A model generated the notes under the pieces. That model did not search any database. It worked only from the letters and a program-made list of their open reading frames with translations, and had not been told where the DNA came from. This document shows, piece by piece, positions 1-64,000 of a stretch of 64,000 bases of DNA. Positions within the stretch are counted from its first letter, which is position 1. Each line of letters starts with the position of its first letter. Made by a program: the position numbers and the translations under genes. The DNA comes from Tropicimonas marinistellae (GTDB lineage Bacteria; Pseudomonadota; Alphaproteobacteria; Rhodobacterales; Rhodobacteraceae): assembly GCF_001509585.1 (NCBI RefSeq), contig NZ_LNCI01000006.1:186001-250000 (forward strand). Direction: 5' to 3'.

Positions 1-2
1 TC

Positions 3-1271
3 ACCTTCGACGACAAATCGCTCGAACTGCCGATGCACTCGCCCACCGCCGGACCGGACGTGATCGACATCCGCAAGCTCTACGCCCAGGGCGATGTTTT
101 CACCCACGATCCGGGCTTTACCTCCACGTCCTCCTGCGAATCCACGATCACCTTCATTGACGGTGACAAGGGTGAGCTTCTGCATCGCGGCTATCCGATC
201 GACCAGCTTGCGGAAAAGTCCCACTATCTGGAGGTCTGCTACCTTCTCCTCTACGGCGAGTTGCCGACCGCCGCGCAGATGGAGGACTTCGAATTCCGGG
301 TCACCCATCACACCATGCTGCACGAGCAGCTGACCTATTTCTACCGTGGGTTCCGTCGCGACGCGCACCCCATGGCGATTATCGTCGGCGTCATGGGCGC
401 GATGTCGGCGTTCTATCACGATTCCACCGACATTTCGGACCCCTGGCAGCGCGAGGTCGCCTCGATCCGCATGATCGCCAAGATGCCGACCATCGTCGCC
501 TGGGCGTTCAAGTATTCCAGTGGGATGCCCTTCATCTACCCGCGCAACGATCTCGACTACGCGTCAAACTTCCTGCGCATGTGCTTTGCGGTCCCGGCAG
601 AAGAATACGAGGTCGACCCGATCCTCAGCCGCGCCATGGACCGGATCTTCACCCTTCACGCTGACCACGAGCAGAACGCGTCGACCTCGACGGTGCGCCT
701 TGCCTCTTCGTCGGGCGCCAACCCATTTGCGTGTATCGCTGCCGGTGCCGCCTGCCTTTGGGGGCCGGCCCACGGCGGCGCCAACCAAGCGTGTCTGGAG
801 ATGCTTCGCGAGATCGGCACCGTGGACAAGATCCCGGAATATATCGCTCGCGCCAAAGACAAGAACGACCCGTTCCGCCTCATGGGCTTCGGACACCGCG
901 TTTACAAGAACATCGACCCGCGGGCGACGGTGTTGAAGAAGTCGGCCGACGAGGTTCTGGACCTGCTTGGCGTCCACAACAACCCGACGCTTCAGGTCGC
1001 AAAGGAACTGGAAAAGCAGGCACTCGAGGATCCCTACTTCGTCGAGAAGAAGCTCTTCCCGAACGTGGACTTCTACTCGGGCATCATCCTTGAGGCGATG
1101 GGCTTCCCGACGTCGATGTTCACACCAATCTTCGCGCTCTCCCGCACCGTGGGCTGGATTTCCCAGTGGCACGAACAGCTTTCCGATCCGGCGCACAAGA
1201 TCGGGCGTCCGCGGCAGCTCTACACCGGGCATCCGTTCCGTGACTACGTGGAAGTCGAAAAGCGCGGCTAG
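3..1271 (+). CDS. gltA: Citrate synthase (5' truncated by window edge)
   Basis: This enzyme condenses acetyl-CoA and oxaloacetate to citrate, the entry step of the TCA cycle. The reading frame is open from the first bases, so the true start lies to the left; the ATG at 33 is internal because in-frame residues [10 protein letters not shown] precede it. All catalytic motifs are present: GPAHGGAN (first histidine), GFGHRVYKN (second histidine) and NVDFYSG (aspartate). The 423 codons visible nearly match the roughly 430 residues of hexameric type II enzymes, so only a short N-terminus is missing. A strong intrinsic terminator follows the stop. Identification is secure. Confidence 0.97.
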
Positions 1272-1300
1272 TCCCACCGTCACTCGCAGACCAAACGAAA

Positions 1301-1335
1301 AGAGCCGGGCACATCGCCCGGCTCTACTCTTTTTT
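1301..1335 (+). terminator. Intrinsic terminator of gltA
   Basis: A perfect 10-bp stem (AGAGCCGGGC with GCCCGGCTCT) closes a 5-nt loop and is followed by ACTCTTTTTT. It lies 30 bases after the gltA stop and faces the convergent end of the uronate operon. This is the only textbook rho-independent terminator I found in the window. Confidence 0.9.
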
Positions 1336-1376
1336 GGGGTGTCCTCCGAACCGGTTTCATCAACCGGCGGAGAACA

Positions 1377-2810
1377 TCACAGCTCGGAAACCGATGCCCG
1401 TGCGCCCTTTTCGATCAGCCCGGTGAAAACGGGGCGCAGCAAGGGTTCAATGCGCTTCGCGAGATCCGCTGGAAACACCTCCCGCACGGAAAGGAGACGC
1501 GAGACCTTGTCAGCCCCCCTCACATCGTCCGACAGTTTTCGCAGCCGGTCGGCTAACGGATCCTGCACATCGATGGGATCGCCGTTTTCGTCGGTTCCCC
1601 CGACGTAGCGCATCCATGCAGCGAGCGCGAGGAGCAGCCCCGGCGACTCGCGTCCGGCATCCAGATTCTCCCGTAACGTCCCCAAGATACGCTGCGGCAG
1701 CTTCTGGCTCCCGTCCATAGCGATCTGCCACGTCAGGTGGCGGATTGCCGGATTGCGGAACCGCTCCAACAACTGATCGGCGTATGCGTTCAGGTCTACA
1801 CCGGCGGGCGGCGCCAACGCCGGTATGATCTCCCGCTGCCAGAGACGAGCCGCGAAGGCCGCGAAAACCGTATCGCCGGTCGTGTCGGCAATCGTTTCGT
1901 GACCGGCAAGGTAGCCGAGATACGCCAGTGACGAATGCGCGCCGTTCAACATGCGCAGTTTCATGTGTTCGTACGGTGTCACATCGTCTACAAGCTGCAC
2001 GCCGACGGCGCCGAAGTCTGGCCGCTCTCCGCCGACGAAGTCATCCTCGATCACCCACTGCTGGAAGGGCTCATGCATGACTGGGGCGGCGTCGTAGTAA
2101 CCAGCGGCTTTCTCCAGCTGTTCGACATCCTCTGGTTTGGTCGCAGGAACAATCCGGTCAACCATCGTCGAGGGGAACCTGCCCTCGGCCGCGATCCAGT
2201 CCGCCAACTCCGGATCGATCAGCCGCGCCAGCTCCAGAACGACTCCGCGCACGACCTTGCCGTTGTTCGGAAGGTTGTCGCAGGAGAGCACCGTGAACGG
2301 CGCCCGTCCGGCATTGCGCCGCAATTGGAGTGCCCGCACGATATAGCCGGGAGCCGATTTCGGCAGTTCTCCTGCCAGATCATAGACGATATCGGGATGG
2401 TTCGGATCGAGTTCGCCGGTCGCCGGGTTGTGACAATAGCCCTTCTCCGTCACGGTCAGCGAGACGATGTGCACCGCAGGGTCCGACATCGCGGAAAGGA
2501 GCGCTTCCGGATCCTCCGGCGCAACGAGCATGTCGCGCACATTCTCGATGATCTCAAACCGCTCGCCTTCGGGCGCCAGTTCGACCGCAGTATAGGCATA
2601 ATCCTGCGGCTTCAGCGCGTTTCGGACAGAGGGCGAGCGCAATGAAACACCAAGTATGTCCCAGGCACCACCGCCGGCACGGGCAGCTTCGGCAATCCAT
2701 GGCGCGCCATGGGCCCGAAAGAAGGCCCCAAGCCCGAGATGGACGATCCCGATGCCCGGGCTCATATTCCCCGGCCGCGTAAGGCGTTCAGCGTGCAAGC
2801 CATCCTCCAT
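1377..2810 (-). CDS. uxuB: Fructuronate reductase (mannitol dehydrogenase family)
   Basis: NAD-dependent oxidoreductase of the polyol-specific long-chain dehydrogenase family that, by context, interconverts D-fructuronate and D-mannonate. The N-terminal nucleotide site reads GIVHLGLGAFFRAH, and the conserved catalytic-lysine segment is KLRMLNGAHSSLAYLG. It is the last gene of the uronate operon and follows UxaC's product in the pathway. The start is uncertain: ATG at 2810 (477 aa) overlaps the upstream kduD 3' end by 23 nt, while ATG at 2765 (462 aa) follows a GGGGA-like site. Further upstream ATGs lie inside kduD. A mannitol or arabinitol dehydrogenase is the alternative, but the neighbours favour fructuronate. 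Confidence 0.85.
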   Translation of the reverse strand: MEDGLHAERLTRPGNMSPGIGIVHLGLGAFFRAHGAPWIAEAARAGGGAWDILGVSLRSPSVRNALKPQDYAYTAVELAPEGERFEIIENVRDMLVAPEDPEALLSAMSDPAVHIVSLTVTEKGYCHNPATGELDPNHPDIVYDLAGELPKSAPGYIVRALQLRRNAGRAPFTVLSCDNLPNNGKVVRGVVLELARLIDPELADWIAAEGRFPSTMVDRIVPATKPEDVEQLEKAAGYYDAAPVMHEPFQQWVIEDDFVGGERPDFGAVGVQLVDDVTPYEHMKLRMLNGAHSSLAYLGYLAGHETIADTTGDTVFAAFAARLWQREIIPALAPPAGVDLNAYADQLLERFRNPAIRHLTWQIAMDGSQKLPQRILGTLRENLDAGRESPGLLLALAAWMRYVGGTDENGDPIDVQDPLADRLRKLSDDVRGADKVSRLLSVREVFPADLAKRIEPLLRPVFTGLIEKGARASVSEL

Positions 2811-3519
2811 CGACATTATAGACCGCGCCATTGACGTAATCCGAAGCGGGCGCCGCCAGGAAGACGGCCGCGCCGGCGATGTCTTCCGGCGAACCCCAGC
2901 GGCCGGCGGGGATCCGACCAAGGATCTCGGCACTGCGCGCTGCATCGGCCCGGAGCGCGGCGGTGTTGTCGGTCGCAATGTAACCCGGAGCGATGGCGTT
3001 GACGTTGATTCCGCGGGCGGCCCACTCGTTCGCCATCAGCTTGGTGATCCCTGCGACACCGCTTTTGGAGGCGGTGTAGGACGGCACACGGATCCCGCCC
3101 TGGAAACTCAGCATCGAGGCGATATTGATGATCTTGCCCGGGCGGTCCGCGGCGAGCGCCGCCTTGGCGAAAGCCTGGCAATTCATGAAGACCGCCTTGA
3201 GGTTGATCGTCATCACGTCATCCCAATCGGCTTCGGAGAAGTCGACGGTATCCTCGCGGCGAATAATCCCGGCGTTGTTCACGAGGATGTCGATCTGGCG
3301 TTCGGCAAAGATCGGCGTCAGCGCCTTCGGATCGGAAATGAGATCGACCTTGACCTCCTCGCCGTTCCCGAGCTTGCTCAACGTTTCCTCGGCCGGCGAG
3401 ATGCCGGCACAGATCACATGGGCCCCGGCCTCGCCAAGCCCCACGGCTATGCCCTGTCCGATACCGGTGTTGGCGCCGGTTACCAGTGCCGTCTTTCCTT
3501 CGAGCGAAAAAGAGATCAC
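2788..3519 (-). CDS. kduD: 2-dehydro-3-deoxy-D-gluconate 5-dehydrogenase
   Basis: Short-chain dehydrogenase that reduces 2,5-diketo-3-deoxygluconate (DKII) to 2-keto-3-deoxygluconate (KDG) in unsaturated-uronate catabolism. Visible motifs are the Rossmann TGANTGIGQG near residue 15, NNAG, the catalytic serine in NIASM and the YTASK active site. I place the start at a GTG (3519) whose first four bases GTGA overlap the kduI stop, giving 243 aa, close to the usual 250. Longer in-frame starts run inside kduI. Position directly after kduI supports the assignment over a generic SDR. Confidence 0.88.
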   Translation of the reverse strand: MISFSLEGKTALVTGANTGIGQGIAVGLGEAGAHVICAGISPAEETLSKLGNGEEVKVDLISDPKALTPIFAERQIDILVNNAGIIRREDTVDFSEADWDDVMTINLKAVFMNCQAFAKAALAADRPGKIINIASMLSFQGGIRVPSYTASKSGVAGITKLMANEWAARGINVNAIAPGYIATDNTAALRADAARSAEILGRIPAGRWGSPEDIAGAAVFLAAPASDYVNGAVYNVDGGWLAR

Positions 3520-4340
3520 TTCAGGTCCTCCACGGGGATCATGTCCATATCGGTGAACGCCATGTTGTCGCCGGCCATGGCCCAGCAGAACGTGTAGGAG
3601 CCGGTGCCTGCGCCGGCGTGAATCGACCACGGCGGAGAGACCACGATTTCCTCGTTGGCCATGACGATATGGCGGGTTTCCTGCGGTTGCCCCATGAAAT
3701 GGAACACCCGCTGACCGTCGGCGACGTCGAAATAGAGATAGGCTTCCATGCGGCGGTCATGGGTATGCGCGGGCATTGTGTTCCAGACCGAGCCGCCGTG
3801 AAGCTGGGTGTAGCCCATGACGAGCTGGCAGGACTTCACGCCGTCGGAGTGGATACACTGGTAGATCGTGCGGTCGTTCGAGGTCTCCGGCGCGCCGAGC
3901 TTCACCTCGTTGGCATCGGCCGGCTTGATCAGAGTGGTCGGATAGGTCTGATGCGCCGACGTGGAAACGATGTAGAAACGCCCCTGCCCGCCGAACGTCA
4001 CCGTGCCGGCCCCCATGCCGATATACAGCATGTCGCCTCTGGCCAGTTCATAGGTCTCGCCGCCGGCCGTGATCGTGCCGGCTTCGCCAATGTTAAGAAT
4101 GCCGGCTTCGCGTCGGGCCAGCCAGGTGTCGGTACCGCACTCGGCCACTTCGTCCAGCGTCAGTTCGCCACCGGCGGGTACGGCGCCGCCAACGATCATT
4201 CGGTCGTAGTGCGTGTAGGTGAGGCGGATCTCACCGGCCGCGAACATGGTCGGTACATGGAATTTTTCGCGAAGTTCGGCGGTGTCGTAGCCCTTCGCGG
4301 CTTCGGGGTCGGTGGCATAGAGCGTGGTAACGGATACCAT
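3516..4340 (-). CDS. kduI: 5-keto-4-deoxyuronate isomerase
   Basis: Cupin-fold zinc isomerase converting 4-deoxy-L-threo-5-hexosulose uronate (DKI) to DKII in the cytoplasm. The zinc-ligand segment PAHTHDRRMEAYLYF and the later histidine in PPWSIHAGAG are intact. Length 274 aa matches the family (about 278). The ATG at 4340 is preferred to the preceding TTG; AGAGGA lies upstream. It sits 13 bases after kdgF and overlaps kduD by four bases, so KdgF-KduI-KduD are encoded in reaction order. Confidence 0.95.
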   Translation of the reverse strand: MVSVTTLYATDPEAAKGYDTAELREKFHVPTMFAAGEIRLTYTHYDRMIVGGAVPAGGELTLDEVAECGTDTWLARREAGILNIGEAGTITAGGETYELARGDMLYIGMGAGTVTFGGQGRFYIVSTSAHQTYPTTLIKPADANEVKLGAPETSNDRTIYQCIHSDGVKSCQLVMGYTQLHGGSVWNTMPAHTHDRRMEAYLYFDVADGQRVFHFMGQPQETRHIVMANEEIVVSPPWSIHAGAGTGSYTFCWAMAGDNMAFTDMDMIPVEDLK

Positions 4341-4353
4341 CAATCGGGTCCTC

Positions 4354-4665
4354 TCAGAGAAAATCGTCTCGGCGTGGGGTGAAGGTGTCGATGAGTTGGC
4401 CCGCTTCGAGGCAGACGCACCCGTGTTCGGCTTCGGACGGAATCACGAAGCTATCGCCCGGACCGACTTCGAAGCTTTCGCCGTCGAGGCTGAAGCGGAA
4501 GCGGCCGGCGTGCACGTAGGTCGATTGCACATGCGGATGGCTGTGCAGCGCGCCCTCGCCACCGGCCTCGAAGGTGAAAGCGACGACCATGAGTTCGGGC
4601 GCTTCGGACAGAACTTGCCGGGTGACGCCGTCCCCTGCGGGAACGGCGGGAAAGGTACGGAGCAT
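4354..4665 (-). CDS. kdgF: KdgF-like cupin (unsaturated uronate ring opening)
   Basis: Small single-domain cupin of 103 aa. The motif GALHSHPHVQSTYV followed by G(X)FRFSLDGE and the second cupin motif GPGDSFVIPSEAEHG carry the expected metal-binding histidines and glutamine. KdgF proteins open 4,5-unsaturated galacturonate or related uronates to the linear ketone DKI used by KduI; that role is known for the family and is inferred here from similarity and from its place just before kduI. A generic cupin is the alternative. It lies 10 bases after dctM. Confidence 0.82.
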   Translation of the reverse strand: MLRTFPAVPAGDGVTRQVLSEAPELMVVAFTFEAGGEGALHSHPHVQSTYVHAGRFRFSLDGESFEVGPGDSFVIPSEAEHGCVCLEAGQLIDTFTPRRDDFL

Positions 4666-4675
4666 GAAAGCCTCC

Positions 4676-5956
4676 CTAGCGGAACAGGGCCGGCAGCCAG
4701 AGCGACAACGCCGGAATGAAGGTCACCAGAAGCAGCGTGAAGACGGCTGCGGCGTAGAACGGTCCGATGGAACGCATGACCTGCCAGATCGAGATCTTTC
4801 CGACGGCACAGCCGACGAAGAGCACTGTGCCGACTGGCGGTGTGCAAAGGCCGATGCCGAGGTTCAGGATCAGGATGATACCGAAGTGTACAGGATCAAC
4901 TCCGAAGGCCATGGCAACCGGGAGGAAGATCGGCGTGGTGATCACGATCAGCGGCGACATGTCCATGAAGGTGCCGAGTACCAGCAGAGTGACGTTGATC
5001 AGGAGCAGGACGACGATCGGATTATCCGAGATGCCCTGCATGAATTGCACCAGTTCGGCTGGAATCTTGAGATATGCGAGCAACCAGCCGAAACCGGCGG
5101 CACACCCAATAACCAGCAGCACCATCGCCGTGGTGCGAACCGCACCAAGAGTTGCGCCGACAAAGGCCTCCCAGGTGAGGGTTCGGTAGGCGATGAACGT
5201 GGCGAAGAGCGCATAGACCACCGCGATGCAGGAGGATTCGGAGGCGGTGAAGATACCCGAGCGAACACCGCCGAAGATGATCGCAACGAGGATCAGGCCC
5301 GGCAACGCATTGATGAACAGCCGTCCGACCATGGCCCAGCCGTGAAAGGGCTCCGTCGGGTAGTCGCGCCGGCGCGCCATGAACCAGGCAGCCATCATCA
5401 GCGAACAGGCAAGAATGAACCCTGGAATGATCCCCGCGGTGAACAGGTCCGCGATGGAGAGCTTTCCGCCCGCCGAGATCGAATAGATGATCAGGTTGTG
5501 AGACGGCGGCAGCATGAGCGAGATCATCGACGAGGTGACCGTCACCGCGACGGCGTAGTCCACGTCATAGCCGCGTTTTTCCATCTGGCCGATCATGATG
5601 CCGCCGATGGCCGACGTGTCTGCCGCGGCGGAACCGGAGATGCCGCCGAACATGACCGAGGTCAGGATGTTCACCTGCCCCAGCCCGCCCTTGAAATGGC
5701 CGACCATGGAGCCCGCGAGCGCGACGAGCCTGCGGGCGATGTCGCCGCGCACCATGAGCTCACCTGCGTAGATGAAGAACGGGATCGCCATCAAAGCAAA
5801 GACTGAAACGCCCGAGTTGAGCCGCTGGAATATCACCACCGGCGGCAGGTCCAGGTAGACCACCGTCGCAAAGCTGGCCACGCCGAGACAAAACGCGATC
5901 GGGGTGCCGATGAAAAGCAGGAAGACAAACGTTCCGAAGAGGATCCAGTATTCCAT
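4676..5956 (-). CDS. dctM: TRAP transporter large permease (DctM family)
   Basis: Large membrane subunit of a tripartite ATP-independent periplasmic transporter, driven by an ion gradient. The 426-aa protein is almost entirely hydrophobic with about 12 predicted membrane segments, and shows family motifs such as LVALAGSMVGHFKGGLGQVN and GGISGSAAADTSAIG. Its ATG overlaps the dctQ stop by one base (TGATG), indicating translational coupling. The substrate is probably a uronate, from the surrounding catabolic genes. Confidence 0.95.
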   Translation of the reverse strand: MEYWILFGTFVFLLFIGTPIAFCLGVASFATVVYLDLPPVVIFQRLNSGVSVFALMAIPFFIYAGELMVRGDIARRLVALAGSMVGHFKGGLGQVNILTSVMFGGISGSAAADTSAIGGIMIGQMEKRGYDVDYAVAVTVTSSMISLMLPPSHNLIIYSISAGGKLSIADLFTAGIIPGFILACSLMMAAWFMARRRDYPTEPFHGWAMVGRLFINALPGLILVAIIFGGVRSGIFTASESSCIAVVYALFATFIAYRTLTWEAFVGATLGAVRTTAMVLLVIGCAAGFGWLLAYLKIPAELVQFMQGISDNPIVVLLLINVTLLVLGTFMDMSPLIVITTPIFLPVAMAFGVDPVHFGIILILNLGIGLCTPPVGTVLFVGCAVGKISIWQVMRSIGPFYAAAVFTLLLVTFIPALSLWLPALFR

Positions 5957-6522
5957 CAGCGGTTCTCCTCGATCCGGTTGGCGGGCACGAGGCCGTTGAG
6001 TTCATCTTCGTCGATGCTCTCGCCGAACCGCGCCGTAGGCATGCCCGCGGCACGTCGCGCAAGACGCTCCAGCGAGAAGATGACCAGAAGGAAGCCGCCG
6101 GCGACGAGCGGAAAGAAATCGAATGCGCCCGATATACCGAGCGACGGGATTGTGTTGTCTTTCGTCTTGTCGAGTAGCTGGTAGCCGTACCACATCATTC
6201 CGGTGCCGAAGGCGACCACGACCGTGTCGGAAATCGAGTAGAGCCAGAGCTTTACCCGCATCGGAAGCACCAGAAGCAAGACGTCGAAGGAGAGGTGATA
6301 GCCTTCCCGAACGCCGACGGCGGCCCCCAGGAAAATGAACCAGCCCATGACCATCACCGAACCTGGTTCGGTCCAGATGATGCTGTCGTTCAGCACGTAT
6401 CGCCAGAAGACCTGGGCAGCGATCATCGCTGTCATGATGACGAGCCCGGTTCCGGAAAGGTAGAGCGCGATGCGCCCGATGACTCCCGTGACCCTTGCCA
6501 CGGATCTCATTGTCTCCTGCAC
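5956..6522 (-). CDS. dctQ: TRAP transporter small permease (DctQ family)
   Basis: Four-helix small membrane subunit of the TRAP transporter, 188 aa, with the typical FWRYVLNDSIIWTEPGSVM segment between helices one and two. The GTG at 6522 has GGAGG five bases upstream; an ATG four codons later (6510) is preceded by AGGAG at a short distance and is possible. The C-terminal tail is hydrophilic. It is coupled to dctM and follows dctP after a hairpin. Confidence 0.92.
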   Translation of the reverse strand: MQETMRSVARVTGVIGRIALYLSGTGLVIMTAMIAAQVFWRYVLNDSIIWTEPGSVMVMGWFIFLGAAVGVREGYHLSFDVLLLVLPMRVKLWLYSISDTVVVAFGTGMMWYGYQLLDKTKDNTIPSLGISGAFDFFPLVAGGFLLVIFSLERLARRAAGMPTARFGESIDEDELNGLVPANRIEENR

Positions 6523-6542
6523 GACGGCCTCCGGAGAAAGGA

Positions 6543-6571
6543 GTCGCGGCGGCCCTGCGAGCCGCCGCGAC
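6543..6571 (-). other. Intercistronic hairpin between dctP and dctQ
   Basis: An 11-bp perfect inverted repeat (GTCGCGGCGGC with GCCGCCGCGAC) around a 7-nt loop lies just after the dctP stop. On the minus strand it is followed by ACTCCTTTCTCC, not a T run. It probably stabilises or attenuates the dctP message, so that the binding protein exceeds the permeases. Known for binding-protein operons; inferred here. Confidence 0.55.
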
Positions 6572-6587
6572 CTGGTTTCAGATCAGA

Positions 6588-7562
6588 TCATTCGACGGCC
6601 TGAATACGAGCCACCAGATCCTTCAGCGTCTCGTCGGTCACGTATTTCTCGTAGACCGGCGCCATTGCTTCGATGAAGGGGGTCTTGTCGATCTCTGTGA
6701 TGATCTCGTTGCCAGCGGCCCGGACCTTCTCTTCCGAGGCGGCCTCGCGCTCAGCCCAGAGTTGACGCTGCACTTCGGTGGAGGCCTTGGCGGCTTCCAT
6801 TACAAGCGCCTGGTCTTCCTCGGAGAGACTTTCCCAGGATTTCTTCGACATCACAAGCACTTCGGGCACCATCAGGTGCTGGTCGAGCGTGTAGTAGCCG
6901 GCAACTTCGAAGTGGCCCGACGATTCATAGGACGGCCAGTTGTTCTCTGCCCCGTCGATAACGCCGGTCTGGATCGAGCTGTAAACCTCGCCATAGGGCA
7001 TCGGCGTGGCGTTGGCGCCGAGGGCACCGACCATGTCGACGAAGAGGTCCGACTGCATGACGCGGAACTTCATGCCGGCCAGATCTTCCAGCGAGGTGAT
7101 CGGCTTCTGGCTGTTGTAGAAGCTGCGCGAACCGGCATCGTAGGAGGTCAGCGCGACCAGGTCGTGATCGGAGAAGGCGCCAAGGATTTCCGCGCCAATT
7201 TCGCCGTCCATGACCTTATGCATGTGGTCCACGGAGCGGAAGATATAGGGCAGCGAAGGGATCTGGCTCTCTGGGATGATATTGTTGAACGGGCCGAAGG
7301 AGACGCGGTTCAGGTCGATGACGCCGAACTGGGTCTGTTCGATCGTGTCCTTTTCCTCGCCGAGCTGGGCGGAATGGAACATCTCGATGCAGATCCGGCC
7401 ATCCGTCTTCTCTTCGAGCATCGCGCCCATTGCCTTAACGCCTTCGACAGTCGGATAGCCGTCTGGGTGCGTGTCGGACGCTTTGAGGGTGAGTTCGCAG
7501 GCGGCGGCTGCGGTGGCCATTGCGGCCGAGGCCAGCAGCGCAGCGGTGACTTTCATGAGCAT
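6588..7562 (-). CDS. dctP: TRAP transporter substrate-binding protein (DctP family)
   Basis: Periplasmic solute receptor of 324 aa. A signal peptide covers about residues 1-20 (hydrophobic core [14 protein letters not shown]). The conserved [20 protein letters not shown] segment carries the arginine that binds the substrate carboxylate in this family, followed by [27 protein letters not shown] precedes the start by about 10 bases. It lies 29 bases after uxaC. The ligand is likely a hexuronate or unsaturated uronate; the exact ligand cannot be read from sequence. Confidence 0.95.
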
Positions 7563-7591
7563 GATCTGGGTTCCTCCCTATGGGTTGCTCG

Positions 7592-8998
7592 TCACAGTCG
7601 ATAGGCTTGTTTAACAAGCCGGTACGCGAGGTCTTGAGCGACCTCGAATGCCTCATCCTCGGCCAGCCGCCCGGTGCGGACGAGCGTTGCGAGGAAGGCG
7701 CAGTCCACCCGCCGCGCCACGTCGTGCCGGGCAGGGATGGAACAGAAGGCGCGGGTGTCGTCGTTGAAACCCACTGTGTTGTAGAAGCCGGCGGTTTCGG
7801 TCGTCATCTCGCGGAACCGGCGCATGCCCTCGGCGCTGTCGTGGAACCACCACGCAGGTCCGAGTTTCAGCGCCGGGTAAACTCCTGCGAGAGGCGCAAG
7901 CTCGCGGGCATAGGTTGTCTCGTCCAGCGTGAACAGGATTACCGAAAGCCGCGGATCGGTTCCGACCGCATCCAGCAGCGGCTTGAGCGCGGCAACGTAA
8001 TCGGTGCGTCCGGGAATGTCGAAACCCTTGTCGCGACCGAACATTTCCATCATCGGCGCAGAGTGGTTCCGCCGGGCACCCGGATGTATTTGCAGCACGA
8101 GCCCGTCCTCCAGGCTCATTCGCGCCATTTCCGTCAGCATGTGGCCGCGGAATGCATCCGCCTCTTCTGCCGTGCACTCACCCCTCAGCGCCTTTTCGAA
8201 CAGCGCCACCGCCTCGGATTGGGGAAGATTCTCGGTCCGCGCCGTGGCGTGACCATGATCCGAGGAGGTGGCGCCGAACTCCTTGAAGTACTGCCGCCGG
8301 TTGCGGTGCGCATCAAGGTAGCCGTTCCAAGTGGTCGCGTCGGTGCCCGCCAGCTCGCCGAACCGCGCAACGTTCTCCGCAAACCCTTCAAAATCCGGAT
8401 CCACCACTGGGTCCGGACGATATGCCGTAACCACCTTGCCCTTCCAGCCGCTCTCGCGGATCATGCGGTGCCAGCGCAGGTCATCCAGCGGGCTTTCGGT
8501 CGTGGCGATCACCTCGATCCCGAAGCGCTCGAACAAGGCCCGCGGCAGGAATTCCGGCTTCGCGAGGCAATCGGAGATATGATCGTAGAATTTGTCGGCT
8601 GTCTCGGGCGAGAACCGCTCGCTGAGTCCAAAGACGTTCTCGAAGGAGTGGTCGAGCCACATTCGGGAGGGGGTGCCACGAAACAGGTAGTAGTTTTCGG
8701 CAAACCGCCGCCAGATCTTTCGCCCGTCAACTTCGATACGACTTCCGTCGGCATGCGGCACGCCGAGGTCGTCCAATGACACACCCTGCGAGAAGAGCAT
8801 CCGGAACACATAATGATCTGGCGTTACAAAGAGTTGCGCGGGATCGGGGAAGGGAAGGTTCTCTGCGTACCACCGCGGATCGGTGTGGCCATGAGGGCTG
8901 ACAATGGGCAGATCTTTGACCGTTTCGTAGAGCGCGCGCGCGAGCCCCCGCGCAGCCTGCTCAACCGGAAACAACCGATTGTCGTCCAATTGCCCCAT
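7592..8998 (-). CDS. uxaC: Glucuronate (uronate) isomerase
   Basis: Isomerises D-glucuronate to D-fructuronate (or galacturonate to tagaturonate). The metal motif SPHGHTDPRW near the N-terminus and downstream segments such as IHPGARRNHS and GFNDDTRAF are typical of UxaC. I chose ATG 8998, giving 468 aa, equal to the usual 470; the longer frame would need a TTG start at 9055 and lacks similarity there. It is the first gene of the eight-gene uronate operon, facing the divergent GntR regulator. Confidence 0.95.
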   Translation of the reverse strand: MGQLDDNRLFPVEQAARGLARALYETVKDLPIVSPHGHTDPRWYAENLPFPDPAQLFVTPDHYVFRMLFSQGVSLDDLGVPHADGSRIEVDGRKIWRRFAENYYLFRGTPSRMWLDHSFENVFGLSERFSPETADKFYDHISDCLAKPEFLPRALFERFGIEVIATTESPLDDLRWHRMIRESGWKGKVVTAYRPDPVVDPDFEGFAENVARFGELAGTDATTWNGYLDAHRNRRQYFKEFGATSSDHGHATARTENLPQSEAVALFEKALRGECTAEEADAFRGHMLTEMARMSLEDGLVLQIHPGARRNHSAPMMEMFGRDKGFDIPGRTDYVAALKPLLDAVGTDPRLSVILFTLDETTYARELAPLAGVYPALKLGPAWWFHDSAEGMRRFREMTTETAGFYNTVGFNDDTRAFCSIPARHDVARRVDCAFLATLVRTGRLAEDEAFEVAQDLAYRLVKQAYRL

Positions 8999-9041
8999 AA
9001 CGTCACCGCCCCCTTCGGATTCGACAGGCATCACTGCGGCA

Positions 9042-9071
9042 TTGCCTTCTGGCAAACTGATATGCTAGAAT
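9042..9071 (+). promoter_or_regulatory. Candidate gntR promoter with palindromic operator
   Basis: TTGCCT (9042-9047) and TAGAAT (9066-9071) are 18 bases apart, resembling a sigma70 promoter for the regulator gene. The -35 lies within TTGCCTTCTGGCAA (9042-9055), a palindrome with 5-bp arms and a 4-base centre in the 102-bp divergent intergenic region. This suits binding by a GntR dimer controlling both directions. Inferred from sequence only. Confidence 0.45.
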
Positions 9072-9100
9072 AACTTTCAAGTCAACAGGGTGGAAAGTCC

Positions 9101-9802
9101 ATGTCCGGCAGTCCTAGCCTCGCGTCGCTGGAGCCTATTCCGCGACCGTCCGTGGCCGATCAGGTCTTTGAAAAGCTGCACAAACAGATTGTCTGGCTGG
9201 AATTGCCGCCGGAATCGCGGCTTTCGGAAGTGGACGTTGCACGCGCTCTGGATGTGTCTCGGCAACCGGTTCGCGATGCCTTCTACCGCCTGTCCAAACT
9301 TGGGTTCCTCGTGATCCGTCCGCAGCGTGCGACGACCGTCAGCCAGATTTCCGTCAGCAAAGTGCGCGAGGCCAGCTTCGTCCGCACGGCGCTGGAAATC
9401 CATGTAATGCGCGCCGCCTGCGACGGGCTCAGCGATACCGATTTCGATACGCTGGCGGAGATACTGGAACGGCAAAAGGATGCCGTCGACGGCGGTGCCC
9501 GCGCCGGCTTCCATGAACTCGACGACGAGTTCCACCAGACGATCTGCGATTGCATCGGGCATCCGTTTGCGTGGCAGATGATCCGTGACAGCAAGGCGCA
9601 CATGGACCGTGTCCGCTTGCTGTCCCTGTCGTTCGGCTCCCAAAGGGCCCTGGATGACCACCTCCGGATATTCGACGCCCTGAAAGCGCGAGACAAGGAC
9701 CTTGCCGGCGCGCTGATCGAACAGCACCTTGGCCGTATTCACGAGCAACTCGGGCGCATTCGCTCCGAACATCCGCAGTATTTCGCCGAGGACGACATCT
9801 GA
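9101..9802 (+). CDS. GntR-family (FCD) transcriptional regulator of uronate genes
   Basis: 233-aa regulator. Residues about 15-80 form the winged helix (SVADQVFEKLHKQIV through SEVDVARALDVSRQPVRDAFYRLSKLGFL). The C-terminal FCD ligand domain keeps the metal-binding pattern: ELDDEFHQTIC, then DDHLRIFDAL, then IEQHLGRI. Divergent orientation from uxaC suggests it represses the uronate operon and its own gene with a uronate intermediate as inducer, as UxuR/ExuR-type proteins do. GGTGGAAAG lies upstream of the ATG. Confidence 0.88.
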   Translation: MSGSPSLASLEPIPRPSVADQVFEKLHKQIVWLELPPESRLSEVDVARALDVSRQPVRDAFYRLSKLGFLVIRPQRATTVSQISVSKVREASFVRTALEIHVMRAACDGLSDTDFDTLAEILERQKDAVDGGARAGFHELDDEFHQTICDCIGHPFAWQMIRDSKAHMDRVRLLSLSFGSQRALDDHLRIFDALKARDKDLAGALIEQHLGRIHEQLGRIRSEHPQYFAEDDI

Positions 9803-9857
9803 ACATGTCGCGGCCGGAGACCCGGACAGGTTTCAACCGCCTAAGGACAGTGGACAC

Positions 9858-10853
9858 GTGGCCGAAAGTCGCAATCAGACTGTGAGAGAAATTGGCCGTT
9901 CTGGCGTGAGGTGCTCCGCGGTCGGCCTTGGCACCTGGGCCATCGGCGGGTGGCGTTGGGGAGGAACGGACGAGGCAGCGGCCGAAGCGGCCATCCAAGC
10001 TTCCATCGACGAAGGCATCACCCTCATCGACACCGCGCCCGCCTACGGCCTGGGCCGGTCGGAAGAGATCGTCGGGCGCGCGATCGCGGGACGGCGAGAT
10101 TCTGTCGTCATATCCACGAAATGCGGCATCGTCTGGCATACCGACAAAGGAGTCTGGAAGGGACGCCAAGACGGCGCCGACCTTCACCAGTACCTGGGGC
10201 CGGAGTCCATTGCCTACGAGGTCGAGCAAAGCTTGCGACGGCTCGGCACGGACCGGATCGACCACTACATCACACATTGGCCGGATGCGACGACCCCCGT
10301 CGAGGAGACAATGGACGCTTTGCTTCGGCTGAAGGAGCAGGGAAAGATCCGGTCCATCGGTGCCTCAAACCTGTCCCCGCCCCTTTTGCGAGCCTATCTG
10401 GACTCCGGCCAGATCGACGCGGTGCAGGAAAAATACAACATGATCGAACGCGGTCTGGAGGATGCTCTGCTACCGCTGTGCCGTGACAACGGCGTTTCGG
10501 TCCTCAGCTATTCCTCACTCGCCCTAGGGCTACTGACCGGCAAGATCGGACCGGACCGGACGTTTGCCGGCGACGATCTGAGGATCGACAACCCGCTCTT
10601 CACGCCGGCTGCCCGGCAGAAAGCCGCAGACTTCGCCGCCGACATTCATCCGGTTGCAGAAGCCCATGGCGCCAGTATCGCGCAGATTGTCATTGCCTGG
10701 ACCTTGACCCGTCCGGGCATCACGTTTGCGCTCTGCGGCGCGAGAAACCCCTCCCAAGCCCGGGACAATGCCGGCGCCGGGCGGCTCCGCCTTTCGGAGG
10801 CAGATATCGCCGCTGTCAATTCGGCCCTCGAGCGCCACTTCCAGGAAATCTAG
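9858..10853 (+). CDS. Aldo/keto reductase
   Basis: 331-aa NADPH-dependent oxidoreductase of the AKR superfamily. The catalytic tetrad is readable: aspartate and tyrosine in LIDTAPAYGLGRSE, lysine in ISTKCG and histidine in HYITHWPD. SNLSPP and the C-terminal LCGARNPSQARDN cofactor segment are also present. I start at GTG 9858, preceded by AAGGACAG; longer frames overlap gntR. Being co-directional 55 bases after gntR suggests a role in sugar or uronate reduction, but the substrate is unknown. A small GACGCC-GCA-GGCGTC hairpin overlaps the stop. Confidence 0.85.
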   Translation: MAESRNQTVREIGRSGVRCSAVGLGTWAIGGWRWGGTDEAAAEAAIQASIDEGITLIDTAPAYGLGRSEEIVGRAIAGRRDSVVISTKCGIVWHTDKGVWKGRQDGADLHQYLGPESIAYEVEQSLRRLGTDRIDHYITHWPDATTPVEETMDALLRLKEQGKIRSIGASNLSPPLLRAYLDSGQIDAVQEKYNMIERGLEDALLPLCRDNGVSVLSYSSLALGLLTGKIGPDRTFAGDDLRIDNPLFTPAARQKAADFAADIHPVAEAHGASIAQIVIAWTLTRPGITFALCGARNPSQARDNAGAGRLRLSEADIAAVNSALERHFQEI

Positions 10854-10902
10854 ACGCCGCAGGCGTCGCGCCAAGCCACCGCCATTCGGCAAGTGCTCGC
10901 TG

Positions 10903-11598
10903 TCACACCGACACCGCTTGTTTCAGTGTCTCCTTGGCCAATTCCGACCGCCGCCCGGCCATGGAGACCTCACCCCGTTTCATTACCACGAAGCGGTCAG
11001 CAAGCCCGTAGGCGAATTCGAAGTACTGCTCGACCAACACAATCGCCATATTGCCCTGATCGCGCAGATATTCGATCACCCGGCCGATCTGCTGAATGAT
11101 GTTGGGTTGGATACCCTCCGTCGGCTCGTCGAGCAGCAGCAGTTTCGGCTTGGTGAGCATCGCGCGGGCAATTGCGAGCTGCTGTTGCTGCCCGCCGGAA
11201 AGATCGCCGCCCCGACGGCCCAGAAACTCGCGAAGGATCGGAAACAACTCGAAAATCTCGTCTGGTACCATGTGTTCGGCGGCAGGCAGGCAGGCATAGG
11301 CCGTCTCGAGGTTCTCCTGCACCGTCAGCAAAGGAAAGATCATCCGGCCCTGCGGCACGTATCCGACGCCCTTCTGCGCAAGCACATGCGCAGGAAGGCG
11401 CCCCAAGGCTTCGCCATCCAGCTCTACGGCGCCGCCGGTGCGCGGATGACTGCCTGCGATCGCCTTGAGCAAGCTCGTCTTGCCGACACCGTTGGTGCCC
11501 ATCACACAGGTCACCTCGCCCGCCGCAGCTTCCATCGAAATCCCATGCAGGATCTGGCTTCCGCCGTAGTGCAAAGTCAGGTCTTCGATCTTCAGCAT
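10903..11598 (-). CDS. urtE: Urea ABC transporter ATP-binding protein UrtE
   Basis: LivF-type ATPase subunit of the high-affinity urea importer, 231 aa. The Walker A site is GTNGVGKTSLL, the signature LSGGQQQQLAIARAM, and Walker B LLLLDEPTEGIQPNII; the GIQPNI extension is characteristic of UrtE. It starts 4 bases after urtD and ends the urtABCDE operon. Confidence 0.95.
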   Translation of the reverse strand: MLKIEDLTLHYGGSQILHGISMEAAAGEVTCVMGTNGVGKTSLLKAIAGSHPRTGGAVELDGEALGRLPAHVLAQKGVGYVPQGRMIFPLLTVQENLETAYACLPAAEHMVPDEIFELFPILREFLGRRGGDLSGGQQQQLAIARAMLTKPKLLLLDEPTEGIQPNIIQQIGRVIEYLRDQGNMAIVLVEQYFEFAYGLADRFVVMKRGEVSMAGRRSELAKETLKQAVSV

Positions 11599-11602
11599 CC
11601 CA

Positions 11603-12343
11603 TCAACGCCCCAGATAGACGTCGATGACGTCTTGGTTTTTTGTCACGTGGTCGAGACTTCCCTCGGCAAGAACAGACCCCTCGTGCAGCACCGTCACCT
11701 TGCAATCGAGTCGACGGACGAACTCCATGTCATGCTCCACCACGACCACGGCGCGTGTCTTGGCGGCCTGTTTCAACAAATCCGTCGTATGCTCCCGCTC
11801 CGCCAGGGTCATGCCTGCGGCGGGCTCGTCCACCAACAACAGCTTGGGTTCCTGCGCCAGCAGCATGCCGATTTCCAGCCATTGCTTTTGCCCATGGCTA
11901 AGTTCCCCGGACTTCCGGTCAAGCGCGTCGGACAATCCGATTTCAGCGGCCAATTCCTCGATACGGCCCCGGTCCTCCGCTTGCGGTCGGAACGACAGCA
12001 CCCGCCAGGGGCTACGGTCCTTCTTCAGCGCCATCATCAGGTTGTCGTAGACGCTCTGATCCTCGAACACGGTTGGGCGCTGGAATTTCCGGCCGATGCC
12101 CGCCTGGGCAATCTGGCTTTCAGACATCCGCAGGAGCGACTGGCTCAGCGCGCCCCAGACCACCCTGCCCTCGTCGGGGCGCGTCTTGCCAGTGACAATA
12201 TCCATGAAAGTGGTCTTGCCGGCACCGTTCGGACCGATGATCGCACGCAGTTCCGCCTCGCCGATGGAAAAGCTGAGGTTATTGATCGCCTTGAAGCCGT
12301 CGAAACTGACGGAGACGCCGGAGACTTCCAGAAGCTGGCTCAT
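11603..12343 (-). CDS. urtD: Urea ABC transporter ATP-binding protein UrtD
   Basis: LivG-type ATPase subunit, 246 aa. Walker A is GPNGAGKTTFMDIVTGKTRP, the signature is LSHGQKQWLEIGMLL, and Walker B is LLLVDEPAAGMT. The SHGQKQWLEI signature is typical of UrtD. Its start overlaps the urtC stop by four bases (ATGA), indicating coupling. Confidence 0.95.
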   Translation of the reverse strand: MSQLLEVSGVSVSFDGFKAINNLSFSIGEAELRAIIGPNGAGKTTFMDIVTGKTRPDEGRVVWGALSQSLLRMSESQIAQAGIGRKFQRPTVFEDQSVYDNLMMALKKDRSPWRVLSFRPQAEDRGRIEELAAEIGLSDALDRKSGELSHGQKQWLEIGMLLAQEPKLLLVDEPAAGMTLAEREHTTDLLKQAAKTRAVVVVEHDMEFVRRLDCKVTVLHEGSVLAEGSLDHVTKNQDVIDVYLGR

Positions 12344-13572
12344 TCTTCGGCTTCCTTCTCCTGGAAACTACCGGAATCCGGGCCAAGATCGGCGCCGTGA
12401 CGTTCCGGCGAGCGACGCCCGGTCACGAGGTCGAACAACCCGCCGATTCCTTTTGGCGCGAAGAGCGTGACGAGGACGAACGACAGGCCCAACAACACCT
12501 GCCACCAATCTACCCAGTGTATCGTGTAGAAACCCAACGGAAGGTTCGGCACCTGCCCACCGGTGAACATCGTGGAGAGGAGCGAGACGATCGCGGCGCC
12601 AATCACCGCCCCATAGAGCCTCCCGCGCCCACCAATGGCCACCCAGACCGCGAGGTAGATTGACGCGATTGGCGCGATCTCGGCCGGATTGATGATACCG
12701 GCCTGCGGGTAGTAGAGGGCGCCGGCGATTCCGGCGATGACCGCGGTGAAGGTGAAGACGAAGAGCTTGTAGCCTTCCACGGAATAGCCGAGAAACCGCA
12801 CCCGCGCCTCGTCGTCGCGGATGCCGCGGATGACGGAGCCAAACTTTCCGGAGACGACCCAGGCGCAGAGCAGGTATCCCGCCCCGAGGGCAAAGGCCGA
12901 TGCCCAGAAGAACCACAGCGACACATCCGCTTGCGGCACGCCGGTGAGACCGGGGATGTTCTGCAGCCCCGACAGGCCGTTGTTGCCGCGCAGCCCGGAA
13001 TCGTTCTGAAAGAGGTAGAGGGCCAGCGCAAGCGTCATCGCCTGGGTGAGAATTGACAAATAGACGCCGGTGACGCGGCTGCGAAACGCCAGCCAGCCAA
13101 AGGCCAGCGCCAGCGCTCCGGGCACAAGAACCACAAGGGCAAGTTGCATCCACAGGCTGTCCGCAAAGGCCCAGACGGGCGGGAACTCCGAAGAGCCCAC
13201 GACACCGAAGATCTGGGTGCCGATAGCATCCACGATTTCCTGATCGGTGGGCGGAATGGCAGCATTCGACATCGACGCGGCAACGATGCTCTCGGTGCGC
13301 GCATACATCAGCCACATCCCGATCATGTAACCACCAAGGCCAAAGAACGCCATGTGGCCGAGACTGAGGATTCCCGTGTAGCCCCAGACCAGATCCATCG
13401 CCAGCGCGACAAGACAGAGGCACAGGGTCTTTCCAAGCGTTTTGACGAAGGACGTGGAGAGTGCGCCGGAACCGGCAGCCTCGCTCGCCATGGTCACGGC
13501 AAGGGTGAAGAGCGCGAGCACAGCGATGAAGATCAGCACCGAAGGATTACGGGCGAAAAAAGAGCGGCTCAT
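12340..13572 (-). CDS. urtC: Urea ABC transporter permease UrtC
   Basis: LivM-type inner-membrane permease of 410 aa with about ten hydrophobic segments. Family features include DLVWGYTGILSLGHMAFFGLGGYMIGMWLM and the coupling-region motif GIRDDEARVRFLGYSVEGYKL. A hydrophilic insert follows the second helix. The C-terminal tail is polar. It is separated from urtB by 163 bases that carry a dispersed hairpin repeat. Confidence 0.94.
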   Translation of the reverse strand: MSRSFFARNPSVLIFIAVLALFTLAVTMASEAAGSGALSTSFVKTLGKTLCLCLVALAMDLVWGYTGILSLGHMAFFGLGGYMIGMWLMYARTESIVAASMSNAAIPPTDQEIVDAIGTQIFGVVGSSEFPPVWAFADSLWMQLALVVLVPGALALAFGWLAFRSRVTGVYLSILTQAMTLALALYLFQNDSGLRGNNGLSGLQNIPGLTGVPQADVSLWFFWASAFALGAGYLLCAWVVSGKFGSVIRGIRDDEARVRFLGYSVEGYKLFVFTFTAVIAGIAGALYYPQAGIINPAEIAPIASIYLAVWVAIGGRGRLYGAVIGAAIVSLLSTMFTGGQVPNLPLGFYTIHWVDWWQVLLGLSFVLVTLFAPKGIGGLFDLVTGRRSPERHGADLGPDSGSFQEKEAEE

Positions 13573-13660
13573 GGGTGGCTCCCGTTCGGCAGATAGAGAC
13601 TGGCGTCACCGCCCGTGTTCGTTTCGATCCATGGCGCGACCGAAGACATTCCACCGGACC

Positions 13661-13712
13661 GGTGGGGGCCAGCCCCCACACCCCCGGGATATTTTCCGAC
13701 AGAAGAAGAGGC
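13661..13712 (+). repeat. Dispersed GC-hairpin / GGATATTT / ACAGAAGAAG element
   Basis: In the 163-bp gap between urtB and urtC, opposite to the genes, TGGGGGC-CA-GCCCCCA forms a hairpin, followed by CACCCCCGGGATATTTTC and CGACAGAAGAAGAGGC. The same order (GC hairpin, CCCCC, GGATATTT, ACAGAAGA) is the core of the 264-bp array near 44 kb, and a related copy lies at 25.4 kb on the minus strand. Function unknown; probably a REP-like intergenic repeat. Confidence 0.7.
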
Positions 13713-13735
13713 TTTCCGAAACAAGCGATCCATGG

Positions 13736-15694
13736 TCAATCTCCCGCCGCGCGGCCCTTGAGGGCGATGATGCCCCTGGGACGGAACTGGATGAAGATGA
13801 TGATGAAGATGATCATGTAGGTCTGCGCGGCGAGCGTGTTGGACGGGTTCATCCACTCGATCCCCTTTTGCAGGAATCCGATCATCGTGGCGCCCAGAAG
13901 CGTGCCCCAGATGTTGCCGACGCCGCCGACAACCACCGTCATGAAACTCTGCACGATATAATCCGAGCCAAGTTCGGACGTGACCTTGGCGTAAAGACCG
14001 ATGGCGACGCCCGCGATACCGGCGATACCGGAACCCAGGCCGAAGGTCAGCATGTTGATCCGGTCGGGGTTGATCCCCATCGAGGCGGCCATCGCCGGGT
14101 TCTGTGTCACCGCCCGCACCTCCAACCCGAGGCGGGTGCGGCGCATGATGAAGAGAAAAACACCGAGAAAGATCAGGGCGAGCACGAAGATCGCGATGCG
14201 GATGTAGCTGATCGAGACCACGTCATTGAACACGAGCGCTCCATCCAGCCAGGATGGCGATGTGAGCGGGCGCGCCTGTGTCCCGAAGATGTTCTTCGCA
14301 AGTTGCTGGAGCGCGATAGAGATACCAAAGGTCGCAAGCAGCGTCTCCAGCGGACGATTGTAGAGCCAGCGGATTACCAGGCGCTCCATCGCCACGCCGG
14401 CGGCGAAGGTCACGGCGAAGGCGAGCGGCAATGCGACGAGGATCGACACGGTGTAGTCCGGGATCACCTGCTGTACGACATAGCCGGTGTAGGCGCCCAT
14501 CATGATGAATTCACCGTGGGCCATATTGATGACGCCCATCACGCCGAACGTGATGGCGAGCCCGATTGCCGCAAGGAAGTAGATGGAGGCGAGCGACAAG
14601 GCGTCCAGAGTCAGATCGGCTGCCTGATTGAGCCCGACGCGCGTGTTGATCGAGGTAAGCGTCGCACGCGCGGCGTCGGTGACCGCGATCGACGCCTCGG
14701 CGTAACGATCGTAGAAACTGTGCGTGTCGAGCGCCGCCTGAACCTCGGCCTCGGTCGCCGTCGGCGGGACCACGCCAGCCTCCGCAAGGTTGGCATAGGC
14801 GCGTTCGCGGGCGCCATCGGTGTTCAGCTGTGCAAGCGGGACACCGCCGACTCTACCGTCGACGATATTGGCTTCAAGCGCCGCACGCTTGTCGGCAGTG
14901 CTGATCCGGCGTGGCGCGAGATCCTTCGTGACCAGGAGATCGTAGGCAGCTTCCTTCGAGAATTCTTCCTGCCCCGGCTTGAGCGTATTCGCGACGTTTA
15001 CTCCGTCGGGGATGTCGCCGGCGACAGCTTCTCGCGTTGTGGCAAGCAGGGGGTTCAGGGCGGCGCGCGCATCCACGCCGGTATCCCCCGCGAACGCATT
15101 GATCGCTTCAATGCGTTTCGTTTCGTCATCGGAAAAGGAAATCGTCAGGAGTTGCACAAGGCGTTCCTTGCGAGCGCGAATCTCCGCGTCCGGTTCCTCT
15201 TCGATTGCGCCCGCCAGGGCTTCCAAATGTTCGGGCGCCGGATCGCGCTGGATCGCGTCGAGTGCCTCGACACGCTTGCGCCGGTCCGGCGATAAGAGCT
15301 GGAACTGTACCAGCGCCGCCCCGATAAGGCTCCGCACGCCCGAATTCGGCTTGAGTTGCTTGAGATCGGACTTCTCTGCCTCGCCAACCGATCCACCACC
15401 GGCGATGTCGATCAATTGGTAGGCGGAGCCGTCGAGCTTCTCGGCGAAGAAGAACAGCCCGTCCTCCTTGCGTTGCCACAACTCCTTGGCCTGCCATTTT
15501 TCAAGAACGGTCTGCGCCTCGGGAAGTCCGCTGTCGCGTAGCGCGGCGATGGCCGGCTCGATCGTCTTGCGCGATGCCTTCTCGATCAGTGCGCGGTGTT
15601 CCTGCATGAGCGTCTGGAGCGGGCTGTCTTGTGCCGCCGCCATACCGACGCAAAGCATCAGGGCAGCCAGCGCTGCCAGTAGGTATTTCGTCAT
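13736..15694 (-). CDS. urtB: Urea ABC transporter permease UrtB with large N-terminal domain
   Basis: LivH-type permease, 652 aa. Residues 1-22 look like a signal peptide. About residues 23-350 form a soluble, presumably periplasmic region rich in short helical segments. The permease core follows from about residue 365, with INMAHGEFIMMGAYTGYVVQ and SMGINPDRINMLTFGLGSGIAG. N-terminal extensions are known in proteobacterial UrtB; this one seems long, since many homologues I know are near 530 aa. It comes after urtA across a stable UUCG hairpin. Confidence 0.93.
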   Translation of the reverse strand: MTKYLLAALAALMLCVGMAAAQDSPLQTLMQEHRALIEKASRKTIEPAIAALRDSGLPEAQTVLEKWQAKELWQRKEDGLFFFAEKLDGSAYQLIDIAGGGSVGEAEKSDLKQLKPNSGVRSLIGAALVQFQLLSPDRRKRVEALDAIQRDPAPEHLEALAGAIEEEPDAEIRARKERLVQLLTISFSDDETKRIEAINAFAGDTGVDARAALNPLLATTREAVAGDIPDGVNVANTLKPGQEEFSKEAAYDLLVTKDLAPRRISTADKRAALEANIVDGRVGGVPLAQLNTDGARERAYANLAEAGVVPPTATEAEVQAALDTHSFYDRYAEASIAVTDAARATLTSINTRVGLNQAADLTLDALSLASIYFLAAIGLAITFGVMGVINMAHGEFIMMGAYTGYVVQQVIPDYTVSILVALPLAFAVTFAAGVAMERLVIRWLYNRPLETLLATFGISIALQQLAKNIFGTQARPLTSPSWLDGALVFNDVVSISYIRIAIFVLALIFLGVFLFIMRRTRLGLEVRAVTQNPAMAASMGINPDRINMLTFGLGSGIAGIAGVAIGLYAKVTSELGSDYIVQSFMTVVVGGVGNIWGTLLGATMIGFLQKGIEWMNPSNTLAAQTYMIIFIIIFIQFRPRGIIALKGRAAGD

Positions 15695-15718
15695 TTCTGC
15701 CCCGGGGCCCTGAAGGTT

Positions 15719-15740
15719 GGGAGGGCGCGAACGCCCTCCC
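15719..15740 (-). other. UUCG-capped hairpin between urtA and urtB
   Basis: A 9-bp perfect stem GGGAGGGCG/CGCCCTCCC encloses CGAA on the plus strand, which in the minus-strand mRNA is a UUCG tetraloop. It lies 29 bases after the urtA stop and has no U tract. Such hairpins protect the upstream binding-protein message from 3' decay or partly terminate transcription. Confidence 0.65.
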
Positions 15741-15768
15741 CGGCTGATTGGTCCGTCAGATCGTCAGA

Positions 15769-17043
15769 TCAGTAGTTGGACTTCATCTGCACGCAGGTCT
15801 CGGTCTCGGTGTTGTACATGCCGCAGCCAAGCTCAGCCCAGTCGGACTTGAGCACCGCCGATTCCGGCAGGAAGTCTGTCCAGGCATCGCCAGGAACCGG
15901 ATCGGTTTCGGAGATGATGTCGAACTGGCCGTCCTCCAGGATCTCGCCGATCAGCACCGGTTTGGTCAGGTGATGGTTCGGCAACATGGTGGCGGTGGAC
16001 CCTGTCAGGTTCGGGTATTCCTGACCGATCATGGCGGCGGAAACCGCATCCACGTCCGTGGTTCCGGCCGCCTCGACCGCGTTCACCCACATGTTGAAAC
16101 CGATGAAGTGTGCTTCCATGGGGTCGTTGGTGACGCGTTCATCGCCCATCTTTGCCTTCCAGGCTTCGATAAAGGCTGCGTTGGCGTCGGATTCGGCGGA
16201 CTGGAAGTAGTTCCAGGCGGCGAGGTGGCCGACGAGGTTGGAGGTATCGAGACCAGACAGTTCCTCTTCCCCAACCGAAAACGCCACAACGGGAATGTCA
16301 TCGGCGGAGACGCCCTGGGCTGCCAATTCCTTGTAGAATCCGATGTTGGCGTCACCGTTGATGGTGGAGATCACGCCAACCTTCTTGCCGTCAGCGCCGA
16401 GTGCGACGACGTCGGAGACGATCTTCGACCAGTCGGAGTGACCGAAGGGCGTGTAGTTAACGAAGATGTCCTCTTCGGCGATACCCTTGTCCATCAGATA
16501 GGCTTCGAGGATGTTGTTGGTAGTCCGCGGATAGACATAGTCGGTGCCGAGCAGCGCGAACTTCTCGACGCCAAGTTCGTCCAGGAAGTAGTCGGTAGCC
16601 GGGATCGCCTGCTGGTTCGGCGCGGCGCCCGTGTAGAAGACGTTCTTGGAGCTTTCCTCGCCCTCGTACTGGACAGGATAGAACAGCAGACCGTTCAGTT
16701 CCTCGATCACCGGCAGCACCGATTTCCGGGAAACGGAGGTCCAGCAGCCGAACATCACGTCCACTTCCTCGACGGTCAGCAGTTCGCGCGCCTTTTCGGC
16801 GAAGAGCGGCCAGTCGGAAGCCGGATCAACGACCACGGCTTCGAGCTGCTTGCCGAGCACGCCGCCCTTTGCGTTCTGCTCCTCGATCAGCATCAGCATG
16901 GTGTCTTTCAGCGTCGTCTCGGAAATCGCCATCGTTCCGGACAGCGAGTGCAGAACGCCAACCTTGATCGTGTCGTCCTGTGCCATCGCAGTGGTCGCGA
17001 AGGCCAGAGCGCCAACCAGCGCAGAGGTCATACGGAGTTTCAT
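15769..17043 (-). CDS. urtA: Urea ABC transporter substrate-binding protein UrtA
   Basis: Periplasmic urea-binding protein, 424 aa. Signal peptide residues 1-22 end in TTAMA-QDD. The mature protein begins DTIKVGVLHSLSGTMAISE, a hallmark of UrtA, with MFGCWTSVSRKSVLPV and FYPVQYEGEE further in. The ATG at 17043 has AGGGAAA about nine bases upstream; longer frames lack a signal peptide. It is first in urtABCDE. No urease genes are visible in this window. Confidence 0.96.
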   Translation of the reverse strand: MKLRMTSALVGALAFATTAMAQDDTIKVGVLHSLSGTMAISETTLKDTMLMLIEEQNAKGGVLGKQLEAVVVDPASDWPLFAEKARELLTVEEVDVMFGCWTSVSRKSVLPVIEELNGLLFYPVQYEGEESSKNVFYTGAAPNQQAIPATDYFLDELGVEKFALLGTDYVYPRTTNNILEAYLMDKGIAEEDIFVNYTPFGHSDWSKIVSDVVALGADGKKVGVISTINGDANIGFYKELAAQGVSADDIPVVAFSVGEEELSGLDTSNLVGHLAAWNYFQSAESDANAAFIEAWKAKMGDERVTNDPMEAHFIGFNMWVNAVEAAGTTDVDAVSAAMIGQEYPNLTGSTATMLPNHHLTKPVLIGEILEDGQFDIISETDPVPGDAWTDFLPESAVLKSDWAELGCGMYNTETETCVQMKSNY

Positions 17044-17436
17044 GATGTTATTTTCCCTGTCGTTGGGCATTGGCGCCGACCCCCTGACATCGCGTGCCAC
17101 AGCCGCGGGCGGCATGATGACGCGTATCGTTAGGTCCGGCTGCAACACCGGTGCTTGTCGATTTGAACGCGGAAAGGAGGTTCCCGCGAACGCCGGGGAT
17201 GCAGGAATGCGGTGCGCTCCCCCGGCGCAGGGAATAAGAGTGAACCAACCCAATTTGCGCAATTGTTAGGCACATGCAACGAGAGCCTTCTGCGGCGTCG
17301 ACCACGAACGCCCACATTGGGACCGCATTTCGCAGGCATTTGACCAATTATTGTGCAGATGTCGGTTGAATTCTCCAAAGGGCGCTGAAAGACGCGACCT
17401 TCCAGGGGCAATTGAAACCTGACGAAATAGACAGGT
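17044..17436. promoter_or_regulatory. urtA upstream region (393 bp)
   Basis: No gene is supported here. It must carry the urt promoter. On the minus strand TGCAC-AATAAT-TGGTCA (17341-17357) partly resembles the nitrogen regulator NtrC site, which would fit a urea transporter, but the spacing and one half are imperfect. A CAATT-TGCGC-AATTG palindrome-like sequence lies at 17251-17265. No convincing -35/-10 pair was found. Confidence 0.35.
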
Positions 17437-17901
17437 CTACTTCTTGAGATTCTTCATCAGAAGCTCCAGAAGCGGCCCGAGAATACCCAGGCCCGCAGTA
17501 CCAAGCGGGTTGCGGGCGATCCGGTGCACACTCTCGACGAGTTCACGTGCCTCCTCGGTGGTTTTGTCGAATTCTGCCTCCAGATCCTCGACGGCCATGT
17601 CGCGAACTTCCGCGAGGGGCGCAATCTCGCGATCCACCGAACTCCGGGCGACGATCGCGATGAGCACACCGGCCAGCGCCAGATTGACAAGCGCAATGAC
17701 AAGCGAGGACATGGCTGGCCCCAGTACTGGCAAAAGCGCATAGACCGCCGCAACATTCAGCAGAACGAGACCGATCCCTGCGAAAATCGCTGCGACGACC
17801 GTGAGCGTCGTTCGCCGCTGCACGAGCGCGAGGCGTCGCTGAGCCATCAGCCGTTCCGACCGTAGAATGACCGACAGGTTGCGTCCGATGCGACTGTTCA
17901 T
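17437..17901 (-). CDS. Small membrane protein, putative holin-like (phage_holin_3_6 type)
   Basis: 154-aa protein with an arginine-rich N-terminus, two hydrophobic helices (about residues 33-55 and 62-84) and a charged C-terminal region containing EDLEAEFDKTTEEARELVESVHRIARNPLG. This layout resembles the YqjE / putative actinobacterial holin-X families, which in proteobacteria accompany DUF883 proteins and are not real phage holins. It follows the DUF883-like gene by 12 bases. Function unknown; possibly envelope stress. Confidence 0.55.
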   Translation of the reverse strand: MNSRIGRNLSVILRSERLMAQRRLALVQRRTTLTVVAAIFAGIGLVLLNVAAVYALLPVLGPAMSSLVIALVNLALAGVLIAIVARSSVDREIAPLAEVRDMAVEDLEAEFDKTTEEARELVESVHRIARNPLGTAGLGILGPLLELLMKNLKK

Positions 17902-17913
17902 TTGCGCTCCTTC

Positions 17914-18243
17914 CTATCGCGCCCGACCAAGGGCGTAGCCCAACAAAAAGGCCCCGAAGACGGTCAGTATCGGTTTGTGTTCGTGGAGATCTTTCACTTC
18001 CTCCGAGAACTTCGCGAGCAGCCCTTCCAACTCTGAACTGTCGATCTGTGAAAGTGCCCAGTCGATGGAAGTTCCGTCGTCCGGTGCCGTTTCGGCATTC
18101 TTGGAATCCTCGTCCGGCTCCGGGCGCTCGTCGGCGGACGTGGCCTCATCTTCCTCCATAGAGGCCGGCACGGCTTCCCGTGCTTCGGTCAAGATGCGTC
18201 GAAGTTTTTGCAGTTCTGCTTCGTATTCCGCCTTGGTCGTCAT
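17914..18243 (-). CDS. ElaB/YqjD/DUF883-like tail-anchored protein
   Basis: 109-aa acidic protein. Residues 1-25 are a likely coiled coil (KAEYEAELQKLRRILTEARE), residues 28-62 are low-complexity and acidic, and the C-terminus HKPILTVFGAFLLGYALGRAR is a single membrane anchor ending in positive residues, as in DUF883 proteins. It sits 4 bases after the AI-2E-family gene and 12 before the holin-like gene. In E. coli, relatives tether ribosomes or respond to stationary phase; that role is only suggested here. Confidence 0.55.
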   Translation of the reverse strand: MTTKAEYEAELQKLRRILTEAREAVPASMEEDEATSADERPEPDEDSKNAETAPDDGTSIDWALSQIDSSELEGLLAKFSEEVKDLHEHKPILTVFGAFLLGYALGRAR

Positions 18244-18247
18244 GTCG

Positions 18248-19471
18248 TCATCCGTCTTTGGACGCGGTCACCTCTGCGGACCGCTCGGCTGAGGGCCAGC
18301 CACCATCGCCGCCTTCATCGGGCGTGATCAAATGCCCGTCGCCGGACATTAGCATGGCAAGCCAGCGCGTTTCGGGAATATTCGCCAGAACAACGATCAT
18401 GCACGTGGTGATCGGAACGCTCAGAAGCGCGCCGATCACACCCCAGACCGACCCCCAAAACGTCAGGCCGAGTATGATCACCAGCGGCGAGATGTTCAGC
18501 GAACGTCCCGCGATTGCCGGCTCTAGCACATTACCGATGAAGAACTGCACGGCCCCGCATCCGAACACGATGATCAGAAACGGGGCCAATGTGTCGAACT
18601 GGACCAGCGAGACGAGTGCCGGAAATACCACCCCGAGAATTGATCCGACCGAGGGAATGTAATTGAGCGCGAAGGCAAGCAGCGCCCAGGTTTCTGCAAA
18701 CTGCAGCCCCATGGGTTTCATCACGGCATAGCTGAACAAACCGGTAAGAAGGCTAGCGAACGTCTTTACCTTGACGTAGGTCTGCAGCCCCTCGGAGATC
18801 GAGTGCAGAAGCCGCCGGAGCCGACGCCCGCGCCGCTCATCATGTGCGGCTATCGTAATCTTGCGGCTCATCGGGCCGCGTTCGACGAGCATGAAGGGCA
18901 CATAGAGGCCGACGAGGAAGAAGAATGTCAAAACGCTGCCCGCAGGACCAAGCGCGCGTACGGCCAGCTGTGGCATGTTGGCGTTCTCGACGGCCTCACG
19001 CACCGCGGCGGCGTTACGGTCGCCCAGGGTCGCGGCAACGCCGGCGGCAAGGTCCTCCACCCGGTCCCTGTAAGTTGGCAGCGCGGCGGCGACCTCGTTG
19101 GTCTGGTTGACGAGGATGAGGAAGACGACGGCGAGACCGGCGACCACCATCGCAATCCCGATGAGATTTGCCGCCCAATGCGGTACGCCTACCCCGAAGA
19201 CTCGCCAGCGGGCCACATGGTCGATCACCGCGATGAGAAGCACAAACAGCAGAACCGCGAAGGTGAGCGGGATGAGGTAGGCGGCGCCATAAACCAGCCC
19301 GGCGACGGAAAGCGTCAGGATCAGCAACACGTCACGCCAGAATGGCAAGGTACCAAGTTGCTGCGGGAGGGACGTGTCGTCCCTTGTGGTATCCGGTGCC
19401 ATCTCCTGCCGGACGCGATCGGGCTGGTCGGCGCTTCCCGCGCCCTGATAAGGGGTCGTGTTGTTCACCAT
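18248..19471 (-). CDS. AI-2E family transporter (PerM/YdiK-like membrane protein)
   Basis: 407-aa polytopic membrane protein of the AI-2E exporter superfamily. Hydrophobic segments lie near residues 45-85, 100-122, 175-200, 235-265 and 280-370. Family motifs include FALNYIPSVGSILG and NVLEPAIAGRSLNISPLVIILGLTFWG. The ATG at 19471 has AAGGA four bases upstream. N- and C-termini are polar. The substrate is unknown; the family name does not prove AI-2 transport. It is first of a three-gene membrane-protein cluster. Confidence 0.85.
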   Translation of the reverse strand: MVNNTTPYQGAGSADQPDRVRQEMAPDTTRDDTSLPQQLGTLPFWRDVLLILTLSVAGLVYGAAYLIPLTFAVLLFVLLIAVIDHVARWRVFGVGVPHWAANLIGIAMVVAGLAVVFLILVNQTNEVAAALPTYRDRVEDLAAGVAATLGDRNAAAVREAVENANMPQLAVRALGPAGSVLTFFFLVGLYVPFMLVERGPMSRKITIAAHDERRGRRLRRLLHSISEGLQTYVKVKTFASLLTGLFSYAVMKPMGLQFAETWALLAFALNYIPSVGSILGVVFPALVSLVQFDTLAPFLIIVFGCGAVQFFIGNVLEPAIAGRSLNISPLVIILGLTFWGSVWGVIGALLSVPITTCMIVVLANIPETRWLAMLMSGDGHLITPDEGGDGGWPSAERSAEVTASKDG

Positions 19472-19794
19472 GACATCCTTGAGCAGAAGCCGGTGTGCCT
19501 GGGACGGCACGCGCCCCACGGGCGGTTCCGCCTGTTTTGCGCTAGCACGGGAGGGGGAAACACCGCAAGCCGACCCGACGTACAAGGACGGCGGCGCGCC
19601 TCGGGTACAAGGTCGAATTCACTGCGGCTTTTCGATTGCGAGAAAATACGCGGACCCGGCGATATTACCTCGCACTGGTGTCGGCAATTGATCGGCCCGT
19701 TGTTGGGGTCAGACGTGGATGAACGTATCCCTGCAACGCCGATCAGACCTATGGATACCTGCGTGAAAGCGCGGCACCGGCGTCGACCCGCCTC
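19472..19794. other. Intergenic region between thiX and the AI-2E family gene (323 bp)
   Basis: Both neighbours are on the minus strand, so this holds the end of the thi transcript and the promoter of the AI-2E-family gene. I saw no convincing ORF, terminator with a U tract, or clear promoter. Confidence 0.4.
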
Positions 19795-20532
19795 TCAATC
19801 GGTCCGCGCCACGAGGCGGTCACAGGCCCAGCCCACCGCTCTGTGCAGCAGAAGCGTAAGCAGCGCCAGAACCAGCAGCGTCGCGAACATCAGGTCGATT
19901 TTCACACGGCCGTTTGCCAGCAGCATCAGGTATCCAAGCCCGCCCGCCGCGCCTACCCATTCGCCGATCACCGCGCCAATGGGCGCATAGACCGCGGCCA
20001 GCCGTAGACCGGACGCCAGGGACGGAATGGCGGCCGGTACGCGGATCCGCCACAGCAACCGCGCCGGCGAGGCCCCCATTGTGCGGCCGAGATCCAGCCA
20101 TCCGGGCGGCGTGCGCATCAGCCCATCGAAGAAGGACGATGCAACCGGAAAGTAGATGATGAGCACCGCCATGACGATCTTCGACCAGATGCCATACCCC
20201 ATCCAAAGGGTGAGAATTGGTGCAAGTGCGAAAACCGGCAGCGACTGCGTGACGATCAGCGCCGGCCGCACGATATACCGCGCCATCGGCGACACGGCGA
20301 GGAGGATCGCAGTGAGGATGCCGAGCCCGGCGCCAAGGAAGAGCCCGGCAAGCACCTCCGTGAGGGTGATGCCGGCATGCCAGGCAATGAGCCCGCGATT
20401 GCTCCAGAGCGCCTCCAGTACGCGCACGGGCCCCGGAAGGATAAAAGGCGGCAGGCCGCCAAGGCTGACCAGCGCCTGCCATAGCGCCAGCGGAACCGCC
20501 AGCGCCAGAACCACGCGAAGCGCGCCGCTCAT
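19795..20532 (-). CDS. thiX: Thiamine-precursor ABC transporter permease ThiX
   Basis: 245-aa inner-membrane permease of the nitrate/taurine (SsuC) class with about six helices and the EAA-type loop LDLGRTMGASPARLLWRIRVPAAIPSLASGLRLA. By context it imports a pyrimidine precursor (formyl-aminopyrimidine/HMP type) with ThiY and ThiZ. Its ATG overlaps the thiZ stop (ATGA). It is last in the riboswitch-controlled operon. Confidence 0.9.
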   Translation of the reverse strand: MSGALRVVLALAVPLALWQALVSLGGLPPFILPGPVRVLEALWSNRGLIAWHAGITLTEVLAGLFLGAGLGILTAILLAVSPMARYIVRPALIVTQSLPVFALAPILTLWMGYGIWSKIVMAVLIIYFPVASSFFDGLMRTPPGWLDLGRTMGASPARLLWRIRVPAAIPSLASGLRLAAVYAPIGAVIGEWVGAAGGLGYLMLLANGRVKIDLMFATLLVLALLTLLLHRAVGWACDRLVARTD

Positions 20533-21260
20533 GCCGCCGATTGCGCCCGCAGCGCGGCGAGCAACCGCCCCTGGAACGCCAGAGTATCGGGATCGTCCGC
20601 TCCACGGATCGCGGATACGGCGGGAGGGACAGCCTCCACCATTCCGCGCTCATCCATCAGAAACACCCGATCGCCGAGCCGCGCCGCCTCGCCCGGATCG
20701 TGGGTAACCAGCAGCACCGTGCGGCCGGTCAGCGTCTCGGCGGCCAGTTCCTGCATATCCGCCCGCCTGCGTGCGTCGAGCGCGGAAAAAGGTTCATCGA
20801 GCAGAACGACGGGGCGGTCTTCCATCAAAGTCCGTGCCAGCGCCACTCGCTGACGCTGTCCGCCTGAAAGCTGGGACGGACGCTTGTGTACATGCGGGCC
20901 CAGACCGAGACGCGCAATCAGGTCCTTGGCCGCTGCCGTATCGGCAGGTGCGCCGCGAAGGCGCGCGCCGAGCGTGACATTTCCAAGCACGTCGAGCCAC
21001 GGCAGAAGCAGGTCTGTCTGCGCCATATAGGCAACGCGCCCCGGTATGGGCTGCCCATCCCCAGCCCGAATCTGCCCTTGGAAATCGACCCCGGTCTCCA
21101 ACCCGGCGATCAGGCGCAGGATCGTGGTCTTGCCACACCCGGAAGGCCCCAGAAGACAGGACCAAGTTCCGGCATCGATCTCCAGTTGCACCGGCGGGAA
21201 GAGTTGATGCGCACCGAAATGCGCCGTGCCGGTCAGGCAGATGGACGGGGCCGGCGTCAT
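20529..21260 (-). CDS. thiZ: Thiamine-precursor ABC transporter ATPase ThiZ
   Basis: 243-aa ABC ATPase. Walker A GPSGCGKTTILRLIAG, signature LSGGQRQRVALARTLM, Walker B VVLLDEPFSALDARRR and the H-loop THDPGEAARLGD are intact. The ATG at 21260 overlaps the tenA stop by four bases; a GTG-like extension upstream is less likely. It powers ThiX with ThiY as receptor. Confidence 0.92.
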   Translation of the reverse strand: MTPAPSICLTGTAHFGAHQLFPPVQLEIDAGTWSCLLGPSGCGKTTILRLIAGLETGVDFQGQIRAGDGQPIPGRVAYMAQTDLLLPWLDVLGNVTLGARLRGAPADTAAAKDLIARLGLGPHVHKRPSQLSGGQRQRVALARTLMEDRPVVLLDEPFSALDARRRADMQELAAETLTGRTVLLVTHDPGEAARLGDRVFLMDERGMVEAVPPAVSAIRGADDPDTLAFQGRLLAALRAQSAA

Positions 21261-21949
21261 GCGCGGTCCCATCCCATCTGCCAGAAACCGACTTCCAGTC
21301 GTGTTGCCGTCACAAACCGTTCGATCAGGCGCGGCCAGCGCGGCGCGGCATCGAAATCCGCGCCGATGCGCCGCTCCAATGCGATGTCAATCATCGAACC
21401 TACCTGCCGGCAGGTCTCCTGGTAGTCTTCGCCCGCGTAGGTATCGATCCATTCCCGGTAGGGCGTATCGGGCGCCGCTACGCCGGACAGCAGCAATCCG
21501 ATCTCGCCATATCCAAGAACACAGGGAGCCAACGCCGCCATCAGATCCGCGAAGTCACCGGCACTCCCGGCGTCAAGCACATAGCGCGTGTAGGCGAGAT
21601 TGGCCGGGCTCTCGGCGGCTTGGTAGAGCATATCTTCAGATATCCCCTCCCGCGCGCAGACCGAGATGTGGAGTGCCATCTCTTCGCGCACCAGCGCATC
21701 CACCGTCGCGGTCGCAACCCGCATCTCCTCTAGCGTCTCCGCCTTGACCACGGCCAGGGCCCAGGCGCGGGCGAAGTGGACGAGGAAGACGTAGTCCTGC
21801 ACCAGATAGTGCAGGAAGGATTCGCGCGGAAGGCTGCCATCGCCCAGCCCCGTCACGAAAGGATGGGCCACATAGGCGGCCCACTCCTGCCCGGCGGCAC
21901 GGCGCCATAGCCCGAAAGCCCGGCCGTACTCTCCCGTATCCACGTTCAT
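21257..21949 (-). CDS. tenA: Aminopyrimidine aminohydrolase TenA
   Basis: 230-aa TenA-family enzyme that hydrolyses aminopyrimidine thiamine-breakdown products to HMP. It appears to be the TenA_C type: the likely nucleophile cysteine is in ALAPCVLGYGEIG, with the glutamate in TRLEVGFWQMGW near the C-terminus. Start and stop overlap thiY and thiZ by four bases each. Together with ThiYXZ it forms the classic base-degraded-thiamine salvage set. Confidence 0.93.
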   Translation of the reverse strand: MNVDTGEYGRAFGLWRRAAGQEWAAYVAHPFVTGLGDGSLPRESFLHYLVQDYVFLVHFARAWALAVVKAETLEEMRVATATVDALVREEMALHISVCAREGISEDMLYQAAESPANLAYTRYVLDAGSAGDFADLMAALAPCVLGYGEIGLLLSGVAAPDTPYREWIDTYAGEDYQETCRQVGSMIDIALERRIGADFDAAPRWPRLIERFVTATRLEVGFWQMGWDRA

Positions 21950-22881
21950 TGCGCGCCGAGGTCGACGGCAAGGTCCGAGACGTCACGCATGCCCTCGATC
22001 AACCCGGCCTCCGACAGAAACGCCTCGTAGCCGGCATAGCGGCCGACATCGAGTGCCGCCGGGCGCAACGCGAAGCGGGGCCAGATTTCCGGCCAGGCCA
22101 GGGCATTCAACTCGTCCTGGAGCTCCGGCGCATAACCAGAAAACACTTCCCAACCTTCGTCGGGATGATTGGTGATGAAGTTCACTGCCTTTTCCGTCGC
22201 CCGCAGGAAGCGGCTCAGCTTGTCGGCATCCATCAACTCGGGATTTGCGACGTAGATCAACTCGTCATAGGTCGGGATGCCGTGCTCCTCCACGAAAAAG
22301 CACCGCCCGGGCTGGCCTTCGATCGCCATCTGGTTCGGCTCGAAACCACGCACCGCCCCCATCGCTGCATCGACTTGCCCCGAGAGCACCGACGGCGCCA
22401 GCGAGAAGTTCACGTTGATCAGTTCAACGTCCTCCAGCGCAAGCCCCGCGCTGCCGAGAATCGTAGTCAGCATCGCCTCTTCGACACCGGCCACCGAAAA
22501 GCCGATCTTGCGACCCTTGAGATCGGCGATTTCCTTGATCGGCCCGTCGTCGGCCACCATCAGGCAGTTCAGCGGAGTGGCGATCAGCGTCCCGACCCGC
22601 TTCAGCGGAAGCCCCTCGGCAACCTGCATATGTAGCTGCGGCTGGTAGGAAATCGCCAGATCGACCTTTCCGGCTGCCGCGAGCTTCGGCGGGACCGATG
22701 GATCCGCTGGGGGGATAATCTCCACCTCGAGATCCTCATCCGAGAAATATCCCATTTCCTGGGCCACGATAATCGGACCGTGATCGGGATTGATGAACCA
22801 GTCCAGTACCAGTGACAGCTTGTCGGCCGCGGAGGCCGGTGCCGCAGCCATTAACGAGAGTGTGAAGATGAGCGAACGCAT
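21946..22881 (-). CDS. thiY: Thiamine-precursor-binding protein ThiY
   Basis: 311-aa periplasmic protein of the NMT1/THI5-like family. A signal peptide (MRSLIFTLSLMAAAPASA) precedes KLSLVLDWFINPDHGPIIVA, close to the THI5-like WxxNxxH signature that contacts the pyrimidine. It delivers formyl-aminopyrimidine-type precursors to ThiXZ. ATG 22881 lies 10 bases after thiD with AGGAGA upstream. Confidence 0.92.
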   Translation of the reverse strand: MRSLIFTLSLMAAAPASAADKLSLVLDWFINPDHGPIIVAQEMGYFSDEDLEVEIIPPADPSVPPKLAAAGKVDLAISYQPQLHMQVAEGLPLKRVGTLIATPLNCLMVADDGPIKEIADLKGRKIGFSVAGVEEAMLTTILGSAGLALEDVELINVNFSLAPSVLSGQVDAAMGAVRGFEPNQMAIEGQPGRCFFVEEHGIPTYDELIYVANPELMDADKLSRFLRATEKAVNFITNHPDEGWEVFSGYAPELQDELNALAWPEIWPRFALRPAALDVGRYAGYEAFLSEAGLIEGMRDVSDLAVDLGAQ

Positions 22882-22891
22882 GTCCTGTCTC

Positions 22892-23725
22892 CTAGTTCCT
22901 TTGAGCGCGTTTGGTGTCTCCGGCCTCTGGCCAGAGTGCATGGAAATGATGAGTCGGGCCATGACCGTGTCCGATATCGAGCCCATCTGCAGCGGCAATC
23001 GCCCCTGTCAGCCATTGCTTAACCGTGCGAACGGCATTGGCGATCGGTTGCCCCTTGGCCAGTTCGGCGGCGAGAGCGGAGGATAGGGTACAACCCGTGC
23101 CGTGTGTGTTTCGCGTCTCCACCCGTTGCCCGTCGATCCAGATCGTCGCGTGTTCCGTGACCAGCAGATCGGGGCTCTGCCTGCTCTCCAGGTGCCCGCC
23201 CTTGAGCAACACGGCCTTCGGCCCGAGCGCCAGAAGCGCCTGGGCCTGCGCCTCCATCCCAGCCCGGTTGTCAGCCGTATCATCTTCAAGAAGCGCGGCT
23301 GCCTCAGGCAAGTTGGGCGTCAGGACATGTGCGCGGGGCAACAGCCTCTCGCGGAGGGCCGCCACCGCATCTGCGGGCAGCAACGGATGCCCGCCTTTGG
23401 CGACCATGACCGGGTCAAGCACGACCGGTCCCGAGAAACGTTCCAATGCGCCGGCAACTGCACCGGCAATCCCGGCATTCGCAATCATGCCGATCTTGAT
23501 CGAGTCGACCCGTATGTCGTCGAGGACGGCTCGGATCTGCGCCGCAACGAATTCCGGCGGCACCACGTGCACACCGGAGACACCCGTCGTGTTCTGTGCC
23601 GTCAGCGCCGTGACTGCCGCCATGCCATACACGCCGCGCGCGGAGAATGCCTTGAGATCGGCCTGGATACCGGCACCGCCGGATGGGTCGGACCCGGCGA
23701 TCGAGAGGGTAGTCGCGGCACTCAT
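22892..23725 (-). CDS. thiD: HMP / HMP-phosphate kinase ThiD
   Basis: 277-aa ribokinase-fold kinase that phosphorylates hydroxymethylpyrimidine twice to HMP-PP. Visible motifs are LSIAGSDPSGGAGIQADLK at the N-terminus, KIGMIAN, VLDPVMVAKGG, LTPNLPEA and the anion hole THGTGCTLSSALAA. The start ATGA overlaps the thiE stop. Confidence 0.96.
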   Translation of the reverse strand: MSAATTLSIAGSDPSGGAGIQADLKAFSARGVYGMAAVTALTAQNTTGVSGVHVVPPEFVAAQIRAVLDDIRVDSIKIGMIANAGIAGAVAGALERFSGPVVLDPVMVAKGGHPLLPADAVAALRERLLPRAHVLTPNLPEAAALLEDDTADNRAGMEAQAQALLALGPKAVLLKGGHLESRQSPDLLVTEHATIWIDGQRVETRNTHGTGCTLSSALAAELAKGQPIANAVRTVKQWLTGAIAAADGLDIGHGHGPTHHFHALWPEAGDTKRAQRN

Positions 23726-24360
23726 GATCGGGCATCCTCGACCGCTCGCACGAGGCCACGTGCGGCGGCTGTCGGATCGGGTCGACCACATACGGCGGAA
23801 ACGACGGCGAGCCCTTTCGCGCCCGTCCCGAGGACGTCAACAGCATGCGCGGCCGTTAGCCCGCCGATGGCGACGGCAGGCCGCGCACATTGCGCGACGA
23901 TCCGCGCCAAACCCGCGATGCCCACCGGTACCGCATGGTCTGGCTTCGTCGCCGTGCCAAAAACCGGACCGGCCCCGATGTAGTCGACAATGTCCACATC
24001 AACCACACGTGCCTGGTCTTCGGTCTCAACCGAAAGTCCAAGGATCATATCCGGCCCGATCCGGGCGCGCGCCTCACTGGCCGGAATATCCCCCTGCCCC
24101 ACATGCACCGCGTCGGCGCCAAGCGCCACGGCGGCATCTACATCGTCGTTCACCACCAGGCTCGCGCCACTGCCCGCAAGGGTCTCCTGCAGCGCCCGGC
24201 CGACCGCTACACGCTCTGCGGTGCTCGCCATCTTGTGACGCAATTGCACTGTGCGCATCCCGCCCGCGACCGCCGCCCGCGCCGTCTCGACCATACCGAG
24301 CGGTTGGCATAGCACGGGGTCGAGCACCAGGTAGGCCGAGAGATCCAGCATTTGCCTCAT
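23722..24360 (-). CDS. thiE: Thiamine-phosphate synthase ThiE
   Basis: 212-aa TIM-barrel enzyme joining HMP-PP and HET-P to thiamine phosphate. Conserved pieces include VQLRHKMAST, LVVNDDVDAAVALGADAVHVGQGDIPA, DYIGAGPVFGTATKPDHA and VAIGGLTAAHA. ATG 24360 overlaps the thiM stop by four bases; the much longer open frame upstream lies inside thiM. Confidence 0.95.
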   Translation of the reverse strand: MRQMLDLSAYLVLDPVLCQPLGMVETARAAVAGGMRTVQLRHKMASTAERVAVGRALQETLAGSGASLVVNDDVDAAVALGADAVHVGQGDIPASEARARIGPDMILGLSVETEDQARVVDVDIVDYIGAGPVFGTATKPDHAVPVGIAGLARIVAQCARPAVAIGGLTAAHAVDVLGTGAKGLAVVSAVCGRPDPTAAARGLVRAVEDARS

Positions 24361-25145
24361 GCTGCCTCCACGCGGTCGTCGCCAATGGCCGTCGCATCCA
24401 CCGCCGCCAATGCGTCGAGAAATGCGGGTGCAAAGCTGCCTGGTCCGTTCGCTGCGGTCGCGGCCCGCTCTCCGGCAGCAGCGAAATGCGCCAACGCCCC
24501 GATGGTCGCCTCGAATGGGTCCGCAACGGCCGCAGCATACGCACCGGTAAGACAGGTCAACGCGCAGCCGGTTGCCGTGACCTGGGGCATCAACGCCGAT
24601 CCGCCTCGCACATGTGCGCCGCGCACACCGTCGGTCACGAAATCGACCTCGCCGGTCACGGCAACAATCGACCCCGCGCGGGTGGCCAAATCGCACGCCG
24701 CCGCCTCCGCGGCCGCGACGCTATCCCCGGCATCCACGCCCTTGCCGGCGCTCTCCTGACCGGCGATTGCCAGGATCTCGGATGCATTGCCGCGAACGAT
24801 GGTCGGGCGCATCTGCATGAGTTTGGAGGTCGCCTCGCGCCGCAATCCCGTGGCGAAACAAGCTACCGGATCCAGGACCCAGGGCGTGTCCGTCTTGCCC
24901 GCAACCGCGGCGGCTTCCACCATTCCAGCGACCCATCGCGGGCTCAGCGTGCCGATATTGATTGTCAGGGCGGCGGCAATGGCGGCGAATTCGCCGGATT
25001 CCTCGACGTCATGAACCATGGCCGGCGCCGCGCCCGCGGCGAGCAGCACATTGGCTGCGAAATTCATCGCAACGTAATTTGTGATGCACTGAACCAGCGG
25101 CGCTGCAGCACGCATGCTCTCGAGGGATTGGGAAGGATTGGTCAA
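24357..25145 (-). CDS. thiM: Hydroxyethylthiazole kinase ThiM
   Basis: 262-aa kinase phosphorylating the thiazole alcohol HET. Motifs: PLVQCITNYVAMNFAANVLLAAGA, WVLDPVACF, RGNASEILA and TATGCALTCLTGAYAA. The start appears to be TTG (25145): GGAGG sits six bases upstream, in the second arm of a small hairpin, and an ATG ten codons in (25115) lacks such a site. It is the first gene of the operon and the point of riboswitch control. Confidence 0.93.
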   Translation of the reverse strand: MTNPSQSLESMRAAAPLVQCITNYVAMNFAANVLLAAGAAPAMVHDVEESGEFAAIAAALTINIGTLSPRWVAGMVEAAAVAGKTDTPWVLDPVACFATGLRREATSKLMQMRPTIVRGNASEILAIAGQESAGKGVDAGDSVAAAEAAACDLATRAGSIVAVTGEVDFVTDGVRGAHVRGGSALMPQVTATGCALTCLTGAYAAAVADPFEATIGALAHFAAAGERAATAANGPGSFAPAFLDALAAVDATAIGDDRVEAA

Positions 25146-25151
25146 TGTCTG

Positions 25152-25167
25152 CCTCCGTCAGCGGAGG
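25152..25167 (-). promoter_or_regulatory. Shine-Dalgarno-sequestering hairpin of thiM
   Basis: On the minus strand CCTCCG-CTGA-CGGAGG forms a perfect 6-bp hairpin whose 3' arm contains the GGAGG ribosome site of thiM. The 5' arm CCTCCGC is also complementary to GCGGAGG at the aptamer's 3' end, so the two pairings compete. This indicates translational control by the riboswitch. Confidence 0.65.
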
Positions 25168-25204
25168 TCTGGCGGGTATCGGAAGGTCTCGGCCCGTCCT
25201 GTCC

Positions 25205-25282
25205 CCGACTCCCTCCGCCAGCATCATCTGGTTCAGGTTCAAAGGGTGCTTCTCAGACCGCGATCGCGGACGCCCCTGTCGA
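25205..25282 (-). ncRNA. TPP riboswitch (THI-box) aptamer
   Basis: The THI-box core is unmistakable: GGTCTGAGA..GCACCC, CTTTGAACCTGAACCAG and ATGATGCTGGCGGAGGGAG in order. TCGAC (25282-25278) can pair with GTCGG (25209-25205) as stem P1. It lies about 60 bases before thiM and controls thiM-E-D-Y-tenA-Z-X. No U-tract terminator follows, so translational control is more likely than attenuation. Confidence 0.95.
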
Positions 25283-25357
25283 TGGAGCGGGACATAATCA
25301 GGTTGTTCGGAGATTGTCACGCTTTTTTCGACGCCACTGAAAAGCGGTGTCAGCCAC

Positions 25358-25414
25358 GCCTCTTCTGTCCGGAAATATCCTCGCCGAAGGCACGATCCCT
25401 CACCGAGGGATCGT
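25358..25414 (-). repeat. Second copy of the hairpin / GGATATTT / ACAGAAGA element, downstream of atoA
   Basis: On the minus strand, 28 bases after the atoA stop, a 10-bp perfect hairpin ACGATCCCTC-GGT-GAGGGATCGT is followed by GCCTTCGGCGAGGATATTTC and CGGACAGAAGAGGCG. The hairpin sequence differs from that at 13.7 and 44 kb, but the order and the GGATATTT and ACAGAAGA blocks are the same. It could act as the atoDA 3' end. No U tract. Confidence 0.6.
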
Positions 25415-25441
25415 TCGCGTGGCGACGCGGATCAGGAAATC

Positions 25442-26095
25442 TCACGCCAGCGCCATCGCCGGCACGTCGCCCTCTACGATAAGGTCGGCGGTGGTCGCCT
25501 CGCGGACCTGGGCGACCGAGGCGTCCGGACCCAACTCACGAAGGACGAGTCCCGCCTCCGTCGGTTCGATCACCGCCAGTTCGGATACGATCAGGCTCAC
25601 GCGGCGCCGCGCGGTAAGTGGCAGCGTGCATTCCGGCACAATCTTCGGACGCCCCTTCGCGGTGTGCACCATCGCGACTATCACCCGCTTGGCGCCGGCG
25701 ACGAGATCCATCGCACCGCCCATGCCCGGCACCATCTTGCCCGGAACCATCCAGTTTGCGAGATAGCCACGTTCGTCCACCTGCAAACCGCCCAGAACCG
25801 TCATGTCCAGGTGCCCGCCACGGATCAGGCCGAACGACATCGCCGAGTCGATCGAAGCCGCGCCCGGCACGGCGGTAACGAAGCCTCCGCCGGCATCGGT
25901 CAGATCTGCATCCTCCATCCCCTCCGGCGGCCGCGCACCAAGCCCGATCACGCCATTCTCGGCCTGGAAGAAGATATCCACATCCTCTGGCAGGTAGTTC
26001 GCCACCATGCTTGGCAGACCGATCCCAAGATTCACCAGCATGTCGGTTTTCACTTCGAGCGCGACCCGGCGCGCGATGATTTCCTTGGCGTCCAT
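25442..26095 (-). CDS. atoA: 3-oxoacid CoA-transferase, beta subunit
   Basis: 217-aa class I CoA-transferase subunit B. The catalytic glutamate is in FQAENGVIGLG, and GLGIPSM-like KTDMLVNLGIGLPSMVANYL opens the domain. With the alpha subunit one base upstream it moves CoA between an acyl-CoA and a 3-oxoacid such as acetoacetate or 3-oxoadipate; which acid cannot be told. ATG 26095 is preceded by a GGGGA-like site. Confidence 0.9.
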   Translation of the reverse strand: MDAKEIIARRVALEVKTDMLVNLGIGLPSMVANYLPEDVDIFFQAENGVIGLGARPPEGMEDADLTDAGGGFVTAVPGAASIDSAMSFGLIRGGHLDMTVLGGLQVDERGYLANWMVPGKMVPGMGGAMDLVAGAKRVIVAMVHTAKGRPKIVPECTLPLTARRRVSLIVSELAVIEPTEAGLVLRELGPDASVAQVREATTADLIVEGDVPAMALA

Positions 26096-26096
26096 C

Positions 26097-26750
26097 TCAG
26101 TGTCCCCGCTCCAGAAGGTAATCGACAAGCACCCCCGGCGTCTTGACCGCATCAGGCGGAATCGCCCCAACCGGCAGTATCGTTTGCGGCTCCGCGATAA
26201 CCGTGTCGGCGGCAAGTGCCATGATCGGATTGAAGTTATGCGCGGTCAGCGAGTATTCGAGGTTGCCTTTGTAGTCGGCCGCTTTCGCAGCGATCAACGC
26301 GAAATCAGCCTTGATCGGCTTTTCCAGGAGGTAGTCCTTGCCGTCGATTTCGATCACCCGTTTCCCTTCCTGCACCAGGGTCCCAACACCCGTCGCGGTG
26401 AGCACGCCCCCCAGTCCAACGCCTGCTGCCCGAATGCGCTCGACCAACGTGCCTTGCGGCACCAGTTCGACATCTATCTCTCCAGCGATCATCTTGGCCT
26501 GAGTTTCCGGATTCAGCCCTATGTGGCTGACGATCGCGCGCGCGACGAGGCCCGCAGTTACCAGCTTGCCAATTCCGGTACCGGGCATTGCAGTGTCGTT
26601 CGCGACAATCGTGAAGCCACCGACACCCCGCGCCACCAACCCGTCGATCAGGCGATGAGGGGACCCAACACCCATAAAACCGCCGATATGCAGCACGGCC
26701 CCTTCAGGGATCAGCGCAGCCGCGTCCTCAACCTTCGTTGCGGTCTTCAT
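26097..26750 (-). CDS. atoD: 3-oxoacid CoA-transferase, alpha subunit
   Basis: 217-aa subunit A of a class I CoA-transferase. The CoA-binding motif IGGFMGVGSPHRLIDGL and the ELVPQGTLVERIRAAGVGLGG segment are typical. ATG 26750 has GGGAGGA seven bases upstream; the longer frame begins in non-coding DNA. It forms a two-gene operon with atoA. Confidence 0.9.
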   Translation of the reverse strand: MKTATKVEDAAALIPEGAVLHIGGFMGVGSPHRLIDGLVARGVGGFTIVANDTAMPGTGIGKLVTAGLVARAIVSHIGLNPETQAKMIAGEIDVELVPQGTLVERIRAAGVGLGGVLTATGVGTLVQEGKRVIEIDGKDYLLEKPIKADFALIAAKAADYKGNLEYSLTAHNFNPIMALAADTVIAEPQTILPVGAIPPDAVKTPGVLVDYLLERGH

Positions 26751-27276
26751 CCACCGTTCCTCCCGTGCCGACCCTTTCCCAGCAATCACGCGACGAATAA
26801 CGGCGCGATGCAACGAAAGAATGTCACACGTGACGTCCTGCATGCGCTGCAATCATTGCCTGCTGCGACGATTATTAATCCCGGAGCGGCCCGGGTCGCC
26901 GTTCAAAACGCAATTGCCTGAGTTTCACGCAACGACAATCCCGCCAAGCCGCACAAAAGAAACCAAGCGTCAGCTTTAAGAGGGGATCGTGACACTACAC
27001 ATGATCGCAGTAGCCGCACGGTTGCAACTGATGTCTTAGAGAATGCGGAAAGGGAATTGGATCGCCTGTGCACATCCTGTACGCCGAAACGCCGGATTCG
27101 ATCAGGGTCGCCGCGCGCGCCGACGTCGGCATATTTCCCTATCGCATTACCCCGAACGGGTGACAAAGGAGTGTATGCGCGCGCTCGTCCAGTATCTCTA
27201 GACGATTTGGGAGCGGCACTCCTCCGCTGCGCCGAGCATGGCAACACGCACCCGTCAATGGCCGCACGCAAAGACG
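26751..27276. other. Intergenic region between atoD and matB (526 bp)
   Basis: Apart from the atoD ribosome site at its left edge I see nothing supportable. A 122-codon minus-strand frame (26903-27271) has no recognisable sequence, no good ribosome site and arginine/serine-rich composition, so I do not call it. Base composition is less GC-rich than the genes, as expected for a regulatory region. Confidence 0.4.
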
Positions 27277-28791
27277 CTAGGCCTGGAACACCCCTTCGTA
27301 GGTTTGCCGAAGCAGTTTCTTCTGCACTTTCCCCATCGAGTTGCGCGGGAGCTCCGGCACGATCACGTAGTGCCTCGGCTGCTTGAACCGGGCCAGTTTG
27401 CCGCCGATCTCCGCCTCGATTTCCAGCACGTCGAGTTTTGCTCCGGGTTCCGGTACCAGGACGGCAACAACGCTCTCTCCCAGATCGGGGTGTGGCGCCC
27501 CGATTACCGCGCTTTCCAGAACGCCGGGTTGCTCATCGAGTGCCTGTTCCACATCCACTGGATACACATTGAAGCCGCCGGAAATAATCAGATCCTTGCT
27601 ACGGCCGACAATCGTCACGTAGCCGTCGTCTGACTGCACGCCCAGGTCGCCGGTTATGAAGAACCCGTCCGCTCGCAGTTCCTCCGCCGTCTTGTCCGGC
27701 ATCCGCCAGTATCCCTGGAACACATTAGGCCCGCGAACCTCAATCATCCCTACCTTGCCCGCCTTTACCGGAACGCCGGTGTCCGGGTCCGCGATCTTCA
27801 GATCCACACCGGGAAGAGGCAGTCCGACCGTGCCCGCGCGCCTGTCCCCGTCGTAGGGGTTGGAGGTGTTCATATTGGTTTCGGTCATACCGTAACGTTC
27901 CAGTATTCGGTGACCGGTACGCGCCTCGAACGCCTTGTGGGTCTCCGGCAGCAGCGGTGCAGATCCCGACACGAACAACCGCATCCCTTCGCAACGTTCC
28001 CGGGTGAACGTCGGGCTGTCGAGCAAGCGTGTGTAGAACGTCGGCACCCCCATCATCGCCGTAGCGGTCGGTAACGCATCCAGAACCGCATCGAGATCGA
28101 ACCGCGGCAGGTAGATCATCGCACCGCCCGAAAGCAGCATGATGTTGGTGGCCACGAAAAGCCCGTGGGTGTGAAAAATCGGCAAGGCGTGGATCAGCAC
28201 GTCCTCTGCAGAGAAACGCCAGTAGTCTTTAAGGACGACGGTATTGGACAGCAGGTTGCCCTGGCTCAACATCGCGCCCTTGGACAGCCCGGTCGTTCCG
28301 GATGTGTAGAGCAGTGCCGCAAGATCGTCCTCGCTCCGGTCCGCCGGTTCGAAGTGCTCTGGCTGATCATCCGCCATATCAGCGAAACTACCGCTGCCGT
28401 CAGCTTCGAGCGTCTCGTAGCGAACACCGAGCTGGTCGCAGTCGCCATGCAACTCCTCGCGCGAATCTGCTCTTCCTATTACCAGCTGCGCCCCCGAATT
28501 GGAGATGAAGTAGCTTACCTCGTGCGGTGTGTAGCCAGTATTGAGCGGAAGAAAGACGACGCCCGACATGACGCAGGCAGCATAGACGGCCAACGCCTCG
28601 GGCGACTTGTCCACCTGCGCCGCCAACCGATCCCCCGGTCGCAACCCTGCATCATGCAGCGCGTGGGCAAAGCGCGATGCCATCCTCAGAAACGCCTTGT
28701 GGGTCAGCGCCGAGTCTTCCGGGAGAATTAGGAATGGCGCGTCGTTGTCCAGATTCGGAGCGAACAGAGCTTCATACATGGGGTTTGGCAT
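27277..28791 (-). CDS. matB: Malonyl-CoA synthetase (AMP-forming)
   Basis: 504-aa acyl-adenylate-forming enzyme that activates malonate (or methylmalonate) with ATP and CoA. Motifs: YTSGTTGLSKGAMLS (P-loop), YGMTETNMN, the A5/A7 region FFITGDLGVQSDDGYVTIVGRSKDLI and the adenylation lysine in RNSMGKVQKKLLRQ. Length equals the rhizobial MatB I know (504). ATG 28791 has GAGGG upstream. No malonate decarboxylase or transporter is adjacent. Confidence 0.9.
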   Translation of the reverse strand: MPNPMYEALFAPNLDNDAPFLILPEDSALTHKAFLRMASRFAHALHDAGLRPGDRLAAQVDKSPEALAVYAACVMSGVVFLPLNTGYTPHEVSYFISNSGAQLVIGRADSREELHGDCDQLGVRYETLEADGSGSFADMADDQPEHFEPADRSEDDLAALLYTSGTTGLSKGAMLSQGNLLSNTVVLKDYWRFSAEDVLIHALPIFHTHGLFVATNIMLLSGGAMIYLPRFDLDAVLDALPTATAMMGVPTFYTRLLDSPTFTRERCEGMRLFVSGSAPLLPETHKAFEARTGHRILERYGMTETNMNTSNPYDGDRRAGTVGLPLPGVDLKIADPDTGVPVKAGKVGMIEVRGPNVFQGYWRMPDKTAEELRADGFFITGDLGVQSDDGYVTIVGRSKDLIISGGFNVYPVDVEQALDEQPGVLESAVIGAPHPDLGESVVAVLVPEPGAKLDVLEIEAEIGGKLARFKQPRHYVIVPELPRNSMGKVQKKLLRQTYEGVFQA

Positions 28792-29340
28792 GTGCGGGCC
28801 CTCGGCAAATACAGCTTCGGCACACCTACCCCCCCGCTGCGGCAAAGGGCAAGCGGGCGTTCGCACCACTCGCCGGGTCTGATCGCCGCGCCAAGCGCCT
28901 GTAACAGGAATACGGGCGTCTGTTCATCGTCGCACAAGATGCCGCTACGTCATCTCTCCACTGCGCAGGCAAGCGCGGATCTTGGGCTTCACCCGCTCGC
29001 TCGCTGGTTCCGGAAGCCCGTGTGAATAACTTTCGTCGACCGATTTCCTTGGAGTTGGCGATTTCCGACTTGTCGTGAGCGAAACACACCGCGACATTTT
29101 CCCCGGGAACAATCTGCCGCAGATATCCTCTGTAATCGCCTGAAATAACTACAATTTTTACCCGACCGCGTTTTCGTCCGGCCACATTGGTCTACATCGG
29201 CGTTCACCAAGCAGAGGAAGCGCACGCGAAATCAGCGCGCAGGGCTGTGGATAAGTTTGTGGAGTCTCAAACGTCCGCAAGGCAAACGACGCGCCGCGCT
29301 GCGGCATGTTGCAAAACTGCCGCAACGGGTGGCATTCGGC
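28792..29340. other. Intergenic region between matB and gltX (549 bp)
   Basis: No gene supported. An AT-richer patch lies at about 29120-29165, a plausible matB promoter area. One perfect DnaA box (TGTGGATAA, 29246-29254) occurs alone. No inverted repeat with a T tract was seen for the matB upstream boundary. Confidence 0.4.
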
Positions 29341-30675
29341 TTAATCCTGGGTCAGATGCAGACGCGGCAACGCCCGCATCAAGGGCAAGAAATCTGCCAT
29401 TTCCGGACCACGCTGCCGGCCGGTCAGCGCCTTGCGCAGCGGCATGAAGAGCCCCTTCCCCTTACGCCCGGTCGCGTTCTTCACCTCAGCGGTCCACTTT
29501 GCCCAGGTGGTTTCGTCGAATGGCAATGCCGGCAACATCGCCATCGCCGTCCGGACGAATTCCGCATCGTCCTCCGCCACCAAGGGCTCTGCCCCTTCCG
29601 CAAGAACCTGCCACCAATCGGCCAGTTCGCTCCTCGTACCGATGTTGTCTCGAATGACGGTCCAGAAACGCTCTGCCACCTCCACGGGTACGCCGATTGA
29701 AGCAATCTGGTCGGCGACCGCGTCGAACGGGAGACCGTGCAAGTATCGCGCCGTCAGTGGCCACAGATCATCGGCGTCGAACTTCGTCGGCGCAGCCCCG
29801 AAATGTGTCAGCTCGAACCCGTCGATCAGTTCCTGGTGGGACGAGCGCAACTCCACCGGATCGGACGAGCCGAGACGTGCCATGAGCGAAAGGAGCGCCA
29901 ACGGCTCGACTCCCCGTGCACGCAGGTCGCGCAGCGCAAGCGTGCCAAGGCGCTTGGACAGTGCCTCGCCCTGCGGGCCGGTCAACAGCGAATGGTGGGC
30001 AAAGCTCGGAACCGATCCGCCGAGCGCCTCGATGATCTGAATCTGGGTGGCGGTGTTCGTTACGTGATCGGAGCCGCGCACGACATCGGTAATCCCCATC
30101 TCCGTATCGTCCACCACCGAAGCCAGGGTGTAGAGCACCTGCCCGTCGCCCCGGATCAGCACAGGGTCGGAAACGGAGGCTGCGTCAATCGACGTATCTC
30201 CCAGAATTCCGTCGGTCCACTCGATCCGGGCGTGGTTCAACAGGAAACGCCAGTGGCCGGATCGTTCGGCACGGAATGCCGCCTTCTCTTCCTTCGACAA
30301 TGCCAGCGCCGCCCGGTCATAGACAGGCGGTTTTCCCATGTTCAGTTGCTTCTTGCGTTTCAGGTCCAGCTCGGTCGGCGTCTCGAAGCACTCGTAGAAC
30401 CGGTCCTTTTCGCGCAGCGCATCGGCGGCCGCCGCATAGCGGTCCAGTCGCGAGGATTGCGTTTCGACGCGGTCCCAGGTCAGCCCCAGCCATTCCAGAT
30501 CTTCCTTGATGGCATCGGCATACTCGGGCTTCGAACGCTCCGGATCGGTATCGTCCAGCCGCAGGATGAACGTACCGCCGGCCTTGCGCGCGATCAGCCA
30601 GTTGAACAGTGCAGTGCGCAGATTGCCCACATGCAGGTATCCGGTGGGCGACGGGGCGAAACGTGTGACGGTCAT
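29341..30675 (-). CDS. gltX: Glutamyl-tRNA synthetase
   Basis: 444-aa class Ic aminoacyl-tRNA synthetase. The ATP-binding signature PSPTGYLHVGNLRTALFNW and the second signature GEALSKRLG (a KMSKS variant) are present, along with LRLDDTDPERS. Alphaproteobacteria often carry two GluRS forms; the LSKR variant and short length suggest the second (non-canonical) type. AGGAGA lies six bases before ATG 30675. Confidence 0.93.
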   Translation of the reverse strand: MTVTRFAPSPTGYLHVGNLRTALFNWLIARKAGGTFILRLDDTDPERSKPEYADAIKEDLEWLGLTWDRVETQSSRLDRYAAAADALREKDRFYECFETPTELDLKRKKQLNMGKPPVYDRAALALSKEEKAAFRAERSGHWRFLLNHARIEWTDGILGDTSIDAASVSDPVLIRGDGQVLYTLASVVDDTEMGITDVVRGSDHVTNTATQIQIIEALGGSVPSFAHHSLLTGPQGEALSKRLGTLALRDLRARGVEPLALLSLMARLGSSDPVELRSSHQELIDGFELTHFGAAPTKFDADDLWPLTARYLHGLPFDAVADQIASIGVPVEVAERFWTVIRDNIGTRSELADWWQVLAEGAEPLVAEDDAEFVRTAMAMLPALPFDETTWAKWTAEVKNATGRKGKGLFMPLRKALTGRQRGPEMADFLPLMRALPRLHLTQD

Positions 30676-30755
30676 TCGTGCTCTCCTGTTCCGCGCCCTC
30701 TTCCACAGGGAAGCGATCTTGTCCATACCATAGGCAACGAAGTCGAGGAACACGC

Positions 30756-31160
30756 ATGGACTGGACTGCCGCGACGGCTCCGAGCCTTTACGACATTGCG
30801 CTGCTTGCCGAAGAAACCCGGAAAGCCCTGCCGCAGCCCTTTGACTACCCGGCACGGTCGGTGGTGATTCAGGTCGAGGAACTCGCCGACCAGGAAATGC
30901 TCGCCGAATTGGAGATCGACGATCCTTACGAGTTGACCGGCCTCTACGACGGCATTCCACTGACCGAACGCTCCGTGATGGACCAACCCGAACAGCCCGA
31001 TATTATCTGGCTTTTCCGACGTGCTATTCTGGAAGAATGGGCCGAACGCGGTGACGTCACGCTCGCGGAATTGGTCAACAACGTGGTCATTCACGAATTC
31101 GCCCACCATTTCGGATGGTCCGACAAGGATATCGCACGTATTGATCAATGGTGGGAGTGA
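30756..31160 (+). CDS. Zincin-like metallopeptidase family protein (PF06262 type)
   Basis: 134-aa protein with the zincin motif VVIHEFAHHFGW (HExxH) near the C-terminus and the family segment LTGLYDGIPLTERS. The family is small, widespread and mostly uncharacterised; some members are called MMP1-like. GAGGAA precedes ATG 30756. It is divergent from gltX across 80 bases. Protease activity is plausible but not shown. Confidence 0.85.
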   Translation: MDWTAATAPSLYDIALLAEETRKALPQPFDYPARSVVIQVEELADQEMLAELEIDDPYELTGLYDGIPLTERSVMDQPEQPDIIWLFRRAILEEWAERGDVTLAELVNNVVIHEFAHHFGWSDKDIARIDQWWE

Positions 31161-31163
31161 ATT

Positions 31164-31206
31164 GGTTCAACGTCACCTCGCACGAGGTCACGAAAACTTT
31201 TGAACC
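31164..31206 (+). terminator. Nested inverted repeat after the zincin gene
   Basis: GGTTCAA (31164-31170) pairs with TTGAACC (31200-31206), enclosing a smaller ACCTC-GCAC-GAGGT hairpin and an AAAACTTT stretch. It starts three bases after the stop. It may be a transcript end structure; it is not a standard intrinsic terminator. Confidence 0.35.
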
Positions 31207-31266
31207 GGCACGGCGGCAAGTCCGTACTCTTGGGTACATTGTCGAAAACCCAAAGAGGAACGTGCC

Positions 31267-32184
31267 ATGCCCCTTTCCCTGACCCGTCGCCAAGCACTGG
31301 CGGCAACCGCCGCCGCGCCACTCGTCGCTGCGCCGCTGCCTGCCTTGGCGCAGGATGCACCCATGACGGGCCCGACGAGCAAGGCGAGAACGTTCAAGGT
31401 GGGCGACATGACCGTGACCACGCTGCTGGCCGGCACCGCGGCGCGGGATGAGCCGCAGACGATTTTTGGCCTGAACGTGGACCCGGATGAATTCGCCGCC
31501 GTCAGCGAAGCGAACTTCATCGGCACGGACATGGCGCAATTTTATTTCACGCCGACCGTCGTTCGCACGGGTGGCAACACTATCCTGTTTGACACGGGGT
31601 TGAATCCCGACGCCATCACCGCCGCGCTGGCGGAAGCCGGGCTTTCGCCCGACGATATCACCCATGTCGTTTTGACCCATATGCACGGCGACCACATCGG
31701 TGGCCTAATGACGGAAAGCACGCCGACGTTCTCCAATGCGGCGTATGTGACAGGTCAGGCCGAATTCGACCATTGGGCTGCCGCCGGCAACGAGGGTTTC
31801 GACGCAAAGGTGAAGCCTTTGGCGGAAAAGATGAGCTTTCTAGGCGATGGCGACGCTGTGGCGTCGGGCGTCACCGCGATGGCAGCGTTCGGCCACACGC
31901 CGGGGCACATGACCTACATGCTCGAAAGCGGCGGCGCGCAACTGCTGTTGGCCGCTGATCTTGCCAATCACTACGTCTGGTCACTGGCCTATCCCGACTG
32001 GGAAGTGCGTTTCGACATGGACAAGGCGGCTGCCGCGGCCAGTCGGCGCAAGATTCTCGGCATGCTGGCAGCCGACAGGGTTCCGGTCGTCGGCTACCAC
32101 CTGCCCTTCCCGGCCGCCGGCTTTGTGGAGACCCGCGACGATGGCTTCCGTTTCGTGCCGGTGAGCTATCAGATGATGGGCTGA
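31267..32184 (+). CDS. Tat-exported MBL-fold metallo-hydrolase
   Basis: 305-aa protein with a twin-arginine signal (SLTRRQALAATAAA, cleavage after PALAQ near residue 29). The metallo-beta-lactamase motif HVVLTHMHGDHIGG gives the HxHxDH zinc site, with later ligands in FGHTPGHM, AADLANH and VVGYHLPFP. Fits the periplasmic quorum-quencher/hydrolase-like MBL group. Substrate unknown. GAGGAACGTGCC precedes the ATG. Confidence 0.88.
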   Translation: MPLSLTRRQALAATAAAPLVAAPLPALAQDAPMTGPTSKARTFKVGDMTVTTLLAGTAARDEPQTIFGLNVDPDEFAAVSEANFIGTDMAQFYFTPTVVRTGGNTILFDTGLNPDAITAALAEAGLSPDDITHVVLTHMHGDHIGGLMTESTPTFSNAAYVTGQAEFDHWAAAGNEGFDAKVKPLAEKMSFLGDGDAVASGVTAMAAFGHTPGHMTYMLESGGAQLLLAADLANHYVWSLAYPDWEVRFDMDKAAAAASRRKILGMLAADRVPVVGYHLPFPAAGFVETRDDGFRFVPVSYQMMG

Positions 32185-32203
32185 CAATTGCACCGTCCGG
32201 CCC

Positions 32204-32632
32204 TTACGAGGGCTGGACGGGCCACTTCTTGCCAAGGTCCGCAAGTCCCGCGAGGATCAACTCCTCCAGCACGCCGGTGTCGATATCCGCGAGCTTGTTG
32301 ATGTACAGGCACGACCGGCCCTTGCGATGCTTCCCGAGGCGAGCCAGCAGCGGCTCAAAATCGGCGTAACCGGGCATGATGTAGATCACGAGATTCGCTT
32401 TCCGCGGCGCGAACCCCGTTGCAAGGGACGATCCGGTCCGGCCGCTCTCATACCGGTAGTCGTAGCGACCGAACCCGATGATCGACGGTCCCCACATCAC
32501 AGGACGAAACCCCGTAACGCGCTGGAACAATGAGAGCAATTCCGTCGCATCGGCACGTCGGCTCGCGGGTTCGACCGCGGCGACATAGGCCTCGGCAGAC
32601 ACGTCCGTTGGCACGGTTTTGACATCCGCCAT
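32204..32632 (-). CDS. DUF1801 family protein
   Basis: 142-aa cytosolic protein with the DUF1801 features MWGPSIIGFGRYDYRYESGRTG, LVIYIMPGYADFEPLLARLGKHRKGRSCLYINKLADID. The fold is known from YdhG-like structures but function is not. ATG 32632 has GAGGG upstream; a frame start five codons earlier is possible. It is convergent with the MBL gene. Confidence 0.8.
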   Translation of the reverse strand: MADVKTVPTDVSAEAYVAAVEPASRRADATELLSLFQRVTGFRPVMWGPSIIGFGRYDYRYESGRTGSSLATGFAPRKANLVIYIMPGYADFEPLLARLGKHRKGRSCLYINKLADIDTGVLEELILAGLADLGKKWPVQPS

Positions 32633-32768
32633 ATTGCCCTCGCACAATCCAATGTGCTTAGAGAATAGCCGAATTGCGCCCCGCGCGGAATTCCAGCGCC
32701 AATTTCGGTTGCATCAACGCGCTGAATGCGCAGTGTTGGCGCAAACAAGCCTGAAGGGAGAGGCACCC

Positions 32769-33716
32769 GTGTCGGAAATCCTCACGATCACCCTGAACCC
32801 TGCCCTCGACATGAACACCGAGACCGACAAGGTCGACCCGGATGTCAAGCTGCGCTGCACCGAACCGCAGGTCGACCCCGGCGGAGGGGGTATCAACGTT
32901 GCGCGCGCCATCAAGCACATGGGCGGCGAGGCCACGGCGATCGTCGCGATCGGAGGCCACAACGGAAACCGCCTCCTGGAACTCCTCATGGAAGAAGGCA
33001 TCCCCACGATGCCGATTCCCGCACCTGGCGAAACCCGCGCAAGCGTGGTGGTGAACTGCAAGGACACCGGGCTGCAATACCGTTTCATGCTGCCCGGGCC
33101 GCCCTGGCAGGAGGAGCATGTGAAGAAGGCGATCCAGACGACCCGGGCGCATGCGCCGAAGGGCGGTCTGATCATTCTGTCGGGAAGCCAGCCGCCCGGT
33201 GTACCGCTGGAGTTTGAAGAGGCGCTGTCGGCCGCGATCACGGACGCCGGCGCGCGCCTCGTCGTCGACACCTCCGGCCCTGCCCTGCGGAAAATCGTCG
33301 AAGACCACAAGTCGCCGCCGTTCCTGCTTCGCGCGGACGACGAGGAAGCCGAGGGGCTGGCCGGTCGCAAGCTCGATGCGCCGGCCGACACGGCCGCGTT
33401 CTCAAAAAGCCTCATCGACAAGGGCGTCGCCCAGAACATCATTTTCGCCCGCGGGTCCGAAGGGTCTGTTCTGACAACCCCGGAAGGCTCGTGGCTCGCC
33501 ACTGCTGCCAAAGTCGAGGTCGTCTCCAAGGTCGGAGCGGGCGATAGTTACGTGGGGGGCTTCACACTGAGCCTGGCGCGTGGAAACTCCATTCAAGAGG
33601 CCGCCCGTTGGGGCGCTGCAGCGGCATCCGCCGCCGTGACCACCGAAGCGACGCAGCTATGTCGCGGCGAGGATGTCGAGCGCTTGCTGCCACAATGCGA
33701 GTTGATCGAACTCTGA
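32769..33716 (+). CDS. pfkB: PfkB-family sugar-phosphate kinase (6-phosphofructokinase II-like)
   Basis: 315-aa ribokinase-fold kinase resembling E. coli Pfk-2: TLNPALDMNTE, KLRCTEPQVDPGGGGINVARAI, and the anion hole and catalytic base KVGAGDSYVGGFTLSLA, ending in a TQLCRGEDVERL segment. The usual KPNxxE motif is changed to R188-A-D-D-E-E, so the Mg/phosphate-binding asparagine is an aspartate. GTG 32769 follows GGGAGAGG. Likely phosphorylates a fructose or tagatose phosphate. arsC follows 4 bases later. Confidence 0.8.
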   Translation: MSEILTITLNPALDMNTETDKVDPDVKLRCTEPQVDPGGGGINVARAIKHMGGEATAIVAIGGHNGNRLLELLMEEGIPTMPIPAPGETRASVVVNCKDTGLQYRFMLPGPPWQEEHVKKAIQTTRAHAPKGGLIILSGSQPPGVPLEFEEALSAAITDAGARLVVDTSGPALRKIVEDHKSPPFLLRADDEEAEGLAGRKLDAPADTAAFSKSLIDKGVAQNIIFARGSEGSVLTTPEGSWLATAAKVEVVSKVGAGDSYVGGFTLSLARGNSIQEAARWGAAAASAAVTTEATQLCRGEDVERLLPQCELIEL

Positions 33717-33720
33717 CGCC

Positions 33721-34149
33721 ATGAACGTCACGATCTATCACAATCCGGCCTGCAGCAAGTCGCGCGATGTGCTGCGCGTCATCGAATCTGCGGGCTACCG
33801 CCCGCAGATCGTCGAGTATGTGGAAACGGGCTGGGAACGTGACCAGCTCGATCGGTTGCTGAAAGCGGCGGGACTGACACCCAAGGAAGCGCTGCGCCGC
33901 GGAAAGGGGCCGGCCCGAGACCTCGGCCTGCTGGAAGCGGATGTCAGCGACGCGGAGATCTTCGAAGCCATGCTCGAGCGGCCGAACCTCGTCGAACGCC
34001 CGATCGTGGAAACCGACCGGGGCACCCGGCTTTGCCGGCCGGTGGGCGTCGTTCTCGACCTTCTGGACGCGTGGCCGGATGCCCCCTTCGCGAAACTCAA
34101 CGGCAAGATACTGATCGACGCGCAGGGCCTGCCGGTTCCCGGCGCCTGA
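33721..34149 (+). CDS. arsC: Arsenate reductase (glutaredoxin type)
   Basis: 142-aa ArsC-family thioredoxin-fold protein with the reactive cysteine in IYHNPACSKSRDVL and the conserved LVERPIVETDRGTRLCRPV segment. It reduces arsenate to arsenite using glutathione/glutaredoxin. No arsenite exporter or ArsR lies nearby, so a housekeeping Spx/ArsC-like role remains possible. It sits 4 bases after the kinase gene, likely the same transcript. Confidence 0.88.
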   Translation: MNVTIYHNPACSKSRDVLRVIESAGYRPQIVEYVETGWERDQLDRLLKAAGLTPKEALRRGKGPARDLGLLEADVSDAEIFEAMLERPNLVERPIVETDRGTRLCRPVGVVLDLLDAWPDAPFAKLNGKILIDAQGLPVPGA

Positions 34150-34194
34150 TCCTACGATCTACGTCTCCAGTCGTCATCGAGCGCCAGCTTGCGT

Positions 34195-34473
34195 TCAACC
34201 GTCGCCGGGATGGACATACACCTCATTGACGACGCGGCGAGTTGTCGGATCGACTGTCAGCAAGACCTCGCTTCCATCGGGATCATATGCTGCCAAGCGC
34301 CCCGTTTCCGCATCCGTGACGCGCACTTCGCGGTATCCCGCGTTAAGCAGTTTCGCATTCATTCCGTCATAGAAGATCGATGGCATCGAATAGTCGAGAT
34401 CGTTCGCCGAGGCACCTTGCGCCGCGACAATGACGATCACCATCAAGCCATAAGAATTTCTGCGGATATTCAT
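34195..34473 (-). CDS. Small secreted PepSY-like protein
   Basis: 92-aa protein. A signal peptide (hydrophobic YGLMVIVIVAAQGASA, cleavage near residue 23) precedes a domain with LNAGYREVRVTDAETGRLAAYDPDGSEVLLTVDPTTRRVV, which resembles PepSY-type domains seen in periplasmic proteins of this clade. ATG 34473 is four bases after GGGGGAGGA. Function unknown. Confidence 0.65.
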   Translation of the reverse strand: MNIRRNSYGLMVIVIVAAQGASANDLDYSMPSIFYDGMNAKLLNAGYREVRVTDAETGRLAAYDPDGSEVLLTVDPTTRRVVNEVYVHPGDG

Positions 34474-34595
34474 TGTGTCCTCCCCCAAAAAGCACTTTTG
34501 GCACCACGGCAAGGCGCAACAAAAAACGTGTGAGGCGCACGAAACACGCCCCTTCATTCCGCACCAAACACGCGGCAATCGAGTTATTTCGGAGA

Positions 34596-34615
34596 CCGCT
34601 GACACCCTTCAGCGG
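34596..34615 (-). terminator. Hairpin downstream of the HD-domain gene
   Basis: CCGCTGA and TCAGCGG form a 7-bp stem with a 6-nt loop about 95 bases after the minus-strand HD gene stop. No U tract follows, so termination activity is uncertain. Confidence 0.3.
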
Positions 34616-34708
34616 ACTTACGTAGGGTAACATAACAGGGCCTGAGTCGGCTAGAGATCTCGCGGCATGACAGCCACGCAACTCACCGGCAGACGGCGAT
34701 CCGGACCC

Positions 34709-35608
34709 CTAGTCGGTATCGTCGTTGTAGACGCGGATGTAGCGACCACCGACCTCGATCCCAACGAATTCCTGCACGAAGGCGCGACACAGACGCTGGC
34801 CGAAGGCAACCACAGCATCACTGTCATCGGTGCGGATTCGGGCGAGCAGGATCTTCCGCAGCTTACCGTCGAAGGTCGCATGTGCCTCGTGAATCGCTGC
34901 GGACGGAAAAAAGATCGCCGCCTCCTGCGCCAGCTTCTGAATGTCAGCTCCCGTCAGCCACCGAAGCTGGGTGTTCGGCAGGTAAACGAGATGCACTTTC
35001 TGACCGATCTCCACATCGAGGTGCCGCAATGCCTCCTGCCGACCCTCCACGTTCATCGGCGCGTCGTTGCGGATGGCACGTTCTGCCTCCTCCGCCGTCT
35101 CGTCAAAGAGCGCCTCCAGGGACGCACTCGCACCGCGCCCGGCATCGATGAGCGCCCGACAGGACTCGAGATATCCGAGCTTGCGCTCGATGTCCCATCC
35201 GGCAGGTGCGGAGACGGCAACGGCCCGCAGGTTGGATATGACGTCCGCCGTCTTGACGATCCGCGAATCCGCCGGCTTGTGCGCCTGCGCCGATATACGC
35301 CGCGCTCTACGCTCCGGCTTGGACAGAGACATGTCGTCGGTGTTTTCAACCACCATTCGCGCGACCCGTGCCCCAAACAACTCGGCAAGCGTTGCCTCGC
35401 TCACGTCCGCATCTTCGATCGTGTCGTGCAGCAATGCCGCGATCATGATTTCCACATCGGCCGGCTCTCCCGCCCTCGCGACCAGATCCATGACTTCGAT
35501 CAGATGATTGATGTATGGCTCCTGCGCTGCTCCCTTGCGCCTCTGGTTACGGTGCGCCTCGGCGGCAAAGGCAAGGGCGCGCGACAGGGAGAGTAGCTCG
35601 TTGGACAT
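34709..35608 (-). CDS. HD-domain protein of the RelA/SpoT hydrolase type with C-terminal extension
   Basis: 299-aa protein. Residues about 8-150 match a ppGpp-hydrolase-type HD domain: AFAAEAHRNQRRKG, PYINHLIEVMDLVARAGE, IAALLHDTIEDADV and RIVKTADVISNLRAVA, retaining the HD and ED metal residues. Some small SpoT/MESH1-like proteins are about 180 aa; here about 110 further residues follow with no domain I recognise. It may hydrolyse (p)ppGpp or another nucleotide. ATG 35608. Confidence 0.75.
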   Translation of the reverse strand: MSNELLSLSRALAFAAEAHRNQRRKGAAQEPYINHLIEVMDLVARAGEPADVEIMIAALLHDTIEDADVSEATLAELFGARVARMVVENTDDMSLSKPERRARRISAQAHKPADSRIVKTADVISNLRAVAVSAPAGWDIERKLGYLESCRALIDAGRGASASLEALFDETAEEAERAIRNDAPMNVEGRQEALRHLDVEIGQKVHLVYLPNTQLRWLTGADIQKLAQEAAIFFPSAAIHEAHATFDGKLRKILLARIRTDDSDAVVAFGQRLCRAFVQEFVGIEVGGRYIRVYNDDTD

Positions 35609-35645
35609 GGACAACCTGTGTCGGGAGTGGGTGGCAATACCGCGC

Positions 35646-37052
35646 TCAGAGGTAGAAGACAGACGCGACCGTGAAGAAGATGAGAACGCCAAAGACGTCG
35701 TTGGAAGTTGTGATGAAGATACCCGTCGCAACCGCGGGGTCCAGATTCAGTGTCTTGAGCACCAATGGGATCAGCGCACCAAAGGTCCCCGCGATCATCG
35801 TGACAAGGGTCATTGATATCAGGCATGTAACGACGAGATGTGCCGTGTCCTGAATGTCGACAAATAGCGACGCCAAGAGGATGAGAAAGGACACGACAAT
35901 CCCGACAATGGCGCCATTGACCGCCGAAGCGAGCATTTCGCGCCCCAAGCGCGGCAGAATGTCACCATTCCATCGTGCACCCCGGCCCAGAGCCTGGATC
36001 GACATGGTCGACGCCTGAATACCGACATTGCCGGCCGTTGCCATCACGACGGGAATGAAGCTGGCGAGGATCGCGGCTTCGATCAGCGCATCTTCGTAGG
36101 TTCCGATCACCATGGCGGCAACCGACGCCCCCACAAGACCGGCGAGTATCCAGGGCAGGCGTCGACGGACAATTTGCAGCGGCGTGTCGAATTCCGTCGC
36201 TTCCGGAGAGACACCGCCCATGAGTAGCATGTCTTCCTCGGCCTCTTCGGACGCGATCTGGTGCAGCTCTTGCGGCGTGATCCCTCCCAGCAGCCGGCCG
36301 GACGAATCGACCACGGCGATATTGTGGATGCGCATTTCCTTTGCCAGCTTCAGCACATCCTCCTGGTCGGTCTCGGCATTCACGACAACGGGGTCGGTAC
36401 GCACAATCGCGGCAATTGGCGTGTCATCGGGGTTCATCAACAAGTCGCGACGCCGCACCACGCCCTTCAGTGTCTGGCGGTCATCTACGACGTACACCCT
36501 CTCCAAACGTTCGATCTCGTCTGCATTCGCCCGGATGTTGGCGATCACTTCTCCCACCGTACCGCTTTGCCGTGCCGTCAATAGACCACGGCGCATGTGG
36601 GCGGCGGCATGATCTTCGTGCACCGCCAGCGCATCGCGCAGCACATCGGCAAAGGGATGACCCTCCAGCAGGTCCGCAGCGTAGTCGTCCGGCAATTCGT
36701 CCAGCAAGGGGAACGCCTCGTCGGCGTCCATGTTCTCGATGAGTTTTCGGAAGGTGCTCTTCGTCTCTTCCTGCGCAAGCACCGCGTGCAGCCGCGGGTC
36801 GAGTTCAGCCAACACGCCGATGCCGAGTTCGTCGGGCATCCAGTGCAGGAGCTTTCGCGCGTATTTCGTCCGCATACCAACGAAGAGCGCAAGTGTGTCC
36901 GCCGGCGGCCAGCGGCGGATCGCCGCCAGCACTCTCCGCATCTCGTCCTGCTTTATGAGTCGCTCGATCTGCTTGACGGTGGCCTTGTTGGCCAGCCGAG
37001 CAGCGTCGGTGCCAGAATTATCCCATTGGCGCAGTGCATTTGTGCCGGTCAC
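35646..37052 (-). CDS. mgtE: Magnesium transporter MgtE
   Basis: 468-aa Mg2+ channel. The N domain (about 25-140) and two CBS domains (about 150-265, including VYVVDDRQTLKGVVRRRDLL and IAVVDSSGRLLGGITPQEL) sense Mg2+. Five transmembrane helices follow (about 300-468) with MATAGNVGIQASTMSIQALGRG and the pore-lining DPAVATGIFITTSNDVFG. The start is GTG 37052 with GAGGCGAC upstream. Confidence 0.93.
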   Translation of the reverse strand: MTGTNALRQWDNSGTDAARLANKATVKQIERLIKQDEMRRVLAAIRRWPPADTLALFVGMRTKYARKLLHWMPDELGIGVLAELDPRLHAVLAQEETKSTFRKLIENMDADEAFPLLDELPDDYAADLLEGHPFADVLRDALAVHEDHAAAHMRRGLLTARQSGTVGEVIANIRANADEIERLERVYVVDDRQTLKGVVRRRDLLMNPDDTPIAAIVRTDPVVVNAETDQEDVLKLAKEMRIHNIAVVDSSGRLLGGITPQELHQIASEEAEEDMLLMGGVSPEATEFDTPLQIVRRRLPWILAGLVGASVAAMVIGTYEDALIEAAILASFIPVVMATAGNVGIQASTMSIQALGRGARWNGDILPRLGREMLASAVNGAIVGIVVSFLILLASLFVDIQDTAHLVVTCLISMTLVTMIAGTFGALIPLVLKTLNLDPAVATGIFITTSNDVFGVLIFFTVASVFYL

Positions 37053-37170
37053 AGTCGCGTCGCCTCTTCAGTTCGTCAGTGCGGATTCCGGCGAATTCCG
37101 AATGTCCCGGCCATTCGCGTCGACATGTCCTAGCGACGTCAAATGACCTCGGCGTGACGATACCCGCGCG

Positions 37171-38847
37171 TCACGCGCCGCGATTGCTGTAGCCAGTAGG
37201 GTCGCGCCAGCGGTTTACGATTGGATAGCGGCGGTCGAGCCAGAACGCACGCATTGTCAACCGCGCGCCCGGCGCGGACTGGAATCGCTTGTACTCGCTG
37301 ATGTAGAGCAAGTGCTCCACCCGGCGGACGTCAGCGATGTCGAAACCCTCGGCAAGTATTTCACCAATGCTCGCCTCCTCGTCGACCAGCATCTCCAGGA
37401 TCCGGTCCAATACCGGGTAGGGCGGCAGACTATCCTCGTCCTTCTGATCTTCGCGCAACTCCGCAGACGGCGGTTTTTCGATCACGCGGGGAGGAATGAC
37501 AGTGCCGGCCGGCCCTTTCATCCAGTCGCGATGGTTTGCGTTGCGCCAGCGGCAGGTCTCGAACACGCGCATCTTGTAGAGATCCTTGATCGGATTGTAG
37601 CCGCCCGACATGTCGCCGTAGATCGTGGCGTAGCCGACCGCGACCTCGGACTTGTTCCCAGTCGTCAGCAGCATCTCTCCGAACTTGTTGCTGAGCGCCA
37701 TGAGCAGCAACCCGCGCAGGCGCGACTGGACATTCTCTTCGGTCACATCTGGCTGTGTGCCCGCGAAGAGCGGTGCGAGTGCGTCGGTCACGGCCGCGCG
37801 CGGGCCCGAGATGGGCACGGTATCCAGTCGACAGCCAAGAGCCCTCGCGACCCCCTCGGCATCCTCCAGCGACTCCGGCGCGGTATATTCCGATGGCAGC
37901 ATGACGCAGCGAACATTCTCGGGTCCGATGGCATCCGAGGCGATCGCAGCCACGAGCGCAGAATCAACACCACCAGACAACCCAAGGAGGACATTTGAAA
38001 ATCCAGATTTTCGGAGATAGTCGCGCAGGCTTTCCACCATCACGCGATAATCCTGCTCCCAATCGTCGGGCAGATGCGCCATTTCTCCCGGCTCGGCATG
38101 CCAGCCATTCTCGTCCTCGACGAAATCCACATGCGCGATCGCCTCTTCGAACACCGGCAATTGCAGTGCCAGTTCACCGTGAGGATTGAGCACGAACGAC
38201 CCGCCGTCGAACACCTGGTCGTCCTGCCCGCCAACCATGTTGAGATAGACCAGCGGGAGCCCGGTCTCGACCACCCGGCTGACCATATGGGTCATGCGAA
38301 TACCGCGCTTGCCTCGAAAATAGGGCGACCCGTTGGGAACCAGGAGCATCTCCGCCCCGGTCTCTGCGAGCGTCTCGCATACGTCGCCGTGCCAGGCGTC
38401 CTCGCAGATCGGCGTGCCAATGCGGAGCGGTCCCAGCCGGTAGGGGCCGGTCACATCCCCGGAAGCGAAATATCGCTTCTCATCGAAGACATTGAAGTTC
38501 GGCAAATGGTGCTTGACGACCTGCGCGAGGACCTTCCCGTCCTTGAGAATGACATAGATGTTGAAAAGCTCTGCACCCTCGAACCAAGGCAGACCGATCC
38601 CGAGTGCTGGTCCGTCGGCGCAATCTGCCGCCAGTTCCTCCATGACATGCTGGCAATCGCCGACGAAGGCCGGTTTCATCACCAGATCCTGCGGCTGATA
38701 CCCTGGCAGAAACATCTCCGGCAACGCCACCATGTCGGCACCGGCCGCTTTCGCCTGCGCCCAGGCATCCCGCGCCTTCGCAGCGTTGCCGCGCAGGTCG
38801 CCCACCGTCGGGTTCAACTGGGCCAGCGTCAGTCGGAATCGGGTCAT
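37171..38847 (-). CDS. nadE: Glutamine-dependent NAD+ synthetase
   Basis: 558-aa two-domain enzyme making NAD+ from deamido-NAD+. The N-terminal nitrilase domain has the Glu-Lys-Cys triad in LPEMFLPGY, KHHLPNFNVFDEKRYF and GTPICEDAWHG. The C-terminal synthetase domain has the PP-loop LGLSGGVDSALVAAIA and GNKSEVAVGYATIYGDMSGGY. ATG 38847 follows GAGGAG. Confidence 0.96.
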   Translation of the reverse strand: MTRFRLTLAQLNPTVGDLRGNAAKARDAWAQAKAAGADMVALPEMFLPGYQPQDLVMKPAFVGDCQHVMEELAADCADGPALGIGLPWFEGAELFNIYVILKDGKVLAQVVKHHLPNFNVFDEKRYFASGDVTGPYRLGPLRIGTPICEDAWHGDVCETLAETGAEMLLVPNGSPYFRGKRGIRMTHMVSRVVETGLPLVYLNMVGGQDDQVFDGGSFVLNPHGELALQLPVFEEAIAHVDFVEDENGWHAEPGEMAHLPDDWEQDYRVMVESLRDYLRKSGFSNVLLGLSGGVDSALVAAIASDAIGPENVRCVMLPSEYTAPESLEDAEGVARALGCRLDTVPISGPRAAVTDALAPLFAGTQPDVTEENVQSRLRGLLLMALSNKFGEMLLTTGNKSEVAVGYATIYGDMSGGYNPIKDLYKMRVFETCRWRNANHRDWMKGPAGTVIPPRVIEKPPSAELREDQKDEDSLPPYPVLDRILEMLVDEEASIGEILAEGFDIADVRRVEHLLYISEYKRFQSAPGARLTMRAFWLDRRYPIVNRWRDPTGYSNRGA

Positions 38848-38936
38848 TGGTGCGCTCCTCGTGTCGGCCCCCGCCGGGGACCCCGGCCCTCTTAGCAGAT
38901 GCACCGGCGCATGGAAGCCGATGGTAGCAAAAGGCG

Positions 38937-38965
38937 TTGCCCAAGAACGGGGTGCAAACTAGTGT
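38937..38965 (+). promoter_or_regulatory. Possible promoter of the MORN-repeat gene
   Basis: TTGCCC and TAGTGT are 17 bases apart in the nadE/MORN divergent region, about 50 bases before the ATG. The -10 is a weak match. Low confidence. Confidence 0.25.
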
Positions 38966-39016
38966 TGCGCACCGAACGAACAATTCCGCACCCCGGCCCC
39001 GCCGAGAAGAGCATTC

Positions 39017-40591
39017 ATGACCCGACAGGCGAATTCGACATTCCTGACCGCATTGCTGGCGGCCACCCTTTTCACCGCATTTCCCGTCACGGCCCAGCTG
39101 TCCGACGTTGAAACGAAGCAATACGACAACGGCGGCGTATACGAAGGCACATTCAAGGACGGGCTTCAGCATGGCACGGGCACCTACCGGTTGCCCAACG
39201 GCTACGAGTATTCCGGCGATTGGGTCGATGGCGAAATCCTCGGACAGGGAATCGCGCGGTTCCCGGACGGGTCCGTGTACGAGGGCAGCTTTGCCAAGGG
39301 CAAACCGCACGGTCAGGGCAAGATCACCTTCGCTGACGGCGGCACCTACGAGGGCGAATGGGTCGAGAACGAAATGACGGGAAAGGGCGTGGCGAACTAC
39401 GCGAACGGCGTGCGCTACGAAGGGGATTTCGTGAACGCCCTGCATGACGGGATTGGCACGATGACGGCGCCCACGGGCTACACCTACGAAGGCGAATGGG
39501 TTGCCGGCGTCAAGGAAGGCGCCGGCAAGATCACCTACCCCAATGGCGCGATCTACGAGGGCAACCTCAGCCGCGGGCTGCGTTCCGGTCAGGGCAAACT
39601 GACAATGGTGGACGGCCTCGTCTACGAAGGGTCATGGAAAGACGGCCAAATCAACGGGTTCGGCACCCTGACGCAATCCAACGGCGACGTTTACGAAGGG
39701 CTGCTCGTCAACGGCCAGCGCGAGGGAACCGGAAAGGTCACCTACGCGAACGGCGACATCTACGAAGGCGAGTTCCACGAAGACCGACGCCACGGCGAGG
39801 GCACATTCACCGGCACCGATGGCTATGTCTATGTGGGCGCTTGGTCCAACGGCAAGATCGAGGGGGAAGGCACGGTCGTCTACCCCGACGGGTCGGTCTA
39901 CGAAGGCGCTTTCCGCGACGATCAGCCGAACGGTAAAGGCAAGATCACCTATCCCGACGGCAATACCTACGAAGGCGATTGGGTCGATAGTGTCATCGAG
40001 GGCCAGGGGGTTGCCCGCTACGCCGATGGGCAAGTCTACGAAGGTGCGTTCAAGGATGCCCGCTACGACGGGTATGGCGTCATGACCTACCCGGATGGCT
40101 ACGTCTATGAAGGCGGCTGGGTCGCCGGCACCCGCCACGGTCAGGGAAAGGCGACCTACACGGACGGCAGTATCTACGAGGGCGAGTTCCGGGACGGACA
40201 GCGCACAGGTACAGGCACCCTCACGGCGCCGAGCGGTTTCGTCTACACCGGCGAGTGGCGCAACGGCGAGATGCAGGGCGAGGGTCTCGCGACCTATGTC
40301 AACGGAGACACCTACGAGGGCATGTTCGTTGCCGGCATGCCGCAGGGCGAAGGGCTCATGCGGTATTCCACCGGAGAGGTTCGTGCGGGCGAGTGGGAAA
40401 AGGGCGACCTTGTGAAATCCGACCCCGAAGCAGCCGCGCGGGCCGCAACTGATCAAGAGACTCAACCGGACACTGCGTCTGAATCCGCCCCTGACACCTC
40501 CGGAAACGCCCTTGACACGCAGGACGAAGCCAATGCCGGCGTCCCGGAGGAAGCGGCAGACACCGCAACGCCCGAAACCGTGACCGAGTGA
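39017..40591 (+). CDS. Exported MORN-repeat protein
   Basis: 524-aa protein. A signal peptide spans about residues 1-26 (FPVTAQ cleavage). Residues 39-452 are eighteen consecutive 23-residue MORN repeats of the form GxxYEGxWxxGxxxGxGxxxYPD, with a nineteenth degenerate half-repeat to about residue 465. The last 55 residues are acidic, low-complexity and rich in T, E, D and A. MORN arrays form long beta-hairpin rods that bind proteins or lipids; no enzymatic domain is present. Probably periplasmic or surface scaffold. It stands alone. Confidence 0.88.
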   Translation: MTRQANSTFLTALLAATLFTAFPVTAQLSDVETKQYDNGGVYEGTFKDGLQHGTGTYRLPNGYEYSGDWVDGEILGQGIARFPDGSVYEGSFAKGKPHGQGKITFADGGTYEGEWVENEMTGKGVANYANGVRYEGDFVNALHDGIGTMTAPTGYTYEGEWVAGVKEGAGKITYPNGAIYEGNLSRGLRSGQGKLTMVDGLVYEGSWKDGQINGFGTLTQSNGDVYEGLLVNGQREGTGKVTYANGDIYEGEFHEDRRHGEGTFTGTDGYVYVGAWSNGKIEGEGTVVYPDGSVYEGAFRDDQPNGKGKITYPDGNTYEGDWVDSVIEGQGVARYADGQVYEGAFKDARYDGYGVMTYPDGYVYEGGWVAGTRHGQGKATYTDGSIYEGEFRDGQRTGTGTLTAPSGFVYTGEWRNGEMQGEGLATYVNGDTYEGMFVAGMPQGEGLMRYSTGEVRAGEWEKGDLVKSDPEAAARAATDQETQPDTASESAPDTSGNALDTQDEANAGVPEEAADTATPETVTE

Positions 40592-40721
40592 GCCTCGCCT
40601 GGGTACGATCAGCGCATTATCGCGGGCGCTGCGGCAAGACATACCAATCGGATCAGTCGGTTGCAGGCTTGTGCTTATGCAATATCGTCCGCACTGAGTA
40701 GAGCGCACGCCCGGAGATCAC

Positions 40722-41516
40722 ATGTCTGAATTGACGATCTTCCACATCCCAGTTTGTCCGTTCTCGCAGCGCGTGGAGATTCTCCTCGCGCTCAAGGGGA
40801 TGACGGAGCGTGTGAGGTTCCAAGTCGTCGACGTGACCAAACCGCGACCGGATTGGCTGCTGGAGAAAACTGGCGGAACGACGACTCTCCCCATCCTCGA
40901 GACGCCAGATGGCAAGGTACTCAAGGAAAGCCTCGTTATTCTTCGATATATCGAGGAACTGTGGCCGGCGCCCGGGATCGCCCGCGATGACCCCTACGAG
41001 CGCGCAATCGAACGCATGCTGATCGCACGGGAAGCCGCATTCACGGACACCGGGTATCGCATGGTCATGAACCAGGATCCGGCACAAAGGGACGCCTACC
41101 GCGCACAGATGGACTCGCACTTTGTCGGCATTTCCCGCTTCCTGGAGCGCCACGCCTGCGGAGATCCATACCTTTTCGAACATTTCGGGCTTGCGGAGGT
41201 CGTCTTCACGCCGATCTTCATGCGGTTCTGGTTTCTGGAGCACTACGAAGGCTATTCACCTCCCACCGGACCGGAGGCGGCACGGGCGCGACGCTGGCAT
41301 GACGCTTGCATCGCCCACCCCTCCGCGCAGCAGGTCACGTATCGCGAGATCGTGACACTCTACTACGACTACGCGTTCGGTGCGGGCAACGGCGCGTTGT
41401 TGCCTGGCCGGTCGCGTTCTAGCTTCGCGTTCGATCCGGCATGGCGCACGCGACCGATACCACCACGTGGCAAATTCATGCCGGCGGCCAGCGACGCCGA
41501 CCTGGGGCTGCTCTGA
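40722..41516 (+). CDS. Glutathione S-transferase family protein with CPFS active site
   Basis: 264-aa GST-fold protein. The N-terminal thioredoxin domain has FHIPVCPFSQRVEILLAL, a cysteine-type (omega or SspA-like) catalytic site, then TTTLPILETPDGKVLKESLVILRYIEE. The helical C-terminal domain is larger than usual, with a 40-residue polar tail. Probably a thiol transferase or dehydroascorbate-type reductase; substrate unknown. Unrelated in sequence to the GST at 44.9 kb. Confidence 0.82.
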   Translation: MSELTIFHIPVCPFSQRVEILLALKGMTERVRFQVVDVTKPRPDWLLEKTGGTTTLPILETPDGKVLKESLVILRYIEELWPAPGIARDDPYERAIERMLIAREAAFTDTGYRMVMNQDPAQRDAYRAQMDSHFVGISRFLERHACGDPYLFEHFGLAEVVFTPIFMRFWFLEHYEGYSPPTGPEAARARRWHDACIAHPSAQQVTYREIVTLYYDYAFGAGNGALLPGRSRSSFAFDPAWRTRPIPPRGKFMPAASDADLGLL

Positions 41517-41552
41517 GCGACAATTGGGCCTTCCCTTTCGGCGCCGGAGCCG

Positions 41553-41558
41553 TATAGT
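41553..41558 (+). promoter_or_regulatory. Candidate -10 box of the leuA leader transcript
   Basis: TATAGT ends seven bases before the ATG of the leader ORF. A transcription start at the usual distance would fall on or next to that ATG, making the leader message leaderless. A plausible -35 (TTCCCT, 41531-41536, 16-base spacing) is weak. Confidence 0.45.
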
Positions 41559-41565
41559 CGCGCCC

Positions 41566-41655
41566 ATGACGATCAACCGGCATATCGCTCAGCCCTCCGC
41601 CTTTGCGCGGACGCTGCCGCTTGCCGGCCTCCTCCTTCTCCTTAGCCGCCTCTGA
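41566..41655 (+). CDS. leuL: Leucine-rich leader peptide of leuA (attenuator ORF)
   Basis: 29-codon ORF between the GST gene and leuA. It contains eight leucines, five of them consecutive (codons 22-26, all CTN), near the C-terminus (AGLLLLLSRL then stop). No ribosome-binding site precedes the ATG, but a TATAGT box lies seven bases upstream, so translation is probably from a leaderless mRNA, as known for trpL in rhizobia. The stop codon lies within the first arm of a strong hairpin before leuA. This is the classic layout of amino-acid attenuation: ribosome stalling at leucine codons would sense leucyl-tRNA supply. Confidence 0.75.
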   Translation: MTINRHIAQPSAFARTLPLAGLLLLLSRL

Positions 41656-41700
41656 GCGTGCCATTCGGCGCGACCGCTCAGAGGGCATGGTGACCGCGCC
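41649..41700 (+). promoter_or_regulatory. Competing hairpins of the leuA leader
   Basis: CCTCTGAGCG (41649-41658) pairs perfectly with CGCTCAGAGG (41675-41684). In its loop, GGCGCGACC (41667-41675) can instead pair with GGT plus CGCGCC (41689-41700). The two cannot easily coexist. No U tract follows either stem, so the switch may act through Rho, RNA stability or access to the leuA start. Confidence 0.55.
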
Positions 41701-41731
41701 AGAGGATTGAAGGACATCAAGGAAAAGACCC

Positions 41732-43297
41732 ATGACGAACAGCCAAGACCGCGTGTTGATTTTCGACACGACCCTGCGTGACGGCGAGCAGAGCCCTGGC
41801 GCAACCATGACCCATGACGAGAAGCTGGAGATCGCCCAGCTGCTCGACGAGATGGGTGTGGACATTATCGAGGCCGGATTCCCCATTGCCTCCGAAGGCG
41901 ATTTCGAGGCGGTGCGCGACATTGCCGATGTCACGAAAAGTGCCGTGATCTGCGGATTGGCGCGCGCCAATTTCAAGGATATCGACCGCTGCTGGGAGGC
42001 GGTGCGCCATTCCGAGCGGCCGCGTATCCACACGTTCATCGGCACGTCCGAACTGCACCGCGCCATCCCGAACCTGACGATGGACGAGATGGCGGACCGG
42101 ATCCACGAGACGGTCACCCACGCCCGCAACCTCTGCGACAATGTGCAGTGGTCGCCGATGGATGCCACGCGGACCGAGCATGACTACCTGTGCCGCGTGG
42201 TCGAGATTGCCATCAAGGCGGGTGCCACGACCATCAACATCCCCGACACCGTCGGCTACACCGCGCCGCGGGAGAGCGCGGACCTGATCCGGATGCTGAT
42301 CGAGCGGGTGCCCGGCGCCGACGAGATCACCTTCGCCACGCACTGCCACAACGACCTCGGCATGGCAACGGCCAACGCGCTGGCAGCGGTGGAGGCGGGC
42401 GCGCGGCAAATCGAATGCACGATCAACGGGCTGGGCGAGCGTGCCGGGAATACCGCGCTGGAAGAGGTGGTCATGGCTATGAAAGTCCGCCATGACATCA
42501 TGCCCTACCATACCGGTATCGACACGCGGAAGATCATGAACATCTCCCGCCGGGTCGCGGACGTGTCCGGTTTCCAGGTGCAGTTCAACAAGGCGGTCGT
42601 GGGCAAGAACGCCTTCGCGCACGAGAGCGGCATTCACCAGGACGGGATGCTGAAGAACCCGCAGAACTTCGAGATCATGCGTCCCGAGGACGTGGGCCTC
42701 AGCGCGACCAACCTGGTGATGGGCAAGCATTCCGGCCGCGCCGCGCTGCGCGCCAAGCTGCATGACCTGGGCTACGACCTGGGCGACAACCAGCTGAAGG
42801 ACGTGTTTGTCCGCTTCAAGGAACTCGCCGACCGCAAGAAGGAGGTCTACGACGACGACCTGATCGCCCTGATGCGGGATGCCGGCTCGGAAGTGGACGA
42901 GAAGCTGAAGGTGAAGTTCCTGAGGGTCATCTGCGGCACGCAGGCGCCGCAATCGGCCGACCTGACGATGACCGTCGACGGGGTGGATCACATGGTCTCC
43001 GCCATGGGCGACGGGCCGGTGGATGCGACCTTCAACGCGGTGAAGCAGATCTTCCCGCACAACGCGCATCTGAAGCTCTACCAGGTTCATGCGGTGACGC
43101 GCGGGACCGACGCGCAGGCAACCGTGACGGTGCGGCTGGAGGAAGACGGGCGGATCGTCACCGGGCAGGCGGCGGACACCGACACGGTCGTGGCCTCGGC
43201 CAAGGCCTACGTGGCGGCGCTCAACCGGCTGATCGTGCGCCGGGCGAAGACCGGGACCGACGAGAAGGAAATCAGCTACCGCGACGTGGTGAACTGA
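41732..43297 (+). CDS. leuA: 2-isopropylmalate synthase
   Basis: 521-aa enzyme condensing acetyl-CoA with 2-oxoisovalerate, the first committed step of leucine synthesis. The TIM barrel carries DTTLRDGEQSPGATM and the metal motif ATHCHNDLGMATANALAA, then ECTINGLGERAGNTALEEVV. The C-terminal part (about 390-521) is the leucine-sensing regulatory domain. AAGGA lies upstream of ATG 41732. Preceded by a leucine-rich leader ORF and followed by a 13-bp hairpin. Confidence 0.96.
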   Translation: MTNSQDRVLIFDTTLRDGEQSPGATMTHDEKLEIAQLLDEMGVDIIEAGFPIASEGDFEAVRDIADVTKSAVICGLARANFKDIDRCWEAVRHSERPRIHTFIGTSELHRAIPNLTMDEMADRIHETVTHARNLCDNVQWSPMDATRTEHDYLCRVVEIAIKAGATTINIPDTVGYTAPRESADLIRMLIERVPGADEITFATHCHNDLGMATANALAAVEAGARQIECTINGLGERAGNTALEEVVMAMKVRHDIMPYHTGIDTRKIMNISRRVADVSGFQVQFNKAVVGKNAFAHESGIHQDGMLKNPQNFEIMRPEDVGLSATNLVMGKHSGRAALRAKLHDLGYDLGDNQLKDVFVRFKELADRKKEVYDDDLIALMRDAGSEVDEKLKVKFLRVICGTQAPQSADLTMTVDGVDHMVSAMGDGPVDATFNAVKQIFPHNAHLKLYQVHAVTRGTDAQATVTVRLEEDGRIVTGQAADTDTVVASAKAYVAALNRLIVRRAKTGTDEKEISYRDVVN

Positions 43298-43314
43298 TCC
43301 GCACAGGCGGCGGA

Positions 43315-43343
43315 GGGAGATGTCTCACGATGAGACATCTCCC
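43315..43343 (+). terminator. Strong hairpin after leuA
   Basis: GGGAGATGTCTCA and TGAGACATCTCCC form a perfect 13-bp stem with a CGA loop, 17 bases after the leuA stop. No T run follows (CAAGTCCACG), so it is either a Rho-assisted end or a 3' stabiliser. Confidence 0.6.
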
Positions 43344-43464
43344 CAAGTCCACGATTTCAACGGGTTAGCGGGACGGATTTAGGAGTCGTTAAGATTCCAG
43401 GCCGTCCGGGGTGCCGGTTTGGCACCGTTGAACGGGCGGCTGGGCGCGCGCCGTAACGGTTTCG

Positions 43465-44765
43465 ACCGGACCATACTGCCCGAGGCTCGAACCGCCGGCC
43501 GCTGTTTCGCATCCGAGGGGTTGGTGTCGCAAGACCGGTCCCCGGTCCTGCCCGGCGTGCGTGGCGGCGTGGCGCTGGATGCCGGGCGGGCCGGGTGCGG
43601 TGGTTGGGGGTTTCACCCCCAAACCCCCAGGATATTTGACGACAGAAGAAGGCAGGCGGCGGCGCGCAATGAGGCTGTTTCTCAGGCGGTTCGACCGCGT
43701 CGGCGGGGACCGGGTAGTTTCAAGGAAGCCTGCGGGGCTCGCCCCGGACTACTTGGCCCTATGCGTGAACCGCCGGTAGCTGTTTGCCGTCCGGGGGTTT
43801 GGTGACGCAGGGCCGGGGCGCGCGTGGCGGTTTGCCGTTGGATGCGGCGGCGGGTCGGGTGCGGCGGTTGGGGGTTTCACCCCCAAACCCCCAGGATATT
43901 TGACGACAGAAGAAGGCAGGCGGCGGCGCGCAATGAGGCTGTTTCTCAGGCGGTTCGACCGCGTCGGCGGGGACCGGGTAGTTTCAAGGAAGCCTGCGGG
44001 GCTCGCCCCGGACTACTTGGCCCTATGCGTGAACCGCCGGTAGCTGTTTGCCGTCCGGGGGTTTGGTGACGCAGGGCCGGGGCGCGCGTGGCGGTTTGCC
44101 GTTGGATGCGGCGGCGGGTCGGGTGCGGCGGTTGGGGGTTTCACCCCCAAACCCCCAGGATATTTGACGACAGAAGAAGGCAGGCGGCGGCGCGCAATGG
44201 GGCTGTTTCTCGGGCGGCTCGGGGTCACGGCCGGGGACCGGGTAGTTTCAAGGAAGCCTGCGGGACCCGCCCCGGACTATTTGGCCCTATGCGCAAACCG
44301 CCGGTCGCTGTTTGCCGTCCGGGGGTTTGGTGACGCAGGGCCGGGGCGCGCGGGGCGGTTTGCCGTTGGATGCAGGGGCGGGTCGGGTGCGGCGGTTGGG
44401 GGTTTCACCCCCAAACCCCCAGGATATTTGACGACAGAAGAAGGCAGGCGGCGGCGCGCAATGGGGCTGTTTCTCGGGCGGCTCGGGGTCACGGCCGGGG
44501 ACCGGGTAGTTTCAAGGAAGCCTGCGGGACCCGCCCCGGACTATTTGGCCCTATGCGCAAACCGCCGGTCGCTGTTTGCCGTCCGGGGGTTTGGTGACGC
44601 AGGGCCGGGGCGCGCGGGGCGGTTTGCCGTTGGATGCAGGGGCGGGTCGGGTGCGGCGGTTGGGGGTTTCACCCCCAAACCCCCAGGATATTTGACGACA
44701 GAAGAAGGCAGGCGGCGGCGCGAAATGGGGCTGTTTCTCGGGGCGTTCGGGGTCGCGGCCGGCGG
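43465..44765 (+). repeat. Tandem array of 264-bp repeats
   Basis: Full units start at 43631, 43895, 44159 and 44423, each exactly 264 bp from the last, with a decayed partial copy before (about 43465-43630) and after (44687 to about 44765). Each unit begins GATATTTGACGACAGAAG and ends in a hairpin TTGGGGG-TTTCA-CCCCCAA followed by ACCCCCAG. By eye units 1 and 2 are identical, units 3 and 4 are identical, and the pairs differ at about two dozen sites. Because 264 is divisible by three, long frames run through the repeats, but the frame open in units 3-4 has a stop in units 1-2, so they are not genes. The stretch between leuA (43297) and the GST (44921) holds nothing else I can support. Confidence 0.92.
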
Positions 44766-44920
44766 GGTCTTGTGCCGGTCGCGGCGCCGCCCGCGCGGCT
44801 GGCCGGGCAACGCCTGCGACGGCGATGGGGCCGCCGGGGAACCGGGCAAGCCGTCGCCGACGCTTGCCTGGCACGAACACGATCGTCTAGCGTTGGTCGC
44901 GCGCGCAGGATGGAGCGGAC

Positions 44921-45559
44921 ATGATAGATCTCTACACGTGGACAACGCCGAACGGCCGCAAAGTGTCCATCATGCTCGAAGAGCTTGGTGAGCCCTACGA
45001 GGTGCATCCGGTGGACCTCTCCCATGGCGACCAGCACAGCCCGGAGTTTCTGGCGATCGCGCCGTCAGGCAGGATTCCCGCGATCCGGGATCGCGACAGC
45101 GGCATGACGCTGATGGAATCGGGCGTGATCCTGCAGTGGCTCGCCGAAACGCGCGGGCGTTTTCTTCCGGCCGGCCGCGAGCGCTGGAAGGCGCTGGAAT
45201 GGTGCTACTGGCAGGTGGGCCAGCTTGGCCCGTTTCTCGGCCAGGCGCACCAGGTGCTGAAATACAACCGGGGCCGGACAGCGGAGTCCGAGCAGAAATG
45301 CCGCGAACAGGTCGCCCGCGTCTACGCGACACTGGATGCGCGGCTGAGAGGGCGGAGCTATATCGCCGGAGCGGGAACCGGCGAGTATTCCATCGCCGAC
45401 ATCCTGACATGGCCCTGGGTAAGCCGGTTCGAGTGGCACCAGGCCGACCTGGCGGATTACCCCGCGGTGCGCGACTGGTATTTGAGAATCGCCGACCGGC
45501 CCGCCGTTCAGGCCGGCTACCGGCAGCCGCATTACGTAAATGACGTGCCGCTGCCCTAG
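44921..45559 (+). CDS. Glutathione S-transferase, YfcG-like (Nu class)
   Basis: 212-aa GST with the N-terminal TPNGRKVSIMLEELG motif of YfcG-type disulfide reductases, then SPEFLAIAPSGRIPAI, and C-terminal GEYSIADILTWPWVSRFEW. These proteins reduce disulfides with two bound glutathiones. Its ATG lies just after the 264-bp repeat array. Cytosolic. Confidence 0.88.
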   Translation: MIDLYTWTTPNGRKVSIMLEELGEPYEVHPVDLSHGDQHSPEFLAIAPSGRIPAIRDRDSGMTLMESGVILQWLAETRGRFLPAGRERWKALEWCYWQVGQLGPFLGQAHQVLKYNRGRTAESEQKCREQVARVYATLDARLRGRSYIAGAGTGEYSIADILTWPWVSRFEWHQADLADYPAVRDWYLRIADRPAVQAGYRQPHYVNDVPLP

Positions 45560-45726
45560 GTATCGGCGCGCGGACATTCATCCCCGGACGTATCCTCCGA
45601 AACGCCCGGTCGCCGTTCGTTGCCCCGGATCGAAGCGGTACAGGCGACACGCTCCGAGCCGAGGGGGACCGGCGCTTTCGGTACTGTTCACGCGGTGCCA
45701 GAGCAGCGGGACTGGCGGGCGCCGCG

Positions 45727-47223
45727 TCAGGTGGACTGGTCGTCGTCGTGCCTGGCGCCATCGTCGCCGCTGGCAAAGTCGGTGGCCCCGCCGGGCGTGC
45801 CGCGACCGTCGTCCCCGGCAACGCCGAGCGCCGCCAGCCCCGCGGACGGCGCGCTGCCCGCCACCTTCACATGCATGTCGGTTTGCGGGAATGGAATCGA
45901 GATACCCTTGGCGTCGAACGCCTCCTTGACCGAGCGGGTGAGATCCCACAACACCGTCCAGTAATCCGCCGCCTGCACCCAGGGCCGGACGATGAAATTG
46001 ACGGAGCTGTCGGCGAGTTCGCCCACGCGGATCACCGGCGCGGGGTCGTCGAGCACCGCGGGATGCGCATTCACGACCTCTTCCAGCACCTGCTGCGCCT
46101 CCTCGATGGAATCGTCGTAGCCGATGCCGAACACGAGATCGACGCGGCGCGTGTCGGACGCGGTGGTATTGGTGATCACGTCGCCCCAGACCTTGGAGTT
46201 CGGGATCACGATCACCTGGTTGTCCGGCGTCGTCACGGTGGTGGAAACCACGGAGACCGATTTGACGGTGCCGGAGGTGCCGCCCGCGGTGATGTAATCG
46301 CCCTCGTCGAAGGGGCGGTTGAACATGATCATCAGGCCGGCGGCGAGGTTGCCGAGCGTGTCCTGCATGGCAAAGGCGATGATGAAGGAGGCACCGCCAA
46401 CCACGGCGAAGAGCGGCGTGACGTCCACCCCGAGCGCGGAGAGCACGATCATCAACCCCACGGCGACCGTGACCCAGTAGACGACCAGCGACAGGAACGC
46501 CTGCAACAGTTTCGACAGGTCGGGGACGCGCTGCAACAGGCGCCGTGCGTAGGCGCGTACGACGCGGGCGACCAGGAACAGCGCGAAGAGCGAGATCCCG
46601 ATCACGACCACCCGGATCGCGAGCTTCTGGCCCCCATCCTCGGAGGTGACCCAGTTGAGCCCCATGCGCAGCAGCGTGCGCCAATCCGCCTGCTGCTTCT
46701 CCTCGACGGCGATGGCGCTGCGATAGGCCCGGTACTTGGCGACTTCCGCCTCGTCCCCGCCTTTCTTTGCAAGGCTGTCGACCACGGCGCCGAAACGCGC
46801 GAACCCCAGGCCGCGTTCCTCGGAGAGCCGAACGATGTTCTCGAGGTCGTCGGCGGAGGTTTCTCCACCGCCAGATTGTGAATCGATCGTTGCGTCGACC
46901 ACGGCCTGTGACTGTTGCTGGACATTTGCCTGCCAGGCGGCGGCGAGCGCCGACAATTGATCCGCGGTCAGCGGCAGCAGCCGGAGCTCCAGCTCGTCGA
47001 GGTCGATGCCGGGGTCGTCAAGCCCCGCGGGATATGCCGGCTCTTCCGCCGCGTCCCCGGAGGCCGCGCCCGCGTCGTCCGCGGGGGCCTCCGCCTGGGC
47101 CGGTTCCGTGGTTTCGGCCTGCGGCGAATCGGACGCCGGCGCCTCCTGAGCGGCTGTGTCAAACGGCAGAACGAGAACGAGCAGGATGCAAAAAATACCG
47201 AGGATCGCGGACGGTCGGGGCAT
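45727..47223 (-). CDS. MscS-family mechanosensitive channel with long N-terminal region
   Basis: 498-aa channel. Signal peptide residues 1-25, then an acidic, Ala/Pro-rich periplasmic region to about 190. Membrane helices follow, with the MscS core FAVVGGASFIIAFAMQDTLGNLAAGLMIMFNRPFDEGDYI, the beta domain PDNQVIVIPNSKVWGDVITN and a cytoplasmic domain to about 450; the tail is acidic and histidine-rich. ATG 47223 has GGAGAGGTGAC. Protects against osmotic downshock. Divergent from mreB. Confidence 0.9.
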   Translation of the reverse strand: MPRPSAILGIFCILLVLVLPFDTAAQEAPASDSPQAETTEPAQAEAPADDAGAASGDAAEEPAYPAGLDDPGIDLDELELRLLPLTADQLSALAAAWQANVQQQSQAVVDATIDSQSGGGETSADDLENIVRLSEERGLGFARFGAVVDSLAKKGGDEAEVAKYRAYRSAIAVEEKQQADWRTLLRMGLNWVTSEDGGQKLAIRVVVIGISLFALFLVARVVRAYARRLLQRVPDLSKLLQAFLSLVVYWVTVAVGLMIVLSALGVDVTPLFAVVGGASFIIAFAMQDTLGNLAAGLMIMFNRPFDEGDYITAGGTSGTVKSVSVVSTTVTTPDNQVIVIPNSKVWGDVITNTTASDTRRVDLVFGIGYDDSIEEAQQVLEEVVNAHPAVLDDPAPVIRVGELADSSVNFIVRPWVQAADYWTVLWDLTRSVKEAFDAKGISIPFPQTDMHVKVAGSAPSAGLAALGVAGDDGRGTPGGATDFASGDDGARHDDDQST

Positions 47224-47364
47224 GTCACCTCTCCAATTGGGCATTCCTGTCAGAACACGTCATTCCCATCGCATTGTCCACGCTGGACTTTCGACGCATT
47301 CACCCTAAGAGCAACCGGCGGGTCACAACGGCTGAACGATGCCGATGCACCTGCCATTGGCCCT

Positions 47365-48493
<1,129 letters not shown>

Positions 48494-48563
48494 TCCCCTT
48501 CAGCCCCGCCCGGCGCTCCAGACAGTCGCGCTGCTCCGGCGGGGCGGTGAAACGTGAGGCCGC

Positions 48564-49505
48564 GTGGCAAGACAGCGAAACGGCACAGATGTCGACTATG
48601 TCCGCCCGGTCCGGCGCATTCTCGTCGGGGCGTTGCTTTTGGTGTGCCTGGGCGTCTTCCTGCTGTGGCGGATCGACAGCCCGCGGGTGGAGCGGTTCCG
48701 CGCCAACCTGATCGACAAGGTGGTGCCGGGGTTCGAGTGGGCCTCGGTGCCGCTGGCCCATTTCACCGGCATGATCGAGGATTTCCAATCCTACCAGCGG
48801 ATTTACCAGCAAAATCAAGACCTGCGCCGGGAATTGCAGCAGATGAAGGCGTGGAAGGAAGCCGCGGTCCAGCTGGAACAGCAGAACGCCAAGCTGCTGG
48901 CGCTCAACAACGTGCGGCTCGACCCGAAGCTGACCTCTGTCTCCGGCCTCGTGATCGCCGATTCGGGATCGCCGTTTCGGCAATCCGTGCTGCTCAACGT
49001 GGGCGCGCGGGACGGAATTCGCGACGGCTGGGCGACGATGGACGGGCTGGGGCTGGTCGGGCGCATCTCCGGCGTCGGCGAGAACACCGCGCGGGTCATC
49101 CTGCTGACCGACGCCGCGAGCCGCCTGCCGGTGACAATCCAGCCCTCCGGCCAGCGGGCGATTCTGGCCGGCGACAATAGCTCGGCTCCGACGATGGACT
49201 TCCTGGAGAATCTCGACACGGTGAAGCCGGGCGACCGGGTCGTCAGTTCGGGCGACGGCGGCGTGTTCCCGTCCGGGTTGCCGGTGGGCCAACTCGCCCT
49301 TGGAACCGACGGGCGGTACCGGGTGTGGCTCGCCGCCGATTATCAACGGCTGGAATTCCTGCGCGTGCTCCGCAGCCACGAGGGGGAGGTGCTGACGGAC
49401 ACCGGCGGGCTGATCGTCCCGCCGCAGCCCACGCCCGACGTCGCGGCGGAAAGCGTGCCGTCCCCTGCCCCGTCGCCCGGCGAGACGGAGCCCGGCGATG
49501 GTTGA
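48564..49505 (+). CDS. mreC: Rod-shape-determining protein MreC
   Basis: 313-aa bitopic protein with one N-terminal helix (about 18-36), a coiled coil (about 75-112, QNQDLRRELQQMKAWKEAAV) and a periplasmic beta-rich domain. The last 35 residues are proline-rich. It links MreB/MreD to PBP2. The start is GTG 48564 preceded by GAGG; its 3' end overlaps mreD by eight bases. Confidence 0.94.
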   Translation: MARQRNGTDVDYVRPVRRILVGALLLVCLGVFLLWRIDSPRVERFRANLIDKVVPGFEWASVPLAHFTGMIEDFQSYQRIYQQNQDLRRELQQMKAWKEAAVQLEQQNAKLLALNNVRLDPKLTSVSGLVIADSGSPFRQSVLLNVGARDGIRDGWATMDGLGLVGRISGVGENTARVILLTDAASRLPVTIQPSGQRAILAGDNSSAPTMDFLENLDTVKPGDRVVSSGDGGVFPSGLPVGQLALGTDGRYRVWLAADYQRLEFLRVLRSHEGEVLTDTGGLIVPPQPTPDVAAESVPSPAPSPGETEPGDG

Positions 49506-50037
49506 TCCGGCGACCACCCGCGCCTGGGCCTATCGCCTCGTCTTTACGGCGCTGGTGCTGTTCCTGGCGTTTCTCCAGCTGCTTCCGCTGGGGCCGGCTT
49601 CGGGCCAGCTTCCCGGACCAGACCTGACGCTGGCGCTCACGTTTGCCTGGGTGGTGCGGCGGCCGAGCTACGTACCGGTTTGGCTCCTTGCCCTGTTGTT
49701 CCTGTTCCTCGACCTGCTCCTGCAACGCCCGCCCGGCCTTGGCGCGGCGCTGGTTGTGATCGGCTCCGAAATACTCCGCAGCCGCAACGGCACGTCCCGG
49801 AAGATCCCGTTCACGGTGGAATGGATGCTGGTCGGGGTGGTCCTGCTGGCGCTTGTCGGACTGAACCAGATCGCGCTCACGATCGTCGTCACCGACCGGC
49901 CGCCGCTTGGCCTTGCACTACTGCGCGCTTTGTTTACCGCGGGGGTCTATCCTTTGGTGGTCGCCCTGTCGCATTATGGGCTTGGGGTCACCTCCGCCGA
50001 CCCGAACGAAACCGACGCCCTGGGGAACCGCCTGTGA
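49498..50037 (+). CDS. mreD: Rod-shape-determining protein MreD
   Basis: 179-aa membrane protein with five to six helices, including RPSYVPVWLLALLFLFLDLLLQRPPGLGAALVVI, a typical MreD pattern. Start overlaps mreC and stop overlaps the mrdA GTG (GTGA), so translation is coupled through the cluster. Confidence 0.9.
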   Translation: MVDPATTRAWAYRLVFTALVLFLAFLQLLPLGPASGQLPGPDLTLALTFAWVVRRPSYVPVWLLALLFLFLDLLLQRPPGLGAALVVIGSEILRSRNGTSRKIPFTVEWMLVGVVLLALVGLNQIALTIVVTDRPPLGLALLRALFTAGVYPLVVALSHYGLGVTSADPNETDALGNRL

Positions 50038-51953
50038 GACGCCCACCGAAGGACACAGAGGAAAGCGCCCGCCGGATCACACGACGCGGATTGGTCCTTG
50101 GCGGCTCGATGGTCGGCTTCATGGGCCTGTTGGCCGGCCGGATGCGATACATGCAGGTCGACCAGGCGGAGGAATTCCGCCTGCTGGCCGAGGAAAACCG
50201 GATCAATATCCGCCTGATCCCGCCTGCGCGCGGGCTCATCTTCGACCGGACCGGCACGCCGATTGCCGAGAATACCCAGAACTACCGCATCGTCATCGTG
50301 CGCGAGGATGCGGGCGACCTGGACCTCACCTTCGCGAAACTGCGTGAACTCGTACCGCTGAGCGATGCCGACGTGGAACGCGCGATGCGCGAGGTGCGCC
50401 GGCGCAGCCCCTTCGTGCCCGTCACCATCGCCGACCAGCTTGCCTGGGAGGACGTGGCCGAGGTGGCGGTGAACGCCCCTGCCCTGCCCGGCGTGACACC
50501 GGAGGTCGGGCTGACCCGGCACTATCCGCTGACAGATGATTTCGCCCATGTCGTCGGCTATGTCGGCCCGGTATCCGACTACGACCTTTCGAAGCTGGAG
50601 AACCCCGACCCGCTGTTGCAGATCCCGAAGTTCCAGATCGGCAAGGTGGGGCTGGAAGCCAAGCGCGAGGACGTATTGCGCGGCTCTGCCGGCACGAAGC
50701 GGATCGAGGTCAACGCTGGCGGGCGCGTGATGCGGGAGTTGTCGCGGCAGGAAGGCAAGAAAGGGGCCGACCTGCAACTGACGCTCGACCACGGGTTGCA
50801 GAATTTCGTGCAGGCGCGGCTTGTGGGCGAAAGCGCCGCCTCCGTCGTGATGGATGTACGCACCGGCGACGTGCTGGCCATCGCCTCTGCCCCGTCCTTC
50901 GACCCCAACCTTTTCGTGCGCGGCATTTCGGTAAAGGATTACCGCCGATTGACCGAGGACGACCACCGCCCGCTTGCCGACAAATCGGTGCAGGGCACCT
51001 ACCCGCCGGGCTCCACATTCAAGATCGTCACCGCGCTCGCCGCCCACGAGGCCGGGGTCGTGACCGCGGGCGAGACGATCTATTGCCCGGGCTACAAGCA
51101 ACTCGGCAGTCGCCGGTTCCATTGCTGGAAGCGCGGCGGGCACGGCTGGATCGACCTGCACGACAGCCTGATGCGCTCCTGCGACGTCTATTACTACGAA
51201 CTGGCCGAGCGGGTCGGGATCGACAAGATCTCGGAAATGGCGCGCAAGCTCGGCATCGGGGTGAAGCACGACCTGCCGATGTCGGCCGTGGCGGAGGGGA
51301 TTGCCCCAACGAAGGCCTGGAAACAGGCGAGCTACGGCGAGAGCTGGCGGGTGGGCGACAGCCTCAACGCCTCCATCGGCCAGGGCTTCGTGCTCGCCTC
51401 GCCGCTGCACCTGGCGGTGATGACGGCACGGGTGGCCACCGGAGAGGGCATTCGCCCACGTCTCATCAAGTCCATCGACGCGGTCGAACAGCCGGTGCTG
51501 ACCGATGGGCCGCTCGGCATCAGCCCGACGACGCTCCGGCAGGTGCGCAAGGCAATGTACTCGGTGTCGAATTCGCGGCGCGGCACCGCCTATCGCTCGC
51601 GCCTGCTGCCGGAGGAGTTGAAGCTTGCCGGCAAGACCGGCACGAGCCAGGTCCGTTCCGTCGTTGTCGACAACAAGGCGGTGCCCTGGGAGCAGCGCGA
51701 CCATGCGCTCTTCGTCTGCTTCGCGCCCTATGACAATCCGCAGATCGCGGTGTCGGTGGTGGTGGAACACGGCGGCGGCGGCTCGTCGGCGGCCGCGCCC
51801 GTGGCGCGCGACATCGTCGCCCGCGCCCTGCATGGCGACCTGCCGCCGCTCGACATCTTCCCCTCCGGCGAACGCGACAAGATCGCGGAGAAGTGGGACT
51901 CGATGCCGCTGCGCCGCGAGGGCAATACGCCCGGGCGGAGCGACCGCGCATGA
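50034..51953 (+). CDS. mrdA: Penicillin-binding protein 2 (elongation transpeptidase)
   Basis: 639-aa class B PBP that cross-links peptidoglycan during cell elongation. One N-terminal helix (about 19-36), the PBP dimerisation domain (IPPARGLIFDRTGTPIAEN), then the transpeptidase domain with SxxK PPGSTFKIV, the SxN-equivalent SCD in DSLMRSCDVYYYE and KTGTS in LAGKTGTSQ. GTG 50034 overlaps the mreD stop; the longer frame lies inside mreD. rodA overlaps its end. Confidence 0.95.
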   Translation: MRRPPKDTEESARRITRRGLVLGGSMVGFMGLLAGRMRYMQVDQAEEFRLLAEENRINIRLIPPARGLIFDRTGTPIAENTQNYRIVIVREDAGDLDLTFAKLRELVPLSDADVERAMREVRRRSPFVPVTIADQLAWEDVAEVAVNAPALPGVTPEVGLTRHYPLTDDFAHVVGYVGPVSDYDLSKLENPDPLLQIPKFQIGKVGLEAKREDVLRGSAGTKRIEVNAGGRVMRELSRQEGKKGADLQLTLDHGLQNFVQARLVGESAASVVMDVRTGDVLAIASAPSFDPNLFVRGISVKDYRRLTEDDHRPLADKSVQGTYPPGSTFKIVTALAAHEAGVVTAGETIYCPGYKQLGSRRFHCWKRGGHGWIDLHDSLMRSCDVYYYELAERVGIDKISEMARKLGIGVKHDLPMSAVAEGIAPTKAWKQASYGESWRVGDSLNASIGQGFVLASPLHLAVMTARVATGEGIRPRLIKSIDAVEQPVLTDGPLGISPTTLRQVRKAMYSVSNSRRGTAYRSRLLPEELKLAGKTGTSQVRSVVVDNKAVPWEQRDHALFVCFAPYDNPQIAVSVVVEHGGGGSSAAAPVARDIVARALHGDLPPLDIFPSGERDKIAEKWDSMPLRREGNTPGRSDRA

Positions 51954-53098
51954 GCTATCTGGAGTATCGCGTCCAGACCGTGCCCACCGGTCTGCGCAAG
52001 ATCCTGCATCTGAACTGGGCTCTCGTGCTGTTGCTGACGGCGGTGGCCTCCATCGGTTTCCTGATGCTCTACTCGGTGGCCGGCGGCTCGCTGCACCCCT
52101 GGGCCGAACCGCAGATGAAGCGGTTTGCCATCGGGATGGCGGGTATGTTCGTAATCGCCATGGTGCCGGTCTATATCTGGCGCAACCTGGCGGCGGTGGC
52201 TTATGCGGGCTCGGTGCTGCTGCTGGTGGCGGTCGAGCTTTTCGGGACGACGGGGATGGGCGCACAGCGCTGGATCGACCTCGGGTTCATGCGCCTGCAG
52301 CCCTCCGAAGTGATGAAGATCACCCTCGTGATGTTCCTCGCCGCCTATTACAACTGGCTCGACATCCGGAAGGTCAGCCATATCTTCTGGGTGCTGGTGC
52401 CGGTCGTCATCATCCTGCTGCCCACGTTCCTCGTGCTCAAGCAACCTGACCTGGGAACGGCCATCCTGCTGGTTGCGGGCGGCGGCATCGTGATGTTCGC
52501 GGCCGGCGTCCACTGGGCCTATTTCGCGGCCGTCATCGCAGCGGGCGTGGGGCTGGTGACCGCGGTTCTGAAATCGCGCGGCACGGAGTGGCAGCTCATC
52601 AAGGACTACCAGTTTCGCCGGATCGACACGTTCCTCGACCCCGATACCGACCCGCTGGGCGCGGGCTACCACATCACCCAGTCGAAGATCGCCCTCGGCT
52701 CCGGCGGCATGACCGGGCGCGGGTTCATGCAGGGCACGCAATCGCGGCTGAACTTCCTGCCGGAAAAGCACACGGATTTCATCTTCACCACGCTGGCGGA
52801 GGAATTCGGCTTTGCCGGCGCCTCCTCGCTGCTGATGCTCTACGCGCTGATCATCGTCTTCTGCCTTGCCTCGGCGATGACCAACAAGGACCGTTTCGCC
52901 TCGCTGATGACGATCGGGATCGCCGCCACCTTCTTCCTCTTCTTCGCGGTCAACATGTCGATGGTGATGGGCATGGCGCCGGTCGTCGGCGTGCCGTTGC
53001 CGCTCGTCAGCTACGGCGGGTCCGCGATGCTGGTGCTGCTGGCGGCTTTCGGGCTCGTGCAATCGGCCCATGTTCACCGCCCGAGGGACCGCTCATGA
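51950..53098 (+). CDS. rodA: Peptidoglycan glycosyltransferase RodA
   Basis: 382-aa SEDS-family polymerase with about ten helices that works with PBP2 in lateral wall growth. Motifs: GAQRWIDLGFMRLQPSEVMKI, LKQPDLGTAILLV, the catalytic-aspartate loop FLPEKHTDFIFTTLAEEFGF and VGVPLPLVSYGGSAML. ATG 51950 overlaps the mrdA stop. Confidence 0.95.
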   Translation: MSYLEYRVQTVPTGLRKILHLNWALVLLLTAVASIGFLMLYSVAGGSLHPWAEPQMKRFAIGMAGMFVIAMVPVYIWRNLAAVAYAGSVLLLVAVELFGTTGMGAQRWIDLGFMRLQPSEVMKITLVMFLAAYYNWLDIRKVSHIFWVLVPVVIILLPTFLVLKQPDLGTAILLVAGGGIVMFAAGVHWAYFAAVIAAGVGLVTAVLKSRGTEWQLIKDYQFRRIDTFLDPDTDPLGAGYHITQSKIALGSGGMTGRGFMQGTQSRLNFLPEKHTDFIFTTLAEEFGFAGASSLLMLYALIIVFCLASAMTNKDRFASLMTIGIAATFFLFFAVNMSMVMGMAPVVGVPLPLVSYGGSAMLVLLAAFGLVQSAHVHRPRDRS

Positions 53099-54030
53099 CA
53101 CCGAGACTCCTGTTCGCCGCCTCCGAGGAGTCCTGGCACGAATACGAGGGCCATTTGATCCACTCGCTTGCCGCGGCGGGGATAGAGGCTGAGCTGTCGC
53201 CACAGGCCGGCCCGCCGGAGACGGTGGATTACATCGTCTATGCGCCGAATTCGACGGTGCAGGATTTCACGCCCTACACGCGGCTGAAGGCGGTGCTGAG
53301 CCTCTGGGCGGGGGTCGAGCATGTCGTCGGCAACCCGACGCTTCGGGTTCCGCTGGCGCGCATGGTCGACAGCGGGCTGACCGAGGGCATGGTCGAATGG
53401 GTGACGGGCCACACGCTCCGCCACCACCTGAACATCGATCACGTGCTGGCCCACCAGGACGGGGAATGGAACCGGCACGTGCCGCCGCTGGCGCGTCACC
53501 GCCCGGTCACGATCCTGGGGCTCGGCGCGCTCGGCGCAGCCTGTGCGCAGGCTTTGGCGAACCTGGGCTTCCCGGTGACCGGCTGGAGCCGGACCCGGCG
53601 CAAGGTCGAGGGCGTGACATGCCTGTCCGGGCCGGCCGGGCTGGAACAGGCACTCGCCCGCGCCCAGATCCTGATCCTGCTGCTGCCGCTCACCCCCGGC
53701 ACCGAAGACCTGCTGCATGCCGCCCATATCGACCAGCTTCCGAAAGGCGCGGTAATCCTTAATCCCGGCCGCGGCCAGTTGATCGACGACGCAGCCCTGC
53801 TCGCGGCTTTGGACAGCGGCCATGTGGGACATGCCACGCTGGACGTGTTCCGAACCGAACCGCTGCCGCGCGACCACCCCTACTGGGCGCATCCGCGCGT
53901 GACCGTCACGCCGCATATCGCCTCGGAGACGCGCCCCGACACCGCGAGCGAGGTGATCGTCGAGAACGTCCGGCGCGGCGAGGCCGGTGAGCCCTTCCTC
54001 CACCTCGTGGACCGCGCGCGCGGGTATTGA
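53095..54030 (+). CDS. ghrA: Glyoxylate/hydroxypyruvate reductase A
   Basis: 311-aa D-2-hydroxyacid dehydrogenase reducing glyoxylate and hydroxypyruvate. The cofactor motif TILGLGALGAACAQALANLGFPVTGWSR and the catalytic histidine in TPHIASETRPDTAS (with the arginine in NPGRGQLID) match GhrA. ATG 53095 overlaps the rodA stop by four bases, so it is coupled to the cell-shape cluster despite an unrelated role. Confidence 0.9.
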   Translation: MTPRLLFAASEESWHEYEGHLIHSLAAAGIEAELSPQAGPPETVDYIVYAPNSTVQDFTPYTRLKAVLSLWAGVEHVVGNPTLRVPLARMVDSGLTEGMVEWVTGHTLRHHLNIDHVLAHQDGEWNRHVPPLARHRPVTILGLGALGAACAQALANLGFPVTGWSRTRRKVEGVTCLSGPAGLEQALARAQILILLLPLTPGTEDLLHAAHIDQLPKGAVILNPGRGQLIDDAALLAALDSGHVGHATLDVFRTEPLPRDHPYWAHPRVTVTPHIASETRPDTASEVIVENVRRGEAGEPFLHLVDRARGY

Positions 54031-54161
54031 GGGCAAAAGCGGCGACGGTTTCCCGTGGACCCGCAAGCCGTTGCTCCCGCCTGTGGCCCGGGCGACAAGG
54101 CGTGTGTCGCCGGGGGCGGCGGCGACCTTCCTCTTGATTGGCAGAGGCGTTTGCCGGTGTT

Positions 54162-54240
54162 CCCCGGAAGACACCCGGGCGTCGCATTGTCCGAGGCGGA
54201 CCGCCTGCCCGACCGGGTGGCCCGGTGGTGCGTGGCGGTT
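54162..54240 (+). repeat. Direct repeat, copy 1 (79 bp)
   Basis: Begins CCCCGGAAGACACCCGGGCG and contains GACCGGGTGGCCCGGTGGTG. It matches 54410-54488 with about six mismatches, 248 bases apart. GC-rich with internal self-complementarity. Origin unknown. Confidence 0.7.
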
Positions 54241-54409
54241 GGACGGGACCACCCCGCACGGGGCGCAGCGCGCGGTGAGATGGGGCCAACAGGGAGCCTG
54301 AGTTTCGGGTCGAATCCATGTGGCTCCAACACCCCGAACAGCGCAGCGCATGTCGCCCGCCCGCGCGGCGGAAACCGGCGGTATGATTGTTGGAACGTGA
54401 ACTGCGAGG

Positions 54410-54488
54410 CCCCGGAAGACGCCCGGGCGTTGCATTGCCCGAGGCGAACCGCCTGCCCGACCGGGTGGCCCGGTGGTGCGCCGCGGTC
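54410..54488 (+). repeat. Direct repeat, copy 2 (79 bp)
   Basis: Second copy of the 54162-54240 repeat; begins CCCCGGAAGACGCCCGGGCG. The last eight bases diverge. Confidence 0.7.
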
Positions 54489-55092
54489 TGACGGCCCTAC
54501 CCCGCGCCGACTTGAAAGCGACGGGAAGACGCGCTGCCGTGGGGCATGCATGGGCCGTGATAGGCTGTGCGCGCGGCGAGGTCTTGGCCGAGCAATGCGC
54601 GCGGCGCGGTTCAGACCGCCACGCGGGTTTCATCTCCGGGAACGCCTCGATCCCGTGGGGTTGCCGTTGCGACCCAAGCCAGATCCGTCCCCCCGCCGAA
54701 CGGCACGACCCCGGTGCGAGTGAGCCCGGTAATCGCGCCGACCTTGCCGCCTTTGACCACCGCATCCGCGACGTGTGCTCAAACCCCGGGCACGGCATTG
54801 CCGTCGATCAGCGGGTCGACGGCGGGAGCCGCTTCGCTCCCGGCATCTGTCTTTGTCTCCGGCAACCGCGCGGCGAGCATCATGGAGCGTTCTTGCCGAT
54901 ATCGGTGGCGCGGCGCGACGGCGGGACCGGTGAGACGCCCGTGGCTGCCCGCCCTGCCGGCCAGAATGCCGATGGGGCGCACGGCGCCTCTCCACGGTGT
55001 CGATCAGGGCAGGTGCATCCCGCTGCCCTCTGGCGCTCGCCTGCCGGCATGATTAATTGAGGTGGAAGGCGAGCGAGAGAGGCCAAAGCACG

Positions 55093-55902
55093 ATGATCGA
55101 CCCAACCTCCTATGACAACGCCGATTTCATCCCGGACGGGCACCTCTATTTCGACCGCTGGGCCGCTGCGGCGCAGGCGTTTCGCAGCCGCCATCCGGCG
55201 GCCCGGCAGCAGCTGGATCGCGCCTATGGCGCCGGGGACCGCGAAAAATACGATCTTTTCCTGCCGGATTCTGCCAATGACCCCGCCGGACTGTTCATTT
55301 TTCTGCATGGTGGCTTCTGGCGCATCAGCGGGCGCAAGGACTGGTCGCATCTGGCGGCCGGGTTCCTGGGCAATGGCTGGGCCGTTGCCATGCCCTCCTA
55401 CCCGCTGGCACCGGAGGTCCACATCGGCGAGATCACGCGGGCCATTGCCCGGTCGCTGCCGGTCATCGGCGCCGAGGTGGAAGGACCGCTCGTGATCGGC
55501 GGGCATTCGGCCGGCGGCCATCTGGCGCTGCGCATGGTCTGCCCGGACGTGGACGTGCCTGCGGACCTGCGAGCGCGGATCCGGGGTGTGATGCCGATTT
55601 CACCGCTCGCCGACCTGAACCCGCTGATCATGCTGCCGATGAACGAACACCTGCGCATCGATGCCGCCGAGGCGGAGCGCGAGAGCCCGATCCGGTACCC
55701 GGAGCCGGATTGCGCCGTGCAGGTCGAGGTGGGCGGTGCGGAGCGGCCGAGTTTCGTGGATCAAGCGCTGCGGCTGGCGGATGCCTGGATCAAGGCCGAC
55801 CTGACGATCACGCCGGATCGGCACCACTTCGACATCATCGACGCGTTGGCGGACCCGGAGAGCAGGATGGTGCAGGCCGCCATCACCATGGCGGCGGAGT
55901 GA
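55093..55902 (+). CDS. Alpha/beta hydrolase, kynurenine-formamidase-like
   Basis: 269-aa hydrolase with the oxyanion HGG motif IFLHGGFWRISGR, the nucleophile elbow IGGHSAGGHLALRM and a likely acid/histidine pair near the C-terminus (TPDRHHFDIIDAL). The N-terminal YDNADFIPDGHLYFDRW and HGGFWR pattern resemble arylformamidases of tryptophan breakdown, but no kynurenine genes are adjacent. ATG 55093 with AGAGAGG upstream. Confidence 0.8.
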   Translation: MIDPTSYDNADFIPDGHLYFDRWAAAAQAFRSRHPAARQQLDRAYGAGDREKYDLFLPDSANDPAGLFIFLHGGFWRISGRKDWSHLAAGFLGNGWAVAMPSYPLAPEVHIGEITRAIARSLPVIGAEVEGPLVIGGHSAGGHLALRMVCPDVDVPADLRARIRGVMPISPLADLNPLIMLPMNEHLRIDAAEAERESPIRYPEPDCAVQVEVGGAERPSFVDQALRLADAWIKADLTITPDRHHFDIIDALADPESRMVQAAITMAAE

Positions 55903-56235
55903 CGCGACCGGCGGCTTCCCCTCGGCCCTCGGTGCTGGCGCACCTCGGGCCCTTGGGGCCGGGCGCCGCTGGCGCGGCGCGGGGCTGACCGCCCCGGATC
56001 GACGCGGCACATCCGGACGGCGCCCACCGCAAGGGCATCCGCATGGGTGAGGGAACCGGCCGTCGCGCCCGACACCGCGCGCGCATGCGCGCGGCCACGC
56101 CCAACCCTTCGTGTCCGCATCTTCGATGCGGTAGAAGGGGCGGGAGCCCGTCACCGTGGTCGGGTCGTCGAGATACCTTCTCGAGGGGTCGTGGCCGCGC
56201 AACGCCCTGCGGCGCCGCGCCGGGAACGGGCAGCC
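55903..56235. pseudogene. Intergenic region with a possible frameshifted minus-strand gene remnant
   Basis: On the minus strand, one frame reads SRRYLDDPTTVTGSRPFYRI (about 56180-56120) with good third-position GC, and a neighbouring frame continues TAGSLTHADALAVGAVRMCR further on. The switch between frames suggests a decayed or mis-sequenced short gene. I do not recognise the family. Otherwise nothing is seen between the two convergent genes. Confidence 0.3.
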
Positions 56236-57228
56236 TCACGCGCCCCCGGCGCCGAACTCGGATTGCCAGCAGGGGACCGGGTCGGCATCGGCCGGCTCGG
56301 CAGACCAGACGCCGCGGGCGATGGCCCGGGCGAGGCAGATGGCGGCCGCGTGGCCGATCGCCATGGGCGTCAGCACCTCGTCCGGCAGTGCCTGTGCCCC
56401 GGTGGCGGCGGCGAACACGAGGTCGCCGTCGTAGAGCGTGTGGGAGGGCAGAATCGCGCGCGCCATGCCGTCGTGGGCCGCCGTGGCCACGCGTTTCGCC
56501 TGCGCCTGCGTCAGCGCGGCGTCGGTCGCCACGATGGCAATCGTCGTCGCCTGGCCTTGCTTGAGCGTCGGCTCGGCGCCCGGGTCGTGGGAGCGGACGG
56601 GACCGAGCCCGCCGAACTCGCGGCCGAATTCCCACGGTCCGGCCCAGAATTCCGGGCCGTCTCCGACGACATCCCCGAGGGCATTGACCGCGACGAGCGC
56701 GCCGACCGCGATGCCGCAGTCCAGCACCAGCGAGGCCGATCCCAGCCCGCCCTTGAGGCGACGCGTCGTGGCGCCGGTGCCGGCGCCGCGGGTGCCAAGC
56801 TCGAACTCCGTGGCAGCGGCTGTGAGCGCCTGCCGTCCCAGCGACTTGTAGGGATTCTCGCGCCAGTCCTTGTCGCCGCCGTTCAGCAGGTCGAACAGGA
56901 TCGCGCCGGGCACGATGGGCACGCGCTGGTCGCCCACGGCAAAGCCCCGGCCCGCCGCCCGGAGCCCGTCCGCCACGCCGGAGGCGGCATCGAGCCCGAA
57001 GGCCGAGCCGCCGGAGAGCACCAGCGCGTCCACCTCCTGGACTACCTTGTCGGGGGCGAGCAGGTCTGTCTCGCGGGTGCCGGGCGCACCGCCCATCACG
57101 TGAACGGCCGCGGTGAAGGGGGCATCGCCCAGCAGGACGGTGACACCGGATTTGACCCGCGTGTCGCTCGCATTGCCGACCCGCAGGCCCGGCACATCGG
57201 TGATCAGGTTTCGCGCGCCGGGGCGCAT
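56236..57228 (-). CDS. P1 family peptidase (S58, DmpA/aminopeptidase type)
   Basis: 330-aa N-terminal-nucleophile-type peptidase that self-cleaves before a Ser/Thr. Features: NLITDVPGLRVGNASD at the N-terminus, VDALVLSGGSAFGLDAASGV, and the putative self-cleavage segment containing ATTIAIVATDAALTQ. AAGGAGA precedes ATG 57228. It follows the SDR gene by 30 bases, probably the same operon. Substrate unknown. Confidence 0.88.
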   Translation of the reverse strand: MRPGARNLITDVPGLRVGNASDTRVKSGVTVLLGDAPFTAAVHVMGGAPGTRETDLLAPDKVVQEVDALVLSGGSAFGLDAASGVADGLRAAGRGFAVGDQRVPIVPGAILFDLLNGGDKDWRENPYKSLGRQALTAAATEFELGTRGAGTGATTRRLKGGLGSASLVLDCGIAVGALVAVNALGDVVGDGPEFWAGPWEFGREFGGLGPVRSHDPGAEPTLKQGQATTIAIVATDAALTQAQAKRVATAAHDGMARAILPSHTLYDGDLVFAAATGAQALPDEVLTPMAIGHAAAICLARAIARGVWSAEPADADPVPCWQSEFGAGGA

Positions 57229-57258
57229 TGGACGTCTCCTTCGTTCCGCGCGGCGGTG

Positions 57259-57999
57259 TCAGATGCAGCGTCCGCCGTCCACCTTCAGCACGCTGCCGGT
57301 AATCATGCTGGCCTCGTCGGAACACAGGTAGCAGGCGGCATTGCCCATGTCTTCGGGGGTCGAGAAACGGCCGATCGGAATCGTTGCGAGGAATTTCGCC
57401 CGCATTTCCGGGGTGTCCTCGCCCATGAACGACGCCAGCAGCGGTGTCTCGCCCGCCACCGGGGCCAGCGCGTTCACCCGCACGCCGTGGGGCGCCAGCT
57501 CCACCGCCATGGCGCGGGTCGCGGTGATCATCCAGCCCTTGGAGGCATTGTACCAGTTGAGATTGGGCCGCGGCGACAGCCCCGCCGTCGAGGCGACGTT
57601 CAGGATCGCCCCGGCGCCGTTGGCCTTCATGTGCGGGACGAGATGCAGCGCGGTCAGGAAGACGGACTTGGCATTGACCGCAAGCACCTTGTCGAACTCG
57701 GCCTCGGTGACCTCCTCCATTGGCTTTGGCGTGTGGGTGATGCCGGCGTTGTTGATCAGGATGTCGACCTGACCGAAGGCCGACGTCGCGGCCTGGACCA
57801 TTTCCTCGACGCTGCCGGAGAACGCCACGTCGGTGAATTGTGCAATGCCACCAACCTCTTCCGCGACTTTCCTCGCGTTGTCGATATTGATGTCGGCGAT
57901 CATGACACGCGCGCCCTCGGCGGCGAACTTCCGGGCGATACCCGCGCCGAACCCCGAACCACCGCCCGTGATGATGGCCGATTTTCCTTCCAATCTCAT
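57259..57999 (-). CDS. Short-chain dehydrogenase/reductase
   Basis: 246-aa classical SDR. TGGGSGFGAGIA (cofactor), NNAGITHTPKP, the serine in NVASTAGLS and the catalytic YNASKG are all present, ending in LKVDGGRCI. Family includes 3-oxoacyl reductases and glucose dehydrogenases; specificity cannot be told. ATG 57999 has GGGAGAAG upstream. Divergent from the AKR across 47 bases. Confidence 0.88.
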   Translation of the reverse strand: MRLEGKSAIITGGGSGFGAGIARKFAAEGARVMIADINIDNARKVAEEVGGIAQFTDVAFSGSVEEMVQAATSAFGQVDILINNAGITHTPKPMEEVTEAEFDKVLAVNAKSVFLTALHLVPHMKANGAGAILNVASTAGLSPRPNLNWYNASKGWMITATRAMAVELAPHGVRVNALAPVAGETPLLASFMGEDTPEMRAKFLATIPIGRFSTPEDMGNAACYLCSDEASMITGSVLKVDGGRCI

Positions 58000-58046
58000 G
58001 AGACTTCTCCCTAGTGTCTCCACCGAACGCTTGCAGGAGACACCCC

Positions 58047-59033
58047 ATGACGCTCGATCTCAACCACAATCCGCGACTCGGCCTCGGATGCTGGGCAATC
58101 GGCGGACCTCTCTGGGAGGGAGAGACGCCGCTGGGATGGGGCGAGGTGGACGACGCGGAATCCACCCGTGCCATTCACGCCGCGATCGACTGCGGCGTCA
58201 CGTATTTCGACACGGCATCTGTCTACGGCGCCGGCCATTCGGAGAAGGTGCTCGGGCAGGCGCTGGCCGGGCGCGATCAGGTCAAGGTCTCCACCAAGAT
58301 TGGTGTGGTCTTCGATCCAGACTCACGACAAGTCAAGGGAACGATCTCCACGCGCGCGGAGGCGGAGCGCGAGATCGACGGTTGCCTGCGACGCCTTGGC
58401 CGCGACCACGTGGATATGGTGTTCCTGCATCTCAACGAGATGCCGGCCGAGGAGGCCGCGCCGCTCTTCGACGCGATGGAGGCGGCGCGGCAGGCCGGGA
58501 AGATCGGCGCCTACGGCTGGAGCACGGATTTTCCGTCCTCTGTCGACGCCTACGCCGAGCGACCGGATTTTGCAGCGGTCCAGCACACAATGAACCTCTG
58601 GGTTCCGGCCAGCGCGGTTCTGGCGGCGGCGGAGCGCCACGGGCTGCTGTCGGTGAACAGGATGCCCCTCGCCATGGGCGTCTTCTCCGGCAAATACACC
58701 GCCGAAACAACGCTTCAACCCTCCGACATCCGCACCAATGCGCTTGACTGGATGGAGTATTTCCAGGCCGGGCAGGTCGTGCCCGAGGTGCTCGCGATGC
58801 TCGACGCAGTGCGCGACCTGCTCTGCTCCGGTGGCCGCACGGTTGCGCAGGGTGCGCTCGGCTGGATCTGGGCGCGGAGTGCGAATACCTGCCCCATACC
58901 GGGCTTCCGGACAGTCACGCAGGCCGAAGAAAACGCGCGCGCGCTGGAATTCGGCGCGCTGCCGGCGGAGGTGATGCAAGAGATCGAGGCCCTGATCAAT
59001 CGCCCGCCGGAAGGGCCGCCGCGCGCGCGGTGA
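58047..59033 (+). CDS. Aldo/keto reductase
   Basis: 328-aa AKR. Tetrad residues appear in YFDTASVYGAGHSE (Asp, Tyr), VSTKIG (Lys) and MVFLHLNE (His). The C-terminal segment PIPGFRTVTQAEENA is the cofactor motif. AGGAGA precedes ATG 58047. Shares only family-level similarity with the AKR at 9.9 kb. Substrate unknown. Confidence 0.88.
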   Translation: MTLDLNHNPRLGLGCWAIGGPLWEGETPLGWGEVDDAESTRAIHAAIDCGVTYFDTASVYGAGHSEKVLGQALAGRDQVKVSTKIGVVFDPDSRQVKGTISTRAEAEREIDGCLRRLGRDHVDMVFLHLNEMPAEEAAPLFDAMEAARQAGKIGAYGWSTDFPSSVDAYAERPDFAAVQHTMNLWVPASAVLAAAERHGLLSVNRMPLAMGVFSGKYTAETTLQPSDIRTNALDWMEYFQAGQVVPEVLAMLDAVRDLLCSGGRTVAQGALGWIWARSANTCPIPGFRTVTQAEENARALEFGALPAEVMQEIEALINRPPEGPPRAR

Positions 59034-59158
59034 GGCGCGCCTCGGAGAGGCGACGTCGTGGAGCTTGAGTGTCCGCCTCGATCACGGCGGATATTTCGGG
59101 GTGGGCCGTAGCGAGGGGCCGAGGCGGTTCCTCGGCTATCGCGCGCGGCGATGCCGCG

Positions 59159-60610
59159 TCAGCCGTGGTGCGCCGCCACCGTCTTGAGCTGGGAGAAGGA
59201 ATAGAGCGCCTCGAAGCCCTTTTCCCGTCCGTGCCCGGACTTCCCCACCCCGCCGAAGGGCAGTTCCACCCCGCCACCGGCGCCGTAATTGTTGACGAAG
59301 ACCTGCCCGGCGCGCAGGCGACGGGCCAGCCGCATCTGGCGACCGCCGTTCTCGCTCCAGACCGCCGCCACGAGGCCGAGCCCGGTGCCATTGGCAATCG
59401 CAACGGCCTCGTCTTCGTCATCGAAGGGTACGAGCACCTGCGCCGGGCCAAAGATTTCCTCCTGCTCCAGCCGGTGGCCGGGGCGCGCGCCCGACAGCAA
59501 ATGCGGTGCAACGTAGTGCCCGCCGTCCGGCGCCTCCTCCACGATCCGGCCCGTGGCGACGCAGTCCAGATCCGCGCCAAGGCGCAGATATCCTTCCACG
59601 ATTCGCTTCTGTGCGGCCGAGATGAGCGGGCCAACCTCAAGATCCGACATCGCCGGGCCGACACGGAGCGCGCCGTACCGCTCCGCCATGCGCTCCGCGA
59701 CCTCCTGATAGCGGCTGCGCTGGATCAGGATTCGCGAAGAGGCGGAGCAGGTCTGCCCGGCGTTCTGGATCCCGGCATTCACGAGGAATGGCAATGCGGC
59801 GTCCAGATCCGCATCGGCGAAGACGAGCTGCGGGGATTTGCCGCCCAGTTCCAGCGTGACCGGAACGACGTTTTCCGCCGCGGCTTTCTGGATGAGTTGC
59901 CCCACCGGGTAGGAGCCGGTGAAGGACACATGGTCCACCCCCGGATGCCCGGCGAGCGCTGCGCCCGCCTCCTCGCCCAAGCCCGGCACGACGTTGAGCG
60001 CGCCGGCCGGCAGGCCCGCTTCCTCGGCGAGCCGCGCGAAGGCGAGCGCGGTCAGGCAGGCCTCCTCGGCGGGTTTCAGGACGGCGGCATTGCCCATCGC
60101 AAGGGCGCCGCCGACCGAGCGGCCGATGATCTGCATCGGGTAGTTCCAGGGCACGATATGGCCCGTCACCCCGTGCGGTTCCCGCAGGGTGTAGACGGTG
60201 TAGCCATCCTGATAGGGGATGGTTTCGCCCATCACCTTGTCGGCGGCGCCGCCGTAAAACTCCATGTAGCGGGCGAGCGCGATGGCATCGTTGCGGGCCT
60301 GCGTCAGCGGTTTTCCCACGTCCTGCGCCTCAAGCCGCGCGAGGTCTTCCACGCGCTCCAGCACAAGCTGCCCGATCCGCGTCAGGATGCGGCCGCGTTC
60401 CACCGCCGTGGTGCGGCCCCATTCGCCCGCGAGCGCCGATTGCGCGGCGGCGACGGCGGCATCGATCTCGTCCGCGCCACCGCGCGCGATCTCGCCGATC
60501 TCCGATCCGGTGGAGGGATCTTCCAGCGGCAAGGTCCGGGCCGCAGCCTGCCACTTGCCGCCAATCAGCATCTCGCGGCTGTCGAACCATCCGGTGGTCA
60601 TCTCGTTCAT
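59159..60610 (-). CDS. NAD(P)-dependent aldehyde dehydrogenase
   Basis: 483-aa ALDH. Cofactor and catalytic motifs: IVPWNYPMQIIGRSVGGALA, FTGSYPVGQLI, the general base in VTLELGGKSPQLV and the catalytic cysteine in NAGQTCSASSRILI. ATG 60610 follows GGGAGGTGACG; the longer frame is unlikely. Betaine-, succinate-semialdehyde- or gamma-aminobutyraldehyde-type activity cannot be separated. Confidence 0.9.
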   Translation of the reverse strand: MNEMTTGWFDSREMLIGGKWQAAARTLPLEDPSTGSEIGEIARGGADEIDAAVAAAQSALAGEWGRTTAVERGRILTRIGQLVLERVEDLARLEAQDVGKPLTQARNDAIALARYMEFYGGAADKVMGETIPYQDGYTVYTLREPHGVTGHIVPWNYPMQIIGRSVGGALAMGNAAVLKPAEEACLTALAFARLAEEAGLPAGALNVVPGLGEEAGAALAGHPGVDHVSFTGSYPVGQLIQKAAAENVVPVTLELGGKSPQLVFADADLDAALPFLVNAGIQNAGQTCSASSRILIQRSRYQEVAERMAERYGALRVGPAMSDLEVGPLISAAQKRIVEGYLRLGADLDCVATGRIVEEAPDGGHYVAPHLLSGARPGHRLEQEEIFGPAQVLVPFDDEDEAVAIANGTGLGLVAAVWSENGGRQMRLARRLRAGQVFVNNYGAGGGVELPFGGVGKSGHGREKGFEALYSFSQLKTVAAHHG

Positions 60611-60682
60611 CGTCACCTCCCTGAATCGGCGCCACTCTGCCACGCTGGGCGCCGTGGGCAAGCGATACCGTCACGACAGCCG

Positions 60683-61390
60683 TCACGCCGGCAATGGTTC
60701 TGCCAGCCAACCCGCCAGCGCCTCCGCGGTGGCCTCCGGTTGTTCCAGCGTCGGCAGGTGCCCTGCCCCGGCGATCACGCGCAGTTTCGCGACCGGGATC
60801 AGCTCTGCCATGAATTCATGCCGTTTCACCGGGTAGAGCGTGTCGTGCTCGCCGCACAGGACCAGCGCCGGGATTTTCGTCGTTCGCAGCGTCTTCTGCT
60901 GGTCCGGCCGGCGTTGCAGCGCGCGGGTCTGCGCAACGAAGACCTCCGGACCCAGCGCCTCGGCCATCTCGGCGATCAGCGATTGCACCTTCATCCGCCC
61001 CGGCCCCGGCGCAAGGGAGCCCGGCGGAACCTCCGCCTGCATGGCTTCGCTCACGCGGCCGGTCCGCGCGGCGATGATCCGTGGCTCCCGTTCGGCCGCC
61101 ATGGGCGGCGTTTCGGGTTGCGGCGTGGTGCCCATCAGCACGACCCGCGTGACGCGTTCGGGCGCGCGGCTCAGGATTTCCATGGCCACCATTCCGCCGA
61201 GCCCATGTCCGACAGGCGCAAACCGCCGCGGTGCCGCGTCAAGAACGGCGGAGGCCATCGCCCCGATGGAGGATGCGGTCGAGAGCGGCGCGAAGGTCAC
61301 CGCGCGATCGGTGCCGAGGGAGAGAAGATGCGGCCAGAAGAGGCGCGCATCGCACATCATGCCGGGCAGGAACACCAGCGGTTCGTTCAT
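60683..61390 (-). CDS. Alpha/beta hydrolase lacking the nucleophile serine
   Basis: 235-aa alpha/beta-hydrolase-fold protein. The nucleophile elbow reads VGHG63LGGMVA: glycine replaces the expected serine, while the acid (CGEHDTLYP) and histidine (GAGHLPTLEQP) segments remain. The codon is GGG, so the change is in the DNA as given. It may be a pseudoenzyme, binding protein or C-C bond-related variant. ATG 61390. In line with an ALDH gene 72 bases downstream. Confidence 0.8.
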   Translation of the reverse strand: MNEPLVFLPGMMCDARLFWPHLLSLGTDRAVTFAPLSTASSIGAMASAVLDAAPRRFAPVGHGLGGMVAMEILSRAPERVTRVVLMGTTPQPETPPMAAEREPRIIAARTGRVSEAMQAEVPPGSLAPGPGRMKVQSLIAEMAEALGPEVFVAQTRALQRRPDQQKTLRTTKIPALVLCGEHDTLYPVKRHEFMAELIPVAKLRVIAGAGHLPTLEQPEATAEALAGWLAEPLPA

Positions 61391-61529
61391 TCCATCCTGG
61401 TCCTCTGGAGTTGAGACCGTCAGCCGGTTGGCCGGCCGCGGTAGCGCCACCATAGGCCGGCGGCACCCGGGCCAAAAGCCCCGCCGGCGGGAAGCCGCCA
61501 CCGGCGCGGTCCGCAGGTGCGCGCGCCGC

Positions 61530-62507
61530 TCAGAGGGCCGAGGCCCAGTCGATGATGCGCTGGCTGACCCGTTCGGTCCGGCCAGGGCTGAGGATGTCGC
61601 CCGCGATCAGGTGATTGGCCGGGTCTCCGGTACCGTCGGGCTCGATCAGTTCGCGCGCCACCGGCCCGCCCCAGGTGTCATGGACCGCATCGGTCGCCTC
61701 CGCGGCAACGATCTGGTCGGCGCGGGAATAGACAAAAAGCGCCGGAACCTCCGCTTGCGCATAGTCCAGCGCTCCGACATGGGCGACGAGCGCGGCCAGC
61801 GGAACCGCGGCGACCGACGGGTACCGGGTGGTCCAATGCGCCGCGTGATCGTCGTTCAGGGGATCGAAACCACGCTCCGCCCCCTGGGCGAGGGGCATCC
61901 AGTGGCGGGCATAGGGCAGCGTCAGGAGCCCGGCGAGCGGATTGGCGATCCGGAAATTCGGGGAGACGAAGACCATGCCCGCCAGATCCTCCGACAGCGA
62001 GGGGTCCACGGCGGCCAGCGCCGCGAGGGTGCCGCCCGTGGAGGTGGAGATGACCAGCACCCGCTCCCCGATGCGCCGCCCGATGGCGAGTGCCTCGGCA
62101 GTGTCCGCGATCCAGTCGCCGGCGGCCGGTTCCGCCATCGCCGGCCCGTCGCGGCCATGGCCGGAGAGGCGCGCGAAATAGAGGTTCGCGCCGAGCGCGG
62201 CGGCCACATTGTCCGGCACCGGGCGGATCTCGGCCTGCGACGCCGAAAAGCCATGAAGGTAGACGATCGCAAGCGGCGTGCGCGCCCCCGGCGCGCCGTT
62301 CCAGCGGATCTGCTTGGCATCGTCGGGGCGCAGGTTTGGCACCTCCGCCTCCCGCGTGGCCAGCCAGCCATCGAGCTCGGCCGCGTCGGCGGGCAGGATC
62401 TGCGGATCGAAACCGATCTCGGCATCCACCGGTTCGCGCGGCCCCCAAAGCAGGATCGCCGCCAGCCCCGCCACAAGCACAAGGAGCGCGACGAGGAACA
62501 CCCTCAT
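61530..62507 (-). CDS. Membrane-anchored alpha/beta hydrolase
   Basis: 325-aa protein. An N-terminal helix (MRVFLVALLVLVAGLAAILL) is an uncleaved anchor or signal. The hydrolase domain has YLHGFSASQAEI (oxyanion region), the elbow VISTSTGGTLAAL with serine nucleophile, and C-terminal acid and histidine candidates (YSRADQIV, PANHLIAGD). Carboxylesterase-like. ATG overlaps the upstream hydrolase stop (ATGA). Confidence 0.82.
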   Translation of the reverse strand: MRVFLVALLVLVAGLAAILLWGPREPVDAEIGFDPQILPADAAELDGWLATREAEVPNLRPDDAKQIRWNGAPGARTPLAIVYLHGFSASQAEIRPVPDNVAAALGANLYFARLSGHGRDGPAMAEPAAGDWIADTAEALAIGRRIGERVLVISTSTGGTLAALAAVDPSLSEDLAGMVFVSPNFRIANPLAGLLTLPYARHWMPLAQGAERGFDPLNDDHAAHWTTRYPSVAAVPLAALVAHVGALDYAQAEVPALFVYSRADQIVAAEATDAVHDTWGGPVARELIEPDGTGDPANHLIAGDILSPGRTERVSQRIIDWASAL

Positions 62508-63280
62508 GCGGCCGCGCCGGCGGCCGCCGCGGCGGAGGAGACCTCCTCGACCGCGACCACGATGGCATCGAGGTTGCCGGGTTCGGAAAACCGGTGGTCC
62601 GCCCCCTTGACCAGCGTCAGCCGCACATCCGGACCGGCCGCGTGATCGAGCAGGCGCAGCGCGACCGACATGTCCACATCCGCGTCGGCGGTGCCCTGCA
62701 GGAAGCGCGTCGGGAACGGCAGCGCCAGCGGCTTTCGCAGCACCAGCTGGTTACGGCCATCCTCGATCATCCGGCGCGTGACGATCAGCGGATCACCGTA
62801 GTCGGACGGCAGCGCCACCATCCCGGTGGCCACCATATCGGCCTTCTGGGCATCGGTGAAATTGGCCCAGAACCCGTCTTCGGTGAAATCGGGCGCGGCG
62901 GCGATGGTGACGAGCCCGGCGAGCCGTTCCGGCAGGACGCGCGCCATCAGCAGCGCCAGCCAGCCACCCATGGACGAGCCGACGAGCACCAGCGGCCCGG
63001 AGGTCAACTCGGTCAGGACGGCGGCTGCGTCCTCGGCCCACGCGCCGATGCACCCGGCCTCGAAAGCGCCCTCGCTCAGCCCGTGGCCCGAACAATCGAA
63101 CCGCAGGAAGCCGCGCCCGGCACGCCTGGCCCAATCTTCAAGGTGCAGCGCCTTCGTCCCTTCCATGTCGGAGCGCAGCCCGTGGAGGAAAACGACCGTG
63201 GGCCCCGCCCCCTCGGTACGCCGGTAGGCCAGTCGACGCCCCTGGCCGGTCGTCAGGTACTCTGGTTCACTCGCGCTCAT
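62504..63280 (-). CDS. Alpha/beta hydrolase (ABHD10-like)
   Basis: 258-aa soluble hydrolase. VVFLHGLRSDMEGTKA, FDCSGHGLSEG and the intact nucleophile elbow VGSSMGGWLALLMA are seen, with KGADHRFSEP supplying the histidine. Resembles bacterial relatives of ABHD10 thioesterases. ATG 63280 has GGGAGGGACC upstream; the long N-terminal open frame is non-coding. Coupled to the next hydrolase. Confidence 0.85.
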   Translation of the reverse strand: MSASEPEYLTTGQGRRLAYRRTEGAGPTVVFLHGLRSDMEGTKALHLEDWARRAGRGFLRFDCSGHGLSEGAFEAGCIGAWAEDAAAVLTELTSGPLVLVGSSMGGWLALLMARVLPERLAGLVTIAAAPDFTEDGFWANFTDAQKADMVATGMVALPSDYGDPLIVTRRMIEDGRNQLVLRKPLALPFPTRFLQGTADADVDMSVALRLLDHAAGPDVRLTLVKGADHRFSEPGNLDAIVVAVEEVSSAAAAAGAAA

Positions 63281-63377
63281 GGTCCCTCCCCGCGCCGTCG
63301 TTTCGGGCGCCAGACTACCCGCTTGCCGACACGCCGCAAGCCTTGCCGTTGCGGGGATGCTGCGCCTTATTGGGGCC

Positions 63378-64000
63378 ATGACACGACGCCCCCGGTTCAC
63401 CGATCTCGCAACCCGCCTTCCCGCTTCCGTTCCCTTCGTCGGCCCGGAGGCACAGGAGCGCCGCCGGGGCCGCCCCTTCGCCGCCCGCCTCGGGGCCAAC
63501 GAGCTGGTCTTCGGCCCCTCCCCACGGGCGATTGCAGCGATGGAATCCGCGGCCGCCGAGGCCTGGAAATACGGCGATCCGGAGAGCCACGAGCTGCGCC
63601 ACGCGATTGCCGCCCGCCTTGGCGTCGCGCCCGGGACGATCATGGTCGGGGAGGGAATCGACGGGCTGCTGGGCTATCTCGTGCGGCTCTTCGTGGCGCC
63701 TGGCGATGCGGTGGTGACGTCCCACGGCGCCTACCCGACGTTCAACTACCACGTCGCGGGCTACGGCGGGCACCTGCACGGCGTCCCCTACCGCGACGAT
63801 CGCGAGGACCCTCAGGCCCTGCTCGAGCGGGCCCGCGAAACCGGCGCGAAGCTAATCTACCTTGCCAACCCGGACAATCCGATGGGCACCTGGCACGGCG
63901 CGGAGAGCATCGCGGAGATGATTGCCGGGGTGCCTGACGGCTGCCTGCTGATCCTCGACGAAGCCTACGTTGAATTCGCGCCCGCCGGCACGGCGCCGCC
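63378..64000 (+). CDS. HisC-like class I/II aminotransferase (3' truncated by window edge)
   Basis: Open reading frame from ATG 63378 to the window end (207 codons, no stop). It begins MTRRPRFTDLATRLPASVPF and contains RLGANELVFGPSPRAIAAM, WKYGDPESHELRHAIAARLG, MVGEGIDGLLGYLVRLF, YLANPDNPMGTW and LLILDEAYVEF, the cofactor-binding Asn and Asp/Tyr motifs of PLP fold-type I histidinol-phosphate aminotransferases. The lysine lies beyond the edge. Many bacteria have HisC paralogues, so the substrate is uncertain. Confidence 0.88.
   Translation, partial: MTRRPRFTDLATRLPASVPFVGPEAQERRRGRPFAARLGANELVFGPSPRAIAAMESAAAEAWKYGDPESHELRHAIAARLGVAPGTIMVGEGIDGLLGYLVRLFVAPGDAVVTSHGAYPTFNYHVAGYGGHLHGVPYRDDREDPQALLERARETGAKLIYLANPDNPMGTWHGAESIAEMIAGVPDGCLLILDEAYVEFAPAGTAP

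Follow-up and report, generated by a model that had tools for sequence, protein, structure and literature searches.

The intergenic region downstream of leuA in Tropicimonas marinistellae is occupied by a sequence that repeats with a strict period, which raises the question of what the repeated unit is, how it came to be multiplied and whether any part of it occurs outside this locus. We studied a window of 64,000 nucleotides, which corresponds to positions 186001-250000 of contig C38 in a draft assembly of 5.42 Mb and 41 contigs, and compared it with other genomes of the genus and the family. In the account that we prefer, an intergenic segment with a single copy of a dispersed element was amplified locally to give the array, and this element is a candidate recognition site. 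We assign this account as a whole a probability of roughly 0.6.

A 264-bp tandem array downstream of leuA

The leuA gene, coding for 2-isopropylmalate synthase (41732..43297, plus strand; Pfam matches to HMGL-like, LeuA_dimer and HCS_D2), is separated by a gap of 1623 bp from a glutathione S-transferase (GST)-like gene (44921..45559, plus strand), which was assigned by Pfam and by comparison with congeners. The gap runs from the leuA stop at 43297 to the GST-like start at 44921. Directly after leuA, an inverted-repeat search found a perfect 13-bp inverted repeat with a 3-nt loop (43315..43343), which lacks a T-run and is perhaps where the leuA transcript ends. Upstream of leuA, positions 39017-40591 encode a protein of 524 residues in which 13 stretches match MORN repeats.

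Tandem Repeats Finder places the array at 43554-44762, with a period of 264, 4.6 copies, 96% matches, 0% indels and a score of 2057. By unit alignment, four full units lie on the plus strand in the order A, A, B, B. Units 1 (43604..43867) and 2 (43868..44131) are of type A and equal each other across all 264 bases, as do units 3 (44132..44395) and 4 (44396..44659), which are of type B. Types A and B are distinguished by 20 of 264 sites, none of which falls within the first 68 bases; this sameness is weak evidence, with P about 0.05 when neighboring changes are merged. The right edge is a partial fifth unit (44660..44762) that stops near 44762. At the left edge (43466..43603, plus strand) is a decayed copy of the spacer, in which 73 nt (43466-43538) are 74-77% identical to the units at a spacing of 278 instead of 264, and thus 14 bases out of phase. 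The tandem array described by the initial annotation is therefore real, with its strict period and four full units; of the two decayed edge copies that it listed, the left one stands, and the right one is the partial fifth unit.

Copy number was read from the assembly, in which identical 264-bp units may be miscounted. An assembly artefact, affecting either the array itself or its copy number, would fit a draft genome of 41 contigs and units that are pairwise identical. However, the array sits within a 407-kb contig, its A and B types differ from each other and its edges are partly decayed, and we consider an artefact very improbable.

Within the gap (43297-44921), our home-made gene finder called no gene, and two open reading frames (ORFs) of the array have no Pfam match. 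Codon scores of the unit are negative in six of six frames, and the codon differences between types A and B amount to 10-12 non-synonymous versus 2-4 synonymous changes per frame. One frame of the array does contain an ORF of 275 codons (44164-44991), but it exists because 264 is a multiple of three and because type B lacks a stop that type A has there. On these grounds a protein-coding array was rejected, and the earlier judgment that the frames are not conserved and that selection on protein is unlikely is borne out.

The initial annotation had also raised the possibility of a structured RNA array. A tandem array of structured RNA genes would agree with a repeated unit that bears inverted repeats, but we consider this reading scarcely credible. 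In 43280-44930, no Rfam family matched at E up to 1, and comparison of the unit's fold with those of shuffled sequences yielded z-scores of -0.85 and -0.92, which are nothing unusual. No consensus sigma-70-like promoter, the one promoter type that the search covered, was found in the array region. In addition, the spacer was not found elsewhere in the genus (among the best 40 candidates per genome), in phages or in plasmids.

To place the array among relatives, we compared the leuA neighborhoods of eight congeners, all of which carry leuA with a protein identity of 92-95%. The unit, its spacer and the gap have no BLAST match (E 0.01) in the 10-11.5 kb around leuA in any of the eight. In these stretches leuA is followed by mreB in seven of eight congeners, with an mscS-like gene between in three of eight; none of the eight has the window's GST-like gene in the leuA-mreB stretch (10-11.5 kb). 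Among four best GST-like matches in congeners whose surroundings were examined, none has leuA beside it. The leuA-mreB interval is rearranged in T. marinistellae. The full 264-bp unit has no second place in nine genomes of the genus when the best 40 candidates per genome are scored, and it has no match in phage records; the whole leuA-GST gap has no match in plasmid records. A phage or plasmid origin of the unit was therefore rejected.

Because the unit was not found around leuA in congeners, elsewhere in the genus or in phages, and the gap was not found in plasmids, we regard the array as a local amplification of this lineage, and very probably as intergenic DNA that was duplicated in tandem specifically in this lineage. 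Among the nine genus genomes searched, the array occurs in this species only, and the amplified intergenic segment carries one copy of a dispersed element. The term "amplified intergenic repeat", one of the options first proposed, is thus apt for the non-coding 264-bp unit. The array copies might have been born by unequal recombination or replication slippage, with hairpins helping. From the order A, A, B, B, an A-B pair would seem to have come first, with a later doubling of each member, and the spacer of about 200 bp would be a passenger.

A dispersed element inside the unit

Each unit holds one element of about 48 bp, which consists of a G-run hairpin, a second C-run and then GGATATTTNNNGACAGAAGAAG. 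Its wording here is TTGGGGG-TTTCA-CCCCCAA-ACCCCCA-GGATATTT-GAC-GACAGAAGAAG. The elements start at 43604, 43868, 44132, 44396 and 44660, a spacing of exactly 264 (43604-43651, 43868-43915, 44132-44179, 44396-44443 and 44660-44707). In unit 1, motif searches place the 22-bp bipartite motif GGATATTT-NNN-GACAGAAGAAG at 43630..43651 on the plus strand, and it has the same place in each unit. Matches of the unit elsewhere are confined to its first 65 bases. The GC hairpin and the GGATATTT and ACAGAAGAAG blocks that the initial annotation attributed to each unit are present; however, together they form one dispersed element, whose dispersal that annotation did not see.

With up to three mismatches, the 22-bp block has six matches in the window, five of them exact and in the array and one, at 13687, with two mismatches; 100 shuffles gave none. 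A dispersed copy of the element occupies 13661..13708 (plus strand), and a dispersed copy of the 22-bp motif with one mismatch occupies 25359..25380 (minus strand; contig position 211359). Across the whole T. marinistellae genome, the pattern GGATATTTN{0,14}AGAAGAAG has 29 sites, that is, five in the array and 24 elsewhere, and a reversed control pattern has none. All 29 share the same six-base gap, ending in GAC, before AGAAGAAG, although neither feature is demanded by the pattern.

Two surveys were conducted within the window's own family only, with its own genome included. The wording of T. marinistellae, with one mismatch allowed, was found in 48 of 292 genomes. A degenerate pattern was found in 132 of 244 genomes, which represent 67 of 101 genera, at up to 107 copies per genome, and its control matched once in all. 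The degenerate pattern has no match in the remaining 112 of the 244 genomes, which can thus do without the element or without this wording of it. In genomes of the same class outside the family, nine sites in 8 of 140 genomes compare with six control sites; in these 140 genomes the pattern thus occurs no more often than by chance. Clades have wordings of their own, for example GAGTATTTNNNCCAAGATGAAG, GAGTATTTNNNAACAGAAGAAG and GGATATTTNNNGCCAGAAGAAG, and the records that carry the same motif include Mameliella, Antarctobacter, Maritimibacter, Tranquillimonas and Paracoccus.

A locus scan for the motif gave at least 112 stretches, of which 80 were listed as loci. A record titled Enemella evansiae, which we take to be an actinobacterial name, accounts for 12 of 80 loci listed (L141, L149, L158, L164, L169, L170, L175, L184, L194, L197, L198 and L203), and its assembly is probably mislabelled or mixed. 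The counts given below for "named" loci drop L135, L141, L188, L193, L202 and L208 as not Rhodobacteraceae, judged by record title, which is inconsistent for L141, given that 11 Enemella loci with the same title were kept. In plasmid records, a 60-bp query had four matches, all in Leisingera. In the two of these plasmids whose annotation was examined, the element lies outside any annotated gene, between the acetoacetate/3-keto-5-aminohexanoate pair and the carnitine 3-dehydrogenase gene, and the neighboring genes are co-directional. Among the viral contigs scanned, three contain the motif. A Paracoccus metagenome-assembled genome has two motif copies back to back, about 87 bases apart and with unusual flanks (L153:1003-1133 and L190:4625-4754); this pair resembles a small terminal-inverted-repeat element in which the same motif is used.

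Among 106 copies, five array copies included, the 5' flank ends in a C-run before GGATATTT in 70, is GCCTCCGGCGG or a near equal in 27 and has neither form in nine; 66 of the 70 C-run copies also have an upstream G-run and a first C-run. A strict parse into G-run, C-run and C-run succeeds for 61 of 101 copies and fails for 40, with array copies left out of these parsing counts as well as of the consensus (24, 77 and 30 copies). The two C-runs match in length in 54 of the 61 parsed copies, where permutation gives a mean of 32. The G-run is as long as the first C-run in 49 copies and as long as the second in 47, against 28 and 27 expected. The C-runs are separated by a short linker or by a second hairpin. 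Among 40 longer inserts, with 38 different sequences, 30 contain a perfect stem of five or more pairs, whereas the shuffled mean is 3.3. The G-run may thus form a stem with either of the C-runs.

At one orthologous site in two genomes (L334 and L331, in G189 and G293), the second stem differs in sequence and, judged by eye, pairs in both, while the flanks are about 95% identical; this suggests fast exchange or conversion of the second hairpin there. The NNN gap is not free everywhere, as it is TTG in 18 of 30 copies in genus g21.

Orientation, genomic place and inheritance of the element

Third positions of genes on the same strand as the element are richer in G and poorer in C than those of genes on the other strand in 11 of 11 locus groups (127 loci). 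The pooled difference in third-position G (G3) is 0.060, against a null standard deviation of 0.010, and none of 2000 random flips gave a difference as large. Genomes G189 and G293 show the same G3 direction as the 11 groups. These groups follow record titles, loci with sites in both orientations are left out of the strand tests, and the group of the window's own species includes the array locus L033. Divided by gene context (137 loci), the effect has the same direction in all four classes, namely co-directional genes in either orientation (46 and 35 loci), convergent genes (42) and divergent genes (14), for which 0, 16, 0 and 0 of 1000 flips, respectively, were as large. The strand bias is therefore not a by-product of gene direction.

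In most bacteria, G-rich third positions mark the leading strand. The element thus shows a preference, not a strict rule, for the leading strand regardless of gene direction, and its hairpin-forming strand would then be the lagging-strand template. G-skew was the sole basis for assigning strand here, and related species contribute loci that are not independent. Sampled skew maps agree with 30 of 39 sites for G034 (P 0.001; exact and one-mismatch sites) and with 18 of 27 for G189 (P 0.12, not significant; exact sites). The array itself was expected to follow this bias, an expectation that was refuted: in all 10 bins of contig C38, it is the genes on the minus strand that have the higher G3, which makes the plus strand, where the five array elements lie, the non-preferred one. 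In the first 400 kb of this contig, four of seven non-array sites are on the minus strand, and so follow the bias.

According to our home-made gene finder, with the longest start taken, 82 of 114 copies are intergenic. Of these 82, 29 lie between convergent genes and nine between divergent genes, and those between co-directional genes are divided 23 versus 21 between the two orientations. Given this division, and the presence of the bias in every context, we dropped the notion that gene direction alone sets the orientation. The context counts drop sites less than 1 kb from a locus end, and the group of the window's own species has two entries from L033.

The dispersed copy at 13661-13708 is present at the same site in four of eight congeners, and the other four have different sequence there. 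Across the five genomes that carry it, GGATATTT is unchanged in all five, NNN is represented by five different triplets, and the GACAGAAGAAG block has one to three changes in three. By eye, the hairpin arms have changed together across the genomes. Two close species, G033 and G034, were compared at 28 distinct sites (30 rows, in which two pairs appear in both directions). All 28 are occupied in these two species, with no empty site, and one is degenerate in G033. The exceptions to conservation are a one-base length change in the motif (L125/L390) and a core mismatch (L115/L385). Identity is 278/285 and 284/285 for the core, 43/45 and 42/45 for NNN, and 98.1% and 96.8% for coding flanks; core and flank divergence between these species is too small to prove selection. 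The comparisons show an element that is evidently inherited at the sites examined, and that looks constrained in sequence and in pairing.

Possible roles of the element and competing explanations

Any function of the element we infer from its sequence and distribution. The constant blocks, the changeable three-letter gap and the preferred replication strand hint that something in the cell recognizes it, and the element behaves like a constrained recognition site, unlike what would be expected of freshly copied DNA. Our leading, although tentative, proposal for its role is that it is a site at which a sequence-specific protein reads the DNA. The protein-binding array raised by the initial annotation may be apt in this form, applied to the element of about 48 bp inside the unit and not to the 264-bp unit. 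The candidate reader protein would co-evolve with the wording of the element in each clade. Reading would most plausibly occur on the single-stranded lagging-strand template, which in the preferred orientation carries the hairpin-forming strand. The array would merely multiply recognition sites and may be without effect.

The strongest competing explanation is that a single-strand transposase moves the element as a REP-like repeat. In that case the element would be a small non-autonomous mobile repeat, either REP/REPIN or IS200/IS605-derived, and the array would be a tandem REPIN-like cluster. The accessible text of one report describes, in Pseudomonas fluorescens SBW25, ordered tandem clusters of nearly identical REPINs with their flanks, of which the largest contains four REPINs and one REP in over 700 bp (PMC3116915). 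The array resembles these clusters in consisting of intergenic hairpin repeats in tandem, near-identical copies that include flanking sequence. Strand bias could also result from mobility through insertion into the lagging-strand template, given that two Y1 transposases are described, in the portion of the source consulted, as inserting into and excising from this template (PMC6006769). The hairpins, the single wording shared by elements of one genome and the head-to-head inverted pairs at some loci agree with a mobile repeat as well. An inverted partner with up to five mismatches occurs within 150 nt downstream of 2 of 24 copies in T. marinistellae, 14 of 76 named copies (some of the 14 being weak) and 1 of 30 copies in g21, and upstream of 4 of 76 named copies, compared with none in one shuffle each.

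However, a search for the Y1 transposase family (RAYT, PF01797) gave no match in the T. marinistellae genome, whereas the control search was positive in 5 of 14 genomes, and membership in a RAYT/REP system was therefore rejected for this genome. Nor does the consensus of 24, 77 and 30 copies include a constant tetranucleotide of the GTAG/CGTC type at the foot of the hairpin, although, in the text available, some RAYT classes also lack GT[AG]G (PMC6006769). Unlike the SBW25 REPINs, the element forms inverted pairs in a minority of cases, and a bipartite 22-bp motif follows its hairpin. That NNN differs between orthologues, and that the 28 sites of G033 and G034 are filled in both of these admittedly close species, also speak against mobility. 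We consider a mobile repeat unlikely, though still a serious candidate. GTAG- and CGTC-tagged palindromic repeats (PMC3733652) are likewise small, palindromic and dispersed, but the element has no such tag; in that paper's main text, Rhodobacter, Paracoccus, Ruegeria and Alphaproteobacteria do not occur. In the part consulted, a paper on stem-loop families places Brucella and Rickettsia under alpha-proteobacteria. No published description of the element was found among the matches listed in open-licence PMC papers, and it may still be known. With this qualification, the array appears to be a lineage-specific amplification around one copy of a REP-like element for which these papers gave no description.

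The element could instead be a structure at transcript 3' ends, either a terminator or an RNase barrier, with the array a stack of such structures behind leuA. GC hairpins, and the excess of convergent over divergent neighbors (29 versus 9 of 82 intergenic sites), would suit this role. Nevertheless, it is found in either orientation between co-directional genes (23 versus 21, and 46 versus 35 in an overlapping set), the strand bias persists in every gene context and leuA is followed, before the array begins, by an inverted repeat of its own. Moreover, GC stems followed by a T-run number zero in 43200-45000, against 2.3 expected in shuffles, and intrinsic terminators were thus rejected. We regard a 3'-end role as improbable.

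The most specific form of the preferred reading, a recognition site on DNA, is that the element serves as a previously undescribed, family-wide signal of the replicating chromosome, in which a two-state hairpin on the lagging-strand template, its G-tract pairing with either of two C-tracts of equal length, is combined with a co-evolving bipartite protein site. Such a signal might act in replication restart or priming, in fork pausing or in the orientation of chromosome arms, and in T. marinistellae it would have been amplified five-fold at one locus. In this specific form we find the proposal rather doubtful. The known systems closest to it are KOPS, small oriented repeats that are read by FtsK, and AIMS, whose orientation is likewise tied to the replication strand, according to the portions of the sources consulted (PMC5993296, PMC7901474). 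A leading-strand bias of this type is present in the element as a skew-inferred tendency, with the array copies excepted. In contrast to these systems, the element has tens of copies per genome, is mostly intergenic and shows a bias well below strict; AIMS are 8-bp sequences, according to the same portions, whereas the element joins a 22-bp motif to a hairpin.

Taken by itself, the array amounts to a stutter at one locus of one genome. The element that it carries is common to about half of the sampled Rhodobacteraceae (132 of 244 genomes). If the element has a reader, then that reader and its site would be a missing piece of chromosome biology in this family; if it is instead a mobile repeat without a known transposase, it would widen what REP-like elements can be.
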